In this document: positions 1-43,695 of the stretch, in pieces
How positions within the stretch are numbered: position 1 is the stretch's first letter
Layout of the letters: each line of letters starts with the position of its first letter
IMG/VR virus record: IMGVR_UViG_3300031825_000023
Span: 1-43,695 of that record
Reading direction: 5' to 3' (one strand)
DNA from: a virus
DNA: 43,695 bases
Translations under genes and position numbers: made by a program
Notes under the pieces: generated by a model
Seen by the model: only the letters and a program-made list of their open reading frames with translations
What the model was told of the DNA's origin: nothing
Databases searched by the model: none

Positions 1-135
1 GGCCCTGTGGCCCGTGGTGGCGGCGTTGGCCCTGTGGCCCGTGGTGGCGGCGTTGGCCCCTTCGCCCGTGGTGGCGGCGTTGGCCCAGTCGCCCGTGGTG
101 GCGGCGTTGGCCCAGTGGCCCGTGGTGGCGGCAGC
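1..135. repeat. 27-bp tandem repeat, left end
   Basis: Five copies of a 27-bp unit with core CCCGTGGTGGCGGCGTT start at 11, 38, 65, 92 and 119, exactly in register. The variable part between cores changes two codons per unit. The repeat lies inside a minus-strand reading frame and encodes a 9-residue periodic peptide. It continues at the right end of the window, so the contig was broken inside it. Confidence 0.95.
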
Positions 136-453
136 ATCGGGGCCGCCTTGCTTGACCGCCTCCATGATCTTCGCCTCATCCGCTCCGGCAATCAGAACCG
201 TTTGCTGCACGCGGGCCGGTGCATCAAGCTCAGCGAACACGCGCTCAGACAGCCATGAAGAGTCGCCATAGCGCCTGTCGGCTTGGAGTGCTGCATACAC
301 ATCGGCGAACTGACCGCCCTGAGGAAACTTTTCGAGGAACCAGCGGTATCCGTCAGTGCAGGCGCTCCATGCCTTGACACGTTCCTTGGTGATCGAAAGA
401 GGATCAGGCTTCTGGATGGCATCAGTGGCGATGGCTTCAATGTTCTTGTTCAT
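1..453 (-). CDS. 9-residue-repeat protein, N-terminal part (runs off the left edge)
   Basis: An open frame starts at ATG 453 and reads to base 1 without a stop (151 codons). GGAG lies about 11 nt before the ATG, and its first bases overlap the stop of the upstream gene as ATGA. Residues 1 to about 105 form a globular, acidic-helical domain with no family I can name. From about residue 106 the protein becomes a periodic repeat of NAATTG followed by a variable pair (HW, DW, EG, HR, HR). The remainder of the gene is at 43443-43695. With the window ends overlapped by four bases the codons stay in phase, giving about 233 residues with seven repeats. Similar AATTG-type arrays followed by a small C-terminal domain occur in uncharacterised phage proteins; the function is unknown. 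Its place in the leftward early operon next to recombination genes says it is made early. Confidence 0.85.
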   Translation of the reverse strand, partial: MNKNIEAIATDAIQKPDPLSITKERVKAWSACTDGYRWFLEKFPQGGQFADVYAALQADRRYGDSSWLSERVFAELDAPARVQQTVLIAGADEAKIMEAVKQGGPDAAATTGHWANAATTGDWANAATTGEGANAATTGHRANAATTGHRA

Positions 454-623
454 TCGTCGTTCTCCAGTTGGTGATGTGCGACCCTTGCTTGATGGATCGC
501 ATCGTTGAGGTCGAGGGCTACTGTCGCGGCGGCATCGGATTCGCTAGGACCATCCAGCGCATATGAGAAGCTGACCAGTACGACGATGAGCGCAGAGATC
601 AGCCAGATGACGAGGCGTTTCAT
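450..623 (-). CDS. small single-pass membrane protein
   Basis: This is a 57-residue protein. I chose ATG 623 because GAGGAG sits about 10 nt upstream; a longer frame to 701 lacks such a site. Residues 5-22 are a hydrophobic segment (LVIWLISALIVVLVSFSYA) that would act as an inner-membrane anchor or uncleaved signal. The rest is short and acidic. Its stop overlaps the start of the repeat-protein gene (ATGA), so the two are probably translationally coupled. No family recognised. Confidence 0.7.
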   Translation of the reverse strand: MKRLVIWLISALIVVLVSFSYALDGPSESDAAATVALDLNDAIHQARVAHHQLENDE

Positions 624-627
624 GGCA

Positions 628-900
628 TCACTCCTCACTCGGCCCGTAATGCACGATGGAATCGAGATCACACGCCAGATTGCCCAGTGATTCACGAGCA
701 CCTTGAAGATCGCCAGTGATCGGGAGACATGCCTGAAGGCAGGTCACAAGGTCGTACAACTCGACCGCACTGAATCCACCATGCCGAGAGAGACGGCGCA
801 GGTCCTCGCGAATCTCCGAGAGGTCGGATGCGCGCTGGCGGCGAATCTCGTACAGACGCATCGCTGCGGCGTTTGCGATGGAGAGGACTGCGGCGCTCAC
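628..900 (-). CDS. hypothetical early protein (90 aa)
   Basis: The frame starts at GTG 900, overlapping the stop of the upstream gene as GTGA, with a G-rich stretch (GGGGG) just upstream. An internal ATG at residue 14 has no binding site. The product is mostly helical with a basic stretch around residues 15-40 and two Cys near residues 54 and 58. No recognised domain. It is part of the leftward chain of coupled small genes driven from the promoter near 1.8 kb. Confidence 0.65.
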   Translation of the reverse strand: MSAAVLSIANAAAMRLYEIRRQRASDLSEIREDLRRLSRHGGFSAVELYDLVTCLQACLPITGDLQGARESLGNLACDLDSIVHYGPSEE

Positions 901-1247
901 GATGCACCCCCATTGCGCGGATGCAGGTTGTCCAGTGGATCAAGAGCCTGACCGCCGTTGTTGAAGGGGTCTGGTGCGGTCCCGGTAGCCTTGGCAATGG
1001 CGGCGCGAAGACGCGTGGTGCGGCAATCCGGGCCGCCGCATTCGCAGAGAATTCCCATCTCTCCCAGGACCTCCAGGTAGCTCTCCGCCACCGCGAGAAG
1101 CTCGGGCACGGCGGCGATCGCGCGCGCATTGCGTACCCCGAGCCTGCCGGGCACAACCGCGATCAGCGTGCCATCCTCGGCCCGGACCTCTGCATCCGCA
1201 AAAACGGCGAAGACCTTCCACGGGCCCGGCGTGTGCTGCGCGCTCAT
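897..1247 (-). CDS. HTPGPW-family phage protein
   Basis: This 116-residue protein begins MSAQHTPGPWKVF. The HTPGPW start followed by a short beta-rich domain, then NARAIAAVPELLAVAESYLE and a helical end, is a common pattern in small early proteins of proteobacterial phages. No biochemical role is known for the family. Overlaps with both neighbours are four bases, ATGA upstream and GTGA downstream, so it belongs to the leftward coupled operon. Confidence 0.8.
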   Translation of the reverse strand: MSAQHTPGPWKVFAVFADAEVRAEDGTLIAVVPGRLGVRNARAIAAVPELLAVAESYLEVLGEMGILCECGGPDCRTTRLRAAIAKATGTAPDPFNNGGQALDPLDNLHPRNGGAS

Positions 1248-1447
1248 GCCGACCTCGATTCGTTGATCTGCTGCTGCAGCGCGCGGCGGTCCGCGTCACG
1301 GAAGAGGGCTCCGGAATCCTTCGCGATGGCGTAGGTCCGATCCATCGCAAGCAGCTCCGCCTCTGTGGGCATGAACTGCCGCGCTTGCGCCGGCTTGAGG
1401 AACCTGGCGTGCCGGGCGATGCTGGCAAGGCGTTGGGCTTCGGTCAT
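1244..1447 (-). CDS. hypothetical early protein (67 aa)
   Basis: I start it at ATG 1447, which overlaps the upstream stop as ATGA; the longer frame to 1501 is read through the neighbour. The 67-residue product (MTEAQRLASIARHARFLKP...) is helical and basic at its N-terminus. No recognised domain. Its codon use fits the neighbouring genes. Confidence 0.65.
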   Translation of the reverse strand: MTEAQRLASIARHARFLKPAQARQFMPTEAELLAMDRTYAIAKDSGALFRDADRRALQQQINESRSA

Positions 1448-1749
1448 GCCGACACCTCGACAGCCTTGTCGACGAGCGCGATGAGCTTCGCAGGCTCCCA
1501 CTTGGCCCAGGAGCGGATCAGATCGCGCACCTGCTTCGCGGAGAACTTCACCGCGAACATCTGCACGATGGTTTGCTCGTGAGCTGCGAGCAGTCGGGCC
1601 GCTTCAGCTTTCTGTGCCTTGAACTGCACAGCGCGCTCGCGTTCGGCCTGACGCTTGGCCTTGGCCTGCTGCGCCTTGTAGCGGTCGATCTGAGCGTCGA
1701 TGTCTCCGCGCTTGGCGAGCGGGACATTCAGAACTCCGTGATCCAACAT
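1444..1749 (-). CDS. basic coiled-coil early protein, first gene of the leftward operon
   Basis: I chose ATG 1749 because AAGGA lies about 10 nt upstream; the longer frame to 1800 would start inside the promoter and operators. The 101-residue product is Lys/Ala/Gln-rich with a likely coiled coil at about residues 20-55, then a helical tail with a Trp-containing segment (RSWAKWEPAK). It is the first gene after the repressor-controlled leftward promoter, the position of lambda N. It does not show an obvious Arg-rich N-peptide, so I do not call it an antiterminator. Confidence 0.65.
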   Translation of the reverse strand: MLDHGVLNVPLAKRGDIDAQIDRYKAQQAKAKRQAERERAVQFKAQKAEAARLLAAHEQTIVQMFAVKFSAKQVRDLIRSWAKWEPAKLIALVDKAVEVSA

Positions 1750-1790
1750 CTGCCATCCTTTCGGCGCCGAACCACTCAGCGCTTGGGATG

Positions 1791-1819
1791 ACTGTAGCAA
1801 AAGCTACATACGTTCGCAA
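1791..1819 (-). promoter_or_regulatory. leftward early promoter (PL-like)
   Basis: Read on the minus strand, -35 TTGCGA (1814-1819), a 17-bp spacer and -10 TACAGT (1791-1796) form a good sigma70 promoter about 40 bp before the first leftward gene. One repressor operator covers the -10 and part of the spacer. A second abuts the upstream side of the -35. Repressor binding would therefore occlude it. Confidence 0.75.
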
Positions 1820-1834
1820 GTAGCAAATGCTATT
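1793..1834. promoter_or_regulatory. left operators (two TAGC-N4-GCTA sites)
   Basis: Site one, TGTAGCAAAAGCTACA, is at 1793-1808 and is a perfect inverted repeat. Site two, AGTAGCAAATGCTATT, is at 1819-1834. Their centres are 26 bp apart. The same motif recurs three times between the repressor and cro genes, so these are the probable binding sites of the repressor encoded at 4316-5002. Confidence 0.85.
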
Positions 1835-1872
1835 TATTTTGCAGGCTAACCGCCTACTCGATGAACGGGCGC

Positions 1873-1896
1873 AAAAAAGCCCGCCGAAGCGGGCTG
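1873..1896 (-). terminator. rho-independent terminator of the immunity operon
   Basis: On the minus strand, AGCCCGC-TTCG-GCGGGCT is followed by a run of T. It lies directly after the DUF1828/1829 gene and before the leftward promoter, so it separates the lysogenic operon from the lytic leftward operon. Confidence 0.85.
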
Positions 1897-1914
1897 GCGA
1901 GGGGCGGCCGGGGC

Positions 1915-2694
1915 TTAGAGTTCAGCCGCCAACTTGCGCTTCAGGGTGTCGTACTCTTGATTGGAGGCAACTTGGATGTCGGCGGCGTTGGTCAATCTCG
2001 ACACGTCGCCTCTGGGGATCGTGGACATATCGGCGTAGACGACCAGGCTGCGGAAGTCAAAGTTGAACTGCCGCAAGTACTGAAGAACAACCGTGGCAAG
2101 CCGGGCTTTAGTTTGATTCGGAACGCCAAACACCAGAACGGGCTTTTGCGTGCCGACGATGCCATAGTCGGCCTTGTAGTCCTCTGCCTTGGGTACGCCA
2201 GGAGCCACATAATCCTTCTGAACAACCACGTCACCGGCGATCGTCTGAAGGGATTCGAAGAGGTCTTCGTAGAAGGTGCTCTCGACTTGGACCCGGTTTA
2301 GAAAGCTCAGGTCGTGGATTCTGGTGAGGGCTTGGCCGAAGCGAAAGACGCTCTCGCCGAGCCTGTCGGCTGCTGCATCGAGATAGATTTCGCCATCGTC
2401 ATCTTGCACGCCCATTTCAGCAAGGATCTGGTCGAAGATCTTGCTCCGTGTGCCTTCTTTGAGCTTGTCGACGTCTTGGTCGTAGCTCATATGCATGAGG
2501 GTGGACCCTTTGTCGCTGAGTCTGAAGCCACCGCTGCTCAGGCGATCGAGGTACATTGAAAAACCGTCCCCGTCAGGAAAACTGAAAGGCGTTTGGACAT
2601 GCAAGCTGCCGTCTTTCCTCTCGCGCACGGTCACATCGGCGCAAAGCGCCTTGCAGAGCTGTTGCTCTACTGCGTGGTAATCCGTTGCGGTCAT
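1915..2694 (-). CDS. DUF1828/DUF1829 protein, immunity-region cargo
   Basis: This 259-residue protein looks like a two-domain DUF1828-DUF1829 architecture. The N-terminal part (about 1-110) has the DUF1828-like pattern FSMYLDRLSSGGFRLSDKG. The C-terminal part (about 140-240) has FYEDLFESLQTIAGD and a beta-alpha core, KPVLVFGVPNQTKARLATV, resembling DUF1829. No function is established for these domains; they occur in mobile, accessory contexts. It overlaps the upstream 160-residue gene as ATGA, so the two are a coupled pair. It is transcribed from the repressor side and closed by a terminator, in the place lambda uses for rexAB. Superinfection exclusion or a toxin-antitoxin-like role is an inference from position. 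Assignment to the families is by eye. Confidence 0.8.
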   Translation of the reverse strand: MTATDYHAVEQQLCKALCADVTVRERKDGSLHVQTPFSFPDGDGFSMYLDRLSSGGFRLSDKGSTLMHMSYDQDVDKLKEGTRSKIFDQILAEMGVQDDDGEIYLDAAADRLGESVFRFGQALTRIHDLSFLNRVQVESTFYEDLFESLQTIAGDVVVQKDYVAPGVPKAEDYKADYGIVGTQKPVLVFGVPNQTKARLATVVLQYLRQFNFDFRSLVVYADMSTIPRGDVSRLTNAADIQVASNQEYDTLKRKLAAEL

Positions 2695-3173
2695 ATGAGG
2701 CTCGGGCTGTGCAGGTCGCCTAAATCAGGAACGGGAGTGATGCTCCAATCTTCTGCAAGGCATTTTAGGGCGCTTACCACAGACGTAAAGCGCGTAGTTT
2801 CCACCGCATACTTCTCCACGCGGCGGCTCAGTTGAGCATAGCGCTCTGTTGCAGTATGGATGTGGAAAACATGGCTGAACCGTTCGCCCTCAATGGGGTT
2901 GTGATGCTCGTGGTCGGCGCCGTTGTACCTGACTAGTATCAAGCGTGCCCCGCCCGGCTGCACCAGGGCTAGTCCTGCGGTAAAGCTCTCAGGAATAAGA
3001 ATGCTCTGTCGGATGAACAAGGCGAAAGTCTCATCGCCTCCAACCGCCGAAACATCAAAGTTCTTTTCTTGGTGTTTTCCCTTTATCGTCAACCGTACCC
3101 TTGGATTCTGAACGCGCTTGGGCAGGAGCCGAAGTCGTTCTACCAACGCATCAGTGAGGTCGCTAGGTTCCAT
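2691..3173 (-). CDS. partner protein of the DUF1828/1829 gene (DUF6978-like)
   Basis: This 160-residue protein is coupled by ATGA overlap to the DUF1828/1829 gene. Its centre reads LILVRYNGADHEHHNPIEG and, shortly after, SHVFHIH. This resembles the G-x2-H-x-N-P...H-x-H signature of DUF6978-type proteins, which also pair with DUF1828 genes as I recall. The clustered His could bind metal or form a catalytic site, but that is not shown. The binding site before ATG 3173 is poor. Function unknown; the pair is best considered one cargo system of the lysogen. Confidence 0.7.
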   Translation of the reverse strand: MEPSDLTDALVERLRLLPKRVQNPRVRLTIKGKHQEKNFDVSAVGGDETFALFIRQSILIPESFTAGLALVQPGGARLILVRYNGADHEHHNPIEGERFSHVFHIHTATERYAQLSRRVEKYAVETTRFTSVVSALKCLAEDWSITPVPDLGDLHSPSLI

Positions 3174-3230
3174 TCTTGGTGTCTCGCAGTTGAGCTGCCT
3201 TCCTCCACTCCCAAGGAGCTTTCAGAAGGC

Positions 3231-3425
3231 CTACCTCTCCATCCTCTTCTCCCACCCCGGCTTGCACTCCCACCGATCCTTGGCCACGGCATCCTCCATG
3301 GTCTGCCACTGCATGTTCGCGGGCGTGTCGGGGCCGCCGACGCACAGAGCGATGCGGTGATCGATCGTGTACCCAGGGCACGGCCCTTTTGGTGAGCCGG
3401 TGGCCGGGCAAGGGTGCTCCATCAT
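3231..3425 (-). CDS. short HNH endonuclease, possibly 5'-truncated
   Basis: This 64-residue frame carries CPATG...GPCPGYTIDHRIALCVGGPDTPANMQW, the His-Me finger pattern of small phage HNH nucleases: DH general base, metal-site N, paired Cys for zinc, and a KDR tail. Codons upstream of ATG 3425 in the same frame still look homologous (AAVRAFMMEHPCPATG), but no start codon exists before the terminator hairpin at 3455-3479. That suggests the N-terminus was lost or the start moved. The gene may be a remnant. It lies between the secreted-protein gene and the DUF1828 pair. Confidence 0.65.
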   Translation of the reverse strand: MMEHPCPATGSPKGPCPGYTIDHRIALCVGGPDTPANMQWQTMEDAVAKDRWECKPGWEKRMER

Positions 3426-3453
3426 GAATGCCCGGACCGCGGCTTGAACCCAT

Positions 3454-3479
3454 GAAAAAGCCCGCGCGAGGCGGGCTTG
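3454..3479 (-). terminator. rho-independent terminator after the secreted-protein gene
   Basis: On the minus strand AAGCCCGC and GCGGGCTT form an 8-bp stem followed by TTTTTC. It lies just downstream of the 3510-4304 gene, so repressor-operon transcripts would partly stop here before the HNH and DUF1828 genes. Confidence 0.8.
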
Positions 3480-3509
3480 TAGGGAAAACGGTGATGGGCC
3501 AGGACACTA

Positions 3510-4304
3510 TCAAAAGCGAAGGCTTCGGGCTTTGGGATTGGCCACCCAGGTTCCGTCCTGCATGATGCGATAGCACTGATGGAAATCGACGGGTTCGCCG
3601 GCTGGTGTTAGTTTGCAGATGTCCTGCACGGCAGCCATGCAGCGGGCCTGCAATGGATAGCTATCGGGGTAGAGAGGGGCGGTCGAGCAAAGCGACCAGA
3701 AGATGCTGGGCAATGGCTTGGTCTTTGCTAGCCCAGCCAAATAAGCATATGCGCCCCTCGTCTCTTGTTCGCAGAGATCCCCGGCATGCTTGTTGCCGGC
3801 AGCGGCGAAGTCCGAGCAGACTTCGAGCTGCTTTTGCATGACGAATTCATGCGGGAGTGTCGTGAACATGCGATTCGACAAGTCCACATTCGCTGTCGCC
3901 GGCCTTGAAGGCTCCGGGTTTAGCGTGCGCACGCCAGTTGCCTCGCATACATCTGGAGCGCCCGGGAGGGATTGGTCCTTCAGTCGTATCGTGCATTGAA
4001 CTTCGACGTTGCTGCCATCGATCTGTTGGGCGTACTCAAGCAGTCCCTCCTTCCCTTGCGCGGGGATCAGCTCAAAGCGCATGGCCGAATTGGCATTCGG
4101 CGTGGATGAATAGAAGTCCTGCGGGCGGAAGTAGATCGCCTTTCTATCTCCCACTCGACCGTTCACCATGCCGACAGCGTTCTCTACATTGATGCGGCCT
4201 TTGGCGATGATCTCTTGCCCGGTGGTGACCACGATAGGCGGCTCTAAGGCCCAAGATCCGATAGAAACGAGCAACGCGATCGCGCCTGTGCAAAAACGCA
4301 TCAT
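3510..4304 (-). CDS. secreted Cys-rich protein behind the repressor
   Basis: The frame opens at TTG 4319, but ATG 4304 has AGGGA 7 nt upstream and gives a clean signal peptide (MMRFCTGAIALLVSIGSWA). The mature part of about 245 residues carries eight Cys, in keeping with disulfides and a periplasmic location. No domain recognised. It follows the repressor gene by 11 bp on the same strand and should be expressed in lysogens. A cell-surface or periplasmic protein made by a prophage fits lysogenic conversion or superinfection exclusion at the envelope; this is inferred from position and signal sequence only. Confidence 0.8.
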   Translation of the reverse strand: MMRFCTGAIALLVSIGSWALEPPIVVTTGQEIIAKGRINVENAVGMVNGRVGDRKAIYFRPQDFYSSTPNANSAMRFELIPAQGKEGLLEYAQQIDGSNVEVQCTIRLKDQSLPGAPDVCEATGVRTLNPEPSRPATANVDLSNRMFTTLPHEFVMQKQLEVCSDFAAAGNKHAGDLCEQETRGAYAYLAGLAKTKPLPSIFWSLCSTAPLYPDSYPLQARCMAAVQDICKLTPAGEPVDFHQCYRIMQDGTWVANPKARSLRF

Positions 4305-4315
4305 CAGTTCGTCCC

Positions 4316-5002
4316 TCAATCGTCCGGTGAAAACTGCTTCGATGGCTCGATGAAAGCATCGGGAGGCACGCTCCCCGCTACACGCTGGATACCGTCGATC
4401 TCCGATCGCTGGATCGTCATCGGACCATAGTTGTTGTTGATGCTCAGCAACTGGATCTCATCGCCGCGAACCCAGTTGAGCTGTTTGAGCAGCTTCTTGC
4501 CGTTGCGGAGCTTGACGATCACATCGCGGCCGGGAACCGGCTCGATTCCCGGTGTTACGACAACGAACTCTCCGGCCCGGTAGCGCGGATGCATCGAGTC
4601 GCCGCGCACGCGCAGCGCGTATGCGCTCGTGTCGCGGACCCAATATTCGACGAAGCCTTCGCCGCCACCGACCGGATAAGAGAGTTCTTCGAGATATCCG
4701 TCATCTCCGCCTTTGACATGTCCCACCACGGGGATCATGCCAGATGTAACCAGAGCGGGAGCGGCGGCTACGTTAGTGGCGACTATGTTTTGACTCGCTG
4801 TGAACCATCCTGAGCACCCTGGAAGGGCCTCGGCAGCGAGAACTGTCTTTTCCGTAACCGGGCGCTCGCCACGAATCATTTGCCCGACGAAAGCGCCGTC
4901 TTTGTAACCGAGCGCACGGCCAAGCGCTGCCTGCCCCCCGATCTTTTTGGCGAGGGCGATCAATCTTTCTATTCGCCAGGCGGCGAGTTCCTCTGCATCC
5001 AT
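4316..5002 (-). CDS. S24-family phage repressor (CI-like)
   Basis: This 228-residue protein has an N-terminal helix-turn-helix (about residues 15-55, GGQAALGRALGYKDGAFVGQM) and a LexA/CI-type C-terminal domain. The catalytic Ser136 lies in RVRGDSMHP and the Lys is probably Lys173 in KKLLKQL. I chose ATG 5002: in-frame ATGs further upstream would place the coding region over the operators and cro. No Shine-Dalgarno precedes ATG 5002, so the message may be nearly leaderless, as with lambda cI from PRM. No clear Ala-Gly cleavage site is visible in the linker. It should hold lysogeny by binding the five TAGC-N4-GCTA sites and may control its own promoter. Confidence 0.92.
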   Translation of the reverse strand: MDAEELAAWRIERLIALAKKIGGQAALGRALGYKDGAFVGQMIRGERPVTEKTVLAAEALPGCSGWFTASQNIVATNVAAAPALVTSGMIPVVGHVKGGDDGYLEELSYPVGGGEGFVEYWVRDTSAYALRVRGDSMHPRYRAGEFVVVTPGIEPVPGRDVIVKLRNGKKLLKQLNWVRGDEIQLLSINNNYGPMTIQRSEIDGIQRVAGSVPPDAFIEPSKQFSPDD

Positions 5003-5013
5003 GGGCCGGAGGG

Positions 5014-5066
5014 TAGCGGATGCTAGTAGAGCGAAAGCTAGTTGCTTGTCAGTAGCATTTGCTATA
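5014..5066. promoter_or_regulatory. right operators (three sites) between repressor and cro
   Basis: TAGC-GGAT-GCTA lies at 5014-5025, the degenerate GAGC-GAAA-GCTA at 5029-5040, and TAGC-ATTT-GCTA within 5051-5066. Centres are spaced 15 and 24 bp. The arrangement is like the three-operator OR of lambda and uses the same motif as the left operators. Confidence 0.82.
5023..5052 (-). promoter_or_regulatory. candidate repressor promoter (PRM-like)
   Basis: On the minus strand, -35 CTGACA (5047-5052), an 18-bp spacer and -10 TACTAG (5023-5028) would start a transcript only about a dozen bases before the repressor ATG. The middle operator lies in the spacer. Confidence 0.5.
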
Positions 5067-5068
5067 GG
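5042..5068 (+). promoter_or_regulatory. candidate rightward early promoter (PR-like)
   Basis: TTGCTT (5042-5047) and TATAGG (5063-5068) are 15 bp apart, a short spacing. They occupy the same places relative to two operators as the elements of the leftward promoter, where both the spacer and the operator spacing are 2 bp longer. Confidence 0.5.
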
Positions 5069-5078
5069 ATTGGTCATC

Positions 5079-5333
5079 ATGCAGCTCAACGACTACTTCC
5101 AGCTACCGAACTCCATGTCCGTTGCTGATCTCCGCGCGCTGATCGGCGTGAAGAGTGATGCCCAGATTCGACAGTGGCAACACGGCTATGCCGACCGTCT
5201 GCCAAGCCCCGCGAACTGCGTCGCCATTGAACGCGCAACGGACGGTCTCGTTACTCGGCGCGACTTGCGCCCGCATGACTGGCAGGACATCTGGCCCGAG
5301 CTGGCCGAAGCGAAGGCAGTGACCCATGGCTGA
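5079..5333 (+). CDS. Cro-like small regulator
   Basis: This 84-residue protein is divergent from the repressor. ATG 5079 has AGGA about 9 nt upstream. The sequence (MSVADLRALIGVKSDAQIRQWQHGYADRLPSPANCVAIERATDGLVTRRDLRP) is a YdaS/Cro-like helix-turn-helix: a helical DNA-recognition half, then the typical CVAIERAT...VTRRDLRP ending. It should compete with the repressor at the right operators and favour lytic growth. Confidence 0.88.
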   Translation: MQLNDYFQLPNSMSVADLRALIGVKSDAQIRQWQHGYADRLPSPANCVAIERATDGLVTRRDLRPHDWQDIWPELAEAKAVTHG

Positions 5334-5511
5334 TACCAAGCGACGACTCTCCGCCTCCGATGCGCAGGACATCAAGGAAATCGTGATGGATGCAGGCCGC
5401 CGCAGCGCCCTCAGCCCGATTGAATTGGCGCAGTCCCTGATCGACGCGCTTGAAGTAATCGAGCGCGCTACTGCTTCTGATCCGCTCCAGTCAACTGAGA
5501 AAACAGCATGA
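5326..5511 (+). CDS. small helical early protein
   Basis: A 61-residue protein that starts within the last codons of cro (ATG 5326) and is therefore cotranscribed with it. It is helical and acidic (DAQDIKEIVMDAGRRSALSPIELAQSLIDALEVIERAT). No family recognised. Its 3' end overlaps a convergent minus-strand gene by 44 bp. Confidence 0.6.
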   Translation: MADTKRRLSASDAQDIKEIVMDAGRRSALSPIELAQSLIDALEVIERATASDPLQSTEKTA

Positions 5512-5650
5512 CCAGATATGCGGCATCGGCCTCGGCCCTTTTCTTCGCCTGCTCGGGAACGATCGTGTTGTTGCCTTCCAGCCGGATGGCATTGGCCCCG
5601 ATTGCGGCCTTGATGATGTCGATGGCTTGGAGGTCGTTGAAAGTCTTCAT
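5468..5650 (-). CDS. small antisense-strand protein (60 aa)
   Basis: This minus-strand frame has strongly GC-rich third positions like the real genes here, and its product (MKTFNDLQAIDIIKAAIGANAIRLEGNNTIVPEQ...) looks like a compact helical protein. It lies against the direction of the cro operon and converges with the gene ending at 5511. No family recognised. Confidence 0.55.
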   Translation of the reverse strand: MKTFNDLQAIDIIKAAIGANAIRLEGNNTIVPEQAKKRAEADAAYLVMLFSQLTGADQKQ

Positions 5651-5800
5651 TTGGATGCTCGCCCCTCTCGGGGTCCTTGTTGTGGAACTCGGACTCTACC
5701 CCGCGAGTGGGCGGGCCCCAATCGGGGAGGCTGTCTGATGCCCACAGTTCGCTTGTCTCTCGATCTGTCGCCGATCCAATTTCAGGTCGACGAGCTGAAG

Positions 5801-6286
5801 CTACTTCTTGAACGTCTTCCTGATGGCGTCGCCGAGCCCTTTCTTCAGCGCCTCGCCGATCTTGTCGATTTCGGCCTGGAGGCTGAACCTCTCCCCACAG
5901 GACCCACAGGTGGCTGTATCGCTCGTTTCCGGAGTGTTGCCCTTGCTGAGCTGCGTGTTGCCGCACGCCGGGCACTTGATGGCGACGTGACCGAGGTTCG
6001 TGATGGTCATGGAGGCCCTCATGCGAAGTGAAGTTGTGGAAAACCAATCTTCGCATGGGGTGTCTGCCTGATGCCCCGCCTGCTTCTTCTCTGCTCGCTG
6101 CATCAGTTCCTGCAGCACGCGTGCCGTCTCCTTCTCTATGTGAGCTTGCGCGAAGTCCTCGGGCATCCCGATAGCTCCGCACGTCTCGCAATTCAACGGA
6201 AGGTCTGGCCTCGACGCCTTGCCGAACTTGTTCCCCTCGCAGATCGGGCAGTACAGGGGCTTTCCTTGATGGCTGGAGATCGTCAT
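5801..6286 (-). CDS. double zinc-ribbon protein (or two adjacent zinc-ribbon proteins)
   Basis: A minus-strand frame of 161 residues from ATG 6286. Two halves begin alike. The first is MTISSHQGKPLYCPIC...CETCG; the second, starting with an internal ATG at 6010, is MTITNLGHVAIKCPACG...CGSCGERF. Each has two Cys pairs typical of a zinc ribbon. A GAGGGC site precedes ATG 6010, so the second half may also be made alone (69 residues). GC-rich third positions favour this strand over the overlapping plus-strand frame at 5738-6031. After the second ribbon comes a basic helix (GEALKKGLGDAIRKTFKK). Binding of nucleic acid is plausible; no function known. Confidence 0.65.
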   Translation of the reverse strand: MTISSHQGKPLYCPICEGNKFGKASRPDLPLNCETCGAIGMPEDFAQAHIEKETARVLQELMQRAEKKQAGHQADTPCEDWFSTTSLRMRASMTITNLGHVAIKCPACGNTQLSKGNTPETSDTATCGSCGERFSLQAEIDKIGEALKKGLGDAIRKTFKK

Positions 6287-6296
6287 GGGGCTCTCT

Positions 6297-6458
6297 ATGC
6301 GGATTGATATGTCCAGTGTCATCGGTTTCCTTCTCTGCCTGGGCTTCGCCTGGTTCGCTGTCGATGCCTTCGCTCGTGGCGAGTACGTCGCTGCAGCGAT
6401 CTTCGTTCTCGCACTCGTGGCGGCGCTTTTCGAGCTGATGCGCGAGCGCAAGAGCTAA
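6297..6458 (+). CDS. small two-helix membrane protein
   Basis: This 53-residue frame has two hydrophobic helices (about 8-22 and 31-46: FLLCLGFAWFAV and VAAAIFVLALVAALF) and a basic end (MRERKS). It is divergent from the zinc-ribbon gene by 10 bp, and a hairpin terminator lies 16 bp after its stop. ATG 6309 is an alternative start. Function unknown; a role in the membrane during early infection is possible. Confidence 0.55.
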   Translation: MRIDMSSVIGFLLCLGFAWFAVDAFARGEYVAAAIFVLALVAALFELMRERKS

Positions 6459-6474
6459 GTCGTAGATGTTTTGC

Positions 6475-6499
6475 ATGAGGACTCGATCCTCATTTTTTT
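6475..6499 (+). terminator. tR1-like terminator before the replication operon
   Basis: ATGAGGA-CTCGA-TCCTCAT followed by seven T is a classical intrinsic terminator. It sits between the cro region and the CII-like gene, the position of lambda tR1, where rightward early transcription is attenuated or antiterminated. Confidence 0.85.
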
Positions 6500-6508
6500 G
6501 ACCAAAAA

Positions 6509-6545
6509 AAGCTTTGCGAATGCTTACGAAAAGTTCGCAAAGCTT
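6509..6545. promoter_or_regulatory. 12-bp inverted repeat upstream of the CII-like gene
   Basis: AAGCTTTGCGAA (6509-6520) and TTCGCAAAGCTT (6534-6545) are exact inverted copies with a 13-bp spacer. The right arm ends just before the AAAGG ribosome site of the next gene. It could be an operator, or an RNA hairpin near the ribosome site. It is not followed by T, so it is not a terminator. Confidence 0.7.
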
Positions 6546-6559
6546 CGGAAAGGTGGCCG

Positions 6560-6940
6560 ATGGAATCCCTGAATGAAGCACTCGTCGAATGCATCAAGGC
6601 GGCGGGTGGATCGAAGCAAGTAGGCCCGCTCCTGTGGCCAGAAAAGGCCCCGGACAGCGCGCAGCGCATGTTGCTCGACTGCATGAACGAGGACCGCCCG
6701 GCAAAACTTTCCCCGGAGCAGGTTCTGCTGGTGCTGCGCTTGGCACGCGCCAAGGGCTATCACGAAGGGATGAACTTCATCGCGGCAGACCTCGGCTACG
6801 GCACGCCGGTGCCTGTTGAGCCTCGCGATGAAGTGGCGGACCTGATGCGTGAATTCAATGCGTCGGTCGAGAAGCAGGCGGCGCTCGCCGACAGGATACA
6901 GAAAGCCGCCTCCCGGCTGAATATGCGGGCGGTCGCATGA
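6560..6940 (+). CDS. CII-like regulatory protein
   Basis: A 126-residue protein; ATG 6560 follows AAAGG at good distance. The N-terminal half (MESLNEALVECIKAAGGSKQVGPLLWP...AQRMLLDCMNEDRPAKLSPEQVLLVLRLA) has the layout of the phage CII/CP76-type helix-turn-helix regulators. The C-terminal half is helical, probably for oligomerisation. Its position right after a tR1-like terminator and before the replication genes supports a role in the lysis-lysogeny choice. The exact family is by eye. Confidence 0.65.
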   Translation: MESLNEALVECIKAAGGSKQVGPLLWPEKAPDSAQRMLLDCMNEDRPAKLSPEQVLLVLRLARAKGYHEGMNFIAADLGYGTPVPVEPRDEVADLMREFNASVEKQAALADRIQKAASRLNMRAVA

Positions 6941-7210
6941 GCGCCGATCTGTTCGGCTTCGAGCCGCCCCGCGCCAAGTTCACCGACATCCGCAACCAGC
7001 GCGAGAGCATCGCCGAAGAGAAGGCGCGCCTCTGCATGGAACTCAATGAGCTTTGCAGGACCCCCCCCCCGCTCGCTCGGCGCAGCGTCAATCCAGGCAA
7101 TTCACGCTTGGCGCGTCGAGCACAAGGCTGCGCTCAAGACGCTATGCGCCAAGGATGCAAGTCGGCAGCAGCTCCGGGCTGCCATCAACTCAATGCGGCG
7201 GTTTAAATGA
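6937..7210 (+). CDS. early protein with a frameshift in a ten-C run
   Basis: The frame from ATG 6937 (ATGA overlap) reads MSADLFGFEPPRAKFTDIRNQRESIAEEKARLCMELNELC and then meets ten C at 7061-7070. As written it continues in an unlikely frame to 7206. If the run had nine C, the frame would continue ...RTPPRSLGAASIQAIHAWRVEHKAALKTL...SMRRFK and stop at 7208-7210, overlapping the next ATG as ATGA. That second reading has natural protein character and restores operon coupling. A sequencing error in the homopolymer, a real mutation or programmed slippage could all explain it. About 90 residues; no family recognised. Confidence 0.75.
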
Positions 7211-7524
7211 CTCTTCACGCCGCCACATCCCAGGCCGGCAAGGACTACGGCCAGCAGCTCACGCTCGACGCCAACGTCGAGTGGAAGCATCACGTCATGG
7301 TCGAGCTTCGCGCCTGGATCGACACGCGCAAGGGCCAAGGCGCCACGCACATGACGATGGAGGAGTTCCGACACGTCGCGCGCAATCAGCCCGACACCCA
7401 CAAGGCATGGGGCGCGATCACGACCGCGGCGAAGAACGCCGGCCTGATCGAGTTCGACGGCTACGTGAAGGCCCAGAGCGTGAAGACGCACAGCCATCCG
7501 ATCGGAAGGTGGCGCCTCAGATGA
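7207..7524 (+). CDS. hypothetical replication-region protein (105 aa)
   Basis: This 105-residue protein is coupled to the genes on both sides by ATGA overlaps. It looks like a winged-helix type domain (DTRKGQGATHMTMEEFRHVARNQPDTHKAWGAITTAAKNAGLIEFDGYVKAQ). Its place directly before the DUF1376 replication gene is common in related phages. A DNA-binding helper in replication is a guess. Confidence 0.75.
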   Translation: MTLHAATSQAGKDYGQQLTLDANVEWKHHVMVELRAWIDTRKGQGATHMTMEEFRHVARNQPDTHKAWGAITTAAKNAGLIEFDGYVKAQSVKTHSHPIGRWRLR

Positions 7525-8468
7525 GTGATCTCCCCGCCCCGCTGACGCCAGCGGACTGCGACCTCACGGACTTCGCGTACATGGAGCTGGACGTGCGCCG
7601 GCTTCGCGACTCGAAGTTCGCCTCGACACCCAAGGGCGATGCATTCCGGGCCGGCGTTCTGCTGTGGTGCGCTGCATGGCATCAGGTGCCGGCCGCGTCG
7701 TTGCCCGACGACGACGTGGAGCTCGCGAACCTTGCCGGCTATGGCCGCATGCCGATCTCGGTGAAGGAGTGGCGCAAGGTGCGCGTCGAAGCCCTGAATG
7801 GCTTCGTCCTGTGCACAGATGGCCGCCTGTACCACCAGGTGATTGCAGAGAAGGCCCTTGCTGCCTTCGCTTCAAAGGAGCGCTACGCCTTCAACAAGTT
7901 TCTCGACCGCCTGAGGAAAGAGAACAAGGCGCGCGAGAAGGACGGCAAGCAGCTCTTTGGAATTCCGACGCTTGATCAATGGAAATCCGGCGCCTACCCC
8001 CACGGAATTCCGCCTGCCGACGAGCAAATTCCGCCGGAAAACGCCAACGCTTCCGGTTCAGTTCCAGCGGAAAACGCTCTTAAAGGGAACAGAGAGGGAG
8101 AGGGAACAGAACTTAATTCCGTACCTAACGGTACGGGCGGCGATGCCGCCAAGCCTCCCGCCGACATGACGAAGGACGAGCTCTGGAAGGCAGGCAAGTC
8201 GCTGCTGAGCCAGTCGGGTCTTCCGCCCGCGCAGTGCGGCTCCTTCGTCGGAAAGCTGGTGAAGGACTACGGCGACCTCATCGTCGTCGACGCCGTGCGC
8301 GCCGCAGTGGTCGCTCGCCCCGCCGATCCCGTCGAGTACCTGAAGGCCGCATGCATGCGGGCTGCCGGCCAGCGCGCGCCGATCAACCGCCAGGAAGCCA
8401 TCGAACAACGCAACCGCGAGGCCGCCAATCGTTGGGCCGCGCAGGAGGAAAGCCATGCTCAGCACTGA
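7521..8468 (+). CDS. DUF1376 replication-region protein
   Basis: I start it at ATG 7521 (ATGA overlap), giving 315 residues. The N-terminal 90 residues match the DUF1376 pattern: TPADCDLTDFAYMELDVRRLRDS...FRAGVLLWCAAWHQVPAASLPDDDVELANLAGYGR. The middle is a low-complexity linker (about 145-210), and the C-terminus is a helical domain. Proteins of this kind occupy the place of lambda O and are thought to act in initiation of phage DNA replication. Direct repeats that would mark an origin are not obvious inside the gene. Confidence 0.85.
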   Translation: MSDLPAPLTPADCDLTDFAYMELDVRRLRDSKFASTPKGDAFRAGVLLWCAAWHQVPAASLPDDDVELANLAGYGRMPISVKEWRKVRVEALNGFVLCTDGRLYHQVIAEKALAAFASKERYAFNKFLDRLRKENKAREKDGKQLFGIPTLDQWKSGAYPHGIPPADEQIPPENANASGSVPAENALKGNREGEGTELNSVPNGTGGDAAKPPADMTKDELWKAGKSLLSQSGLPPAQCGSFVGKLVKDYGDLIVVDAVRAAVVARPADPVEYLKAACMRAAGQRAPINRQEAIEQRNREAANRWAAQEESHAQH

Positions 8469-9117
8469 CCGCCGCCGGTTTGCCGGCCTGTTTGCGGACG
8501 TGATGGCGTACTACCGCCAGGACGTCTCCGACTTCACGCAAAGCCTCTTCTGGAGCGCCTGCGAAAACTTCGACTTCGAGCAGGTTGCCAAGGCGTTCGA
8601 CCGGCACGCCAGGGACCCGGAGCACGGCCAGTTTCCGCCCAAGGTTGCCGACCTCGTGCGCATCCTGCAGGGCACGCACACCGACCGCGCGCAGCTCGCA
8701 TGGGGTAAGGCGCTCGAGGCGATGTCCTCGGTCGGCGCGAACACCGACGTCGTGTTCGACGATCCGGCGATCCATGCCTGCATCGAGGATCTCGGCGGCT
8801 GGCCGAAGGTGTGCCGCACCGAAACCAAAGAGCTGAGCTACCTGCAGCACCGCTTCTGCGAGTCGCACAAGGCGTACACCGGCCGCGGAAAGTTCGAGTA
8901 CCCGCGCCGCTTGGCTGGCGACCGCTCGCCGGATCACGAGTATGAGCGCAAGGGGCTGGCGCTGCCCCGGCCGGCGCTGATCGGTGACGCCGAGCGCTGC
9001 AAAGCTGTGTACCAGGGCGGCAACGTCGCGGGCAAGACCGCGATCTCGTTCCAGCCGTTTGCGGCGCTGGCTTCTGCTGCCGTCATGCAGCGCATCAAGA
9101 CGCGGGGGGCGGCATGA
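8455..9117 (+). CDS. DUF6475-like replication protein, possible helicase loader
   Basis: A 220-residue protein whose start overlaps DUF1376 by 14 bp. The N-terminal part (MAYYRQDVSDFTQSLFWSACENFDFEQVAKAFDRHARDPEHGQFPPKVADLVR) matches DUF6475-type proteins, which follow DUF1376 genes in many phages. The P-like position suggests recruitment of host helicase. That role is inferred from gene order. Confidence 0.75.
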   Translation: MLSTDRRRFAGLFADVMAYYRQDVSDFTQSLFWSACENFDFEQVAKAFDRHARDPEHGQFPPKVADLVRILQGTHTDRAQLAWGKALEAMSSVGANTDVVFDDPAIHACIEDLGGWPKVCRTETKELSYLQHRFCESHKAYTGRGKFEYPRRLAGDRSPDHEYERKGLALPRPALIGDAERCKAVYQGGNVAGKTAISFQPFAALASAAVMQRIKTRGAA

Positions 9118-9617
9118 CGAAGTCATGCCTGGGCGACGTGCCCGATGTGTCGCTTGATCGCATCCTTGGGCGCGTGCGGGAGTGCGGGGACTGCCTCGAA
9201 TGGGCCGGCTATGCCATCGAAGGTAAGCATCCGCAGATCCGCGTCAATTGGAAGAGCTATCCGGTGAGGCGCTTGGTGTGGTTCCTGACGCGCGGGCCCG
9301 TCCGCTCGGAAGTGTGGATCGCCAACAAATGCGAGAACCCGCTTTGCGTGAATCCTGACCACCTCGTCGCGCACACGCGGTCGACGGCTTTGAAGGGCGC
9401 GAAGCGCACGGTCTCCCACAAGACCAAGATCGCTGCCGCACGCCGCAGCAAGTCCGTCCTCACGATGGAGATCGTTCGCGCGATCCGATCGAGCGACGAG
9501 CCGAACCCCGTGCTGGCGGAGCGCTTCGGCATCACGCCGGGCTACGTCTCGCACCTTCGCCGGGGCACCGTGTGGAAAGAGTACGTGACGCCGTTCCAAG
9601 GCCTGGGGGCGCGATGA
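9114..9617 (+). CDS. HNH endonuclease with C-terminal helix-turn-helix
   Basis: A 167-residue protein. Residues about 22-90 form an HNH/His-Me finger domain (CLEWAG...KCENPLCVNPDHLVAHT, the Cys-rich HNH variant). Residues about 115-158 form a helix-turn-helix that reads like a repeat-binding module (MEIVRAIRSSDEPNPVLAERFGITPGYVSHLRRGTVWK). It is coupled by ATGA to the upstream gene. Free-standing HNH genes of this type are frequent mobile passengers in phages. Confidence 0.85.
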   Translation: MTKSCLGDVPDVSLDRILGRVRECGDCLEWAGYAIEGKHPQIRVNWKSYPVRRLVWFLTRGPVRSEVWIANKCENPLCVNPDHLVAHTRSTALKGAKRTVSHKTKIAAARRSKSVLTMEIVRAIRSSDEPNPVLAERFGITPGYVSHLRRGTVWKEYVTPFQGLGAR

Positions 9618-10060
9618 ACCATGACGCTCACACCAAGCCAGCAGGCGGAATTGGATCATCTTGCCCGGTGCGCGAACACGCACCCGAACTGGCGGGAATA
9701 TGCGGAGTGGAAAGCGCAGGACTTGGCGCTTCGGATGCCGAAGCGCTGGGGCTGGCTGCCGCTGGCGCTGGCATCCGCCGTTGCTACGTCGCGGGAAGGA
9801 TGACTGGCATGCCGGACTTCAACTATCCGGCTTTCAATGCCGCTGCGGCGCGCCTGCGAGCGGCTGGCGTTCACGTCGAGAACCCGGCCGAGAATCCTGA
9901 TCCGCCATGCGGGACATGGCAGGGCTACATGCGCATGGCGATCGCGCAACTGGTGACCTGCGACACAGTCCTTCTCCTGCGTGGATGGGAGGAATCCCGA
10001 GGTGCGTGCATCGAACGCCGGCTCGCGATCGACCTCGGACTGAAGGTGTACGCGGAATGA
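9614..10060 (+). CDS. DUF4406 protein (nucleoside deoxyribosyltransferase-like), start uncertain
   Basis: The conserved DUF4406 domain reads CYVAGRMTGMPDFNYPAFNAAAARLRAAGVHVENP...MAIAQLVTCDTVLLLRGWEESRGACIERRLAIDLG. This is the fold of nucleoside 2-deoxyribosyltransferase-like enzymes. The first strand CYVAGR lies upstream of the two obvious ATGs at 9800 and 9809, so translation must begin earlier. I use ATG 9614, which overlaps the previous stop as ATGA, but the region 9614-9770 has poor codon statistics in this frame and a better gene in another frame. A GTG at about 9708 is an alternative. The 3' end is firm. Confidence 0.7.
   Translation: MNHDAHTKPAGGIGSSCPVREHAPELAGICGVESAGLGASDAEALGLAAAGAGIRRCYVAGRMTGMPDFNYPAFNAAAARLRAAGVHVENPAENPDPPCGTWQGYMRMAIAQLVTCDTVLLLRGWEESRGACIERRLAIDLGLKVYAE
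9621..9803 (+). CDS. small protein overlapping the DUF4406 start
   Basis: A 60-residue frame (MTLTPSQQAELDHLARCANTHPNWREYAEWKAQDLALRMP...) with GC-rich third positions and a natural helical N-terminal half. The GGGGG before it at about 10 nt can serve as ribosome site. It covers the 5' part of the DUF4406 frame, and its stop overlaps ATG 9800 of that frame as ATGA. No family recognised. Confidence 0.6.
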   Translation: MTLTPSQQAELDHLARCANTHPNWREYAEWKAQDLALRMPKRWGWLPLALASAVATSREG

Positions 10061-10581
10061 GCGACATCACCCTTGTCCGCCAGCAGCCGGTGCAACTCAC
10101 GGAAGAGGAGCGAGCCGTCCTGACTCGCTGCATCTTTGGAATCATCGACGGTCTCGGAGAACGCGGCCGCAAGCAATGGCGCCGTCTCTGGTCGAACATC
10201 CTTCGCCTTGAACCCGGCGAAATGCTTGATATCCGCACGCACCAGGCGCGCCTCGGCTGGTTCCACCGCAAGCACATGGCGCTCGAGCAGGCGCTGTTTG
10301 AATCTCAAGATCGCTTCGAGGACTTCGAATCGTTCCGGACGTGGCTCAAGGTCGGCGCCGGCTTCGTCGACTGGTACCCGGGCCCAAAAGGTGGCGTGAT
10401 CCCAGTGCCGCGCTCGATCAGTTACGCCAAGCTTGAGCAGGGAGATATGGAGCAGTTCCACAACGACGCTGTGGCCTTCTTGCGGACCGAGCACGCCGGC
10501 AAGACGCTCTGGAAGCACCTGAGCATGGCTGGCCGTATCGAGATGCTGGAGACGATCCTCGCCAGCTTCGGGGAGTGGTGA
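10057..10581 (+). CDS. DUF1367-like phage protein
   Basis: I use ATG 10057 (ATGA overlap), giving 174 residues. The pattern RLGWFHRKHMALEQALFESQ...FESFRTWLKVGAGFVDWYPG...PRSISYAKLEQGDMEQFHNDAVAFL matches the DUF1367 family of lambdoid early regions. DUF1367 genes commonly lie next to ninG, as here. No function is established. Confidence 0.82.
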   Translation: MSDITLVRQQPVQLTEEERAVLTRCIFGIIDGLGERGRKQWRRLWSNILRLEPGEMLDIRTHQARLGWFHRKHMALEQALFESQDRFEDFESFRTWLKVGAGFVDWYPGPKGGVIPVPRSISYAKLEQGDMEQFHNDAVAFLRTEHAGKTLWKHLSMAGRIEMLETILASFGEW

Positions 10582-11165
10582 TGCTGCCGTCGACCACCCT
10601 GAAGCCCAAGACCTGCGCCCACTGCAAAACGCAGTTCATGCCCGCGCGCCCGATGCAGAAGGTCTGCAGCCCGACATGCGCGCGCCGCAAGGTCGAAGCG
10701 GACAAGAAGGCGGAGAAGGCGAAGACCAAAGCCCGCAGGGAGGCCATCGAGCCGTTCCGCAAGTTGGTGTCCGACGCGCAGGCTGCGTTCAACGAGTTCA
10801 TCCGATTGCGGGATGCTGACAAGCCGTGCGTCTCCTGCGGAGTGACCGACCCACCCATGACAGCCGGCGGTCAGTGGGATGCAGGCCACTTCCTGAGTCG
10901 CGGATCGCATCCTGAACTTCGGTTCGACGAGGACAACTGCCACAAGCAATGCAAGGCCTGCAATGGTGGGGGCGGGAGGTTCAAGCACCACGAGCGCACG
11001 GTCTCCGCTGCATTCCGTGAGGAGCTGATGCGCCGGATCGGCACCGAGCGACTGGAGCGCTTGGAAGGTCCGCACGAAATCGTGAAGTGGACCCGCGACG
11101 CCCTGCGGCAAATCAAGGTCATCTATCGCGCCAAGCTGCGCGAGCTCAAAAAGGAGAGGGCATGA
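10581..11165 (+). CDS. ninG: NinG/Rap recombination protein
   Basis: I choose ATG 10581 with GGGGAG upstream, giving 194 residues. The N-terminus has a zinc-finger pair (CAHCKTQFMPARPMQKVCSPTCA) followed by a charged helix. The core has CVSCG...GQWDAGHFLSRGSHPELRFDEDNCHKQCKACN, typical of NinG, the lambda Rap homologue that promotes phage recombination with plasmids by nicking branched DNA. It is placed between DUF1367 and the Q-like gene, as in lambdoid nin regions. Confidence 0.92.
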   Translation: MLPSTTLKPKTCAHCKTQFMPARPMQKVCSPTCARRKVEADKKAEKAKTKARREAIEPFRKLVSDAQAAFNEFIRLRDADKPCVSCGVTDPPMTAGGQWDAGHFLSRGSHPELRFDEDNCHKQCKACNGGGGRFKHHERTVSAAFREELMRRIGTERLERLEGPHEIVKWTRDALRQIKVIYRAKLRELKKERA

Positions 11166-11302
11166 ACTTCTGCGACACCTGCGAAACCTGCGCCCATTGC
11201 CTTCTCAAGGGCTGCATCCCCATCCAGCCGGCGGAGCCCGAGCCTCTGACCTGGCCGGTGATCGATGAAACCCTGATTCCAGAAAAGACCAAGGAGGACT
11301 GA
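11162..11302 (+). CDS. 46-residue Cys-rich protein
   Basis: ATG 11162 overlaps the ninG stop as ATGA, and the stop overlaps the next ATG. The protein begins MNFCDTCETCAHCLLKGC, with five Cys in the first 18 residues, suggesting one bound zinc. The rest is proline- and acid-rich. No family recognised. Confidence 0.75.
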   Translation: MNFCDTCETCAHCLLKGCIPIQPAEPEPLTWPVIDETLIPEKTKED

Positions 11303-11874
11303 TGCGCATCACCGACCGCTACTCAACGGCCATTCGTTCCTCGTGCCTCACCGTCGACGCGCGAACCACCTACAGCGACACCGATGTTCTCGGCGCCATG
11401 GGGCTGGCGCATCGCGACCTATCCGAAGGCCGCACCTGGTCGAAGGGCCAGCAGGCGCCGATCCCGAAGGCTGAGCTTGCTGTGCCGCTCGAGCGCCTGT
11501 TCATGGGCGACAACAGCGCAGCGCAGGAAATCGTGGAGATCATGGTCGAGTGGCTTCGGGGCAAGGCGCCGGCCATGCATCTGAAGCTGACCACGTTGCA
11601 GTGCGCGGACATGGCGAAAGCCTGCCTCGCATGGCATCGGGACCACGTGTGCAAGGTGTGCGGCGGCCAGGGCAGGGGCGTCATCACGCCACGCGGCTGG
11701 GTTGGTGGCCCGATTTGCAAGCCGTGCCGCGGAACTGGCGCCATCCTTTTCGAGAAGCAATTCCGCCACGATCACCGTGACCTCGCGCGCTGGCTGGTGG
11801 GCGAGATGGAGCGCGAGCAGGGGCGGGCTGGGCCTGCAGCCATGAGGAAGATTGCGGCGAGGATCGATCTGTGA
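11302..11874 (+). CDS. Q-like late antiterminator (zinc-finger)
   Basis: A 190-residue protein and the last gene of the rightward early operon. Its centre has a DnaJ-like zinc module, CKVCGGQGRGVI...CKPCRGTGAI (about residues 117-150), flanked by helical segments. Zinc-binding Q proteins of lambdoid phages have such a module and sit exactly here, followed by the late promoter. I infer late-gene antitermination from position and the zinc module; sequence outside it is not decisive. Confidence 0.65.
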   Translation: MRITDRYSTAIRSSCLTVDARTTYSDTDVLGAMGLAHRDLSEGRTWSKGQQAPIPKAELAVPLERLFMGDNSAAQEIVEIMVEWLRGKAPAMHLKLTTLQCADMAKACLAWHRDHVCKVCGGQGRGVITPRGWVGGPICKPCRGTGAILFEKQFRHDHRDLARWLVGEMEREQGRAGPAAMRKIAARIDL

Positions 11875-11892
11875 GGACTGGATAAAAGACCC

Positions 11893-11921
11893 TTGCGGCG
11901 ACGCGATTGTTCGTGTACAGT
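11893..11921 (+). promoter_or_regulatory. putative late promoter
   Basis: TTGCGG (11893-11898), a 17-bp spacer and TACAGT (11916-11921) lie just after the Q-like gene. It is the only good sigma70-like promoter seen in the 400-bp gap before the late genes. It is followed by a hairpin near 11970-11990 and a terminator, as expected for a Q-dependent start. Confidence 0.55.
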
Positions 11922-12010
11922 GCGCCCACCTGTACATAGCCGATGTGTTGTCGGCAAAGCAATAGAGCAGGCCCGCCGTTCGATGGCGGAGCCACCTCTA
12001 AAAAATCATG

Positions 12011-12036
12011 AAGCCGCCCTTTGAGGCGGCTTTTCG
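12011..12036 (+). terminator. intrinsic terminator between late promoter and tRNA
   Basis: AAGCCGCC and GGCGGCTT form an 8-bp stem followed by TTTTCG. It would stop transcripts from the promoter at about 11.9 kb unless antiterminated, like lambda tR'. Confidence 0.8.
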
Positions 12037-12040
12037 TTTC

Positions 12041-12117
12041 AGCGGTGTAGCGCAGCCCAGTAGCGCGCGGGGCTCATAACCCTGAGGGCATCGGAGCGAA
12101 GCCGGCCACCGCAACCA
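12041..12117 (+). tRNA. initiator-like tRNA-Met (CAU), divergent T-loop
   Basis: A 77-nt cloverleaf with encoded CCA. Acceptor AGCGGTG pairs with CACCGC, leaving an A1-A72 mismatch. The D-arm is GCGC/GCGC. The anticodon stem CGGGG/CCCTG with loop CTCATAA gives anticodon CAU and three consecutive G-C pairs. The 1:72 mismatch and the three G-C pairs are marks of initiator tRNA. The T-loop reads AGCGAAG instead of TTCRANY, and the stem has an A-C mismatch, so it may be a degraded or specialised copy. It is flanked by two terminators. Confidence 0.8.
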
Positions 12118-12147
12118 CTTGTCTCCAAGGTCGACCACCGGCCTTTT

Positions 12148-12170
12148 GCCCGCCTTCGCGCGGGCTTTTT
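12148..12170 (+). terminator. intrinsic terminator after the tRNA
   Basis: GCCCGC and GCGGGC form a stem with a short CTTCGC-type loop, followed by TTTTT. It closes the tRNA transcription unit. Confidence 0.8.
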
Positions 12171-12279
12171 CATTTGTGACTGCGGATAGGCTGGCCGGCC
12201 GACAAGGGGTGCACACACCGCCCTTTCCGTGAGTCTTCTGTGTGGCCTGGCGCTGTTCTGGCGCGTGTGGGGCATTCCA

Positions 12280-12771
12280 ATGAAAACCGATCTGACCGCT
12301 GCTCGCGCTCGAGAGCTGTTTTCCTATGACTGCGAGACTGGGCGCCTGACATGGCGACTGGCCACGAACGGTCGAATCAGGGTGGGCGCGTTGGCTGGCT
12401 TCGTTGGCGACCAGGGTTATCGCTTGGTAAGGGCCGACCGTCATCGCCATCTTGAGCATCGGGTAATTTGGTTGATCCAGACCGGAACGTGGCCTGTCGG
12501 TCAGATCGACCATCGAAACGGCGAGCGTTCTGACAACCGATGGCCCAACTTGCGGGATGTGCCATGCGCCGTCAATAACCAGAATCAGCGCCACGCGCTC
12601 CCCAACAACAAAACCGGCTTTCTCGGGGTCAGCCCGGAGAGGAGCTTGTTCAAGGCAGAGATTCAGCTGAACGGCAGAACTCGATACCTCGGCGCGTACA
12701 AAACGCCAGAACTTGCATACGAGGCATATTTGGCCGCTAAACGCCAGATGCATATCGGCTGCACGATTTAG
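12280..12771 (+). CDS. HNH endonuclease with AP2-type DNA-binding domain
   Basis: I start at ATG 12280 (MKTDLTAARARELFSYD), giving 163 residues. The HNH core is HLEHRVIWLIQTGTWPVGQIDHRNGERSDNRWPNLRDV, with DH and N-x-N-L elements. It is followed by an AP2-like domain (TGFLGVSPERSLFKAEIQLNGRTRYLGAYKTPELAYEAYLAAKR). This architecture is typical of free-standing phage homing-type endonucleases. It lies between the tRNA and terminase, a usual insertion place. Confidence 0.88.
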   Translation: MKTDLTAARARELFSYDCETGRLTWRLATNGRIRVGALAGFVGDQGYRLVRADRHRHLEHRVIWLIQTGTWPVGQIDHRNGERSDNRWPNLRDVPCAVNNQNQRHALPNNKTGFLGVSPERSLFKAEIQLNGRTRYLGAYKTPELAYEAYLAAKRQMHIGCTI

Positions 12772-12880
12772 AACTTCATGAGCGTCATGCTCGGCTGGCA
12801 GCATTCTCCCTTGCTGCGTCTGCCGATCTGCTCACCCCGCAGCGCCTAACCGTCGGGGCAACAACGGTGCGCCGCCAGCC

Positions 12881-12928
12881 GGCCGTGGGAACCACCTGGG
12901 GCTTTCTCCTTTCACCCAGCCCACGGCC
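12881..12928. repeat. long nested inverted repeat before the terminase genes
   Basis: GGCCGTGGG (12881-12889) and CCCACGGCC (12920-12928) are exact inverted copies. Inside them CTGGG and CCCAG pair again around a pyrimidine-rich loop. It is 26 bp upstream of the small terminase gene. A packaging-site element or RNA structure is possible; no T-run follows, so it is not a simple terminator. Confidence 0.6.
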
Positions 12929-12954
12929 GTGCTGTGCCCCTCTAGGACAAGAAC

Positions 12955-13494
12955 ATGGGCCGACCTTCGAAGCTCACCGAAAAGCAGTGGGAAGAGATCG
13001 GCAGGCGCCTCCTCGATGGCGAAACCGCTCGATCTCTGGCGCGCGAGTTCGGCGTCTCCGAGGCAGCCATCCGAAAGCGCTTAGGTACGCAGAGCGCACA
13101 AATAAAACACGTTGCGAATCAAATAGTTGCAACGGAAATCGCGCTGCAAGCCCTTCCGGTAAGTGCGCAGATAAGTGCGCACAACCTTGCGAACCAACTG
13201 CGATCGATCTCGGGCCACTTGGCTGGCGCCGCGAACTACGGTGCCGCCACCGCACATCGGTTGTCGGGCATTGCCCACGCCAAGGTGCAAGAGATCGATG
13301 ACGCCAAGCCGCTGGATGCTGAAAGTCTCGAATCGCTCAAGGGCGTGGCTGTGCTCACCCGGATGGCGAACGACGCCGCGGCAACCGGCCTGAACCTGCT
13401 GGCGGCGAACAAGGAGACCGTGAAGTCTCTGGAAGAGCCGCCGGAGAAGCCGCCATCACTCGATGACTTCTATGGAGGCCTCCCCAAGCCTTAA
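12955..13494 (+). CDS. terS: terminase small subunit
   Basis: A 179-residue protein. Residues 1-45 hold a helix-turn-helix (MGRPSKLTEKQWEEIGRRLLDGETARSLAREFGVSEAAIRKRLG). The rest is helical for oligomerisation, ending in an acidic proline-rich tail (EEPPEKPPSLDDFYGGLPKP). Its 3' end overlaps the large subunit by 32 bp. It should recognise the packaging site and feed DNA to TerL. Confidence 0.88.
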   Translation: MGRPSKLTEKQWEEIGRRLLDGETARSLAREFGVSEAAIRKRLGTQSAQIKHVANQIVATEIALQALPVSAQISAHNLANQLRSISGHLAGAANYGAATAHRLSGIAHAKVQEIDDAKPLDAESLESLKGVAVLTRMANDAAATGLNLLAANKETVKSLEEPPEKPPSLDDFYGGLPKP

Positions 13495-14857
13495 CCCCGC
13501 ATTGCGTGACTTCTGGCTGACGCCGGCGCGCAACCGTGTTCTGTTCGGCGGCCGGTCATCGTCGAAGTCGTGGGACGCTGCAGGGTTCGTCACCTTCCTG
13601 GCGGACAACTGCAAGATCCGCGTGCTGTGCGTGCGGCAGTTCCAGAACAAGATCGAGGAATCGGTCTACACGCTGCTGAAGCACCAGATCGAGCGCTTCG
13701 GCCTGAGCAAGCGCTTCCGCATCCTGGACAACAAGATCCACGGGCGCAGGACCGGCAGCGAGTTCCTGTTCTACGGCCTGTGGCGCTCCATCGACGAAAT
13801 CAAGTCGCTGGAGGGCATCGACATCCTGTGGATCGAGGAAGGCCACAACCTCACGGAAGAGCAGTGGGAGATCCTCGAAGCGACGATCCGCAAGCAGGGG
13901 TCGCAGGTATGGATCATCTTCAACCCACGCCTTGCCACGGACTTCGTCTACAAGCGCTTCGTGCTCAACCCGCCGCCTGACACGGTGGTGCGCAAGATCA
14001 ACTACAACGAGAACCCGTTTCTCAGCGAGACGATCCGCAAGGTCATCGAGGCGAAGAAGGCCGAGGATTACGACGACTACATGCACATCTATGAAGGTGT
14101 GCCTCGCGAGGATGACGATGCCACGATCATCAAACGGTCGTGGATCATGGCGGCGATCGACGCGCATGTGAAGCTGGGCTTCGAGGCCTCAGGATCGAAG
14201 CGCATCGGCTTCGACGTGGCCGACAGCGGCGAGGACAAGTGTGCCAACGTCTACGCACACGGCTCGGTGGTGAGCTGGGCTGACGAATGGAAGGCGGGCG
14301 AGGATGAGCTGCTGAAGAGCTGCACCCGCACCTATTCCGCGGCCAGGGAGCGCGGCGCATCGGTCGCCTACGACTCGATTGGCGTCGGTGCCTCGGCAGG
14401 CGCGAAGTTCAACGAGATCAATGAGCAGCGCAAGACCGAGGGCGAGACGTTCATGGTGATCCATGAGAAGTTCAACGCCGGCGGCGCGGTGTGGGAGCCG
14501 GATCGCAGCTACCAGCCCGGCATCACGAACAAGGACATGTTCGCCAACATCAAGGCGCAGACCTGGTGGATGGTGGCGGACCGCTTCCGCAACACCTACA
14601 ACGCGGTGCATCGCGGTGAGAAGTTCAGCGACGACCGGTTGATCAGCATCGCGAGCGACTGCCCGCACCTGGACAAGTTGATCGACGAGCTGTCGACGCC
14701 GAGGCGCGATTACGACCAGAACGGGCGGGTCAAGGTGGAGAGCAAGAAGGATCTGGCCAAGCGGGACATCTCCTCGCCGAACGTGGCCGATGCCTTCGTG
14801 ATGTGCTTTGCGCCGGGCGCGCGATCCCTGGAAATTTGGGCAAGGCTTGCAGGATGA
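13463..14857 (+). CDS. terL: terminase large subunit
   Basis: A 464-residue packaging motor of the PBSX/Terminase_3 type. Walker A-like GGRSSSKS is at residues 29-36. Walker B is in DILWIEEGHN. The C-terminal nuclease has acidic residues in GFDVADSGEDK, AYDSIGVGAS and SSPNVADAF. Start may be ATG 13463 or 13472; neither has a good ribosome site, which fits coupling to terS. It cuts the concatemer and drives DNA into the prohead. Confidence 0.93.
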   Translation: MTSMEASPSLNPALRDFWLTPARNRVLFGGRSSSKSWDAAGFVTFLADNCKIRVLCVRQFQNKIEESVYTLLKHQIERFGLSKRFRILDNKIHGRRTGSEFLFYGLWRSIDEIKSLEGIDILWIEEGHNLTEEQWEILEATIRKQGSQVWIIFNPRLATDFVYKRFVLNPPPDTVVRKINYNENPFLSETIRKVIEAKKAEDYDDYMHIYEGVPREDDDATIIKRSWIMAAIDAHVKLGFEASGSKRIGFDVADSGEDKCANVYAHGSVVSWADEWKAGEDELLKSCTRTYSAARERGASVAYDSIGVGASAGAKFNEINEQRKTEGETFMVIHEKFNAGGAVWEPDRSYQPGITNKDMFANIKAQTWWMVADRFRNTYNAVHRGEKFSDDRLISIASDCPHLDKLIDELSTPRRDYDQNGRVKVESKKDLAKRDISSPNVADAFVMCFAPGARSLEIWARLAG

Positions 14858-16320
14858 AAAGACAAACACGAGCCGCCCGCAATCGACAGGTTGCCCAGGC
14901 CAAGACCGTTGACAGCTTCCAGAACCTGGCCGCGCGCGTGGGCATGGGCGCTGGCAGCCAGAACGACGCGAGTGGGTATGGCTTCTCTCCGATGTCGCGC
15001 AACCGCGTGCAGATGGAGTTCGTCTACCGCTCGAGCTGGATCGCCGGCCAGGCCGTGGATACCTATGCGGATGACATGACCCGGCAGGGCATCGAGCTGA
15101 AGGGCGACATGCCGCCCGACCAGATAGAGAGCCTGGAGAAGGCGGCGGGCAGGTTGATGCTCTGGGATGCCCTGGGCGACACGATCAAGTGGGCGCGACT
15201 CTATGGTGGCTGTGTCGCAGTGCTGCTGATAGACGGTCAGAACCCTGAGACGCCGTTGCGGCTGGACACGATCCAGAAGGGCCAGTTCAAGGGCCTGCTG
15301 CCGCTGGATCGCTGGGTTGTGCAGCCGACCCTGCAGGATCTGATCACCGAACTCGGCCCGAACATGGGAAAGCCGAAGTTCTATGAGGTGATCGCGGATG
15401 CGCAGGGCCTGATGAACATGAAGATCCACTATTCGCGCGTGATCCGCGTGGATGGTGTCGATCTGCCGTACTGGCAGCGCATCGCCGAGAACGGATGGGG
15501 CCAATCGGTGCTGGAGCGCCTTTGGGATCGGCTGGTTGCGTTCGACAGCACGACCGAGGGCGCGGCGCAGCTGGTCTACAAGGCCCATCTGCGGACCTAC
15601 CAGGTCGATGGCCTGCGGGAAATCATCGCAATGGGCGGCAAGGCGTTCGAGGGGCTGGTGAAGCAGCTCGACCTGATCCGGCTGTACCAGTCGAATGAGG
15701 GGTTGACCCTCATGGACGCGAAGGACAAGTTCGAGGCCCATCAATACAGCTTCTCGGGTCTGAGCGACATGATGCTGCAGTTCGGCCAGCAGATCAGCGG
15801 CGCGATCGGGATTCCGCTCGTGCGCTTGTTCGGCCAGTCGCCTGCCGGGCTGAATGCCACGGGCGAGAGCGACATCCGCAACTACTACGACAACGTGAAG
15901 CAGCAGCAGGAGCGACGGCTGCGCACCGGCGTCGGCAAGCTGTACGACGTTCTGTTTCGCTCGGAACTTGGCCGCCCACCGCCTGACTCCTTCGACTTCG
16001 AGTTTTGCCCGCTCTGGCAGATGTCGGACACCGAGAAGGCGACCATCGCGCAGAACCTGACCACGGCAATCGTGGGTGCATCGGACTCCGGCCTGGTGGA
16101 CCGCGCCACCGCACTGAAGGAACTGCGCCAGTCGTCGCATATCACGGGCGTGTGGTCGAACGTCACGGACGAGGACATCAAGGAAGCGGAAGAAGAGCCG
16201 CCGCCTCAGCCTGAAGGAATGCCGGATGAGAACGCAGGACCGGGCGCTACCGCAGAAGCGGCCAACGAAAAGCCAGCGGGCGGAGCGGCTGTACGCAAGG
16301 AGCCTGCGAAGGCTGGCTGA
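14854..16320 (+). CDS. portal protein (DUF1073 type)
   Basis: I start at ATG 14854, which overlaps the terL stop as ATGA, giving 488 residues. The pattern FVYRSSWIAGQAVDTYADDMTRQGIEL...LYGGCVAVLLIDGQ...GIPLVRLFGQSPAGLNATGESDIRNYYDNVKQQQE is characteristic of DUF1073 portals. It forms the dodecameric ring through which DNA enters the head. The C-terminal 60 residues are acidic and proline-rich and overlap the next gene by 95 bp. Confidence 0.92.
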   Translation: MKRQTRAARNRQVAQAKTVDSFQNLAARVGMGAGSQNDASGYGFSPMSRNRVQMEFVYRSSWIAGQAVDTYADDMTRQGIELKGDMPPDQIESLEKAAGRLMLWDALGDTIKWARLYGGCVAVLLIDGQNPETPLRLDTIQKGQFKGLLPLDRWVVQPTLQDLITELGPNMGKPKFYEVIADAQGLMNMKIHYSRVIRVDGVDLPYWQRIAENGWGQSVLERLWDRLVAFDSTTEGAAQLVYKAHLRTYQVDGLREIIAMGGKAFEGLVKQLDLIRLYQSNEGLTLMDAKDKFEAHQYSFSGLSDMMLQFGQQISGAIGIPLVRLFGQSPAGLNATGESDIRNYYDNVKQQQERRLRTGVGKLYDVLFRSELGRPPPDSFDFEFCPLWQMSDTEKATIAQNLTTAIVGASDSGLVDRATALKELRQSSHITGVWSNVTDEDIKEAEEEPPPQPEGMPDENAGPGATAEAANEKPAGGAAVRKEPAKAG

Positions 16321-16975
16321 GCACGTCGGGCACATCATCGGCGGGTTCAATCCCGCCGACCCGGCGACTGCTCCGACCATCACGCAGATGCTGCGCAGCT
16401 ATGCCGACGCGCTGATCCCGTGGGCGACGGCGACAGCCGCGCGGATGGTCGAAGAGGTCAACCAGAGGGATCTCGCGGCATGGAAGGCGGCAAGCGCTGA
16501 GATGTCGAAGGAGCTGCAGCGCGAAATCCAGACCGCGCCGACCGGCGAGACGATGCGCAAGCTGATGGACGAGCAGGTGATGCTGATCCGCAGCATCCCG
16601 CTCGACGCCGCCCAGCGCGTGCAGGACCTGACGATCAAGGTACTGGAAGACGGGACGCGAGCCAACGAGATCGCCGCAGAGATCATGCGATCCGGAGATG
16701 TGGCGACGAGCCGGGCGATGCTGATTGCACGCACCGAGGTCGCGCGAACCGAGTCGAACCTGACGCAGGCGCGGGCGCAGCACATCGGATCGACGCATTA
16801 CATCTGGCGCACCGCGCACGACAGCACGGTGCGCGCTGACCACAAGCGGCTGAACGGGAAGGTGTTCGCGTGGAACGAGCCTCCGGTGGCCGATGAGCGC
16901 AGCGGTGCACGAGCGAACCCGGGCTGTATCTACAACTGCCGCTGCTGGGCCGAGCCGATCCTGACCGAAGAGTGA
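16226..16975 (+). CDS. Mu gpF/SPP1 gp7-like head morphogenesis protein
   Basis: A 249-residue minor head protein. The C-terminal part carries MLIARTEVARTESNLTQARAQ...YIWRTAHDSTVRADHKRLNGKVFAWNEPP...NPGCIYNCRCWAEPIL, the conserved Mu gp30/F family motif with R-x-D-H and C-x-C-R. It starts inside the 3' end of the portal gene. It associates with portal during head assembly and may be injected. Confidence 0.92.
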   Translation: MRTQDRALPQKRPTKSQRAERLYARSLRRLAEHVGHIIGGFNPADPATAPTITQMLRSYADALIPWATATAARMVEEVNQRDLAAWKAASAEMSKELQREIQTAPTGETMRKLMDEQVMLIRSIPLDAAQRVQDLTIKVLEDGTRANEIAAEIMRSGDVATSRAMLIARTEVARTESNLTQARAQHIGSTHYIWRTAHDSTVRADHKRLNGKVFAWNEPPVADERSGARANPGCIYNCRCWAEPILTEE

Positions 16976-16977
16976 CC

Positions 16978-18225
16978 ATGAAGCACAAGACCAACGATCG
17001 CGGCCGGTTCTACACGACCGAAGACCTGGGAGCGAAGCGCAGCGTCACGCCCGAGGGGTTTCTGGTGTGCCAGGACGTTCCCATCGCTCGAACGGGGATG
17101 CAGCTCTACACCGACCAGGAGGTTCCTCTCGACGCCATCAACGGAGAGATCCGCATCGAGCGCCTGCCTGATGAGGTGTTCCGCCAAGAGACGATCGCCA
17201 GCTTCGAAGGCAAGGCCGTCACGGTCGAACACCCGAACGAGTTCGTGACCCCGGAGAACTGGCAGCAGCTCGCCATCGGCACCGTGCAGAACGTGCGCCG
17301 CGGCGAGGGTATTCAGAACGACCTCCTGATCGCCGATCTGGTCATCACCGATGCCAAGGCCATCGAGTACGTCAACAAATCATTGCCCGAGGTGAGTGCT
17401 GGATACGAAGCCGCCTACGAGCAGACCGAACCCGGACGCGGGGTACAGCGTGACATCGTGGGCAACCACGTTGCCTTAGTTGAGCGAGGCCGAGCTGGCC
17501 CGCGTTGTTCAATCCAAGACGAGGAACCGAAGATGAAAAAGCGTAGCTTCTGGGACCGCCTCATGACCGCCGTCAAGGCGAAAGATGCGGACGCCGTGAA
17601 GGAAGAGTTGGAGTCCATGGACTCTGACGAAACCGAGGAAGAGAAAGCCGAGCGCGAGAAGAAGGAGGCGGCCAAGACCGGTGATTCCATCGCCACTCTC
17701 GCCGCCACCGTCGATGCCCTATCCAAGACCGTCGCCAAGCTGGTCAAGGACGCCGAATCGGATGAAACCGAGGAGGAAAAGAAGGCGCGCGAGGCCAAGG
17801 AGAAGACGGGCGACACGGTGCTCGAAGCCGAAACGGCCCAGAGCAATACCGAGGCCCAAGGCAAGGTGCTTTCGGGCGACTCGCTGAAGGCAGTGATCTC
17901 GCGCGCCGAGATTCTCGCCCCGGGCGCCTCCATCAAGACCTCGGACGGCAAGGCCGCAGTTGCTGATGTCGAAGGCCACATGCGCGCCGCGCTCGAAAAG
18001 GCAGACAAGGCGCTCGTGGACCCCTTCCTCGCCGGCCGCGAGATCAAGGCCTTGACGGGCGATGCGCTCCATTCGGTGTTCACCGGTGCTGCTGAACTGG
18101 CTCGCGCGCAGAACAACCGCCAGGCGGCGCGCGCGGCTGCGACCAAGGATTTCGGCCCCGCCTCCAGCGTGGCCGCACTCAATGCCCGTAACCGGGAGTT
18201 CTGGGCAAATCGTTCCGCCCGCTAA
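16978..18225 (+). CDS. prohead protease (DUF2213) fused to scaffold
   Basis: I prefer ATG 16978 (GAAGAG 5 nt upstream) over GTG 16972, giving 415 residues. The protease part (about 1-180) has His in GKAVTVEHPNEF and Ser in PEVSAGYEAAYE, the DUF2213 signature. The C-terminal 230 residues are a charged coiled-coil scaffold (DETEEEKAEREKKEAAK). It should cleave scaffold and capsid during maturation. An internal start at 17533 could give free scaffold. Confidence 0.88.
   Translation: MKHKTNDRGRFYTTEDLGAKRSVTPEGFLVCQDVPIARTGMQLYTDQEVPLDAINGEIRIERLPDEVFRQETIASFEGKAVTVEHPNEFVTPENWQQLAIGTVQNVRRGEGIQNDLLIADLVITDAKAIEYVNKSLPEVSAGYEAAYEQTEPGRGVQRDIVGNHVALVERGRAGPRCSIQDEEPKMKKRSFWDRLMTAVKAKDADAVKEELESMDSDETEEEKAEREKKEAAKTGDSIATLAATVDALSKTVAKLVKDAESDETEEEKKAREAKEKTGDTVLEAETAQSNTEAQGKVLSGDSLKAVISRAEILAPGASIKTSDGKAAVADVEGHMRAALEKADKALVDPFLAGREIKALTGDALHSVFTGAAELARAQNNRQAARAAATKDFGPASSVAALNARNREFWANRSAR
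17533..18225 (+). CDS. possible nested scaffold protein
   Basis: In-frame ATG 17533 is preceded by GAGGAA at about 8 nt and opens MKKRSFWDRLMTAVKAKDADAVKEEL, just after the protease domain. A 230-residue scaffold translated from here would match the lambda C/Nu3 arrangement. Sequence evidence is only the ribosome site and domain boundary. Confidence 0.45.
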   Translation: MKKRSFWDRLMTAVKAKDADAVKEELESMDSDETEEEKAEREKKEAAKTGDSIATLAATVDALSKTVAKLVKDAESDETEEEKKAREAKEKTGDTVLEAETAQSNTEAQGKVLSGDSLKAVISRAEILAPGASIKTSDGKAAVADVEGHMRAALEKADKALVDPFLAGREIKALTGDALHSVFTGAAELARAQNNRQAARAAATKDFGPASSVAALNARNREFWANRSAR

Positions 18226-18240
18226 CCATAGGAGTCTGAA

Positions 18241-18732
18241 ATGACTGCATACCTGTATCGCATGCCTTCGGGCATCCCGGGCGACGTGACCCGTCAGTCC
18301 CAATCCACGATCGAGGCTCAGTTGCTCAACAGCGCGTTGCCCTTCCCGGGCTACGGTCTTCCGGGCAAGATCGCATCTGGCGCGTTCGTGCCGATCGCCG
18401 GCGGCGACACCGCTGCATCCGTCTATGGCTTCCTGGTTCGTCCGTACCCCACGGAAGGCGCGAATGCGAGCGATCCGCTTGGCACTGGCGTCCCGGCCAC
18501 CTCCGGCGCGGCGAACATCCTGAAGCGCGGCTACATCAACGTGAAGGTGAACGCTGGTACTGCCTCCCTGGGCAGCGCGGTCTACATCCGCGTGGCGACG
18601 CCTTCGGGCGCGAAGGTGATCGGCGGCATCGAAGCCGCATCCGACACGACCAACACGATCCAGATCACGGGCGCCTATTTCACGGGTGCCGCCGACGCCT
18701 CGGGCAACGCCGAAGTCGCCTTCAACCTGTAA
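18241..18732 (+). CDS. capsid decoration/cement protein
   Basis: A 163-residue beta-rich protein, small and Gly/Ala/Thr-rich, located between scaffold and major capsid genes. The motif GAFVPIAGGDTAASVYGFLVRPYP and NILKRGYINVKVN resemble the gp24-like structural cement proteins. It should bind the outside of the mature head. Confidence 0.8.
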   Translation: MTAYLYRMPSGIPGDVTRQSQSTIEAQLLNSALPFPGYGLPGKIASGAFVPIAGGDTAASVYGFLVRPYPTEGANASDPLGTGVPATSGAANILKRGYINVKVNAGTASLGSAVYIRVATPSGAKVIGGIEAASDTTNTIQITGAYFTGAADASGNAEVAFNL

Positions 18733-18753
18733 GGCTCAACACACAGCCTTTCG

Positions 18754-18815
18754 GCCGCCTCAGGGCGGCTTCTTCGTTTCTGGACACCCGCCCGAGCAGA
18801 TCGCGGCGGGTTTTT
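18754..18815 (+). terminator. two tandem terminator hairpins before the capsid gene
   Basis: GCCGCC-TCAG-GGCGGC followed by TTCTTCG (18754-18775), then ACCCGCC and GGCGGGT with TTTTTC (18786-18815). The second hairpin is just upstream of the ribosome site of the capsid gene. The pair may tune the capsid-to-upstream mRNA ratio or protect a processed capsid mRNA. Confidence 0.75.
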
Positions 18816-18831
18816 CTTTTGGAGAACCCAA

Positions 18832-19875
18832 ATGTCCGCTTTCAATTCCCCCGAGTTGACCGCCATCGCCGCAGCTGCTCGCCGTCTCCAGTTCAAGGAC
18901 GGCCTGATGACCTTCGACGCCCGCACGATCGACAGTGCCGGCGCCTTCCTGATCGGCGAGCTCGAACGGCTCGACCCGCGCCTGCACGAGCCGCTCGCCG
19001 CCGTCACCTGGTCGCGTGACATCGACCTGCGCGAAGACGTGTCGATCGCTGACGAGTTCTCGGCCTTCACCAACTCGAGCTTCGGCGCCGCCAATGGCGT
19101 GAGCGGTTCGAACAAGGCGTGGGTCGGCAAGGACGCGAATGCGATCGTCGGCGTGTCGCTGGACATCGGCAAGACCACCACGCCGTTGACCCTCTGGGCC
19201 ATGCAGCTCGGCTGGACCATCCCCGAACTGGAGAGTGCGCAGAAGCTCGGCCGTCCGGTCGACCAGCAGAAGTTCGCCGGCATGCAGCTCAAGCACCAGA
19301 TGGACATCGACGAGCAGGTGTACATCGGCGATTCGGCGCTGGGCCTCACCGGCATGCTGAACCAGACGCTGATGGCCAACGTCGCCAATGCGGTGACCGG
19401 AGCATGGACTGGCGGCACGACGACCCCGTCGCTGATCCTGGCCGACGTCAACGAACTGCTCAACAGCGTCTGGGCTGCCAGCGGCTATGCCGTGTGCCCC
19501 GACTCGCTGCTGCTTCCCCCGCTGCAATACGGCTACCTGGTCACCACGCTGGTCAGCACGGCGGGCAACATCTCGGTGCTGGAGTTCCTGAAGCAAAACA
19601 GCCTCTCGAACAGCATCAACGGCCGCCCGCTGAACATCCAGCCGCTCAAGTGGTTGACCGGCACGACCCGTGGCGGCCAGGGCCCGGGAGCTGCCGGAAA
19701 GGATCGCATGTACGCCTACACCAAGGATCCCATGCGCATCCGCTTCCCGATGGTCCCGCTCCAGCGCACTCCTCTGGAGTACCGTGACCTGCGCCAACTG
19801 ACGACCTACTTCGGTCGCCTGGGCGCGGTGGAGCTGGTCTACCCCGAGACGACGGGCGCGCGGGATGGGATCTGA
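18832..19875 (+). CDS. major capsid protein (DUF2184 type)
   Basis: A 347-residue protein; ATG 18832 follows TTTTGGAG. The sequence pattern with FDARTIDSAGAFLIGELERLDPRLHEPLAAVTWSRDIDLREDVSIADE and LYGYLVTT-like core and DPMRIRFPMVPLQRTPLEYRDLRQLTTYFGRLGAVELVYP ending matches DUF2184 HK97-fold capsids of myoviruses. It lies in the expected order after decoration protein. Confidence 0.9.
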   Translation: MSAFNSPELTAIAAAARRLQFKDGLMTFDARTIDSAGAFLIGELERLDPRLHEPLAAVTWSRDIDLREDVSIADEFSAFTNSSFGAANGVSGSNKAWVGKDANAIVGVSLDIGKTTTPLTLWAMQLGWTIPELESAQKLGRPVDQQKFAGMQLKHQMDIDEQVYIGDSALGLTGMLNQTLMANVANAVTGAWTGGTTTPSLILADVNELLNSVWAASGYAVCPDSLLLPPLQYGYLVTTLVSTAGNISVLEFLKQNSLSNSINGRPLNIQPLKWLTGTTRGGQGPGAAGKDRMYAYTKDPMRIRFPMVPLQRTPLEYRDLRQLTTYFGRLGAVELVYPETTGARDGI

Positions 19876-19876
19876 A

Positions 19877-20050
19877 ATGGTCACGATCAACGTCGTCAAG
19901 GCGTTCACGCTGACCTCGGCCGAGGGCGTTCAGCGGCGCTTCGAGGAGGGCGAGCACGAGGTGGAGGCGGATATTGCCGACCACTGGTATGTGCAGGCAC
20001 ACTCGGAGCCCGCCCCGCCTGACCCCGCACCGAAGTCCAAGAAGTCATAA
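19877..20050 (+). CDS. small head-associated protein (STY1053-like)
   Basis: ATG 19877 is two bases after the capsid stop and opens a 57-residue protein. MVTINVVKAFTLTSAEGVQRRFEEGEHEVEADIADHWYVQAH resembles the STY1053 phage-associated family, followed by a proline/lysine tail. Function unknown; the position suggests a minor head or connector role. Confidence 0.75.
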   Translation: MVTINVVKAFTLTSAEGVQRRFEEGEHEVEADIADHWYVQAHSEPAPPDPAPKSKKS

Positions 20051-20053
20051 GCC

Positions 20054-20443
20054 ATGACCGTCACCGTCGCATCCTTCCGCACGGGCTTTCCCGAGTTCGC
20101 GAGCGCGTCCGACTACCCCGATGGCCAGGTCATGTTCTGGCTGGTGATGGCCGGCACGATGCTCAACCCGGATGCGTGGAACGACTTCCTGGACGTGGGC
20201 ACGATGCTCTACATCGCCCACCACCTCGCCATCGGCATCAAGGATCAAAAGTCCGTTGCCGCTGGCGGGGTGCCTGGAACGGTGAACGGGCCGCAATCTT
20301 CCAAGTCTGTCGACAAGGTGAGTGCGAGCTATGACACCGGGTCTGTGGTCTACGACGGCGGCGGATTCTGGAACTCGACCATGTATGGCATCCGCTTCTA
20401 CCAGATGGCCCGCCTTGCTGGAGCGGGTGGCGTGCAGATGTGA
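20054..20443 (+). CDS. DUF4054 head-tail connector protein
   Basis: A 129-residue protein with FRTGFPEFASASDYPDGQVMFWLVMAGTML and LDVGTMLYIAHHLAI followed by SASYDTGSVVYDGGGFWNSTMYGIRFYQMAR. This is the DUF4054 pattern, equivalent to gp6/gp15-like adaptors that attach below the portal. Confidence 0.87.
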   Translation: MTVTVASFRTGFPEFASASDYPDGQVMFWLVMAGTMLNPDAWNDFLDVGTMLYIAHHLAIGIKDQKSVAAGGVPGTVNGPQSSKSVDKVSASYDTGSVVYDGGGFWNSTMYGIRFYQMARLAGAGGVQM

Positions 20444-21012
20444 GAGCGAGCCTGAAGATCCGGGTCGACAAGCTCAAGGATCTGGTCAAGGGCATCAACG
20501 AACTGACCAGCAAGGACGTCCTGGTGGGCGTTCCCGAGTCCGCGGCTACCCGTCAGGGTGATCAGGGGCCGATGAACAACGCCACGCTGGCCTACATCCA
20601 CGACAACGGAAGCCCAGCGGCGAACATCCCGGCAAGGCCGTTCATGTGCCCCGGCATCAAGGCGGCACAGGAAAAGATCGAGGGCCGACTGAAGAAGGCT
20701 GCACTCGCGGCGCTGGATGGACAGACTGCGAAGGTCGACGCAGAGCTGTCGGCGGCCGGGATGGCTGCGCAGAGCAGCATCAAGAGCGAAATCAATGACG
20801 GCGAATTCGCGCCGCTGTCCCCTTCGACGATCGCCGGCCGCTTTCGAAGCCGCGGCACCAAGTCACAGCGGGGCGCGGAGTTGGAGTACCTCGAAATGGT
20901 GTCCAACGGCGTTCCTCCCGAACTCGCCCAAGGCGCTGCAGGCATTCAGCCACTGGTGAACACCGGGCAGTTGAGGAACTCGATCAAGTACGTGGTGCGC
21001 GGCAAGAAGTAG
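20440..21012 (+). CDS. virion morphogenesis/tail completion protein
   Basis: It starts with GTG 20440, overlapping the previous stop as GTGA. The 190-residue product has the layout of HK97 gp10/T4-like tail completion proteins: KDVLVGVPESAATRQ...NATLAYIHDNGSPAANIPARPFMCPGIK...PLVNTGQLRNSIKYVV. It should help join or regulate tail length at the neck. Confidence 0.82.
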   Translation: MRASLKIRVDKLKDLVKGINELTSKDVLVGVPESAATRQGDQGPMNNATLAYIHDNGSPAANIPARPFMCPGIKAAQEKIEGRLKKAALAALDGQTAKVDAELSAAGMAAQSSIKSEINDGEFAPLSPSTIAGRFRSRGTKSQRGAELEYLEMVSNGVPPELAQGAAGIQPLVNTGQLRNSIKYVVRGKK

Positions 21013-21032
21013 GCCGCCCCAGCGTTCGATCC

Positions 21033-21060
21033 GAGCCCGCCGCGTGCGGGCTCTTTCTTT
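21033..21060 (+). terminator. intrinsic terminator
   Basis: GAGCCCGC and GCGGGCTC form an 8-bp stem followed by TTTCTTTT, between the tail completion gene and the next neck gene. Confidence 0.8.
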
Positions 21061-21071
21061 TGGAGCGCCGG

Positions 21072-21443
21072 ATGGCCCTGCTCGACGTCACCGACGTATT
21101 GCTTGACCCGGATTTCATGAATACGGGCCTCGTGTGTGAGCGCACCGCGCAAGTTGTGGGAAGCGACGGCATCGCAGTGAACACCCCCTCCTTCGTGCCC
21201 TTTTCTGCCGTGGTCACGAACGATTCCGGCGACATCCTGGAGCGCATCGCGACGGGTGAGCGCATCAAGGGGAACATCACGGTCCACACCCAATTCGTGC
21301 TGAACGACGGAGGGGCCGGGTACACCGCCGATGTCGTGCAGTGGCGCGGCCGACGCTACACGGTGAGCAACGTGAGCGACTACAGCCACTTCGGGCGCGG
21401 ATTCGTGGCGGCGAGCTGCGACCTGATTCCGCTGGCGGGGTAG
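21072..21443 (+). CDS. neck/head-tail joining protein (123 aa)
   Basis: I start at ATG 21072 with GGAG about 9 nt upstream. The beta-rich product (MALLDVTDVLLDPDFMNTGLVCERTAQVVGSDG...VVQWRGRRYTVSNVSDYSHFGRGFVAASCDLIPL) resembles the small structural proteins found between tail completion and neck terminator genes in DUF3383 myoviruses. Exact family not named with certainty. Confidence 0.72.
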   Translation: MALLDVTDVLLDPDFMNTGLVCERTAQVVGSDGIAVNTPSFVPFSAVVTNDSGDILERIATGERIKGNITVHTQFVLNDGGAGYTADVVQWRGRRYTVSNVSDYSHFGRGFVAASCDLIPLAG

Positions 21444-21446
21444 GGC

Positions 21447-22034
21447 ATGGGCAACACAAGTGCAACGGGCGGGTATCTCTCGCCGACCGTCGTATCTCCG
21501 CCGCTGGAGGATGCCGACCTCGATGCGCTGCTTCAGCCTGTCGTCATCGGCATCACGGGGCTGCCCGGGAACATGGTGCGCCCGCGTTGGCAGCCAGGCA
21601 ACCCGAAGCAGCCCGAGCCGTCGGTGAACTGGTGCGCCATCGGCGTCACCGTCATCAAGCCCGATGCTGGGGCCTACATCGAGCATGTGGGCGCCGGGAG
21701 CGGGCAGGACAACATGCAGCGCCACGAAGAGATTGAGCTGGCCTGCACGTTCTACGGGCCGCTGGCTGGCACCTACGCGGCGATGCTGCGTGACGGTCTG
21801 AGCATCCCGCAGAACCTGGACCTTCTGCAGCTGCAGGCCGTTGGCCTGATCGACTGCACCGACGCGCGAGCAATTCCTGAGCTGGTCAACCAGCAGTGGG
21901 TGCGCCGCTTCGACATCACGGCTCGCTTTCGCCGCCAGGTGAAGCGCAGCTACGGAATCCTGAACATTCTTTCCGCCAACGGGACGATCCTGGATGACTC
22001 CGGGCACGTCAATGAGGCATTCGCGGCGCCTTGA
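21447..22034 (+). CDS. neck terminator protein (LIC_12616-like)
   Basis: A 195-residue protein placed directly before the sheath gene. VVIGITGLPGNMVRPRWQP...PEPSVNWCAIGVTVIKPDAGAYIEH...ELACTFYGPLAGTYAAMLRDGLSIPQN matches the phage neck terminator family. It should cap the tail tube at the neck. Confidence 0.85.
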   Translation: MGNTSATGGYLSPTVVSPPLEDADLDALLQPVVIGITGLPGNMVRPRWQPGNPKQPEPSVNWCAIGVTVIKPDAGAYIEHVGAGSGQDNMQRHEEIELACTFYGPLAGTYAAMLRDGLSIPQNLDLLQLQAVGLIDCTDARAIPELVNQQWVRRFDITARFRRQVKRSYGILNILSANGTILDDSGHVNEAFAAP

Positions 22035-22060
22035 CGCCATAACCACTGGAGTACGACCGT

Positions 22061-23884
22061 ATGGCAAACCTTGGCCTACCCGTCAGCAATGTCGTGAACG
22101 TGTCCGTCGTCATCTCGCCCCTGGCGGCGGCGACCCGCAACTTTGGCAGCCTGCTGATTGCGGGTGACAGCACGATCATCGACACGACCGAGCGACTGCG
22201 CCTCTACAACACCCTCGGCGCTGTGGCGACCGACTTCGGCATCACTGCGCCCGAGTACCAAGCCGCTGCCCTGTACTTCGGCCAGACCCCGCAGCCCTCG
22301 ACGCTGTACATCGGCCGCTGGGCCCGCACTGCGACCTCCGCGATCCTGCGCGGTGGTCTGTTGTCTGCCGCTGCGCAGGCCATCGCGAACTGGAACACGA
22401 TTACGACCGGCAGCTTCGCGATCACCATCGACGGGGTGGTCAAGACCCTCACGGGCCTGAGTTTCTCGGGCGCGACGAACCTCAACAGTGTCGCCAGCAC
22501 GATCACCACGGCCCTGGCGTCGGCCGGGACCTGCGTCTGGAATGCGGCCTACAACCGCTTCGAGATCTCGAGCGCGACCACCGGCGCGGGCACCGCCGCG
22601 ACCGGTTCCATCACCCTGACGACCAATCCGGCGAACAACGACACGGTGGTAATCGGTGGCACGACGGTGACCTTCGTCACTGCGGCGCCGACCGGCAACC
22701 AGGTGCTGATCGGAACGACCGCGGCCAATACCGCTGCGAACCTGCAGGCCTTCCTGCTTGCCTCGACGGATGTCAATATCGTCAAGGCGCGCTACAGCAC
22801 GACCAACGGCGTCACCACGGTGACCTACGCATCGGTCGGCACGGCCGGCAATGCCTTCACCCTGGCGAAGACCGGCACCAACATCAACGTCTCGGGCGCG
22901 ACCCTGAGCGGCGGTGTGAATGCGTCGTCTATCACCTACGCCTCGGCCGCGGGCTCGGGTACGGACATCTCCGCACAGCTCGGCCTGATCAGCGGCACGG
23001 CATCTACGCCGGCGCAGGGCTCCAATGCGGAATCGGCTGCTGCCGCCACCGCCGCCTTCGACAACGCCTCGAACAACTGGTACGGCCTCTACTTCGCGTC
23101 TTCGGTGCCGCTGGTGGACGCCGACAACGTGGCTGTGGCCGGCTACATCGAGGGTGCCAATACCTCGCGCATCTTCGGAATCACCACGCAGAGCGCGACG
23201 GTGCTGGATCCGACCACGAGCTCGGACATCGCGAGCCAGCTCAAGGCGCTGGGCTACAAGCGGACATTCATCCAATACAGCAGCTCGAACGCCTACGCGG
23301 CTGCTTCGATCTTTGGGCGTGCCTTCACGGTCAACTTCCTGGGCTCGAACACGACCCTGACGATCAAGTTCAAGCAGGAGCCGGGGGTTGCGGCGGAATA
23401 CCTCACCAGCTCGCAGGCGGCAGCGGTCGCGGCGAAGAACTGCAATATCTTCGTCAACTACAACAACAACACCGCGATCGTTCAAGAGGGCGTGATGGTG
23501 AACGGGTACTTCTTCGATGAAGTGCACGACACCGACTGGCTGCAGAACTACGTCCAGACTGCCGTCTACAACCTGCTGTACACCAGCGCGACCAAGATCC
23601 CGCAGACCGACGCGGGCATCAACGTCATCCTGACGACCATCGCCCAGTGCCTCGACCAGGCCGTGACCAACGGCATGGTAGCCCCGGGCGTCTGGAGCGC
23701 GGCTGGCTTCGGCGCGCTCAACCAGGGCGACACGCTCTCGAAGGGCTACTACGTCTACGCCCCGCCGGTGGCGACGCAAGCGCAGGCCGATCGACAGGCC
23801 CGCAAGGCGCCGGTCATCCAGTGCGCCATCAAGCTCGCGGGCGCTGTTCACTTCGTGAACGTCATCATCAACGTCAACCGCTGA
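22061..23884 (+). CDS. contractile tail sheath (DUF3383)
   Basis: A 607-residue protein. The N-terminal portion ([25 protein letters not shown]...[24 protein letters not shown]) and C-terminal portion (KCN-type [37 protein letters not shown]) match DUF3383 sheath proteins. At about residues 180-290 a Thr/Gly-rich beta domain is present ([20 protein letters not shown]...[21 protein letters not shown]), making the protein longer than the roughly 350-500 residues common for the family. This is the proof of a contractile tail. Confidence 0.93.
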
Positions 23885-23895
23885 GGTCCTGAAAC

Positions 23896-24339
23896 ATGAG
23901 TACCTATTCCTTCCTCAACGTCCAGGCCACGCTCGTTGGCCCGACCGGCACGGTGAACCTCGGCTATGGCGCTGCCCTGGCCGAAGAGGGCATCACCGTC
24001 GAGATGGCCGGCGACAAAAACACGATGGTCATCGGGGCCGACGGCGAGGGCATGCACTCGCTGCACGCCGACAAGTCGGGCACGGTCACCGTGCGCCTGC
24101 TCCAGACTTCGCCCACCAATGCCAAGCTGCAGGTGATGTACGACGCGCAGACGCTCGACAGTTCGTTGCACGGCCAGAACATCATCACGGTGCGCAACCC
24201 CGCGAGCGGCGATGTGACCACGGCGCGCTCGTGCGCGTTCAAGAAGAAGCCCGCCGTGAACTACAAGAAGGACGGCGCGACGGTCGAATGGGTGTTCGAC
24301 TCGATCAAGATCGACACCATCCTCGGCACGTATGCGTAG
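23896..24339 (+). CDS. tail tube protein (DUF3277)
   Basis: A 147-residue beta protein (YSFLNVQATLVGPTGTVNLGYGAALAEEGITVEMAGDKNTMVIGADGEGMHSLHADKSGTVTVRLLQTSPTN) directly downstream of the sheath. It matches the DUF3277 structural family, which forms the inner tube of these myovirus tails. Confidence 0.92.
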   Translation: MSTYSFLNVQATLVGPTGTVNLGYGAALAEEGITVEMAGDKNTMVIGADGEGMHSLHADKSGTVTVRLLQTSPTNAKLQVMYDAQTLDSSLHGQNIITVRNPASGDVTTARSCAFKKKPAVNYKKDGATVEWVFDSIKIDTILGTYA

Positions 24340-24347
24340 GCGGACCG

Positions 24348-24794
24348 ATGATCGAGTTTGAACTGAACAGCCAGTCCTACCGGATTGGCAAGCTCGACGC
24401 GATGCGGCAGTTTCACCTGTCGCGCCGCATCGCCCCGATCATCCCGACGCTGATCCCGGTCTTCGTGAAGCTCTCGAACGAGGGAAGCCTGAAGTCGAAT
24501 CTGATCGGCTTCGCGGACGTGCTTGGGCCCTTCGCGCAGGGCATTGCCGACATGAGCGACGAGGCCGGGGAGTACATCATCGGCGCTTGCCTGAGCGTCA
24601 CGCAGCGCAGCAACGGGCAGGGCTGGGCCAATGTCTGGAGCGCTCAGGCGAAGGCCTGCATGTTCGACGACATGGACCTCGGAACCATCATGCAGATCGT
24701 CATGCGCGTGATCCAGGACAGCCTCGGCCCTTTTATCAGCGGCATCCTTACGAGCCAGCAGGGATCGCCGGCGGCATTGACGCAGACTGGCTGA
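24348..24794 (+). CDS. tail assembly chaperone, short form
   Basis: From ATG 24348, 148 residues: MIEFELNSQSYRIGKLDAMRQFHLSRRIAPIIPTLIPV.... It lies between tube and tape measure, like lambda gpG. It should coat the tape measure during tube assembly. Near its end it contains a -1 slippery heptamer, CCCTTTT at 24728-24734. Confidence 0.85.
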   Translation: MIEFELNSQSYRIGKLDAMRQFHLSRRIAPIIPTLIPVFVKLSNEGSLKSNLIGFADVLGPFAQGIADMSDEAGEYIIGACLSVTQRSNGQGWANVWSAQAKACMFDDMDLGTIMQIVMRVIQDSLGPFISGILTSQQGSPAALTQTG

Positions 24795-24976
24795 CGCTTC
24801 CTGGCGGCGAGGATTGGCTCCTGGCGCCAGTCCTGGCCGGCATGTGCCGATACGAATCACTCAAGGACGGATCGCTCGACCTGTTCGACATCGCCCTGAT
24901 GAATGACGCGCTGACCGTGCGCGCCGACAACGAAGCCCTCGCGCGGAAACTGACGGAAGACAAGAATGGCCGCTGA
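24348..24976 (+). CDS. tail assembly chaperone, -1 frameshift long form
   Basis: A -1 slip at C-CCT-TTT (24728-24734) keeps Pro-Phe pairing and moves into a frame that reads ...PFYQRHPYEPAGIAGGIDADWLTLPGGEDWLLAPVLAGMCRYESLKDGSLDLFDIALMNDAL to a stop at 24976. This downstream frame has no good start of its own, has protein-like composition and ends inside the tape measure start. The order and the -1 direction match the lambda G/GT programmed frameshift. Confidence 0.75.
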
Positions 24977-26693
24977 AACGCTACGCGACTACCTGCTGAG
25001 CCTCGGCTTCAAGGTGGACGAGGCGGGCTACAAGAAGTTCGTCGGCGGGATGGAGAGTGCCGCCAAGAGCGTGGTCAAGCTCGTGGCGGCCGTCGAGGCC
25101 GCGGCCCTGTCCGTGGGTGCTGGAGTCGCCGCGTTCGCGTCCAACCTTGAGGGGCTGTATTTCGCCTCCCAGCGCACGGGGGCGAGCGTCGAGAACCTCA
25201 AGGCCTTCGAGAAGGCCGCGCAGAACATGGGCGCAGGGGCAGGCGAGGCCCTGCAGTCGGTGGAGTCGCTCGCTCGGTTCTTGCGTGAGAACCCGGGTGG
25301 CGAGGGTCTTCTTCAGAGCCTGGGCATCCAGACCCGGGACCTGAACGGGAAGATGCGCGACGAGGTGGACGTCATGGTCGACCTCGGCGGCCAGTTGTCG
25401 AAGATGCCCTACTACCTCGCGGCGCAGTACGCGAAGATGTTCGGCGTCAGCGAGAAGACGCTGATGGCGATGCGCGATCCGAGGTTTGGCGCGGAACTCA
25501 GGGAGCAGAAAAAGCGGCTTGAGGACTCCGGGTACACCAAGGCTGCGAAGGACGCGCACGACTTCATGGTGAAGTTGCGCGAGCTTGGGACGTACATGGA
25601 GATGTTCGGCCTCAAGGTCTATGACGCACTCGTCAAGCGCCTGGGTGGCGGGGTGGAGAAGCTCAGCGAATGGATGGAGAAGAACGGTCAGATGGTCGCG
25701 GATCGCGTGGCCGACATCCTCCTCATGCTGCTCAACCTGGCCGAAATGATCGGCCCGGCCATCAGGTGGCTGGTGGACAAGCTCATCGAGCTCGACAAAA
25801 AGACTGATGGTTGGAGCACCCGGATCATCGCGCTGGTCGCCGCCGCGAATCTTCTGGGGGGCGCCGCCTTAATCGGCGGCATCCTCTCCCTTGCATCGGC
25901 CTTTGTGAAGCTGGGGGCGGGCATTGTCGGAGCGGCCAATGCGGCGAGCGGCGGCATTCTCGGTCGCCTGCTGAGTCTGATCGGCAAGGGCGGCGTCGGC
26001 GCCGCCTTGCTCTTTCACTCGGAAGAATTGAACGCCGGAGAGCAGGACGAGCTTGCACGACGTCGCGCACTCGGCGATGCGGACTTTGCGAAGCGGGGAC
26101 TTCCAACCGACAAGAACGCGACGGCGGCATCGAACGACAACTCAGCGCCGACGAAGCCGACGGACAAGACTGCTCCGCGCGGCATCCGGAACAACAACCC
26201 TGGCAACCTCAACTACGTCGGCCAGCAGGGTGCGACCAAGGAAGAGGGCGCCGGCGGCCGGTTTGCGGTGTTCGGTTCGGCGGACGAAGGGCTTTCAGCC
26301 CTCGCCAAGCAACTGCGCCTCTACGGGCAGCGCGGCGTGAAGACCATCGAGGGGATCATCAGCAAGTTCGCCCCTCCCTCGGAAAACAACACGAAGGCCT
26401 ACATCTCGAACGTGTCGAAATCGCTGGGCGTCGGCGCGAATCAAGAACTGGACCTGACCAACCCTGAAACGCTGTCGAAGCTGATGGACGCGATCATCCG
26501 CATCGAGAACGGCCGCAACCCGTACACCAAGACGCAGGTATCAGCCGCGGCCGGCAAGAGCGTACAGGTCGCCCAGACGACCAACATCAACGTCAGCGGC
26601 GGCGATGCAGCGTCGACAGCGCGCGCGGTGGCCGGCGAGCAAAACCGCGTGAACGAAGGTCTTTCGCGCAATCTGGCATCGGTGGTGAGCTGA
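24966..26693 (+). CDS. tape measure protein with C-terminal peptidoglycan-hydrolase domain
   Basis: A 575-residue protein. Residues 1 to about 260 are helical. About 270-345 contains hydrophobic stretches (LLMLLNLAEMIGPAIRWLV, ALVAAANLLGGAALIGGILSLASAF, AGIVGAANAASGG) typical of tape measures. At about 400-485 RGIRNNNPGNLNYVGQQGA...GRFAVFGSADEGLSALAKQL matches the NNPGN-type virion lysozyme domain found in phage tail proteins. It sets tail length and probably opens peptidoglycan on entry. It is short, implying a short tail. Confidence 0.87.
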   Translation: MAAETLRDYLLSLGFKVDEAGYKKFVGGMESAAKSVVKLVAAVEAAALSVGAGVAAFASNLEGLYFASQRTGASVENLKAFEKAAQNMGAGAGEALQSVESLARFLRENPGGEGLLQSLGIQTRDLNGKMRDEVDVMVDLGGQLSKMPYYLAAQYAKMFGVSEKTLMAMRDPRFGAELREQKKRLEDSGYTKAAKDAHDFMVKLRELGTYMEMFGLKVYDALVKRLGGGVEKLSEWMEKNGQMVADRVADILLMLLNLAEMIGPAIRWLVDKLIELDKKTDGWSTRIIALVAAANLLGGAALIGGILSLASAFVKLGAGIVGAANAASGGILGRLLSLIGKGGVGAALLFHSEELNAGEQDELARRRALGDADFAKRGLPTDKNATAASNDNSAPTKPTDKTAPRGIRNNNPGNLNYVGQQGATKEEGAGGRFAVFGSADEGLSALAKQLRLYGQRGVKTIEGIISKFAPPSENNTKAYISNVSKSLGVGANQELDLTNPETLSKLMDAIIRIENGRNPYTKTQVSAAAGKSVQVAQTTNINVSGGDAASTARAVAGEQNRVNEGLSRNLASVVS

Positions 26694-26694
26694 T

Positions 26695-27285
26695 ATGGCA
26701 TTGCTGGACTTCCTCACCCTCACGCCGAAGAGCAGCATCGGCGGGATCGACATTCAGGCGACGCTTGAAGAGGTCCACAACGACACGCTCCAGATCACCG
26801 AGCATCCGGTGGAGGCCGGTGCGGCGATCACGGACCATGCCTATGTTCGCCCGTCCGAAGTTGTGATCCGGTGTGGCTGGTCGAACAGCTCGACGGATGC
26901 GCTCTCGGGCGCGGTGTCGGCCCTGTTCAATGGCGGCCAGCTTTCGAGTGCGAGCTACGTCGACGGGGTGTATTCGCAGTTGTTGGCGCTGCAGCAGTCG
27001 CGCACGCCATTCGACATCACGACCTCCCGGCGCCAGTACACGAACATGCTGCTGGTGGGCCTGAGCGTGACGACCGACCAGGCGACAAGCAACGTGCTGA
27101 TGGTGACCGCGACCTGCAAGCAGATCATCATCGTCAACACGCAGGCGACCACGATGCCGCCGAAAGAGAACCAGGCGAACCCGGCGAACACCGCTGAGAC
27201 GCAGAACGCTGGCGTGAAGCAGCCGCAGTCGGGCGCAACACCGTCCCCGGGCGGCGCGGTGTCTCCTTCCCAGTGGACCGGCTGA
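26695..27285 (+). CDS. Dit-like baseplate protein
   Basis: A 196-residue protein following the tape measure. GGIDIQATLEEVHNDTLQITEHPVEAGAAITDHAYVRPSEVVIRCGWSN matches the Dit-like N-terminal family of myovirus tail proteins. The C-terminal 50 residues are a low-complexity Pro/Gln/Asn tail. It should sit at the distal tube end. Confidence 0.82.
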   Translation: MALLDFLTLTPKSSIGGIDIQATLEEVHNDTLQITEHPVEAGAAITDHAYVRPSEVVIRCGWSNSSTDALSGAVSALFNGGQLSSASYVDGVYSQLLALQQSRTPFDITTSRRQYTNMLLVGLSVTTDQATSNVLMVTATCKQIIIVNTQATTMPPKENQANPANTAETQNAGVKQPQSGATPSPGGAVSPSQWTG

Positions 27286-27286
27286 C

Positions 27287-27601
27287 ATGGCAAACATCTT
27301 CACCATCCCTCTGACGGCTGACCCGCAGTCATTCAAGATCACGCTGTCCGGTGTGGACTACCGGATGACCCTGACTTACAAGAACACCGATCAGGGCGGC
27401 TGGGTGCTGGACATCGCAGATGCGAGCGCGGCGCCGATCGTCTCTGGCATCCCGTTGGTCACCGGGGCAGACCTGCTGGCCCAATATGGGCACTTCGGCT
27501 TCGGTGGTCAGTTGTGGGTTCAGACGACGCAGAACCCTGACGCCGTGCCGACTTTCGACAACCTGGGCACGGATGCGATCCTGTATTGGGTGACTCCATG
27601 A
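27287..27601 (+). CDS. baseplate plug protein
   Basis: A 104-residue beta protein (MANIFTIPLTADPQSFKITLSGVDYRMTLTYKNTDQGGWVLDIADA...GADLLAQYGHFGFGGQLWV) typical of the phage baseplate plug (DUF6983-like) family, between the Dit-like and hub genes. Confidence 0.83.
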   Translation: MANIFTIPLTADPQSFKITLSGVDYRMTLTYKNTDQGGWVLDIADASAAPIVSGIPLVTGADLLAQYGHFGFGGQLWVQTTQNPDAVPTFDNLGTDAILYWVTP

Positions 27602-28590
27602 GCGTTCCTCAGTACCTGCGCAAGGCCAGCCTGATCGTGGGCGGCGACCAGGATGGGCTCGACCTGTCCGAACTGCGCTTCGCGTTCCAAGTGCGCCGGG
27701 GCGACCTCCAGACCCCGAACAGTGCCGACATCCGGGTCTACAACCTGAGCGACGACACCGCGGCGCGGATCATGCAGATGCAGCCGACGCCGGAGTTCAC
27801 GCGCGTGGTGCTGCAGGCTGGCTACGAGGGCAACTTCGGGTTGATCTTCGATGGCTCCATCAAGCAGATCCGCCATGGTCGTGAATCGCAGACCGACACC
27901 TACATCGACATCACCGCGGCGGACGGAGATTCGGCGTACAACTTCTCAGTGACTGCGCTCTCGTTGGCGGCTGGAGCGACGCCGAAGGATGCGATCAGCA
28001 GCATCATCCAAGTCATGGCCTCGCATGGTGTGTCGCCGGGATACATCCCTGATCTATCGGGCAATCCCGCGCCTCGCGGTCAGGTGTTTTTCGGCATGTC
28101 GCGCGACCGACTCCGCGATCTGGCCAAGGACACGCAGTGCAGTTGGAGCATCCAGGACGGGAAGGTCGATTTCATCCCGCTGACGGCCTACAAGCCGGGT
28201 GATGTTCCGGTCATCAATTCGCAGACCGGCATGATCGGATTGCCAGAGCAGACGCAGAACGGCATTCGCCTGAAGTGCTTGCTGAATCCGAACATCAAGA
28301 TCGGTCAACAGGTCCAGCTCGACAACAACAGCATCCAACAACTGCGCTACGGGCTGGGGAACGATCGGACGCAAGCGATCGAGCGAGCGAACGCGGGAAA
28401 GTTCGGAACGACCATCAACACCGACGGCATGTACTACGTCATGGTTGCGAACCATAGCGGTGACACGCGGGGCAATGACTGGTACACGGACATGATCTGC
28501 CTTGCGATCAATGCCGACGTCCCGCTCGGGCTCAACGCGACGCCGACGATTGGCCAGCAGTACGTCGATTCAATCAAGCGATACGGCTAG
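27598..28590 (+). CDS. baseplate hub protein (gpD/gp44-like)
   Basis: I start at ATG 27598, overlapping the previous stop as ATGA, giving 330 residues. The pattern LRKASLIVGGDQDGLDLSELRFAFQVRRGDLQTPNSADIRVYNLSDDTA and VVLQAGYEGNFGLIFDGSIKQIRHGRE matches the hub proteins that connect tube to spike. Confidence 0.85.
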   Translation: MSVPQYLRKASLIVGGDQDGLDLSELRFAFQVRRGDLQTPNSADIRVYNLSDDTAARIMQMQPTPEFTRVVLQAGYEGNFGLIFDGSIKQIRHGRESQTDTYIDITAADGDSAYNFSVTALSLAAGATPKDAISSIIQVMASHGVSPGYIPDLSGNPAPRGQVFFGMSRDRLRDLAKDTQCSWSIQDGKVDFIPLTAYKPGDVPVINSQTGMIGLPEQTQNGIRLKCLLNPNIKIGQQVQLDNNSIQQLRYGLGNDRTQAIERANAGKFGTTINTDGMYYVMVANHSGDTRGNDWYTDMICLAINADVPLGLNATPTIGQQYVDSIKRYG

Positions 28591-28595
28591 AAGCG

Positions 28596-29423
28596 ATGGA
28601 CAGACGAGAACGACTAGACAACCCGGAAGAAGCGATGCGCATCGCCCTGGGAGCGGCCCAAAGTGGCATCTGGACGGCGCTGCCCGGCATTGTGCAGTCT
28701 TTCGATCCAGTGGCCATGACCTGCACCGTGCAGCCGTCAATCAGTTTGCAGGCGCGCTCGGACGACGGAACCATGTCGCCGATCAACCTGCCGGTGCTAC
28801 TCGACTGCCCGGTGGTCTTCCCGACTGGCGGAGGCTGCACGTTGACGTTCCCGATCAAGCCAGGCGACGAGTGCCTGGTGGTGTTCTCCTCGCGCTGCAT
28901 CGATTCGTGGTGGCAACTCGGCGGAGTTCAGGGTCAGTATCGGCTGCGCATGCACGACCTCTCGGACGGCTTTGTCATGGTCGGCCCACGATCGAAGCCT
29001 CGCGTTCTTTCGCCGTCCGTCAGCACCAGCACCGTTCAACTCCGCAGCGACGACGGCTCCGCATTCGTGGAGATTCACCCGACCACGCACCAGATCCATG
29101 CCAAGACTTCCGGCGACATCCTGGCAGAGGCCACTGGCAACATCACGTCGACCGCTGGCGGATACATACACGCGACCGCAGGCAGCGAGATCACCCTAAA
29201 CGCGCCCCAGGTGACGATCAATGCCCCAGTGATCGCGCTGAACGGCAACATCACGCAGACGACCGGCGCGGGCTCGCCCGGGGTCACGATGCAAGGCCCG
29301 GTCCATGTGATCGACTACATCAAGTCGGACACGGAAGTGACGGCTGTCACCACGCCGCTGCACACCCACCAGCACACGAACGTGACGCCGGGCAGCAGCA
29401 ATACGGGCGGCCCGACGCCGTAA
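28596..29423 (+). CDS. membrane-puncturing spike protein (Gp138/gpV-like)
   Basis: A 275-residue protein with an N-terminal OB-like domain (ALPGIVQSFDPVAMTCTVQPSI...VLLDCPVVFPTGGGCTLTFPIKPGDECLVVFSSRCIDSWWQ). A repetitive beta-helix follows (ITSTAGGYIHATAGSEITLNAPQVTINAPVIALNGNITQTT). It ends with LHTHQHTNV, the H-x-H metal site that caps spike tips with iron in related proteins. It pierces the outer membrane on contraction. Confidence 0.9.
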   Translation: MDRRERLDNPEEAMRIALGAAQSGIWTALPGIVQSFDPVAMTCTVQPSISLQARSDDGTMSPINLPVLLDCPVVFPTGGGCTLTFPIKPGDECLVVFSSRCIDSWWQLGGVQGQYRLRMHDLSDGFVMVGPRSKPRVLSPSVSTSTVQLRSDDGSAFVEIHPTTHQIHAKTSGDILAEATGNITSTAGGYIHATAGSEITLNAPQVTINAPVIALNGNITQTTGAGSPGVTMQGPVHVIDYIKSDTEVTAVTTPLHTHQHTNVTPGSSNTGGPTP

Positions 29424-29434
29424 GGGGGGGGACG

Positions 29435-29785
29435 ATGCGCTACCGCAAATTGGACGCCAACGGCGACTACACGCTCGGCTCGAACGCCTTCCTGGTCAAC
29501 AGCCCGGATGCCGTGGCCCAGGCCATTAAGACCCGACTCGCGCTGTGGCTCGGGGAATGGTTCGTGGATGTCACGGATGGCACGCCGTGGAATCAGAAGG
29601 TGCTCGGCAAGCGGCTTCCCGGCCGTAACCCTGACGCTGCGATCAAACAGCGCATCCTCGGCACCCAGGGTGTGACCGAGATCACGGGCTACAGCAGCAC
29701 CTTCGACGGCAACAGCCGCACGCTCTCCATCGCCGCCACGGTCAACACCACCTACGGCGCCGCAACCATTCAGGTGACTCAGTAA
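29435..29785 (+). CDS. baseplate wedge protein (gp46/gpW-like)
   Basis: I start at ATG 29435, behind an eight-G run that serves as ribosome site, giving 116 residues. YRKLDANGDYTLGSNAFLVNSPDAVAQAIKTRLALWLGEWFVDVTDGTPWNQKVLG is the usual pattern of the small Mu gp46-type wedge protein preceding the gpJ-like gene. Confidence 0.85.
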   Translation: MRYRKLDANGDYTLGSNAFLVNSPDAVAQAIKTRLALWLGEWFVDVTDGTPWNQKVLGKRLPGRNPDAAIKQRILGTQGVTEITGYSSTFDGNSRTLSIAATVNTTYGAATIQVTQ

Positions 29786-30963
29786 TGGCATCCCCCACCG
29801 CCCCGACCGTCGATGCGACCGGCATCAGTGCCCCGTCGTTCGCGAGCATCCTGGCGTACCTTCAGGCCACCTACCGGTCGATCTTCGGCTCAGACGTCTA
29901 CCTTGGGAATGACTCGCAGGACGGCCAGTTCCTCGGGATCGTCGCGGCGGCGATCAACGATGCGAATGCCGCCACTGTCGCGGTCTACAACAGCTTCAGC
30001 CCAGCCACCGCTCAGGGCAATGGCCTGTCTTCGAACGTCAAGATCAATGGCATCGCGCGCCTGGTGCCGACGAACAGCACCGTGAACGTGACCGTCACGG
30101 GCGTGGCCGGAACGACGATCACCAATGGCGTGGTCGCCGACGTGAACAATGTGAACTGGAACCTGCCGGCCAGCGTGGTGATTCCTCCGGGTGGGTCGGT
30201 CATCGTGACCGCAACCTGCGCGGTCGTCGGGGCTGTCTCGGCGGCCATTGGCACGGTCACCAAGATCCAGACGCCGACCTACGGATGGCAGTCGGTCACC
30301 AATGCGTCGACGGCTTCGCCGGGTTCGCCTGTCGAGACGGATGCGGCCCTGCGCGTGCGTCAGGGGTACAGCGTCGCTCAGCCCGCCCTCACAGTGTTGG
30401 CGAGCACCCTCGGGGCAATCAAGGCCGTGACCGGCGTCACCCAGGCGGTCATCTACGAAAACGACACCAACGCGACCGACTCGAATGGATTGCCTCCGCA
30501 TTCCATCGCAGCGGTTGTGCTGGGTGGCGCGGCCATCGATATCGCCACGGCAATCGCCAACAAGAAGACGCCCGGCACGTACACCTACGGGACGACTTCG
30601 CAAGTCGTGACCGACAGCATCGGAGTGGCACACACGATCCGGTTCTACGTCCCGACCAATCAGGCGATCACCGTTGCAGCAACCCTCAAGGCATTGGCGG
30701 GCTATACCTCGGCGATCGGGGTGGCAGTCCAGACGGCCATCTCGAACTACATCAACGCGGTGGCGATCGGCGGCGGCGCTGCTGCAGGCGTCGAATGGGA
30801 TGGGTGCATCGCCGCGGCAAAGAGCGTCATCGGAGCGAACACCTTCAAGATCGAGGCCCTCACTCTCACGGGCCCGGGAGGTGCTGGAACCCCGGATGTG
30901 CCCCTTGCGTTCAACCAGATCGCGACCTGCGCGCCGGCGAGCGTGACGCTGACGGTGACCTGA
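29785..30963 (+). CDS. baseplate J-like protein (gp47-like)
   Basis: A 392-residue protein. The core FASILAYLQATYRSIFGSDVYLGNDSQDGQFLGIVAAAINDANAATVAVYNSFSPATAQGNGLSSNVKINGIAR and the DAALRVRQGYSVAQPALTVLASTLGAIKAVTGVTQAVIYEN segment are diagnostic of gpJ-family wedge proteins. It forms the baseplate periphery with the neighbouring genes. Confidence 0.93.
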   Translation: MASPTAPTVDATGISAPSFASILAYLQATYRSIFGSDVYLGNDSQDGQFLGIVAAAINDANAATVAVYNSFSPATAQGNGLSSNVKINGIARLVPTNSTVNVTVTGVAGTTITNGVVADVNNVNWNLPASVVIPPGGSVIVTATCAVVGAVSAAIGTVTKIQTPTYGWQSVTNASTASPGSPVETDAALRVRQGYSVAQPALTVLASTLGAIKAVTGVTQAVIYENDTNATDSNGLPPHSIAAVVLGGAAIDIATAIANKKTPGTYTYGTTSQVVTDSIGVAHTIRFYVPTNQAITVAATLKALAGYTSAIGVAVQTAISNYINAVAIGGGAAAGVEWDGCIAAAKSVIGANTFKIEALTLTGPGGAGTPDVPLAFNQIATCAPASVTLTVT

Positions 30964-30964
30964 T

Positions 30965-31624
30965 ATGGCATCTTCTTCCGATTACACCGCGCTGATCACC
31001 AGCGAGCATGCGGACAAGCCGAACTTCGTCGCCCTCGTCGCTGCGGTCGCGGGGGCAATGGCCGATGCAAACAATGCTGTGCGCGCGCTGGATGCTGCGT
31101 TCGACCTCGATACGGCGATTGGCGTCCAACTCGATGCCGTGGGCCTGTGGATCGGCTTCTCCCGCTACATCAGCACGCCGCTGAACGTTTACTTCTCACT
31201 CGACATCGCTGGGCTGGGTTTCGATCAAGGGAGCTGGCAGGGGCCGTTCGATGGCTCGCAGGGCCTGACGCGGTTGGACGATGCCACCTACCGCACGATG
31301 CTTCGGGTCAAGATCGGAGCGAACCACTGGGACAGCACGATGCCGAGCTTCTTGAGCATCGCGTCCCAGATCTTCGCGGGCACGGGAACCCTCCTGTTCG
31401 GCTCGGATAACCAGGACATGACGATGAGCGTGTACGTGGGCGGCACCCCGGCCCCGGCCGTGCTCCTCGCGCTGCTGAAGAACAGCTATTCCGCGCTGAA
31501 GCCTGAGGGCGTCGGAGCCTTCTACTACAAGCCATCAGTGGACAGCATGCCCTTCTTTGGCTTCGACATTCAGACCTCGAACGTCGCCGGCTTTGATGCC
31601 GGGGCATGGTCGATCCCGCTCTAA
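30965..31624 (+). CDS. DUF2612 baseplate/tail protein
   Basis: A 219-residue protein, YTALITSEHADKPNFVALVAAVAGAMADANNAVRALDAAFDLDTAIGVQLDAVGLWIGFSRYI, characteristic of DUF2612 (gp48/gpI-like). It follows the J-like gene and precedes the fibre, fitting a fibre-attachment role. A terminator follows it. Confidence 0.87.
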   Translation: MASSSDYTALITSEHADKPNFVALVAAVAGAMADANNAVRALDAAFDLDTAIGVQLDAVGLWIGFSRYISTPLNVYFSLDIAGLGFDQGSWQGPFDGSQGLTRLDDATYRTMLRVKIGANHWDSTMPSFLSIASQIFAGTGTLLFGSDNQDMTMSVYVGGTPAPAVLLALLKNSYSALKPEGVGAFYYKPSVDSMPFFGFDIQTSNVAGFDAGAWSIPL

Positions 31625-31647
31625 GTCTGTCCCAGACTCATTTCCAG

Positions 31648-31672
31648 GCCCGCCTTGAGCGGGCTTTTCTTC
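31648..31672 (+). terminator. intrinsic terminator before the tail fibre gene
   Basis: GCCCGC-CTTGA-GCGGGC followed by TTTTCTTCG. Confidence 0.8.
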
Positions 31673-31694
31673 GTTCATTTCCAACAGGAATCTC

Positions 31695-32735
31695 ATGGCA
31701 ACAAACGACTTCCTACCGTTTGCCGCGGCGGGTGGCGCGAACGTGGTTTCGCAGGCCACCTATGCAGGCCTTGCCGCGCTCAGCACGGGCTATCAAGCCG
31801 GTGTGGCGCAGAGCGCTCAGCTCAACAAGACTTGGCGCCAATCCTCGATCATGGCGGCGGTTGTCGCGCAGGTCATCGCCGATGTGACCGGACAGAATGC
31901 CGTTGACGATGGCACGACGGCAACTCTGGTGGCGAACCTGAAGAGCGCTATCGACCGCATGGCGGGTGGAAGCAGCCGAGTGCTCGGGCTTGTCGGTGGC
32001 AACAACATCACCACGCCGAATACGCAGTTCGACCTTTCTGCGGCGTCCGTCGACTTCCGCAATCCGACGACCGGAGAAACTCCCAGCGTCACCGGCGTCG
32101 CGACGATCACCAACAACATTCTGACGGCAGGCCCTGCTGCGAATGGTCGAGACCAGGCTAGCGTGTTCACCGCGTCGAGCTGGGTGCACTTCTACTTCAT
32201 CTTCAACCCGACGACATCGACGGTTGCGACGATCAGCAGCGCAAGCGCTCCCCCGACGGGACCGACGCTGCCCACCGGGTACACCTCGTGGGCCTATGCG
32301 GGTGCCGTCTACTTGAGCTCCGGTTCGGCGCTGCTGTCCGTCCGATTCAAAGGCGCGCGCGCGGCTTATGACTCAAGCCAAGTGGTGCTTTCGGGCGGCG
32401 GCAATACGACCGCCACAGCCGTGTCTCTCGCGGCTGTCATTCCAGCAAACGCACTTGCCTTGACCGTTCTCATCGTGAGCGCGGCTTTGACCGCGACCGC
32501 AGGGGGCGTCTATTCGATGACATCGTTTGTCGAAGTACTGGCAAACGCAGCCACGTATCAATGTGGCCTATCCGGTACGGGGGGCGCAAATGCAGTGTTC
32601 GCCATATCGGGTGGCTCGACTGAGATGGCGAACGTAGGTCAGCAGATCTTCTATCGAAGCACGATCGCGGCAGGCGCGGGCGCCGCGGTTAGCTTGGCCA
32701 TCAATGGCTACAAGATGCCCAACGGAGGAGAGTGA
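31695..32735 (+). CDS. tail fibre protein
   Basis: A 346-residue protein rich in Ala, Gly, Ser and Thr. Residues 1-95 (MATNDFLPFAAAGGANVVSQATYAGLAALSTGYQAGVAQSAQLNKTWRQSSIMAAVVAQVIAD) form the phage-fibre attachment region seen in many tail fibres. The rest is beta-rich and would bind the receptor. No chaperone-like gene of recognisable family follows, but a 52-residue protein does. Confidence 0.87.
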   Translation: MATNDFLPFAAAGGANVVSQATYAGLAALSTGYQAGVAQSAQLNKTWRQSSIMAAVVAQVIADVTGQNAVDDGTTATLVANLKSAIDRMAGGSSRVLGLVGGNNITTPNTQFDLSAASVDFRNPTTGETPSVTGVATITNNILTAGPAANGRDQASVFTASSWVHFYFIFNPTTSTVATISSASAPPTGPTLPTGYTSWAYAGAVYLSSGSALLSVRFKGARAAYDSSQVVLSGGGNTTATAVSLAAVIPANALALTVLIVSAALTATAGGVYSMTSFVEVLANAATYQCGLSGTGGANAVFAISGGSTEMANVGQQIFYRSTIAAGAGAAVSLAINGYKMPNGGE

Positions 32736-32737
32736 TC

Positions 32738-32896
32738 ATGAAGCACGCATTTATCAACGCAGACGGGATCCTCACCGCGTGGGGCTTCGTGGAAAGCAAC
32801 GGCGAAGACCAGAAGGTCGAGGTGCCTGAGGACTTCCACCTCGAGCCCGGCAAGTGGCGGCTGGAGGGCGGCAATTGGGTCGCGGTTGCTGCATGA
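32738..32896 (+). CDS. small fibre-associated protein (52 aa)
   Basis: ATG 32738 follows GGAGGAG and opens MKHAFINADGILTAWGFVESNGEDQKVEVPEDFHLEPGKWRLEGGNWVAV. The product is short, acidic and beta-like. Such small proteins often follow fibre genes in proteobacterial phages. It overlaps the next gene as ATGA. A role in fibre assembly is only suggested by position. Confidence 0.72.
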   Translation: MKHAFINADGILTAWGFVESNGEDQKVEVPEDFHLEPGKWRLEGGNWVAVAA

Positions 32897-33135
32897 ATCT
32901 CGACCTCACCCAGATCGCACTTTTCGTACTGAGCGCAGGCATGGCCATCCTTGGCTGGTTCTGCCGCCAAATCTGGGCGGCCATCGACGACTTGCGGAAA
33001 GACGCCGCCAAGTTGCGCGAGGAGCTGCCAAAGGAGTACGTCCCGCTGGCTCGCATGGATGCCATGTTCGACAAGCTGGACGCGAAGCTCGATCGACTCT
33101 TCGACCGAATCGACCAGAAGGCTGACAAGCCATGA
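32893..33135 (+). CDS. single-pass membrane coiled-coil protein in the lysis region
   Basis: An 80-residue protein with one N-terminal membrane helix (IALFVLSAGMAILGWFCRQIW) and a coiled-coil, charged C-terminus (LRKDAAKLREELPKEYVPLARMDAMFDKLDAKLDRLFDRIDQKADK). It is coupled by ATGA to the genes on both sides and directly precedes the endolysin. It could be a lysis accessory or inner-membrane spanin-like protein; no family proves this. Confidence 0.75.
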   Translation: MNLDLTQIALFVLSAGMAILGWFCRQIWAAIDDLRKDAAKLREELPKEYVPLARMDAMFDKLDAKLDRLFDRIDQKADKP

Positions 33136-33614
33136 AGACCAGCCCTGACGGCCTCGCTGTCCTGCAGTTCTATGAGACCTGCAAGCTGACCGCCTATCCC
33201 GACCCGGGAACTGGCGGCGCTCCGTGGACGATCGGATGGGGCGACACCGGCCCCGATGTTGTTTCCGGCTTGACGATCACCCAAGCTGACGCGGATGCAC
33301 GGCTTGCCAAGCGCCTGGTGCGGGAGTTCGAGCCCTGCATCAACTCCTCTGTGCATCGCCACCTCGAACAGCGTCAATTCGATGCGCTGGTTTCGCTTGT
33401 CTACAACATCGGGACGCCGAACTTCATCAGCTCGACCCTTCTTCGCAAATTGAATTCTGGCGACATCGAAGGGGCGAGCGCGCAGATCCTCGTGTGGAAC
33501 AAGTCAAAGGGCAGGGTGATGCTTGGCCTTCGCCGCCGGCGCGCATCCGAACAAGCCCTGTTCGACGGCATGAGTCCAAGCCTTGCGATTGCGCTGGGTC
33601 AGGAGGTGCGCTGA
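33132..33614 (+). CDS. endolysin, GH24 lysozyme
   Basis: A 160-residue soluble lysozyme without signal peptide. The active-site region reads YETCKLTAYPDPGTGGAPWTIGWG: catalytic Glu15, Asp24 and Thr33 of the GH24/T4-lysozyme pattern. The C-terminal FDALVSLVYNIGTPNFISSTLLRKLN and GLRRRRASEQALFDG are conserved too. It hydrolyses peptidoglycan at the end of infection once released by the holin. Confidence 0.93.
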   Translation: MKTSPDGLAVLQFYETCKLTAYPDPGTGGAPWTIGWGDTGPDVVSGLTITQADADARLAKRLVREFEPCINSSVHRHLEQRQFDALVSLVYNIGTPNFISSTLLRKLNSGDIEGASAQILVWNKSKGRVMLGLRRRRASEQALFDGMSPSLAIALGQEVR

Positions 33615-33676
33615 TGTGCTGCTACTGCGGAAGCTCGAATCACAAGCTCGCTCTATGCCCATGGCGTAGACGTTGA
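33614..33676 (+). CDS. 20-residue zinc-knuckle peptide
   Basis: ATG 33614 overlaps the endolysin stop (TGATG). The peptide MCCYCGSSNHKLALCPWRRR has exactly the C-x2-C-x4-H-x4-C spacing of a retroviral-type zinc knuckle (Cys2, Cys5, His10, Cys15) and an Arg-rich end. Similar tiny genes occur next to lysis genes in other phages. It is too short for usual gene callers. Nucleic-acid binding is likely; the role is unknown. Confidence 0.65.
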   Translation: MCCYCGSSNHKLALCPWRRR

Positions 33677-33695
33677 CCATCAACCAAACCATAGG

Positions 33696-33716
33696 AACCC
33701 GCTTCGGCGGGTTTTT
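33696..33716 (+). terminator. intrinsic terminator after the endolysin block
   Basis: AACCCGC-TTCG-GCGGGTT followed by TTT. Confidence 0.85.
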
Positions 33717-33722
33717 GCATTT

Positions 33723-34268
33723 ATGGACCTCAAGAACGAGCATGAGAAACATGACACCTTGACGGAGGATGTGTTCTACCCCGATCACACCCAGCGCACG
33801 GAATCGCCGACCTTCCTGAAGACGAAGGCGGTAGGCCACAAGGCAAAGCTCCCGTGCTCGATCTCGGGCCATGTCGACGGCACCGAGTACCACCATGTCT
33901 TCCTTGAATGGGCCTTCGCCGATGGGGTGGACTGGGAGACCGTCAAGGGCGTGGCGACCGGCAAGATCACCGAGCTGCCGGTGCTCGACCTGCACACCGA
34001 CCAGCCGACCGGCGAGATGTACCCGGCCAAGCAGTCGCTGATCTGGGTCATCACCACCCTGACCGAGGCGCGCGGCTTTGACTGGGAAGCCTTCGACCCC
34101 GCAAAGCCCGAGACCTTCGTGGATGACATGGCAAACATGCTCGTCCTGCATTCGAAGTTCCACCGGCTGAAGGATCACGGCATCCACGTCATGAGCTTCC
34201 CGGAATGGTGTTTCCAAGCATGGCCGCGAAAGGCCGGCTTCGTGTTCACCCCTGACGAGCAAGCCTGA
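33723..34268 (+). CDS. HNH-like protein of the late region
   Basis: A 181-residue protein. LPCSISGHVDGTEYHHVFLEWAFADGVDWETVKG and HSKFHRLKDHGIHVMSFPEW resemble an HNH/His-Me arrangement: a paired His after a beta turn, and a later H...H segment. I cannot name a family with certainty. It lies alone between two terminators, in the lysis region, with no Shine-Dalgarno of note before ATG 33723. A DNA-nuclease or regulatory role is open. Confidence 0.7.
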   Translation: MDLKNEHEKHDTLTEDVFYPDHTQRTESPTFLKTKAVGHKAKLPCSISGHVDGTEYHHVFLEWAFADGVDWETVKGVATGKITELPVLDLHTDQPTGEMYPAKQSLIWVITTLTEARGFDWEAFDPAKPETFVDDMANMLVLHSKFHRLKDHGIHVMSFPEWCFQAWPRKAGFVFTPDEQA

Positions 34269-34286
34269 TCGCCAACCCCTCAACCT

Positions 34287-34312
34287 GCCGCCTCCGGGCG
34301 GCTTTCTTCTTT
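34287..34312 (+). terminator. intrinsic terminator
   Basis: GCCGCC-TCCG-GGCGGC followed by TTTCTTCTTT, directly before the holin gene. Confidence 0.8.
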
Positions 34313-34323
34313 CTGGAGCGCCA

Positions 34324-34545
34324 ATGAACAAGGTCAAGCTTCCCGTCCTCATCGCCATGGGCGTTGTCGGCTACATCGCCTACGGCCTCATCGCCTACTT
34401 CGTTGACCGCTCGCAGATGGGCGGATTCCTCGCCCTGAACATTTCGATGGTCACCGGCACGATCGGCCTGGCGCTGCGCGATATGCAGTACCCGAACGAG
34501 ACGCCGCCTTCCGATCCGGCTGCGCCGCCCAAGGACGCCCCGTGA
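34324..34545 (+). CDS. probable holin, two membrane helices
   Basis: A 73-residue protein with two hydrophobic segments (about 6-26, LPVLIAMGVVGYIAYGLIAYF, and 33-50, GGFLALNISMVTGTIGLAL) and a proline/aspartate-rich end. ATG 34324 follows CTGGAG. Size, topology and its place beside the endolysin point to a class II-like holin. Confidence 0.72.
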   Translation: MNKVKLPVLIAMGVVGYIAYGLIAYFVDRSQMGGFLALNISMVTGTIGLALRDMQYPNETPPSDPAAPPKDAP

Positions 34546-34703
34546 TCGCCGTCCTGGCCCTCATCGCGCTGCTCGCCATCCAAGCGCCCGAGAGCTGCCA
34601 CCCGCTGGTCGTTCCCATCGCTCCCTCGCACCAGGTCGCGCCCATCGAGGGCATGCCTGTTCTCGTCGACGGCGCCGCCGTCTCCCTTCACTGCAAGTTC
34701 TAA
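34542..34703 (+). CDS. small exported protein (53 aa)
   Basis: GTG 34542 overlaps the holin stop as GTGA. The product starts with a hydrophobic segment (VIAVLALIALLAIQAPES) and has two Cys that could form a disulfide in the periplasm. It precedes a lipoprotein gene. Together they could form an outer-membrane disruption pair, but neither is a recognisable Rz/Rz1. Confidence 0.6.
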   Translation: MIAVLALIALLAIQAPESCHPLVVPIAPSHQVAPIEGMPVLVDGAAVSLHCKF

Positions 34704-34718
34704 CCCAAGGAAATCACC

Positions 34719-35144
34719 ATGAAACGCATCGCGCTCATCTTCGCTGTTGGCCTCTCGATCCTCCTGGCCGCATGCACCTCGACCGGTGGCATCGTGGCCC
34801 CCACCCCGTCACAGGTCCAGCAGATCGTCACCAGCTTCTGCCCCACGGTCAACGCCGACCTGCAGGTGCTGTCCACGTCGCCGGCTGTCAGTCCTCCGCT
34901 GCAAGCGCAGTTCAAGACGATTCTGTCGATCAATCAGGAAGTCTGTGCAGCCGGGTCCGGTGTGACGATCACGAATCTGCAGACGCTGAATACGCAGGTC
35001 GTTCAGGCCGCGATCGCTGTGCTTCTGCTCAACCCTGAGATTCCGAACCAGCCGGCAATCCTGCTCGCCCTGCAGCTCGGCGCGCCACTGATTCAGCAGG
35101 CGATCACGCAGTTGCAGGCTGCGGCTCCGGTGGCTGGATCGTGA
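34719..35144 (+). CDS. lipoprotein of the lysis region
   Basis: A 141-residue protein with a lipoprotein signal: MKRIALIFAVGLSILLAAC, lipobox LAAC with acylated Cys19. The mature part is helical and Gln/Leu-rich (QVVQAAIAVLLLNPEIPNQPAILLALQLGAPLIQQAI). It may serve as an outer-membrane lysis factor or as an exclusion lipoprotein. Family not recognised. Confidence 0.8.
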   Translation: MKRIALIFAVGLSILLAACTSTGGIVAPTPSQVQQIVTSFCPTVNADLQVLSTSPAVSPPLQAQFKTILSINQEVCAAGSGVTITNLQTLNTQVVQAAIAVLLLNPEIPNQPAILLALQLGAPLIQQAITQLQAAAPVAGS

Positions 35145-35530
35145 GCCGATTCCTCACAGCCCTGCGCGTCGCGGAGGTCAGCGATGTCGCGGACGAGGGC
35201 CGCGGCCTTTGGGAGCTGATCGCCCCCTTGATCTACGAGTCAGACCTGACCGGCGACGTCTACCACGTCCCTGTCGGCTTCCGGACTGACTTCGCGAGCG
35301 TGCCCCGGGTGCCGATCGCATTCCTGCTCTGCGGGGACACGGCCAGCAAGCCGGCGTGCCTTCACGACGCGCTGTACACCGCCGATCCCGTCACAGGCAA
35401 GCACCCGGTACCAGATCGCTCCACGGCCGATGCGCTGCTCAAGGAGGCCGCACTCGTCGACGGCGTGCCGCGGTGGCGCGTGTGGCTCCTGTGGGTAGGC
35501 GTGCGGCTCGGCGGGGCCTCGCACTGGTAG
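35141..35530 (+). CDS. DUF1353 family protein
   Basis: GTG 35141 overlaps the lipoprotein stop as GTGA. The 129-residue product has YHVPVGFRTDFASVPRVPIAFLLCGDTASKPACLHDALY, then PDRSTADALLKEAALVDGVPRWRVWLLWVGVRLGG. This is the DUF1353 signature, common in phage late regions near lysis genes. Function not established. Confidence 0.9.
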   Translation: MSRFLTALRVAEVSDVADEGRGLWELIAPLIYESDLTGDVYHVPVGFRTDFASVPRVPIAFLLCGDTASKPACLHDALYTADPVTGKHPVPDRSTADALLKEAALVDGVPRWRVWLLWVGVRLGGASHW

Positions 35531-35560
35531 CTCCCCGGCCACACACATCGATGATCCAAC

Positions 35561-35590
35561 GCCCCCAGCTTCGGCCGGGGGGCTTTTTTC
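35561..35590 (+). terminator. late-operon terminator
   Basis: GCCCCC and GGGGGC form a stem with a GC-rich loop, followed by TTTTTTC. It closes the late operon just before the integration region. Confidence 0.85.
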
Positions 35591-35611
35591 GTTGGTGCCG
35601 ATGGAATGTGC

Positions 35612-35825
35612 TCAGTCTGCTCGGTAGGTTCTCGCCGCCAGCACCGCGGCCAACCGCTCCTCATCAGTCTCAGGCACTTCGCGCACGATCAGCGAGTCCT
35701 CGATCCGGACTGCCTCGGGGTGCTCTTTGCGGATCTGCTCCTCGGTCGCCTGGTGCCTGGTGCCTGGTGGTGGTCCAGCGGCCGGCCCACTTGATGCGCC
35801 AGCGGTAGGTGTCGATGGTCTTCAT
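35612..35825 (-). pseudogene. small gene broken by a 7-bp tandem duplication
   Basis: From ATG 35825 the minus strand reads MKTIDTYRWRIKWAGRWTTTRHQ and then goes out of frame at a repeat of GGCACCA (plus strand GGTGCCT twice, about 35754-35768). Removing one 7-bp copy gives ATEEQIRKEHPEAVRIEDSLIVREVPETDEERLAAVLAARTYRAD and a stop at 35612, 68 residues in all. The restored protein has the character of a known type of small phage proteins (TEEQI-x4-HPEA). So a functional gene was probably inactivated by strand slippage, or the read has an error. A LexA-like palindrome sits at its start. Confidence 0.75.
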
Positions 35826-35844
35826 ACTGGTTGAATATCCAGTA
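35825..35844. promoter_or_regulatory. LexA-box-like palindrome
   Basis: TACTGGTTGAATATCCAGTA is a palindrome with CTGG-N8-CCAG arms. It closely follows the SOS box pattern TACTGT-N8-ACAGTA (one symmetrical base change per arm). It abuts the start codon of the broken gene at 35612-35825 and overlaps a minus-strand TATACT element, so it could control that gene after DNA damage. Confidence 0.5.
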
Positions 35845-36000
35845 TAGAGCGGGGCAGAATGCGCGCATGGACCACATCCGCCAGATCGTCTGGTTGCTCA
35901 TCGAAAGGCCGGCATGGGTATGTGGCGCACCCTGAATCTGTAGGTACATCCGTAGGCACAATTTGCAGGATGCCTCGCAAACCCGCATGAATGCTAGCTC

Positions 36001-36023
36001 TTCGACTGACTCCCTCTCCGCCA
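36001..36023 (+). other. attP core: 3' end of a tRNA-Ser gene
   Basis: The 23 bases split exactly into a T-loop TTCGACT, stem GACTC, acceptor CCTCTCC, discriminator G and CCA. CCTCTCC-G-CCA is the usual 3' end of bacterial tRNA-Ser (5' GGAGAGG). The rest of a tRNA is absent, so this is a tRNA 3' fragment carried by the phage, as in many integrase attachment sites. Recombination here would restore the host gene. Confidence 0.8.
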
Positions 36024-36025
36024 AG

Positions 36026-36052
36026 ATAGCCCCACCAAGGGGCTATTTTTTT
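36026..36052 (+). terminator. terminator downstream of the attP core
   Basis: ATAGCCCC-ACCAA-GGGGCTAT with seven T directly after the tRNA-like core. It would end transcription of a reconstituted host tRNA after integration and isolate the integrase. Confidence 0.85.
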
Positions 36053-36186
36053 GCTGATTCCCACGAGAACACAGCAAAATCAGGCACTTAGCAAGCGCGA
36101 GTGCCCACAAATCCCACGCCAACCCGCCCGAGTACACGGGCAGCGAGTAGGCATTTCTGTAGGCACCGCCGATCACCAGCGGAAAA

Positions 36187-37368
36187 ATGCCTACAGCGAA
36201 CACCCTGACAGACGCGATCTGCAAGCGCGCAGCGCCCTCCGACAAGCCGCAGAAGCTCTTCGACGGCCATGGCCTGCACCTCTTCATCACCCCGGCCGGC
36301 GGCAAGCGCTGGCGCATGTCCTACCGCTTCGGCGGAAAGCCGCAGACGGCCACCTTCGGGCCCTATCCACGGGTGAGCCTCGCCGATGCCAGGAAGCGCC
36401 GCGATGATCTGATGCAGGCGCTGGACCGCGGCGAGGACCCGAAGGCGAAGAAGGAGCCGAAGAAACCGGCGGACGTGCTCACCTTCCAGACGGCCTGCGA
36501 GAACTTCTGGAGAGGCCGCAAGGACATCACCTCGGGCTACCGGGACAACGCCCTGCGTGGGCTGGAGATGCACCTCTGGCCCACCCTGGGCGAGCTGCCC
36601 ATCACCGAGATCGACAAGCCAGCGCTGATGAAGGCGCTGCTGCGTATGGACGATGCCGGCAAACACGTCTACGTGCGACGCGTGCGTGTGTGGGCGGGCC
36701 AGGTGTTCGACTGGGCGGTCGAGCGCGGCGAGGCGAAGATGAACCCGGCGGCGCTCATCCGTCCGGACAAGGCGTTCGCCAAGCGCCCGGTCGAGAACTT
36801 CGCGGCGCTGGATATCACCGAGGTGCCGGCGTTCATGGAAAGGTTGTCGCTCGAGAAGGAGCTGCAGAGCGTGCTCGCCTGCAAGCTGCTCGCGCTCACC
36901 TGGGTGCGCACGAAGGAGCTGCGGGCCATGGAGTGGGACCAGGTCGACGGGGACATGTGGCGGGTGCCGGCGGGGAACATGAAGAAGCGCCGGGCGCACC
37001 TGGTGCCGCTATCCAGCCAGGCGCTCAAGCTGCTGGAGGTGCTGCGGGCCCGGCGCCGGCCGGCCAGTCCCTACGTGTTCCCGTCAGAGCATCGGGATGA
37101 CCGCCCCATGAGCGAGAACGCGGTGCTGTACCTGATCGCCCGCATGGGCTACCAGGGCCGCATGACGGGGCACGGCTGGCGCAGTGTCGGCAGCACCTGG
37201 GCCAACGAGAGAGAGATGAATCCGGACGCCATCGAGCGCCAGCTCTCGCATGCGCCGGATGACGAGGTGCGCGGCGTCTACAACCGCGCGGAGTATCTGG
37301 CGCAGCGTCGCGCCATTCTGCAAGGCTGGGCCGACTGGCTCATGCCGGATCCGGCAGCCGCAGCTTGA
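36187..37368 (+). CDS. int: tyrosine-recombinase integrase
   Basis: A 393-residue integrase. Residues 1 to about 90 form the DUF4102-type arm-binding domain (DAICKRAAPSDKPQKLFDGHGLHLFITPAGGKRWRMSYRFGGKPQTATFGPYPRVSLADARKRRDD). The catalytic part has Arg in LTWVRTKELRAMEWDQV, H-G-W-R in TGHGWRSVGSTWANE, H in QLSHAPDDEVRG and the nucleophile Tyr365 in GVYNRAEYL. It catalyses integration at tRNA-Ser. An arm-type repeat overlaps its first codons, so it may repress itself. Its 3' end overlaps the convergent Xis-like gene by 29 bp. Confidence 0.94.
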   Translation: MPTANTLTDAICKRAAPSDKPQKLFDGHGLHLFITPAGGKRWRMSYRFGGKPQTATFGPYPRVSLADARKRRDDLMQALDRGEDPKAKKEPKKPADVLTFQTACENFWRGRKDITSGYRDNALRGLEMHLWPTLGELPITEIDKPALMKALLRMDDAGKHVYVRRVRVWAGQVFDWAVERGEAKMNPAALIRPDKAFAKRPVENFAALDITEVPAFMERLSLEKELQSVLACKLLALTWVRTKELRAMEWDQVDGDMWRVPAGNMKKRRAHLVPLSSQALKLLEVLRARRRPASPYVFPSEHRDDRPMSENAVLYLIARMGYQGRMTGHGWRSVGSTWANEREMNPDAIERQLSHAPDDEVRGVYNRAEYLAQRRAILQGWADWLMPDPAAAA

Positions 37369-37537
37369 TGCCGGCGCGGCGCAGCGTCGACAGGTGCCAG
37401 CCGCGCGTGCGCTGCGAGAGGTCGACGTCGGGCTTCGGAAACTTGCCGTCCTTGAGCCAGCGGCGCACCGTCTCGTCGCTCACGCCGCCGAGCATCGCCC
37501 GGAGGTCCCGGCGCCAGATGATTCGGTCTTCGCTCAT
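37340..37537 (-). CDS. AlpA/excisionase-like protein
   Basis: A 65-residue minus-strand protein: IIWRRDLRAMLGGVSDETVRRWLKDGKFPKPDVDLSQRTRGWHLSTLRRAGI. This is the AlpA/HTH_17-type winged-helix pattern of excisionases. It is the last gene of the leftward early operon and converges on int, so it would be made on induction and direct excision. ATGA overlap with the upstream gene. Confidence 0.85.
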   Translation of the reverse strand: MSEDRIIWRRDLRAMLGGVSDETVRRWLKDGKFPKPDVDLSQRTRGWHLSTLRRAGIKLRLPDPA

Positions 37538-38052
37538 CGCGCATCCCCTTCGCCCGTCTCCAGGGATTCGAGGTCGGGCGCACTCTCCCTGATGGCAGAT
37601 TCAGCCGAGGGGGGCGGTGGTAGCGGCATCCAGTGGGTGGGAGGTTCGCGAAGATAGCCCGAGCCGCCGAAGAACATCCAGTCGTCCTCGTACCAAGAAG
37701 CGGTGAAGATGTTCTTGTCAACCGGGCACCAGACCAGACGCGCTTTGTTGTCCTTCGGCGCCGTCTCAATCGGTCGCCATCGCGCCTCCACCTCAGCGGC
37801 CAGGCGGTCATAGTCGGCGAGGAGGGCGGTGATGGCTTGCGGGTTGCAGGCGGCGATGAGTTCGGCATTTGCACGGCTCTCCTCGCCACCAGTAAATGCG
37901 AGGGATCGGGTGTCGCTGCCATCTTCGACCAGCGCAATGACCTGATGCGTCGATCCGCCGAATCTATGCCCCGATGGCACAGGCTCGGCAGTCCACGGTC
38001 CCGGCGTCGGCCCTGCTGCGAGCGCCTTCCTGATTGCTTCATGGTCAGCCAT
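37534..38052 (-). CDS. Ea22/DUF551-like early protein
   Basis: A 172-residue protein with a strong GGAGGAGG site before ATG 38052. It starts with TPGPWTAEPV and NAELIAACNP (HTPGPW/Ea22-like). It ends with RWRPIETAPKDNKARLVWCPVDKNIFTASWYEDDWMFFGGSGYLREPPTHWMPLPPPP, the DUF551 pattern. Modular proteins of this kind fill the lambda b/ea region; function unknown. Confidence 0.82.
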   Translation of the reverse strand: MADHEAIRKALAAGPTPGPWTAEPVPSGHRFGGSTHQVIALVEDGSDTRSLAFTGGEESRANAELIAACNPQAITALLADYDRLAAEVEARWRPIETAPKDNKARLVWCPVDKNIFTASWYEDDWMFFGGSGYLREPPTHWMPLPPPPSAESAIRESAPDLESLETGEGDAR

Positions 38053-38320
38053 TCTTCACCTCCTCCAAAGCCAAAGCACGGATGCGGCGTGCAGCTTCTT
38101 CACACACAAGGCGCTCTTCCTCGGTAGGGCTTCCTCCGTCCGGCGGCACAAGGCACGCATTCAAAGCCACCTCTGCAGCCCTCTCCATAGCCCACTGGGC
38201 GCACTGGGCTCCGTAGATGCGCAATTGGTCGGCGGTGTAGACCTTTTCTGGCTCGCGTCCGGGCCGCAGGAGCCTGCCGGCAGAATGCGCCGGCAGTTCT
38301 GGCTCTCGTATGGTGCTCAT
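38045..38320 (-). CDS. hypothetical early protein (91 aa)
   Basis: A helical 91-residue protein (VYTADQLRIYGAQCAQWAMERAAEVALNACLVPPDGG...ERLVCEEAARRIRALALEEVKNG), of a kind common in early accessory blocks. ATG 38320 overlaps the upstream stop as ATGA. Confidence 0.72.
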   Translation of the reverse strand: MSTIREPELPAHSAGRLLRPGREPEKVYTADQLRIYGAQCAQWAMERAAEVALNACLVPPDGGSPTEEERLVCEEAARRIRALALEEVKNG

Positions 38321-39261
38321 GGCTTCCCGCCCTCCTGCGTAGAGGCGATGGCGGCATCAATGGCGGCGTCAGCAGCCGCAGCACTGTAGCCAGCACGGAT
38401 GCCGAACGGACGCCATGTCGCATCTCCGGTGTCCCGAAGCCACCGATACCGCTCCGCATCCTTTGCATCGCCGATGGCGGGGCGCTCGGTTGCCCACTCG
38501 ACCGCATCGCGCCAGATTTGCCATGCGGTCCGGTTACGCACGGCATGTCCGTTTGGTCCATCGTAGGCGCGGAATGCAGATCGAACTTCTGCCTCCGTCA
38601 TCCCTTCGGCCGCAGCGGAAACGTCATCACATGTTCCGCACGGCCCGATGCAAACCTCATCTTCGACGTGATCTTCGGCCGCAGCGGCGGTGCATCCGGG
38701 GCAATGCTCATCAGTGCAATCTGCCGTATGCAGTTCTGCGTGGTAGGCAGCGGCGGTGCTGTCGGCTTTCCCATGCATTGCATGAACTTCGGCTATGAGG
38801 TTTGCGAGGTCGCTGGGCTTGAACGCTATTTCTTCTCGCGAAATAAGACGACCGTACCGAAGGCCCAAACGAGAGGCGGTGTCATGATCTGACGGCAGCA
38901 CCTTGGCCTCGGTGCTGTCGGCCTTTGGCGCGAGATAGACGGGCGAGTAGGTGGCGCAATGCCGGCTCGATGGACATTGCGCGCCGAGAACGAACAACGT
39001 ATCGAGGGTGGCGCGGCCTTCATACTCTCCGCGCTGATCACGCAGCCAACCGATCGGCGCCGCTGGCGCTTCGGCCTCTGCTGGCTGTGGGGATGGGGAG
39101 GCAAGGGCGGCGCGATCAATGACGGCCTCCAAAATCATGTCCTCGTCGTCCGGGCGTACCGGGAGGGACATTCGCAGAAGGCCCTTACCGCACAAGCGGG
39201 CGAGGATCCTCCGAGCGCTGCCGACCAGATCATCCTCGGGTTGGGTGGGTTTGGTGGTCAT
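38317..39261 (-). CDS. Ea22-like modular protein with Cys clusters
   Basis: I start it at ATG 39261, giving 314 residues; the longer frame is unsupported. It has an N-terminal helical part, a His/Cys-rich region (HTADCTDEHCPGCTAAAAEDHVEDEVCIGPCGTCDD) that may bind metal, and a C-terminal KDAERYRWLRD motif typical of Ea22-like proteins. Overlaps with both neighbours are four bases. Function unknown. Confidence 0.75.
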   Translation of the reverse strand: MTTKPTQPEDDLVGSARRILARLCGKGLLRMSLPVRPDDEDMILEAVIDRAALASPSPQPAEAEAPAAPIGWLRDQRGEYEGRATLDTLFVLGAQCPSSRHCATYSPVYLAPKADSTEAKVLPSDHDTASRLGLRYGRLISREEIAFKPSDLANLIAEVHAMHGKADSTAAAYHAELHTADCTDEHCPGCTAAAAEDHVEDEVCIGPCGTCDDVSAAAEGMTEAEVRSAFRAYDGPNGHAVRNRTAWQIWRDAVEWATERPAIGDAKDAERYRWLRDTGDATWRPFGIRAGYSAAAADAAIDAAIASTQEGGKP

Positions 39262-39527
39262 GGGCGGTCCTTGTGCTCGGCACGCCACATGCGCACCCGA
39301 TTGATGAGGTAGCGTTGCGCCTCGAAACTGGGGTTGATTGCGTGCCACGGGCGATCTTCCAGAATGGCAAGAGCCTCGCAAGCAGACAGGCCGCCCCGCT
39401 GGGCAAGCCGATCGAGCGATTGGTAGTGATTGCGCTTGGCCTGCGCCTCGTGCGGCACGAGCATGGCAAAGGGGATTTCGCTCAGGAGAGTGCCGCCCAT
39501 GATGGGCATGACGGTGCGGTCAGCCAT
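39258..39527 (-). CDS. hypothetical early protein (89 aa)
   Basis: ATG 39527 starts inside the end of the upstream gene and gives 89 residues (MADRTVMPIMGGTLLSEIPFAMLVPHEAQAKRNHYQSLDRLAQRGGLSACEALAILEDRPWHAI). It resembles small phage proteins with a PHE-x-Q-x4-NH motif. No function known. Confidence 0.72.
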   Translation of the reverse strand: MADRTVMPIMGGTLLSEIPFAMLVPHEAQAKRNHYQSLDRLAQRGGLSACEALAILEDRPWHAINPSFEAQRYLINRVRMWRAEHKDRP

Positions 39528-40371
39528 GGTTCTGGTCCTCTGCTGTGATGCCGTGAGCCGCTTCGATGGCGCGGGCAAAGATGCGATGGTCATTGCTGGT
39601 GAAGCTGCCCATGCCGTGCCAAATCTTGTCGATCTGCTCACGGGTCAGCGGCTTCCGTGCCTCTGCTTGGGCTGCTGCGACGGGGCGCTTCTCATCACAG
39701 TGCGCACAGATGACATGCGTCTGATTCGGCCCAGTGAAGAACGGGCGCCAATCGTGCCCGCAACCATCGGCAACCGACTCCTGCCCCGCTGGGGCTGCGC
39801 TCGTGGCGAGGGCCTCTCCCCCTGTCGCCTGCGTGGGCTCGGGAGTGGCGAGGAACTGACGCGCTTCATTCAGCACATCGGACCAAGCGCTATCGACGTA
39901 GCAACGATGCTCGGGTGGGTTCTTCTGGTGATCGTCGTAGATGTCGAGCAACGCAGCTAACAGCGAATGTGCCGTTGCTGGCTTGCCATTGATGATGGGC
40001 GCTGGCGGGGGAGCGGGTGGGGTATACGCTGCAATGAAGTCGTCATCAGAAAGAAGGCCCATGATCGCGTCGGTGATGAGCGCTCGCTCGTTCTCGTTGG
40101 GCGTGTAGCAGCCATCTCGGCCGCCTTCATCTTCTCCAACCATCTCGTAGTCTTCTACGAAAGCATGAATCGAGGCTTCGATCTGCTTCCAGTCGCGCTC
40201 TACGCGCTGGGCGTCCTGCTCGGGCTGTGCCTGCTCGGAGAGGGCTGCGCGGACCTCATCGAGCGCAGCCGAATACTCGGCGTAGTCAGTGTCGCCCAAG
40301 TTGTTTCGCAGGAAGCGGTCGATCAGGTTATATGCCCGCTCCACATCGCGAGGATCGGTGTTGTGGGTCAT
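39520..40371 (-). CDS. modular early protein (283 aa)
   Basis: A mosaic 283-residue protein: a helical N-terminus, a Pro-rich middle (TPPAPPPAPIINGKPAT), and a C-terminal zinc-type HDWRPFFTGPNQTHVICAHCDEKRP followed by PLTREQIDKIWHGMG...HRIFARAIEAAHGI. The last element recurs in unrelated Burkholderia and other phage early proteins. Coupled by ATGA. Function unknown. Confidence 0.75.
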   Translation of the reverse strand: MTHNTDPRDVERAYNLIDRFLRNNLGDTDYAEYSAALDEVRAALSEQAQPEQDAQRVERDWKQIEASIHAFVEDYEMVGEDEGGRDGCYTPNENERALITDAIMGLLSDDDFIAAYTPPAPPPAPIINGKPATAHSLLAALLDIYDDHQKNPPEHRCYVDSAWSDVLNEARQFLATPEPTQATGGEALATSAAPAGQESVADGCGHDWRPFFTGPNQTHVICAHCDEKRPVAAAQAEARKPLTREQIDKIWHGMGSFTSNDHRIFARAIEAAHGITAEDQNHG

Positions 40372-40595
40372 TGATGGGGCTCCACATCATTTGCGGCTGC
40401 GATCAACGCCTCTCCGAGCTTGCGCATAAAGGCGGCGGGTAGGTCAAGGCGGATGTCCCCGAAGTACTCCTTCTCGGACGGCTCTGCGCACAGCAGCACG
40501 CATCCGTCAGGGAAATCGGGGGAAGGGAGCACCGTCAAGAAGTGACCATCCTTGTCGTCGAACACCTTGCGGTGGATCTCCAGCGAGTACGTCAT
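40368..40595 (-). CDS. hypothetical early protein (75 aa)
   Basis: A 75-residue protein; a strong GGAGGGG precedes ATG 40595. Beta-rich N-terminus (MTYSLEIHRKVFDDKDGHFLTVLPSPDFPDGCVLLCAEPS) and helical C-terminus. No family recognised. The roughly 80 bp upstream, to the next gene at 40679, hold no gene I can support. Confidence 0.72.
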   Translation of the reverse strand: MTYSLEIHRKVFDDKDGHFLTVLPSPDFPDGCVLLCAEPSEKEYFGDIRLDLPAAFMRKLGEALIAAANDVEPHQ

Positions 40596-40678
40596 GCTTG
40601 CCCCTCCTTGGCTTCCTTGAGAGCAGCGCGCTCTTGTCCTGCTGTGGTCATGTTTGCTTTCCTCTTGATCTAGGGTGG

Positions 40679-41524
40679 TCAGGCGGCGCGCGCGCTCAGA
40701 CCTCGCTCGGCGACGACGGTCACGCCCGGGTAAAGCTGGCCGGTCTTCTTGAAGGCGCGGGCCTGCTGGCCGAGGAATGTGGTGTTTGCGCTGATGGCCT
40801 CGATCGGCGCCTTACCCTCGGCGATCGCATGCACGAGCTGCACGAGGTTGTCGACCTGGGCGACGTAGGTCACGCGGCCGCTGATGCCGGCCACACGCGT
40901 CGGCGCATTGAAGATGGGGGTGACCGTCGTCACGGCGGCTTCCTGCGCAGTGGCGTCGGCTTCGGCCTGGGCGGTCTCGGCGGCGGTCGCCTGTGCGTGA
41001 GCCTGTTGCGAGAGTTCGTTCGCCTTGTCTTTGTCTCCGGCGGCGATCGCGGCCAGGGCGGCGTCGGCCAGGCGCTGCGCCTCGGCCTCGGCCTTGCGAG
41101 CATCCTCCTGCTTCTGGCGCTCGATCGCTGCGAGGCGCTCACGTTCGATGCGCGCCAGGCGTTCGGCTTCAGCGCGTGCTGCAGCGGCCTTGCGTTCCTG
41201 CTCGGCGGTGTATGTCAGCATCGACTTCTTCAGCACCGACTCGGCCTGTTCGAGAAAGGTCGCAGGACCCTTGAAAAGCGCATCGACTGCCTGCTTCGCC
41301 TTGAACAGTGGGTCAGTGATCGTCTTGCGCGTGTCCTCGACCTGCTTCTGCAGGGCTTTGATCTTCAGCAGGTCCTCGCCGGCCATGGTCAGGAGGTCAT
41401 CGCTGTCGATCACATACTCCTGTGCGCCGGTGAGCATGCGCTGCGCCTGCGTGCCGAACACGAGCGCTTGACTAGCGTCGTAGGGGATGGTCGCCTTCAC
41501 GGCTGGGGTTGCAACTTCAGACAT
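40679..41524 (-). CDS. coiled-coil recombination-region protein
   Basis: I use ATG 41524 (AAGG upstream), giving 281 residues. A long Ala/Glu/Arg coiled coil covers about residues 95-200 (RKAAAARAEAERLARIERERLAAIERQKQEDARK). A C-terminal beta part follows (GRVTYVAQVDNLVQLVHAIAEGKAPIEAI). DUF1351-type proteins with this layout sit next to phage exonuclease-annealing pairs. It lies directly downstream of the exonuclease gene. Confidence 0.75.
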   Translation of the reverse strand: MSEVATPAVKATIPYDASQALVFGTQAQRMLTGAQEYVIDSDDLLTMAGEDLLKIKALQKQVEDTRKTITDPLFKAKQAVDALFKGPATFLEQAESVLKKSMLTYTAEQERKAAAARAEAERLARIERERLAAIERQKQEDARKAEAEAQRLADAALAAIAAGDKDKANELSQQAHAQATAAETAQAEADATAQEAAVTTVTPIFNAPTRVAGISGRVTYVAQVDNLVQLVHAIAEGKAPIEAISANTTFLGQQARAFKKTGQLYPGVTVVAERGLSARAA

Positions 41525-41535
41525 GGCTCTACCTT

Positions 41536-42129
41536 TCAGTGGAATCGGGGAGTGACGGAGTGCCGCGAGCACCAGGTGCGCAGCGTGAGGAGGGAGGCGA
41601 ACACGTTCCAGTCGGTCGGGTCCGTGTACTCCTTGGCGGTGTAGGTGCCGTCCTCCTTGAGTTGGACAGCGACACGCATCAGCGACGCGCCGGCCAGCGG
41701 GTCATAGGCGCGGGCATAGGCAGCCAGCTGCGGGCCGACGCTGGCGTACAGGCTGGTGCTGGTCTTGATGTCGACGATGGCCTTGCGGCCGCGCACGCTG
41801 CCGGCGCGATCCAGCGTGCCGGCGTAGCGCAAGGTCTGGTGATAGACCTGCCGTTCGATCCACGTCCATTGCGCATCGTGCTCGCGGCTGAACTTTTTCC
41901 AAGCAGCGAGGTACGGTTGCAGTGCCGGATCGAGCGAATCAGCATCCAGGCGCCCGAAGTCATCCAGTTCGCATGCGTAGTGAACCGCTTTTCCGAACTG
42001 GCTGGCGCGCTCCAACAGATCGGGGTCGACCATGCTGAGGTCCGTGAGAGGCGCGAGCACCGAGGTCACACCCGGAACGGGAGCGCCGTTCCAGGTATAG
42101 CGATGCTCGACGGGATCGAAGGCAAGCAT
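41536..42129 (-). CDS. PD-(D/E)XK exonuclease of the RecB/Cas4 superfamily
   Basis: A 197-residue protein. Motifs in order: FGKAVHYACEL (motif I His), YAGTLDRAG (Asp), AIVDIKTS (D-x-K catalytic pair) and QLAAYARAY. This is the PDDEXK core of phage recombination exonucleases. It overlaps the upstream annealing-protein gene by one base and should resect DNA ends for strand annealing. Confidence 0.9.
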   Translation of the reverse strand: MLAFDPVEHRYTWNGAPVPGVTSVLAPLTDLSMVDPDLLERASQFGKAVHYACELDDFGRLDADSLDPALQPYLAAWKKFSREHDAQWTWIERQVYHQTLRYAGTLDRAGSVRGRKAIVDIKTSTSLYASVGPQLAAYARAYDPLAGASLMRVAVQLKEDGTYTAKEYTDPTDWNVFASLLTLRTWCSRHSVTPRFH

Positions 42130-43295
42130 CAGGAAGCCTTCGGCAGAGCGTCTTTCAGCGCGACGAAGCCATCCTTCGTCAGGCCGGAAAGATCGACAGG
42201 GAAGTCAGCCATTCCGGCGCTCGTGAGCAGATCCGCCATTGCGATGCCGTTGTTCTCGGCGCGCTTGAGGATCATCCTCTTCTCGCCGTCCGTGGCGAGC
42301 GCGGCGTTCGGCGAATGCTCTGCCTGCTGCGGCGCCGCCTCTTGCGATTCAGTAGCTGCTTGCGCTTCTGAGGCCTCGGCCGGCTCCTGCTTCGCCTTCG
42401 CGGTCGGCATCTTCACGGCTGGTTTGCCGGCAGATTCAGACCCACCGCCCTGTTCGGCCTTGTTCTCCATCACCGTCGCCCAGGTGGCCTCGCCGTCCTT
42501 GATCGCGCCATAGAGACCGCGCAGGTTCACCAGCTCGGTCGGCGAGCACGCGCCGATGTCGTGGCCGAGGTAATCGGCGAGCTGGCTGGCTTTCACGCCT
42601 AGGCCGTCGAATGCGTCGACGATGCGCTTGCGCTCAGCCGCAGGGTCGCGCGCGGCTTCATCCATGCGGACCGCCTTGATGATGTCTTCGGCTTCGTCGC
42701 ACAGGTCGCCGGGGACGATGCGCAGGCCCAGCGTCCGAATCGCCTTGGAGATCAGCGCCGCGCGCTTGTTGAGCAGGTCGTCATCGTTGGCCGGCACCGT
42801 ATAGACGTTCTTGCCGTAGCTGTTCTTGCGAACCGAGATGTAGCTGCCGTCATCGGCCGGTTTGTTGCGCTCGACCGTCTTGGAAACCTTCACGTCCAGC
42901 GGATAGGTGACGTTCGACTCAAGGTCAGTCACGCTGACGCGATGCACCTCCTTCTGCGCGTCCTCGAAGATCATGGTCGTCTCGATCAGCACGTTCGTCA
43001 TGCAGCGCAGCGCGACTTCGACGAAGCGAATGCCAAGACCTTCGACGCCTTGGCCGATGGGCTTGCGGTAGTAGGCGCTCTTGTTGTTCGCGAAGGTCGG
43101 CCGGCGGCATTCCTTCAGCAGGTCCTGGCGCACCTGATCCCAGTTGCGCGGGCGGTGCAGCGCGATCGTGTAGCGCGCTTCGACCATGGCCTTGGCTTGC
43201 GAAGCGACGGCGGTAGCCGCACTCTCGATGCCGAATTGCTGGAGAGCCGGGGGCGCGAAGGCGTTGCCGCCGGTGGTGGCGAGTTCGTTGCTCAT
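42129..43295 (-). CDS. probable RecT/Rad52-like single-strand annealing protein
   Basis: A 388-residue protein. The central domain (WDQVRQDLLKECRRPTFANNKSAYYRKPIGQGVEGLGIRFVEVALRCMTNVLIETTMIFED...NKRAALISKAIRTLGLRIVPGDLCDEAEDIIKAV) has the pattern of phage annealing recombinases. The C-terminus is acidic and linker-like. Pairing with a RecB-like exonuclease gene immediately downstream is typical of such proteins. It should promote replication-linked recombination and circularisation. Assignment to one of the annealing superfamilies is by context. Confidence 0.75.
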   Translation of the reverse strand: MSNELATTGGNAFAPPALQQFGIESAATAVASQAKAMVEARYTIALHRPRNWDQVRQDLLKECRRPTFANNKSAYYRKPIGQGVEGLGIRFVEVALRCMTNVLIETTMIFEDAQKEVHRVSVTDLESNVTYPLDVKVSKTVERNKPADDGSYISVRKNSYGKNVYTVPANDDDLLNKRAALISKAIRTLGLRIVPGDLCDEAEDIIKAVRMDEAARDPAAERKRIVDAFDGLGVKASQLADYLGHDIGACSPTELVNLRGLYGAIKDGEATWATVMENKAEQGGGSESAGKPAVKMPTAKAKQEPAEASEAQAATESQEAAPQQAEHSPNAALATDGEKRMILKRAENNGIAMADLLTSAGMADFPVDLSGLTKDGFVALKDALPKAS

Positions 43296-43302
43296 GTTGT
43301 GC

Positions 43303-43446
43303 TCAGGTGTTGAAGAAGAAGGTATTGAGAAGGTCGGCCAGCTCCGGGCCGCACCAGCCAGTGGCCGCGGCGACCGCGGTGAGGAAGATGGCGCCAGCCC
43401 ACATGCCGGCGTCTTCGATCCACGTGCAGGGGAATTCGTCGGTCAT
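43303..43446 (-). CDS. small hydrophobic early protein (47 aa)
   Basis: ATG 43446 overlaps the stop of the repeat-protein gene as ATGA. MTDEFPCTWIEDAGMWAGAIFLTAVAAATGWCGPELADLLNTFFFNT has one membrane-like segment (residues 15-31) and two Cys. It precedes the annealing-protein gene by 7 bp. Not recognised. Confidence 0.65.
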   Translation of the reverse strand: MTDEFPCTWIEDAGMWAGAIFLTAVAAATGWCGPELADLLNTFFFNT

Positions 43447-43695
43447 GACGGCTCCGCTTCGATGGGAATACCGTCTTCATTGAGCGAGTACCAGACATCG
43501 GGCTTGATGCCGTTCTCGCCCACCTTTGATGCGAAGACCTTGAAATCCTTGGACGGCCAAGGAGCGCGATAGACGAGGACGATCGCGCCGCCTGCGCTGG
43601 CCATCGCGCGAGAGTTGCCGCCAAACACCGCAGCAATGGCCCCTTCGCCCGTGGTGGCGGCGTTGGCCCAGTCGCCCGTGGTGGCGGCGTTGGCC
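43443..43695 (-). CDS. 9-residue-repeat protein, C-terminal part (runs off the right edge)
   Basis: Minus-strand reading enters at the right end as ANAATTGDW-ANAATTGEG, then leaves the repeat into a C-terminal domain, AIAAVFGGNSRAMASAGGAIVLVYRAPWPSKDFKVFASKVGENGIKPDVWYSLNEDGIPIEAEPS. The internal ATG at 43628 is not the real start: the frame continues in register into the gene at the left end. The GGN-SRA-A-GGAIVLVYR end resembles caps of other phage repeat proteins. The repeat part probably forms an elongated beta structure. Confidence 0.85.
   Translation of the reverse strand, partial: ANAATTGDWANAATTGEGAIAAVFGGNSRAMASAGGAIVLVYRAPWPSKDFKVFASKVGENGIKPDVWYSLNEDGIPIEAEPS
43648..43695. repeat. 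27-bp tandem repeat, right end
   Basis: Repeat cores start at 43648 and 43675, period 27. Overlapping the last four bases (GGCC) with the first four of the window keeps both the 27-bp period and the reading frame. Confidence 0.95.

Follow-up and report, generated by a model that had tools for sequence, protein, structure and literature searches.

An initiator-like phage tRNA with an A18·G55 elbow

The window, that is the whole stretch of 43,695 nucleotides analysed here, corresponds to one entire IMG/VR record and carries a temperate phage with a lambda-like layout. A CI-like repressor gene (4316-5089, minus strand) is followed by the genes for a replication protein, NinB, NinG and, in the Q position, a protein with zinc motifs, after which a tRNA gene, an HNH endonuclease gene, the terminase genes and the portal gene are located. 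The integrase is encoded at 36187-37368, 24 kb away from the tRNA gene, for which reason a function of the latter as attachment site was dismissed. Two families were matched by the gene product of 1915-2694 (minus strand), namely PDC-M24B, a candidate defence family of PADLOC (E 3.7e-19), and phrog_5059, which has no assigned function. The large terminase subunit, used as anchor for finding related phages, has 173 viral relatives and 27 in bacterial genomes. Since its closest counterparts in named bacteria, with 74-78% identity, belong to prophages of Achromobacter, Caballeronia, Burkholderia and Cupriavidus, the host is likely to be a member of the Burkholderiales. The features surrounding the tRNA gene are:

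11302-11874, plus: putative Q-type late antiterminator gene, following ninB and directly after ninG; CxxC zinc motifs
11913-11936, plus: conserved inverted repeat GTGTACAGT..CACCTGTACA (TGTACAG..CTGTACA) downstream of the Q-position gene; candidate late-promoter/Q region or regulator site
12010-12040, plus: hairpin with T-rich tail, candidate terminator 5' of the tRNA gene (-15.7 kcal/mol, z -3.97)
12041-12117, plus: initiator-like tRNA gene, anticodon CAU, encoded CCA
12119-12145, plus: conserved TTGTCTCCAAGG element with hairpin, right border of the cargo slot
12148-12172, plus: terminator 3' of the tRNA gene
12229-12771, plus: HNH endonuclease gene (phrog_99, E 1.7e-49), best start probably ATG at 12280
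12955-13494, plus: gene for a helix-turn-helix protein (HTH_7) preceding the large terminase gene, probably the small terminase subunit
13463-14857, plus: large terminase subunit gene, followed by the portal gene

The product of the Q-position gene matched no PHROG or Pfam family, and no relatives were retrieved when the gene was used as probe in bacterial genomes. The gene in the same place in phage L155 shows a weak match to 'anti-termination protein Q-like'. The inverted repeat downstream is conserved in L089 and near-identical in L088, the closest phage relative; no sigma-70 consensus was found at this repeat. The leader upstream of the tRNA gene is common to L088 and L089, and the candidate terminator in front of the tRNA gene is present in L088 as well. 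A Betaproteobacteria-1 sRNA (RF02932, 72.7 bits) is located upstream of the Q region in L088 (954-1076). The position of the tRNA gene, after a putative Q-type gene and a terminator and before the terminase genes, makes late expression likely, for which Q-type antitermination is the natural reading of the gene order.

The segment between the leader and the right border differs among relatives. L088 lacks the tRNA gene and has in its place approximately 350 bp of different sequence, including an ORF on the reverse strand. The insert of L089 is longer, and a tRNA-Gly is predicted in it. With different inserts between conserved borders, the segment is a slot for exchangeable cargo at the beginning of the putative late operon, and the absence of the tRNA gene from L088 indicates that it is dispensable. 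The TTGTCTCCAAGG border element is the same in L088 and L089, with a shorter match in L155. In addition, the late-leader regions of several phages (window 12119-12145, L088 at 4089, L089 at 5093, L155 at 7783 and L019 at 2293) have kept GTCTCCAAGG with a hairpin or terminator behind it, whichever cargo adjoins; the element may belong to a late leader RNA. A match to the toxic sRNA family RF02278 at 12120-12173 reached 18.5 bits against a cut-off of 50 and is not claimed. The tRNA of L155 sits after the weakly Q-like gene, that of L286, L287 and L288 among portal, protease and capsid genes. L025 and the Achromobacter prophage L210 have initiator-like tRNAs with a normal elbow 0.5-0.8 kb before the terminase.

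The only tRNA identified in the window by ARAGORN is a tRNA-Met(CAU), which was also recovered with Rfam RF00005 (39.7 bits against a cut-off of 29, E 4.8e-5 for the whole window and all families). Its parts discussed below are:

12059-12060, plus: A18-G19 of the D-loop, A replacing G18
12075-12077, plus: CAU anticodon, in a loop (CTCATAA) identical to that of host initiators
12095-12101, plus: T-loop A54-G55-C56-G57-A58-A59-G60, replacing TTCRANY

The features for which the gene had originally been predicted to encode an initiator-like tRNA are all present in the sequence. In the acceptor stem (AGCGGTG/CACCGCA) A1 and A72 are unpaired, so that no stable Watson-Crick pair is formed at 1-72, and G2:C71, C3:G70 and G4:C69 are paired; the acceptor determinants for methionyl-tRNA formyltransferase (MTF) are present in the sequence. 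The anticodon arm (CGGGG-CTCATAA-CCCTG) contains three G:C pairs at 29-31/39-41, and A73 precedes an encoded CCA. The covariance search proposed with the prediction scored 71.7 bits with an initiator model (built from 38 normal-elbow initiators of phages and hosts) compared to 47.1 with an elongator model (17 CAU elongators), a difference of 24.6 bits in favour of an initiator. C11:G24 departs from the secondary initiator feature of a purine at 11 and a pyrimidine at 24, and from the A11:U24 usual among these initiators. It is not taken as defining, since the normal-elbow phage initiators L003, L131 and L141 carry C11:G24 as well. The T-arm (ATCGG-AGCGAAG-CCGGC) is weakened by an A49·C65 mismatch next to U50·G64. 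Minimum free energy folding of the tRNA alone did not return a cloverleaf (z -0.49), so the evidence for the assignment comes from the covariance models and from comparative analysis. The expectation that initiator tRNAs are rare in phages did not hold: such tRNAs are already known as annotated fMet tRNAs of isolated phages, and at least 119 stretches of viral contigs match a single pattern.

Few contacts in tRNA are as conserved as that of G18 with psi55. In the window, the canonical combination of G18-G19 with U54-U55-C56 is replaced by A18, A54 and G55, and only G19 and C56 are kept. The T-loop had been singled out as unusual in the original prediction, rightly so, while its D-loop partner A18 had been overlooked, as had the cargo slot of the late operon and the occurrence of this elbow in further phage tRNAs. 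Among 588 unique, well-formed tRNAs with C56, 13 of the 14 with G55 also have A18, the remaining one being ambiguous at position 18 (D-loop ATTCAGGA). A18 was found in 0 of 573 tRNAs with U55. The Fisher p value for the tie between both positions (1e-25) ignores relatedness and includes some rows picked by pattern, and the tie holds without the pattern-picked rows. D-loop and T-loop have changed together and, as judged from the sequences, are still matched to each other.

The same elbow was retrieved by searches of different design. Searching the T-loop beside an initiator anticodon arm yielded five further tRNA contigs with three different tRNAs (L237; L239, L241 and L243, which share one identical tRNA; L244), all with A18 and with a T-loop identical to that of the window. 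Three of the eight matches (L238, L240 and L242) are not tRNAs and were excluded. A search for A18 added L246 (T-loop AGCAAAG) and L245/L247, both with G55. Among the matches listed for initiators collected blind to the T-loop, L109, L113, L137 and L197 have G55, each together with A18.

Altered elbows are not confined to initiators. Viral contig G001 (38.8 kb; L278 covers positions 1-7000) encodes 16 predicted tRNAs, five of which (Lys, initiator Met, Ala, His and Ile) are of the A18/G55 type; two of the others (Asp and Glu) have A54 T-loops, and all 11 others keep the normal pair at 18 and 55. Approximately 4% of non-initiator phage tRNAs (17/458) carry A54, frequently combined with U58 (ATCGTNA), which looks like a swap of the U54-A58 contact (L113, L119, L137, L154, L188, L198, L200, L203, L208 and others). 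Since T-loops are altered in other phage tRNAs too, and A18·G55-type changes occur in non-initiators, the cause need not concern initiation.

The nearest tRNA is that of phage L155, with 71 of 77 positions identical. It has G18 and U55 with the T-loop ATCGAAG, so that positions 18 and 55 are among the six differences; a third is D-loop position 17a, beside 18 (C against A). Both tRNAs form a supported pair in the tree (97/94), from which it follows that the exchange took place between close sisters. In a further search, 12 additional, distinct initiators of phages turned up with ATCGAAG; each of them has G18. The tRNA tree, which is weak as it comprises only 77 columns, requires several gains or losses of each elbow state.

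Decay of the gene, one of three explanations offered originally for the T-loop, is rejected on the basis of covariation and conservation. It is highly improbable that the phage captured a host initiator gene of which only a decaying remnant is left: the modest RF00005 score of 39.7 bits, the A49·C65 mismatch, C11:G24 and the absence of the gene from the closest relative would fit, but 18 and 55 changed as a matched pair, the same loop is conserved in distant phages, the stems are compensated, and CCA and initiator marks are intact. Across 19 altered-elbow initiators, 99.5% of the stem cells pair, and two-sided stem changes number 62 versus about 16 in shuffles. Disruptive changes in relatives, named beforehand as evidence against the prediction, are therefore the opposite of what was seen, stems being compensated and the T-loop change being matched by the D-loop. 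Positions 1 and 72 are mismatched in 19 of 23 altered-elbow phage initiators, in seven different combinations, with U-A in the other four and never G:C. A weak 1-72 pair matters in initiator tRNAs for formylation and for escape from peptidyl-tRNA hydrolase, and weakness kept while the bases change is expected if both matter here. Initiators with the same elbow are found in phages with different head modules. In host genomes, the A18 initiator pattern was found in none of 399 Burkholderiales genomes, while the G18 pattern was found in 38 of 41; A54 T-loops were found in 0 of 150 Pseudomonadota. Two records retrieved as phage, AGRM01000002 and probably OR851117, contain the host gene instead and were discarded as phage evidence. 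Altogether, the tRNA has the appearance of a functional molecule under selection rather than of a gene in decay.

The best explanation, which we consider probable, is a functional initiator for late translation, the elbow of which has been rebuilt and is a poor target for host elbow enzymes or toxins. The tRNA would be transcribed late, once the Q-type protein lets RNA polymerase pass the terminator in front, would then be processed and presumably charged with methionine and formylated by host enzymes, and would supply fMet-tRNA for the translation of virion proteins. In the elbow, a putative A18·G55 contact would replace G18-psi55 next to the outer pair G19-C56, which is kept; U54 has given way to A. 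The bases that carry Gm18, m5U54 and psi55 (PMC7912444) are those lost here, so that all three host-modified bases are gone. One benefit may be independence from elbow modifications during fast late synthesis, as the tRNA would fold without them. A second, suggested by analogy, may be that host enzymes or toxins reading the TpsiC loop, possibly including T-loop nucleases, recognise it poorly: a Burkholderia CDI toxin cuts the tRNA T-loop between T and psi (PMC9086364), and escape via the tRNA body is documented for the tRNA-Tyr of phage T5, which resists retron-Eco7 through a changed variable loop (PMC13096335). Of the three original explanations, escape from nucleases or from modification by the host is our best guess. 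Against this benefit, a single initiator that evades cleavage could not bring translation back once every tRNA is cut. C11:G24, the weakened T-stem and the dispensability of the gene likewise count against the explanation as a whole.

The main rival is neutral compensatory drift, in which the tRNA gene merely adds to the late initiator dosage, is short-lived and weakly constrained, and has acquired an equally good elbow of no advantage. Although we hold it to be unlikely, several alternative elbows do exist in phage tRNAs (A54-U58, A54-A58, G55), another 54-58 combination supports tRNA function in the eukaryotic initiator (A54-A58, PMC7912444), and the gene is dispensable. The intermediate of such a drift would be expected to fold poorly. 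Nevertheless, the double change has arisen in several tRNA backgrounds and in more than one isoacceptor, and the bacterial genomes searched did not yield it.

The third original explanation, a role in altered initiation, would make the tRNA a specialist with an elbow that shifts its behaviour on the ribosome or towards initiation factors in favour of phage mRNAs, like the A54/A60 elbow of eukaryotic initiators. A54 with a purine at 60 recalls these initiators, which have unmodified A54 and U55 (PMC10602860). Furthermore, G55 with A18 is over-represented in initiators of the T-loop-blind sample (4/72 versus 4/458 non-initiators, p 0.014, a weak enrichment), and two phages with 19-20 tRNAs have G55 in the initiator alone. 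Such a role is nevertheless improbable, as the exchange is also seen in Lys, Ala, His and Ile tRNAs and U20 and G60 stand here in place of the eukaryotic A20 and A60. Start codon usage is not unusual either: a link had been proposed to many genes starting with GTG or lacking ribosome sites, but a rough scan of 33 main genes picked 27 ATG, four GTG and two TTG starts, hence no excess of GTG, and the link to missing ribosome sites found no support.

More generally, but only as a tentative proposal, phages may repeatedly have evolved a second functional elbow, A18·G55, often with A54 and mostly noted in initiators, which frees tRNAs from host elbow modification and from defences or toxins reading TpsiC. 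The exchange and its tie to phages were not found in the searchable literature, which excludes most subscription journals, and A18·G55 thus seems undescribed in searchable papers; nor was a eukaryote-like T-loop in bacterial-type initiators found there. Steinberg and colleagues have reportedly carried out in-vitro selection work on tRNA loops. The repeated natural replacement in phage tRNAs means that the elbow can be rewired with the molecule still under selection, and A18·G55 tRNAs provide a direct test of why elbow modifications exist. Escape of phage tRNAs from host attack, so far a matter of the anticodon loop, would thereby extend to the body of the tRNA and to initiators. Since standard tRNA finders score such genes low, others have probably been overlooked.

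Initiator-type, phage-borne tRNAs are also found in Sinorhizobium phage phiLM21, Bordetella phage PHB04, Caulobacter phages CcrSC and Mycobacterium cluster C phages. That of phiLM21 is likewise located directly before the terminase genes. All of them differ from the window tRNA by a standard TTC T-loop and G18-G19. The phiLM21 tRNA-Met (L004, 3999-4075) is annotated on the minus strand, but the ARAGORN prediction lies on the plus strand, immediately 5' of the terminase. In Clavibacter phage CN1A (L312, 1495-1571), an initiator-like tRNA with the loop CTCATAT is missing from the annotation; it lies 0.6 kb before the large terminase subunit gene, and a terminator follows it. Permuted tmRNAs are predicted near phage tRNAs in PHB04 (L003, 4951-5322), where tRNAs and tmRNA are both unannotated, and in L247 (11449-11941).

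Phage tRNAs escaping host anticodon nucleases (eLife 2023, PMC10264068) and the T5 tRNA-Tyr facing retron-Eco7 share with the window tRNA that they are altered where host enzymes act. In the former, the anticodon loop is altered, whereas here the change lies in the elbow and the loop CTCATAA is as in host initiators; escape from anticodon nucleases such as VapC was therefore discarded. In the VapC-LT2 case, phages generally avoid encoding tRNA-fMet (PMC10264068).

With bacterial tRNA-fMet (Burkholderiales, E. coli metY/metZ) the window tRNA has in common the loop CTCATAA, the three G:C pairs, the unpaired 1-72, G2:C71-C3:G70-G4:C69, A73 and CCA. It differs in A18 for G18, A54-G55 for T-psi, G60, C11:G24 and A49·C65, and in being phage-encoded in a late region. 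With the elbow of eukaryotic cytoplasmic initiators (A20, A54, A60; PMC10602860) it shares A54, C56-G57-A58-A59 and a purine at 60; the sister class ATCGAAG departs from the eukaryotic loop at position 60 alone. Of A20, A54 and A60, A54 alone is present, and the bacterial acceptor and anticodon marks, U20, G60 and G55/A18 set the window tRNA apart. The likeness is convergence: the phage elbow resembles that of eukaryotic initiators.

Follow-up and report, generated by a model that had tools for sequence, protein, structure and literature searches.

An uncultured temperate phage with an attP that copies the 3′ end of tRNA-Ser and carries a predicted terminator

Introduction

Integration at the 3′ ends of tRNA genes with the gene left whole is standard, and a temperate-phage attP that copies a tRNA 3′ end is a well-known type of site; the one described here is unusually legible. 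By its integrase (57% amino acid identity) the nearest named phage is Variovorax phage VarioGold (OP296522.1).

The 15-bp att sequence of VarioGold, CCTCCCTCTCCTCCA, occurs once in virion DNA and twice around the prophage, where one of the two copies, 176 nt upstream of int, serves as the 3′ end of tRNA-Ser(CGA) (PMC9658991). For KplE1, negative autoregulation has been described of integrases with a promoter overlapping attL (PMC2951348). In ICEKp1 the terminator of tRNA-Asn is displaced on integration and int comes under the tRNA promoter, with stem-loops in its leader acting as attenuators (PMC13023037).

The viral record and its attachment site

The window, by which we mean the whole 43.7-kb stretch of DNA analyzed, is the viral record IMGVR_UViG_3300031825_000023 with genes for terminase, portal, major capsid, tail and lysis. 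It contains the 23-mer TTCGACTGACTCCCTCTCCGCCA once, at positions 36001-36023 (+), next to the gene of a tyrosine-family integrase (Table 1). With one copy of the core in the window and phage arms flanking it on both sides, the window is a temperate-phage genome in the free, non-integrated state. That the site is attP and not attL is seen from the phage arm to the left of the core, where attL would have a tRNA body, and from ARAGORN, which called no tRNA at 36001-36023 when run on the window. We are highly confident that this attP is intact, that it spans approximately 260 bp and that 36001-36023 overlaps its crossover core.

Both ends of the record (1-132 and 43637-43695) consist of a 27-bp tandem repeat, GGCCCAGTGGCCCGTGGTGGCGGCGTT, a sign that the genome may be circularly permuted and that its assembly broke within the array. 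When the structural region was compared with phages by megablast, a short match to the portal gene of Burkholderia phage Magia was found and nothing else.

Table 1. Coordinates of attP, its neighbors and the phage-borne tRNA in the window
Feature	Position	Strand	Remarks
Phage-borne tRNA-Met (CAT)	12041-12117	+	Sole tRNA of the record
P-arm direct arm-type sites, GTAGGTA (35940-35946) and GTAGGCA (35952-35958)	35939-35959	+	Start-to-start 12 bp
Conserved box AACCCGCATGAATG	35979-35992	+	~30 bp left of the core
TTCGACTGA	36001-36009	+	Read earlier as T-loop/T-stem; most likely phage P-arm
attP core CTCCCTCTCCGCCA	36010-36023	+	Equals nt 63-76 of tRNA-Ser(CGA): T-stem end, acceptor, G73, CCA
Predicted intrinsic terminator	36025-36052	+	9-bp stem, 5-nt loop, 7 T; starts two bases past CCA
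IHF-like site AATCAGGCACTTA	36078-36090	+	1 mismatch to WATCAANNNNTTR; begins 54 nt past CCA
P′-arm, two direct arm-type sites	36147-36153, 36159-36165	+	Start-to-start 12 bp
Tyrosine recombinase/integrase, 393 aa	36187-37368	+	Arm-DNA-bind_3, Phage_int_M and Phage_integrase domains
Inverted arm-type site over the int start codon	36188-36194	-	Same position in many relatives
AlpA-like protein, 65 aa	37340-37537	-	Just past int, convergent; Pfam Phage_AlpA E 1.9e-4

The core and the extent of its identity with tRNA-Ser

The sequence-only reading had recognized the attP and named the 3′ end of a tRNA-Ser gene as its target, and this is borne out by the 14-nt identity of the core and by the location of related integrases at tRNA-Ser. 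It had also parsed all 23 bases perfectly into a tRNA end. Counting back from CCA (36021-36023), G73 falls on 36020 and the acceptor positions 66-72 are CCTCTCC; by the same count T-stem positions 61-65 would read GACTC, i.e. with a G at position 61, which in tRNAs is nearly invariantly C. Neither this G nor the ARAGORN result nor the genome search bears the parse out: of 399 genomes from the probable host order, Burkholderiales, to which Variovorax belongs, none contained the exact 23-mer. The 22-mer CTCCCTCTCCGCCAAGATAGCC had no match in a viral contig collection.

TTCRANNCNCTCCCTCTCCGCCA, on the other hand, is present in 78 of the 399 genomes, nearly always in the form TTCGAATCCCTCCCTCTCCGCCA. 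Twenty of these loci were checked and found to be tRNA-Ser(CGA) in 18 cases, tRNA-Ser(GGA) in one and a truncated tRNA-Ser end in another, 19 of the 20 being intact tRNA-Ser. From the absence of the 23-mer and the frequency of TTCRANNCNCTCCCTCTCCGCCA it follows that phage and tRNA are identical only in the last 14 bases; the block common to both is exactly 36010-36023.

The proposal that the entire 23-mer is nevertheless tRNA-derived, with a common core reaching from the T-loop through CCA, draws on the TTCGA that stands in register with the tRNA T-loop and on the 20 of 23 bases that equal tRNA-Ser(CGA). We consider it very improbable: position 61 is among the three mismatches, the 23-mer is missing from all 399 genomes, and GACTG, which abuts the core, is common to the P-arm of VarioGold's attP and not to tRNAs. 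In the three relatives of which both junctions are known (G002, G030 and G089), moreover, the core begins only at the 3′ T-stem/acceptor, and the left side of attR, where the T-loop part would lie, is not tRNA-like. Because of the shared GACTG and of where these three cores start, 36001-36009 is most likely phage P-arm, and the T-loop/T-stem interpretation of these nine bases is not supported.

Could the tRNA-like stretch be a chance resemblance or a decayed remnant, with integration occurring elsewhere? The collections searched held no integrated copy of this phage, as such an explanation would have it. Matches to the 14-mer with up to two mismatches are expected 0.61 times per shuffled window, which by arithmetic implies approximately 0.001 exact matches for the window as a whole, before the position beside the integrase is weighed. 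Since the exact 14-nt match lies between arm sites and is positioned as the att of VarioGold, and since the integrase family is almost always found at tRNA-Ser, we regard chance or decay as extremely unlikely.

The integrase, its arm sites and accessory sites

The int gene starts 163 bp downstream of the core end and runs in the same direction. The motif GTAGGYA occurs six times in the 43.7-kb window, and five of the six sites lie within the 255 bp that extend from the P-arm to the int start. The paired layout of the P-arm sites is also found left of the core in VarioGold and in the relatives L002 and L003, and in attR of G002 and G089. The inverted site at the int start is a candidate operator for autorepression by Int, by analogy with known systems. 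Upstream of int the relatives L005, L007 and L008 have the arm motif GGGTATC or GGGCATC in place of GTAGGYA, similarly arranged, which suggests a change of arm specificity inside the clade.

The box AACCCGCATGAATG is present, whole or in part, in L002, L005, L007, L008, L009 and attR of G002, the surroundings of which have diverged; perhaps it is a factor-binding site. Of 16 close relatives, the window being counted among them, 13 have an IHF-like match (≤1 mismatch) at 53-57 nt past CCA, and elsewhere in the P′ arms of these 16 there is just one such match. Mononucleotide shuffles gave a mean of 0.02 of 16 and a largest value of 1, a significance that is overstated since the relatives share ancestry, although the DNA around the site has diverged. 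The core identity, the arm-site repeats and this position-locked IHF-like site can be read from the DNA itself.

The AlpA-like protein encoded just past int is a candidate excisionase/recombination directionality factor, its match to Phage_AlpA (21.6 bits vs. a cut-off of 21) being barely above threshold. Judging from relatives and known systems, Int, IHF and the AlpA-like protein would bind at attP.

The predicted terminator

A terminator had been claimed to follow directly after the tRNA end, and a predicted hairpin with T-run is indeed found there. The stem arms (36025-36033/36039-36047) and the T-run (36046-36052) form GATAGCCCC-ACCAA-GGGGCTATT with seven T. The call is a structural one, made by folding and by a purpose-made detector. 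A simple consensus terminator scanner run on the window did not list the hairpin at 36025, probably because the stem runs into the T-run.

With stringent settings the detector found a hairpin ≤80 nt from CCA at 11 of the family's 34 att sites, where dinucleotide shuffles would give 0.28, and with relaxed settings at 16 of 34. Among 20 host tRNA-Ser loci the relaxed settings gave 13 with such a hairpin. By these predictions terminator replacement in the integrase family is common, not obligatory.

The hairpin might mainly shield int from transcription, in the prophage from the tRNA promoter and in the phage from the late operon, the ending of the tRNA transcript being a by-product. The codirectional int 163 bp downstream is in agreement with this, as is ICEKp1, which loses the tRNA-Asn terminator and has int driven by the tRNA promoter with attenuation by stem-loops in the 5′-UTR (PMC13023037). 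However, a terminator-like site (35567-35590, found by the consensus scanner) already follows the late genes, and several relatives sit at tRNA-Ser without a terminator. Shielding as the main role is possible, on balance doubtful; it is also compatible with replacement of the host terminator, since a single hairpin can serve both.

Related integrases and their tRNA-Ser targets

In nearly every case integrase relatives are encoded approximately 160-210 bp downstream of tRNA-Ser genes. From the best Burkholderiales relatives in the 399 genomes 25 loci were taken, and at 21 of them an intact tRNA-Ser lies directly upstream of int; the other four have a tRNA-Ser-like 3′ remnant (two loci, L035 and L049), a tRNA-Pro and a tRNA-Leu. 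In five GTDB relatives int is located approximately 163-178 bp downstream of tRNA-Ser with the anticodons CGA (L010), GCT (L011, which is the same place as L030), TGA (L012 and L013) and GGA (L014).

Both junctions were recovered for G002 (17-bp core repeat, 42.7 kb apart), G030 (24 bp, 39.8 kb) and G089 (18 bp, 37.7 kb). The far core copy in G002 and G089 is followed by a hairpin and T-run, which fits a displaced host terminator. No far-end core repeat was found within 60 kb in G142 and G352, and for G175 the only repeat found was one of 12 bp at a distance of 6.8 kb. In G520:C10, G751:C88, G786:C1 and G464:C110 two tRNA-Ser 3′ ends lie 1.8-7.7 kb from each other; perhaps small elements occupy this site or the tRNA gene has been duplicated there.

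The host search proposed by the sequence-only reading thus had a divided outcome. A tRNA-Ser ending in the 23-mer and a prophage of this phage or of a near-identical one were not found in the collections searched, in which the nearest integrase is approximately 74% identical, and the junctions are known from relatives alone; these relatives do reside at tRNA-Ser.

In the integrase tree the window clusters with L010 (tRNA-Ser(CGA)), L002 and L030 in well-supported sets, and CGA is most likely the isoacceptor targeted. Close integrases use differing tRNA-Ser isoacceptors, and the labels shift often, the supported branches forcing at least four changes each for CGA, GGA and GCT alone. As read from these loci, the clade holds to the tRNA-Ser family and the core tracks the isoacceptor. 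A wider proposal, for which we see nearly as much reason to believe as to doubt, is that the clade is bound to the tRNA-Ser family and swaps its core (12-24 bp) among CGA, GGA, GCT and TGA with arms and IHF spacing fixed, several members bringing a terminator of their own that would give the tRNA-Ser a new 3′ end and insulate int from the tRNA promoter.

Proposed integration

We propose that the integrase encoded at 36187 would recombine the 14-bp core CTCCCTCTCCGCCA with its exact counterpart at the 3′ end of a host tRNA-Ser, most likely CGA. At the int-proximal junction the phage terminator would then come directly after the whole host tRNA-Ser, the expected sequence being a complete tRNA-Ser(CGA) and then AGATAGCCCC. 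At the far junction a non-functional 3′ scrap of the tRNA and the displaced host terminator would remain, in the order TTCGACTGA, core, host terminator.

Integration in silico into the host locus L073 yielded an intact tRNA-Ser(CGA) at attL and no tRNA at attR, and the 3′ tail folded equally stably at attL (-23.7 kcal/mol) and in the host (-23.3 kcal/mol). In the simulation tRNA-Ser is kept and the phage terminator replaces that of the host, in line with the earlier expectation that insertion would rebuild both. A functional tRNA at attL is indicated by this simulation and by the intact tRNA-Ser beside int in relatives. That attP integrates at the 3′ end of tRNA-Ser via CTCCCTCTCCGCCA, with the tRNA kept and the phage terminator replacing the host's, appears to us very probable. 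From relatives and known systems we infer the recombination and the terminator activity; we also infer the host, the isoacceptor used and the exact crossover point.

For this phage tRNA-dependent lysogeny was considered and rejected: the host tRNA is kept, and the sole phage tRNA is tRNA-Met, with no tRNA-Ser.

The integration target of an uncultured phage is thus legible from its own DNA, and its host is narrowed to bacteria with a tRNA-Ser ending in CTCCCTCTCCGCCA. Core, arms, IHF-like site and terminator together form a comparative set for integrase switching among tRNA isoacceptors, which also bears on how elements replace the terminators they displace.

Comparison with known systems

With VarioGold the phage shares a homologous core (the annotated 15-bp attP), a similar hairpin and then int, all in the same order, as well as the arm-site sequence GTAGGCA and, most likely, the target tRNA-Ser(CGA). 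The two differ in the discriminator of the core (CTCCTCCA vs. CTCCGCCA), and VarioGold has a small MerR-type gene where this phage has the AlpA-like gene. VarioGold is described as a siphovirus, whereas by its capsid the present phage is related to, among others, Burkholderia phage Magia and Bordetella phage vB_BaM-IFTN9.

In its domain make-up and in the position of int, just past the tRNA and codirectional with it, the integrase resembles those of the P4/KplE1 type (Arm-DNA-bind_3). As in intS of KplE1, arm sites lie upstream of int (PMC2951348), and the autoregulation described there is in keeping with an inverted arm site at the start of int. The target of KplE1 is a tRNA-Arg gene, whereas that of the present clade is mainly tRNA-Ser.

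As in ICEKp1, the host tRNA terminator would be moved to the far end of the element, and stem-loops lie between tRNA and int. In ICEKp1, however, the tRNA promoter drives int subject to attenuation only, whereas here a predicted intrinsic terminator abuts CCA. Mycobacteriophages with tRNA-dependent lysogeny likewise have a short core at a host tRNA gene, approximately 10 bp as compared with 14 (PMC10865867); unlike theirs, the core of this phage reaches CCA, and the tRNA would be fully kept at attL.
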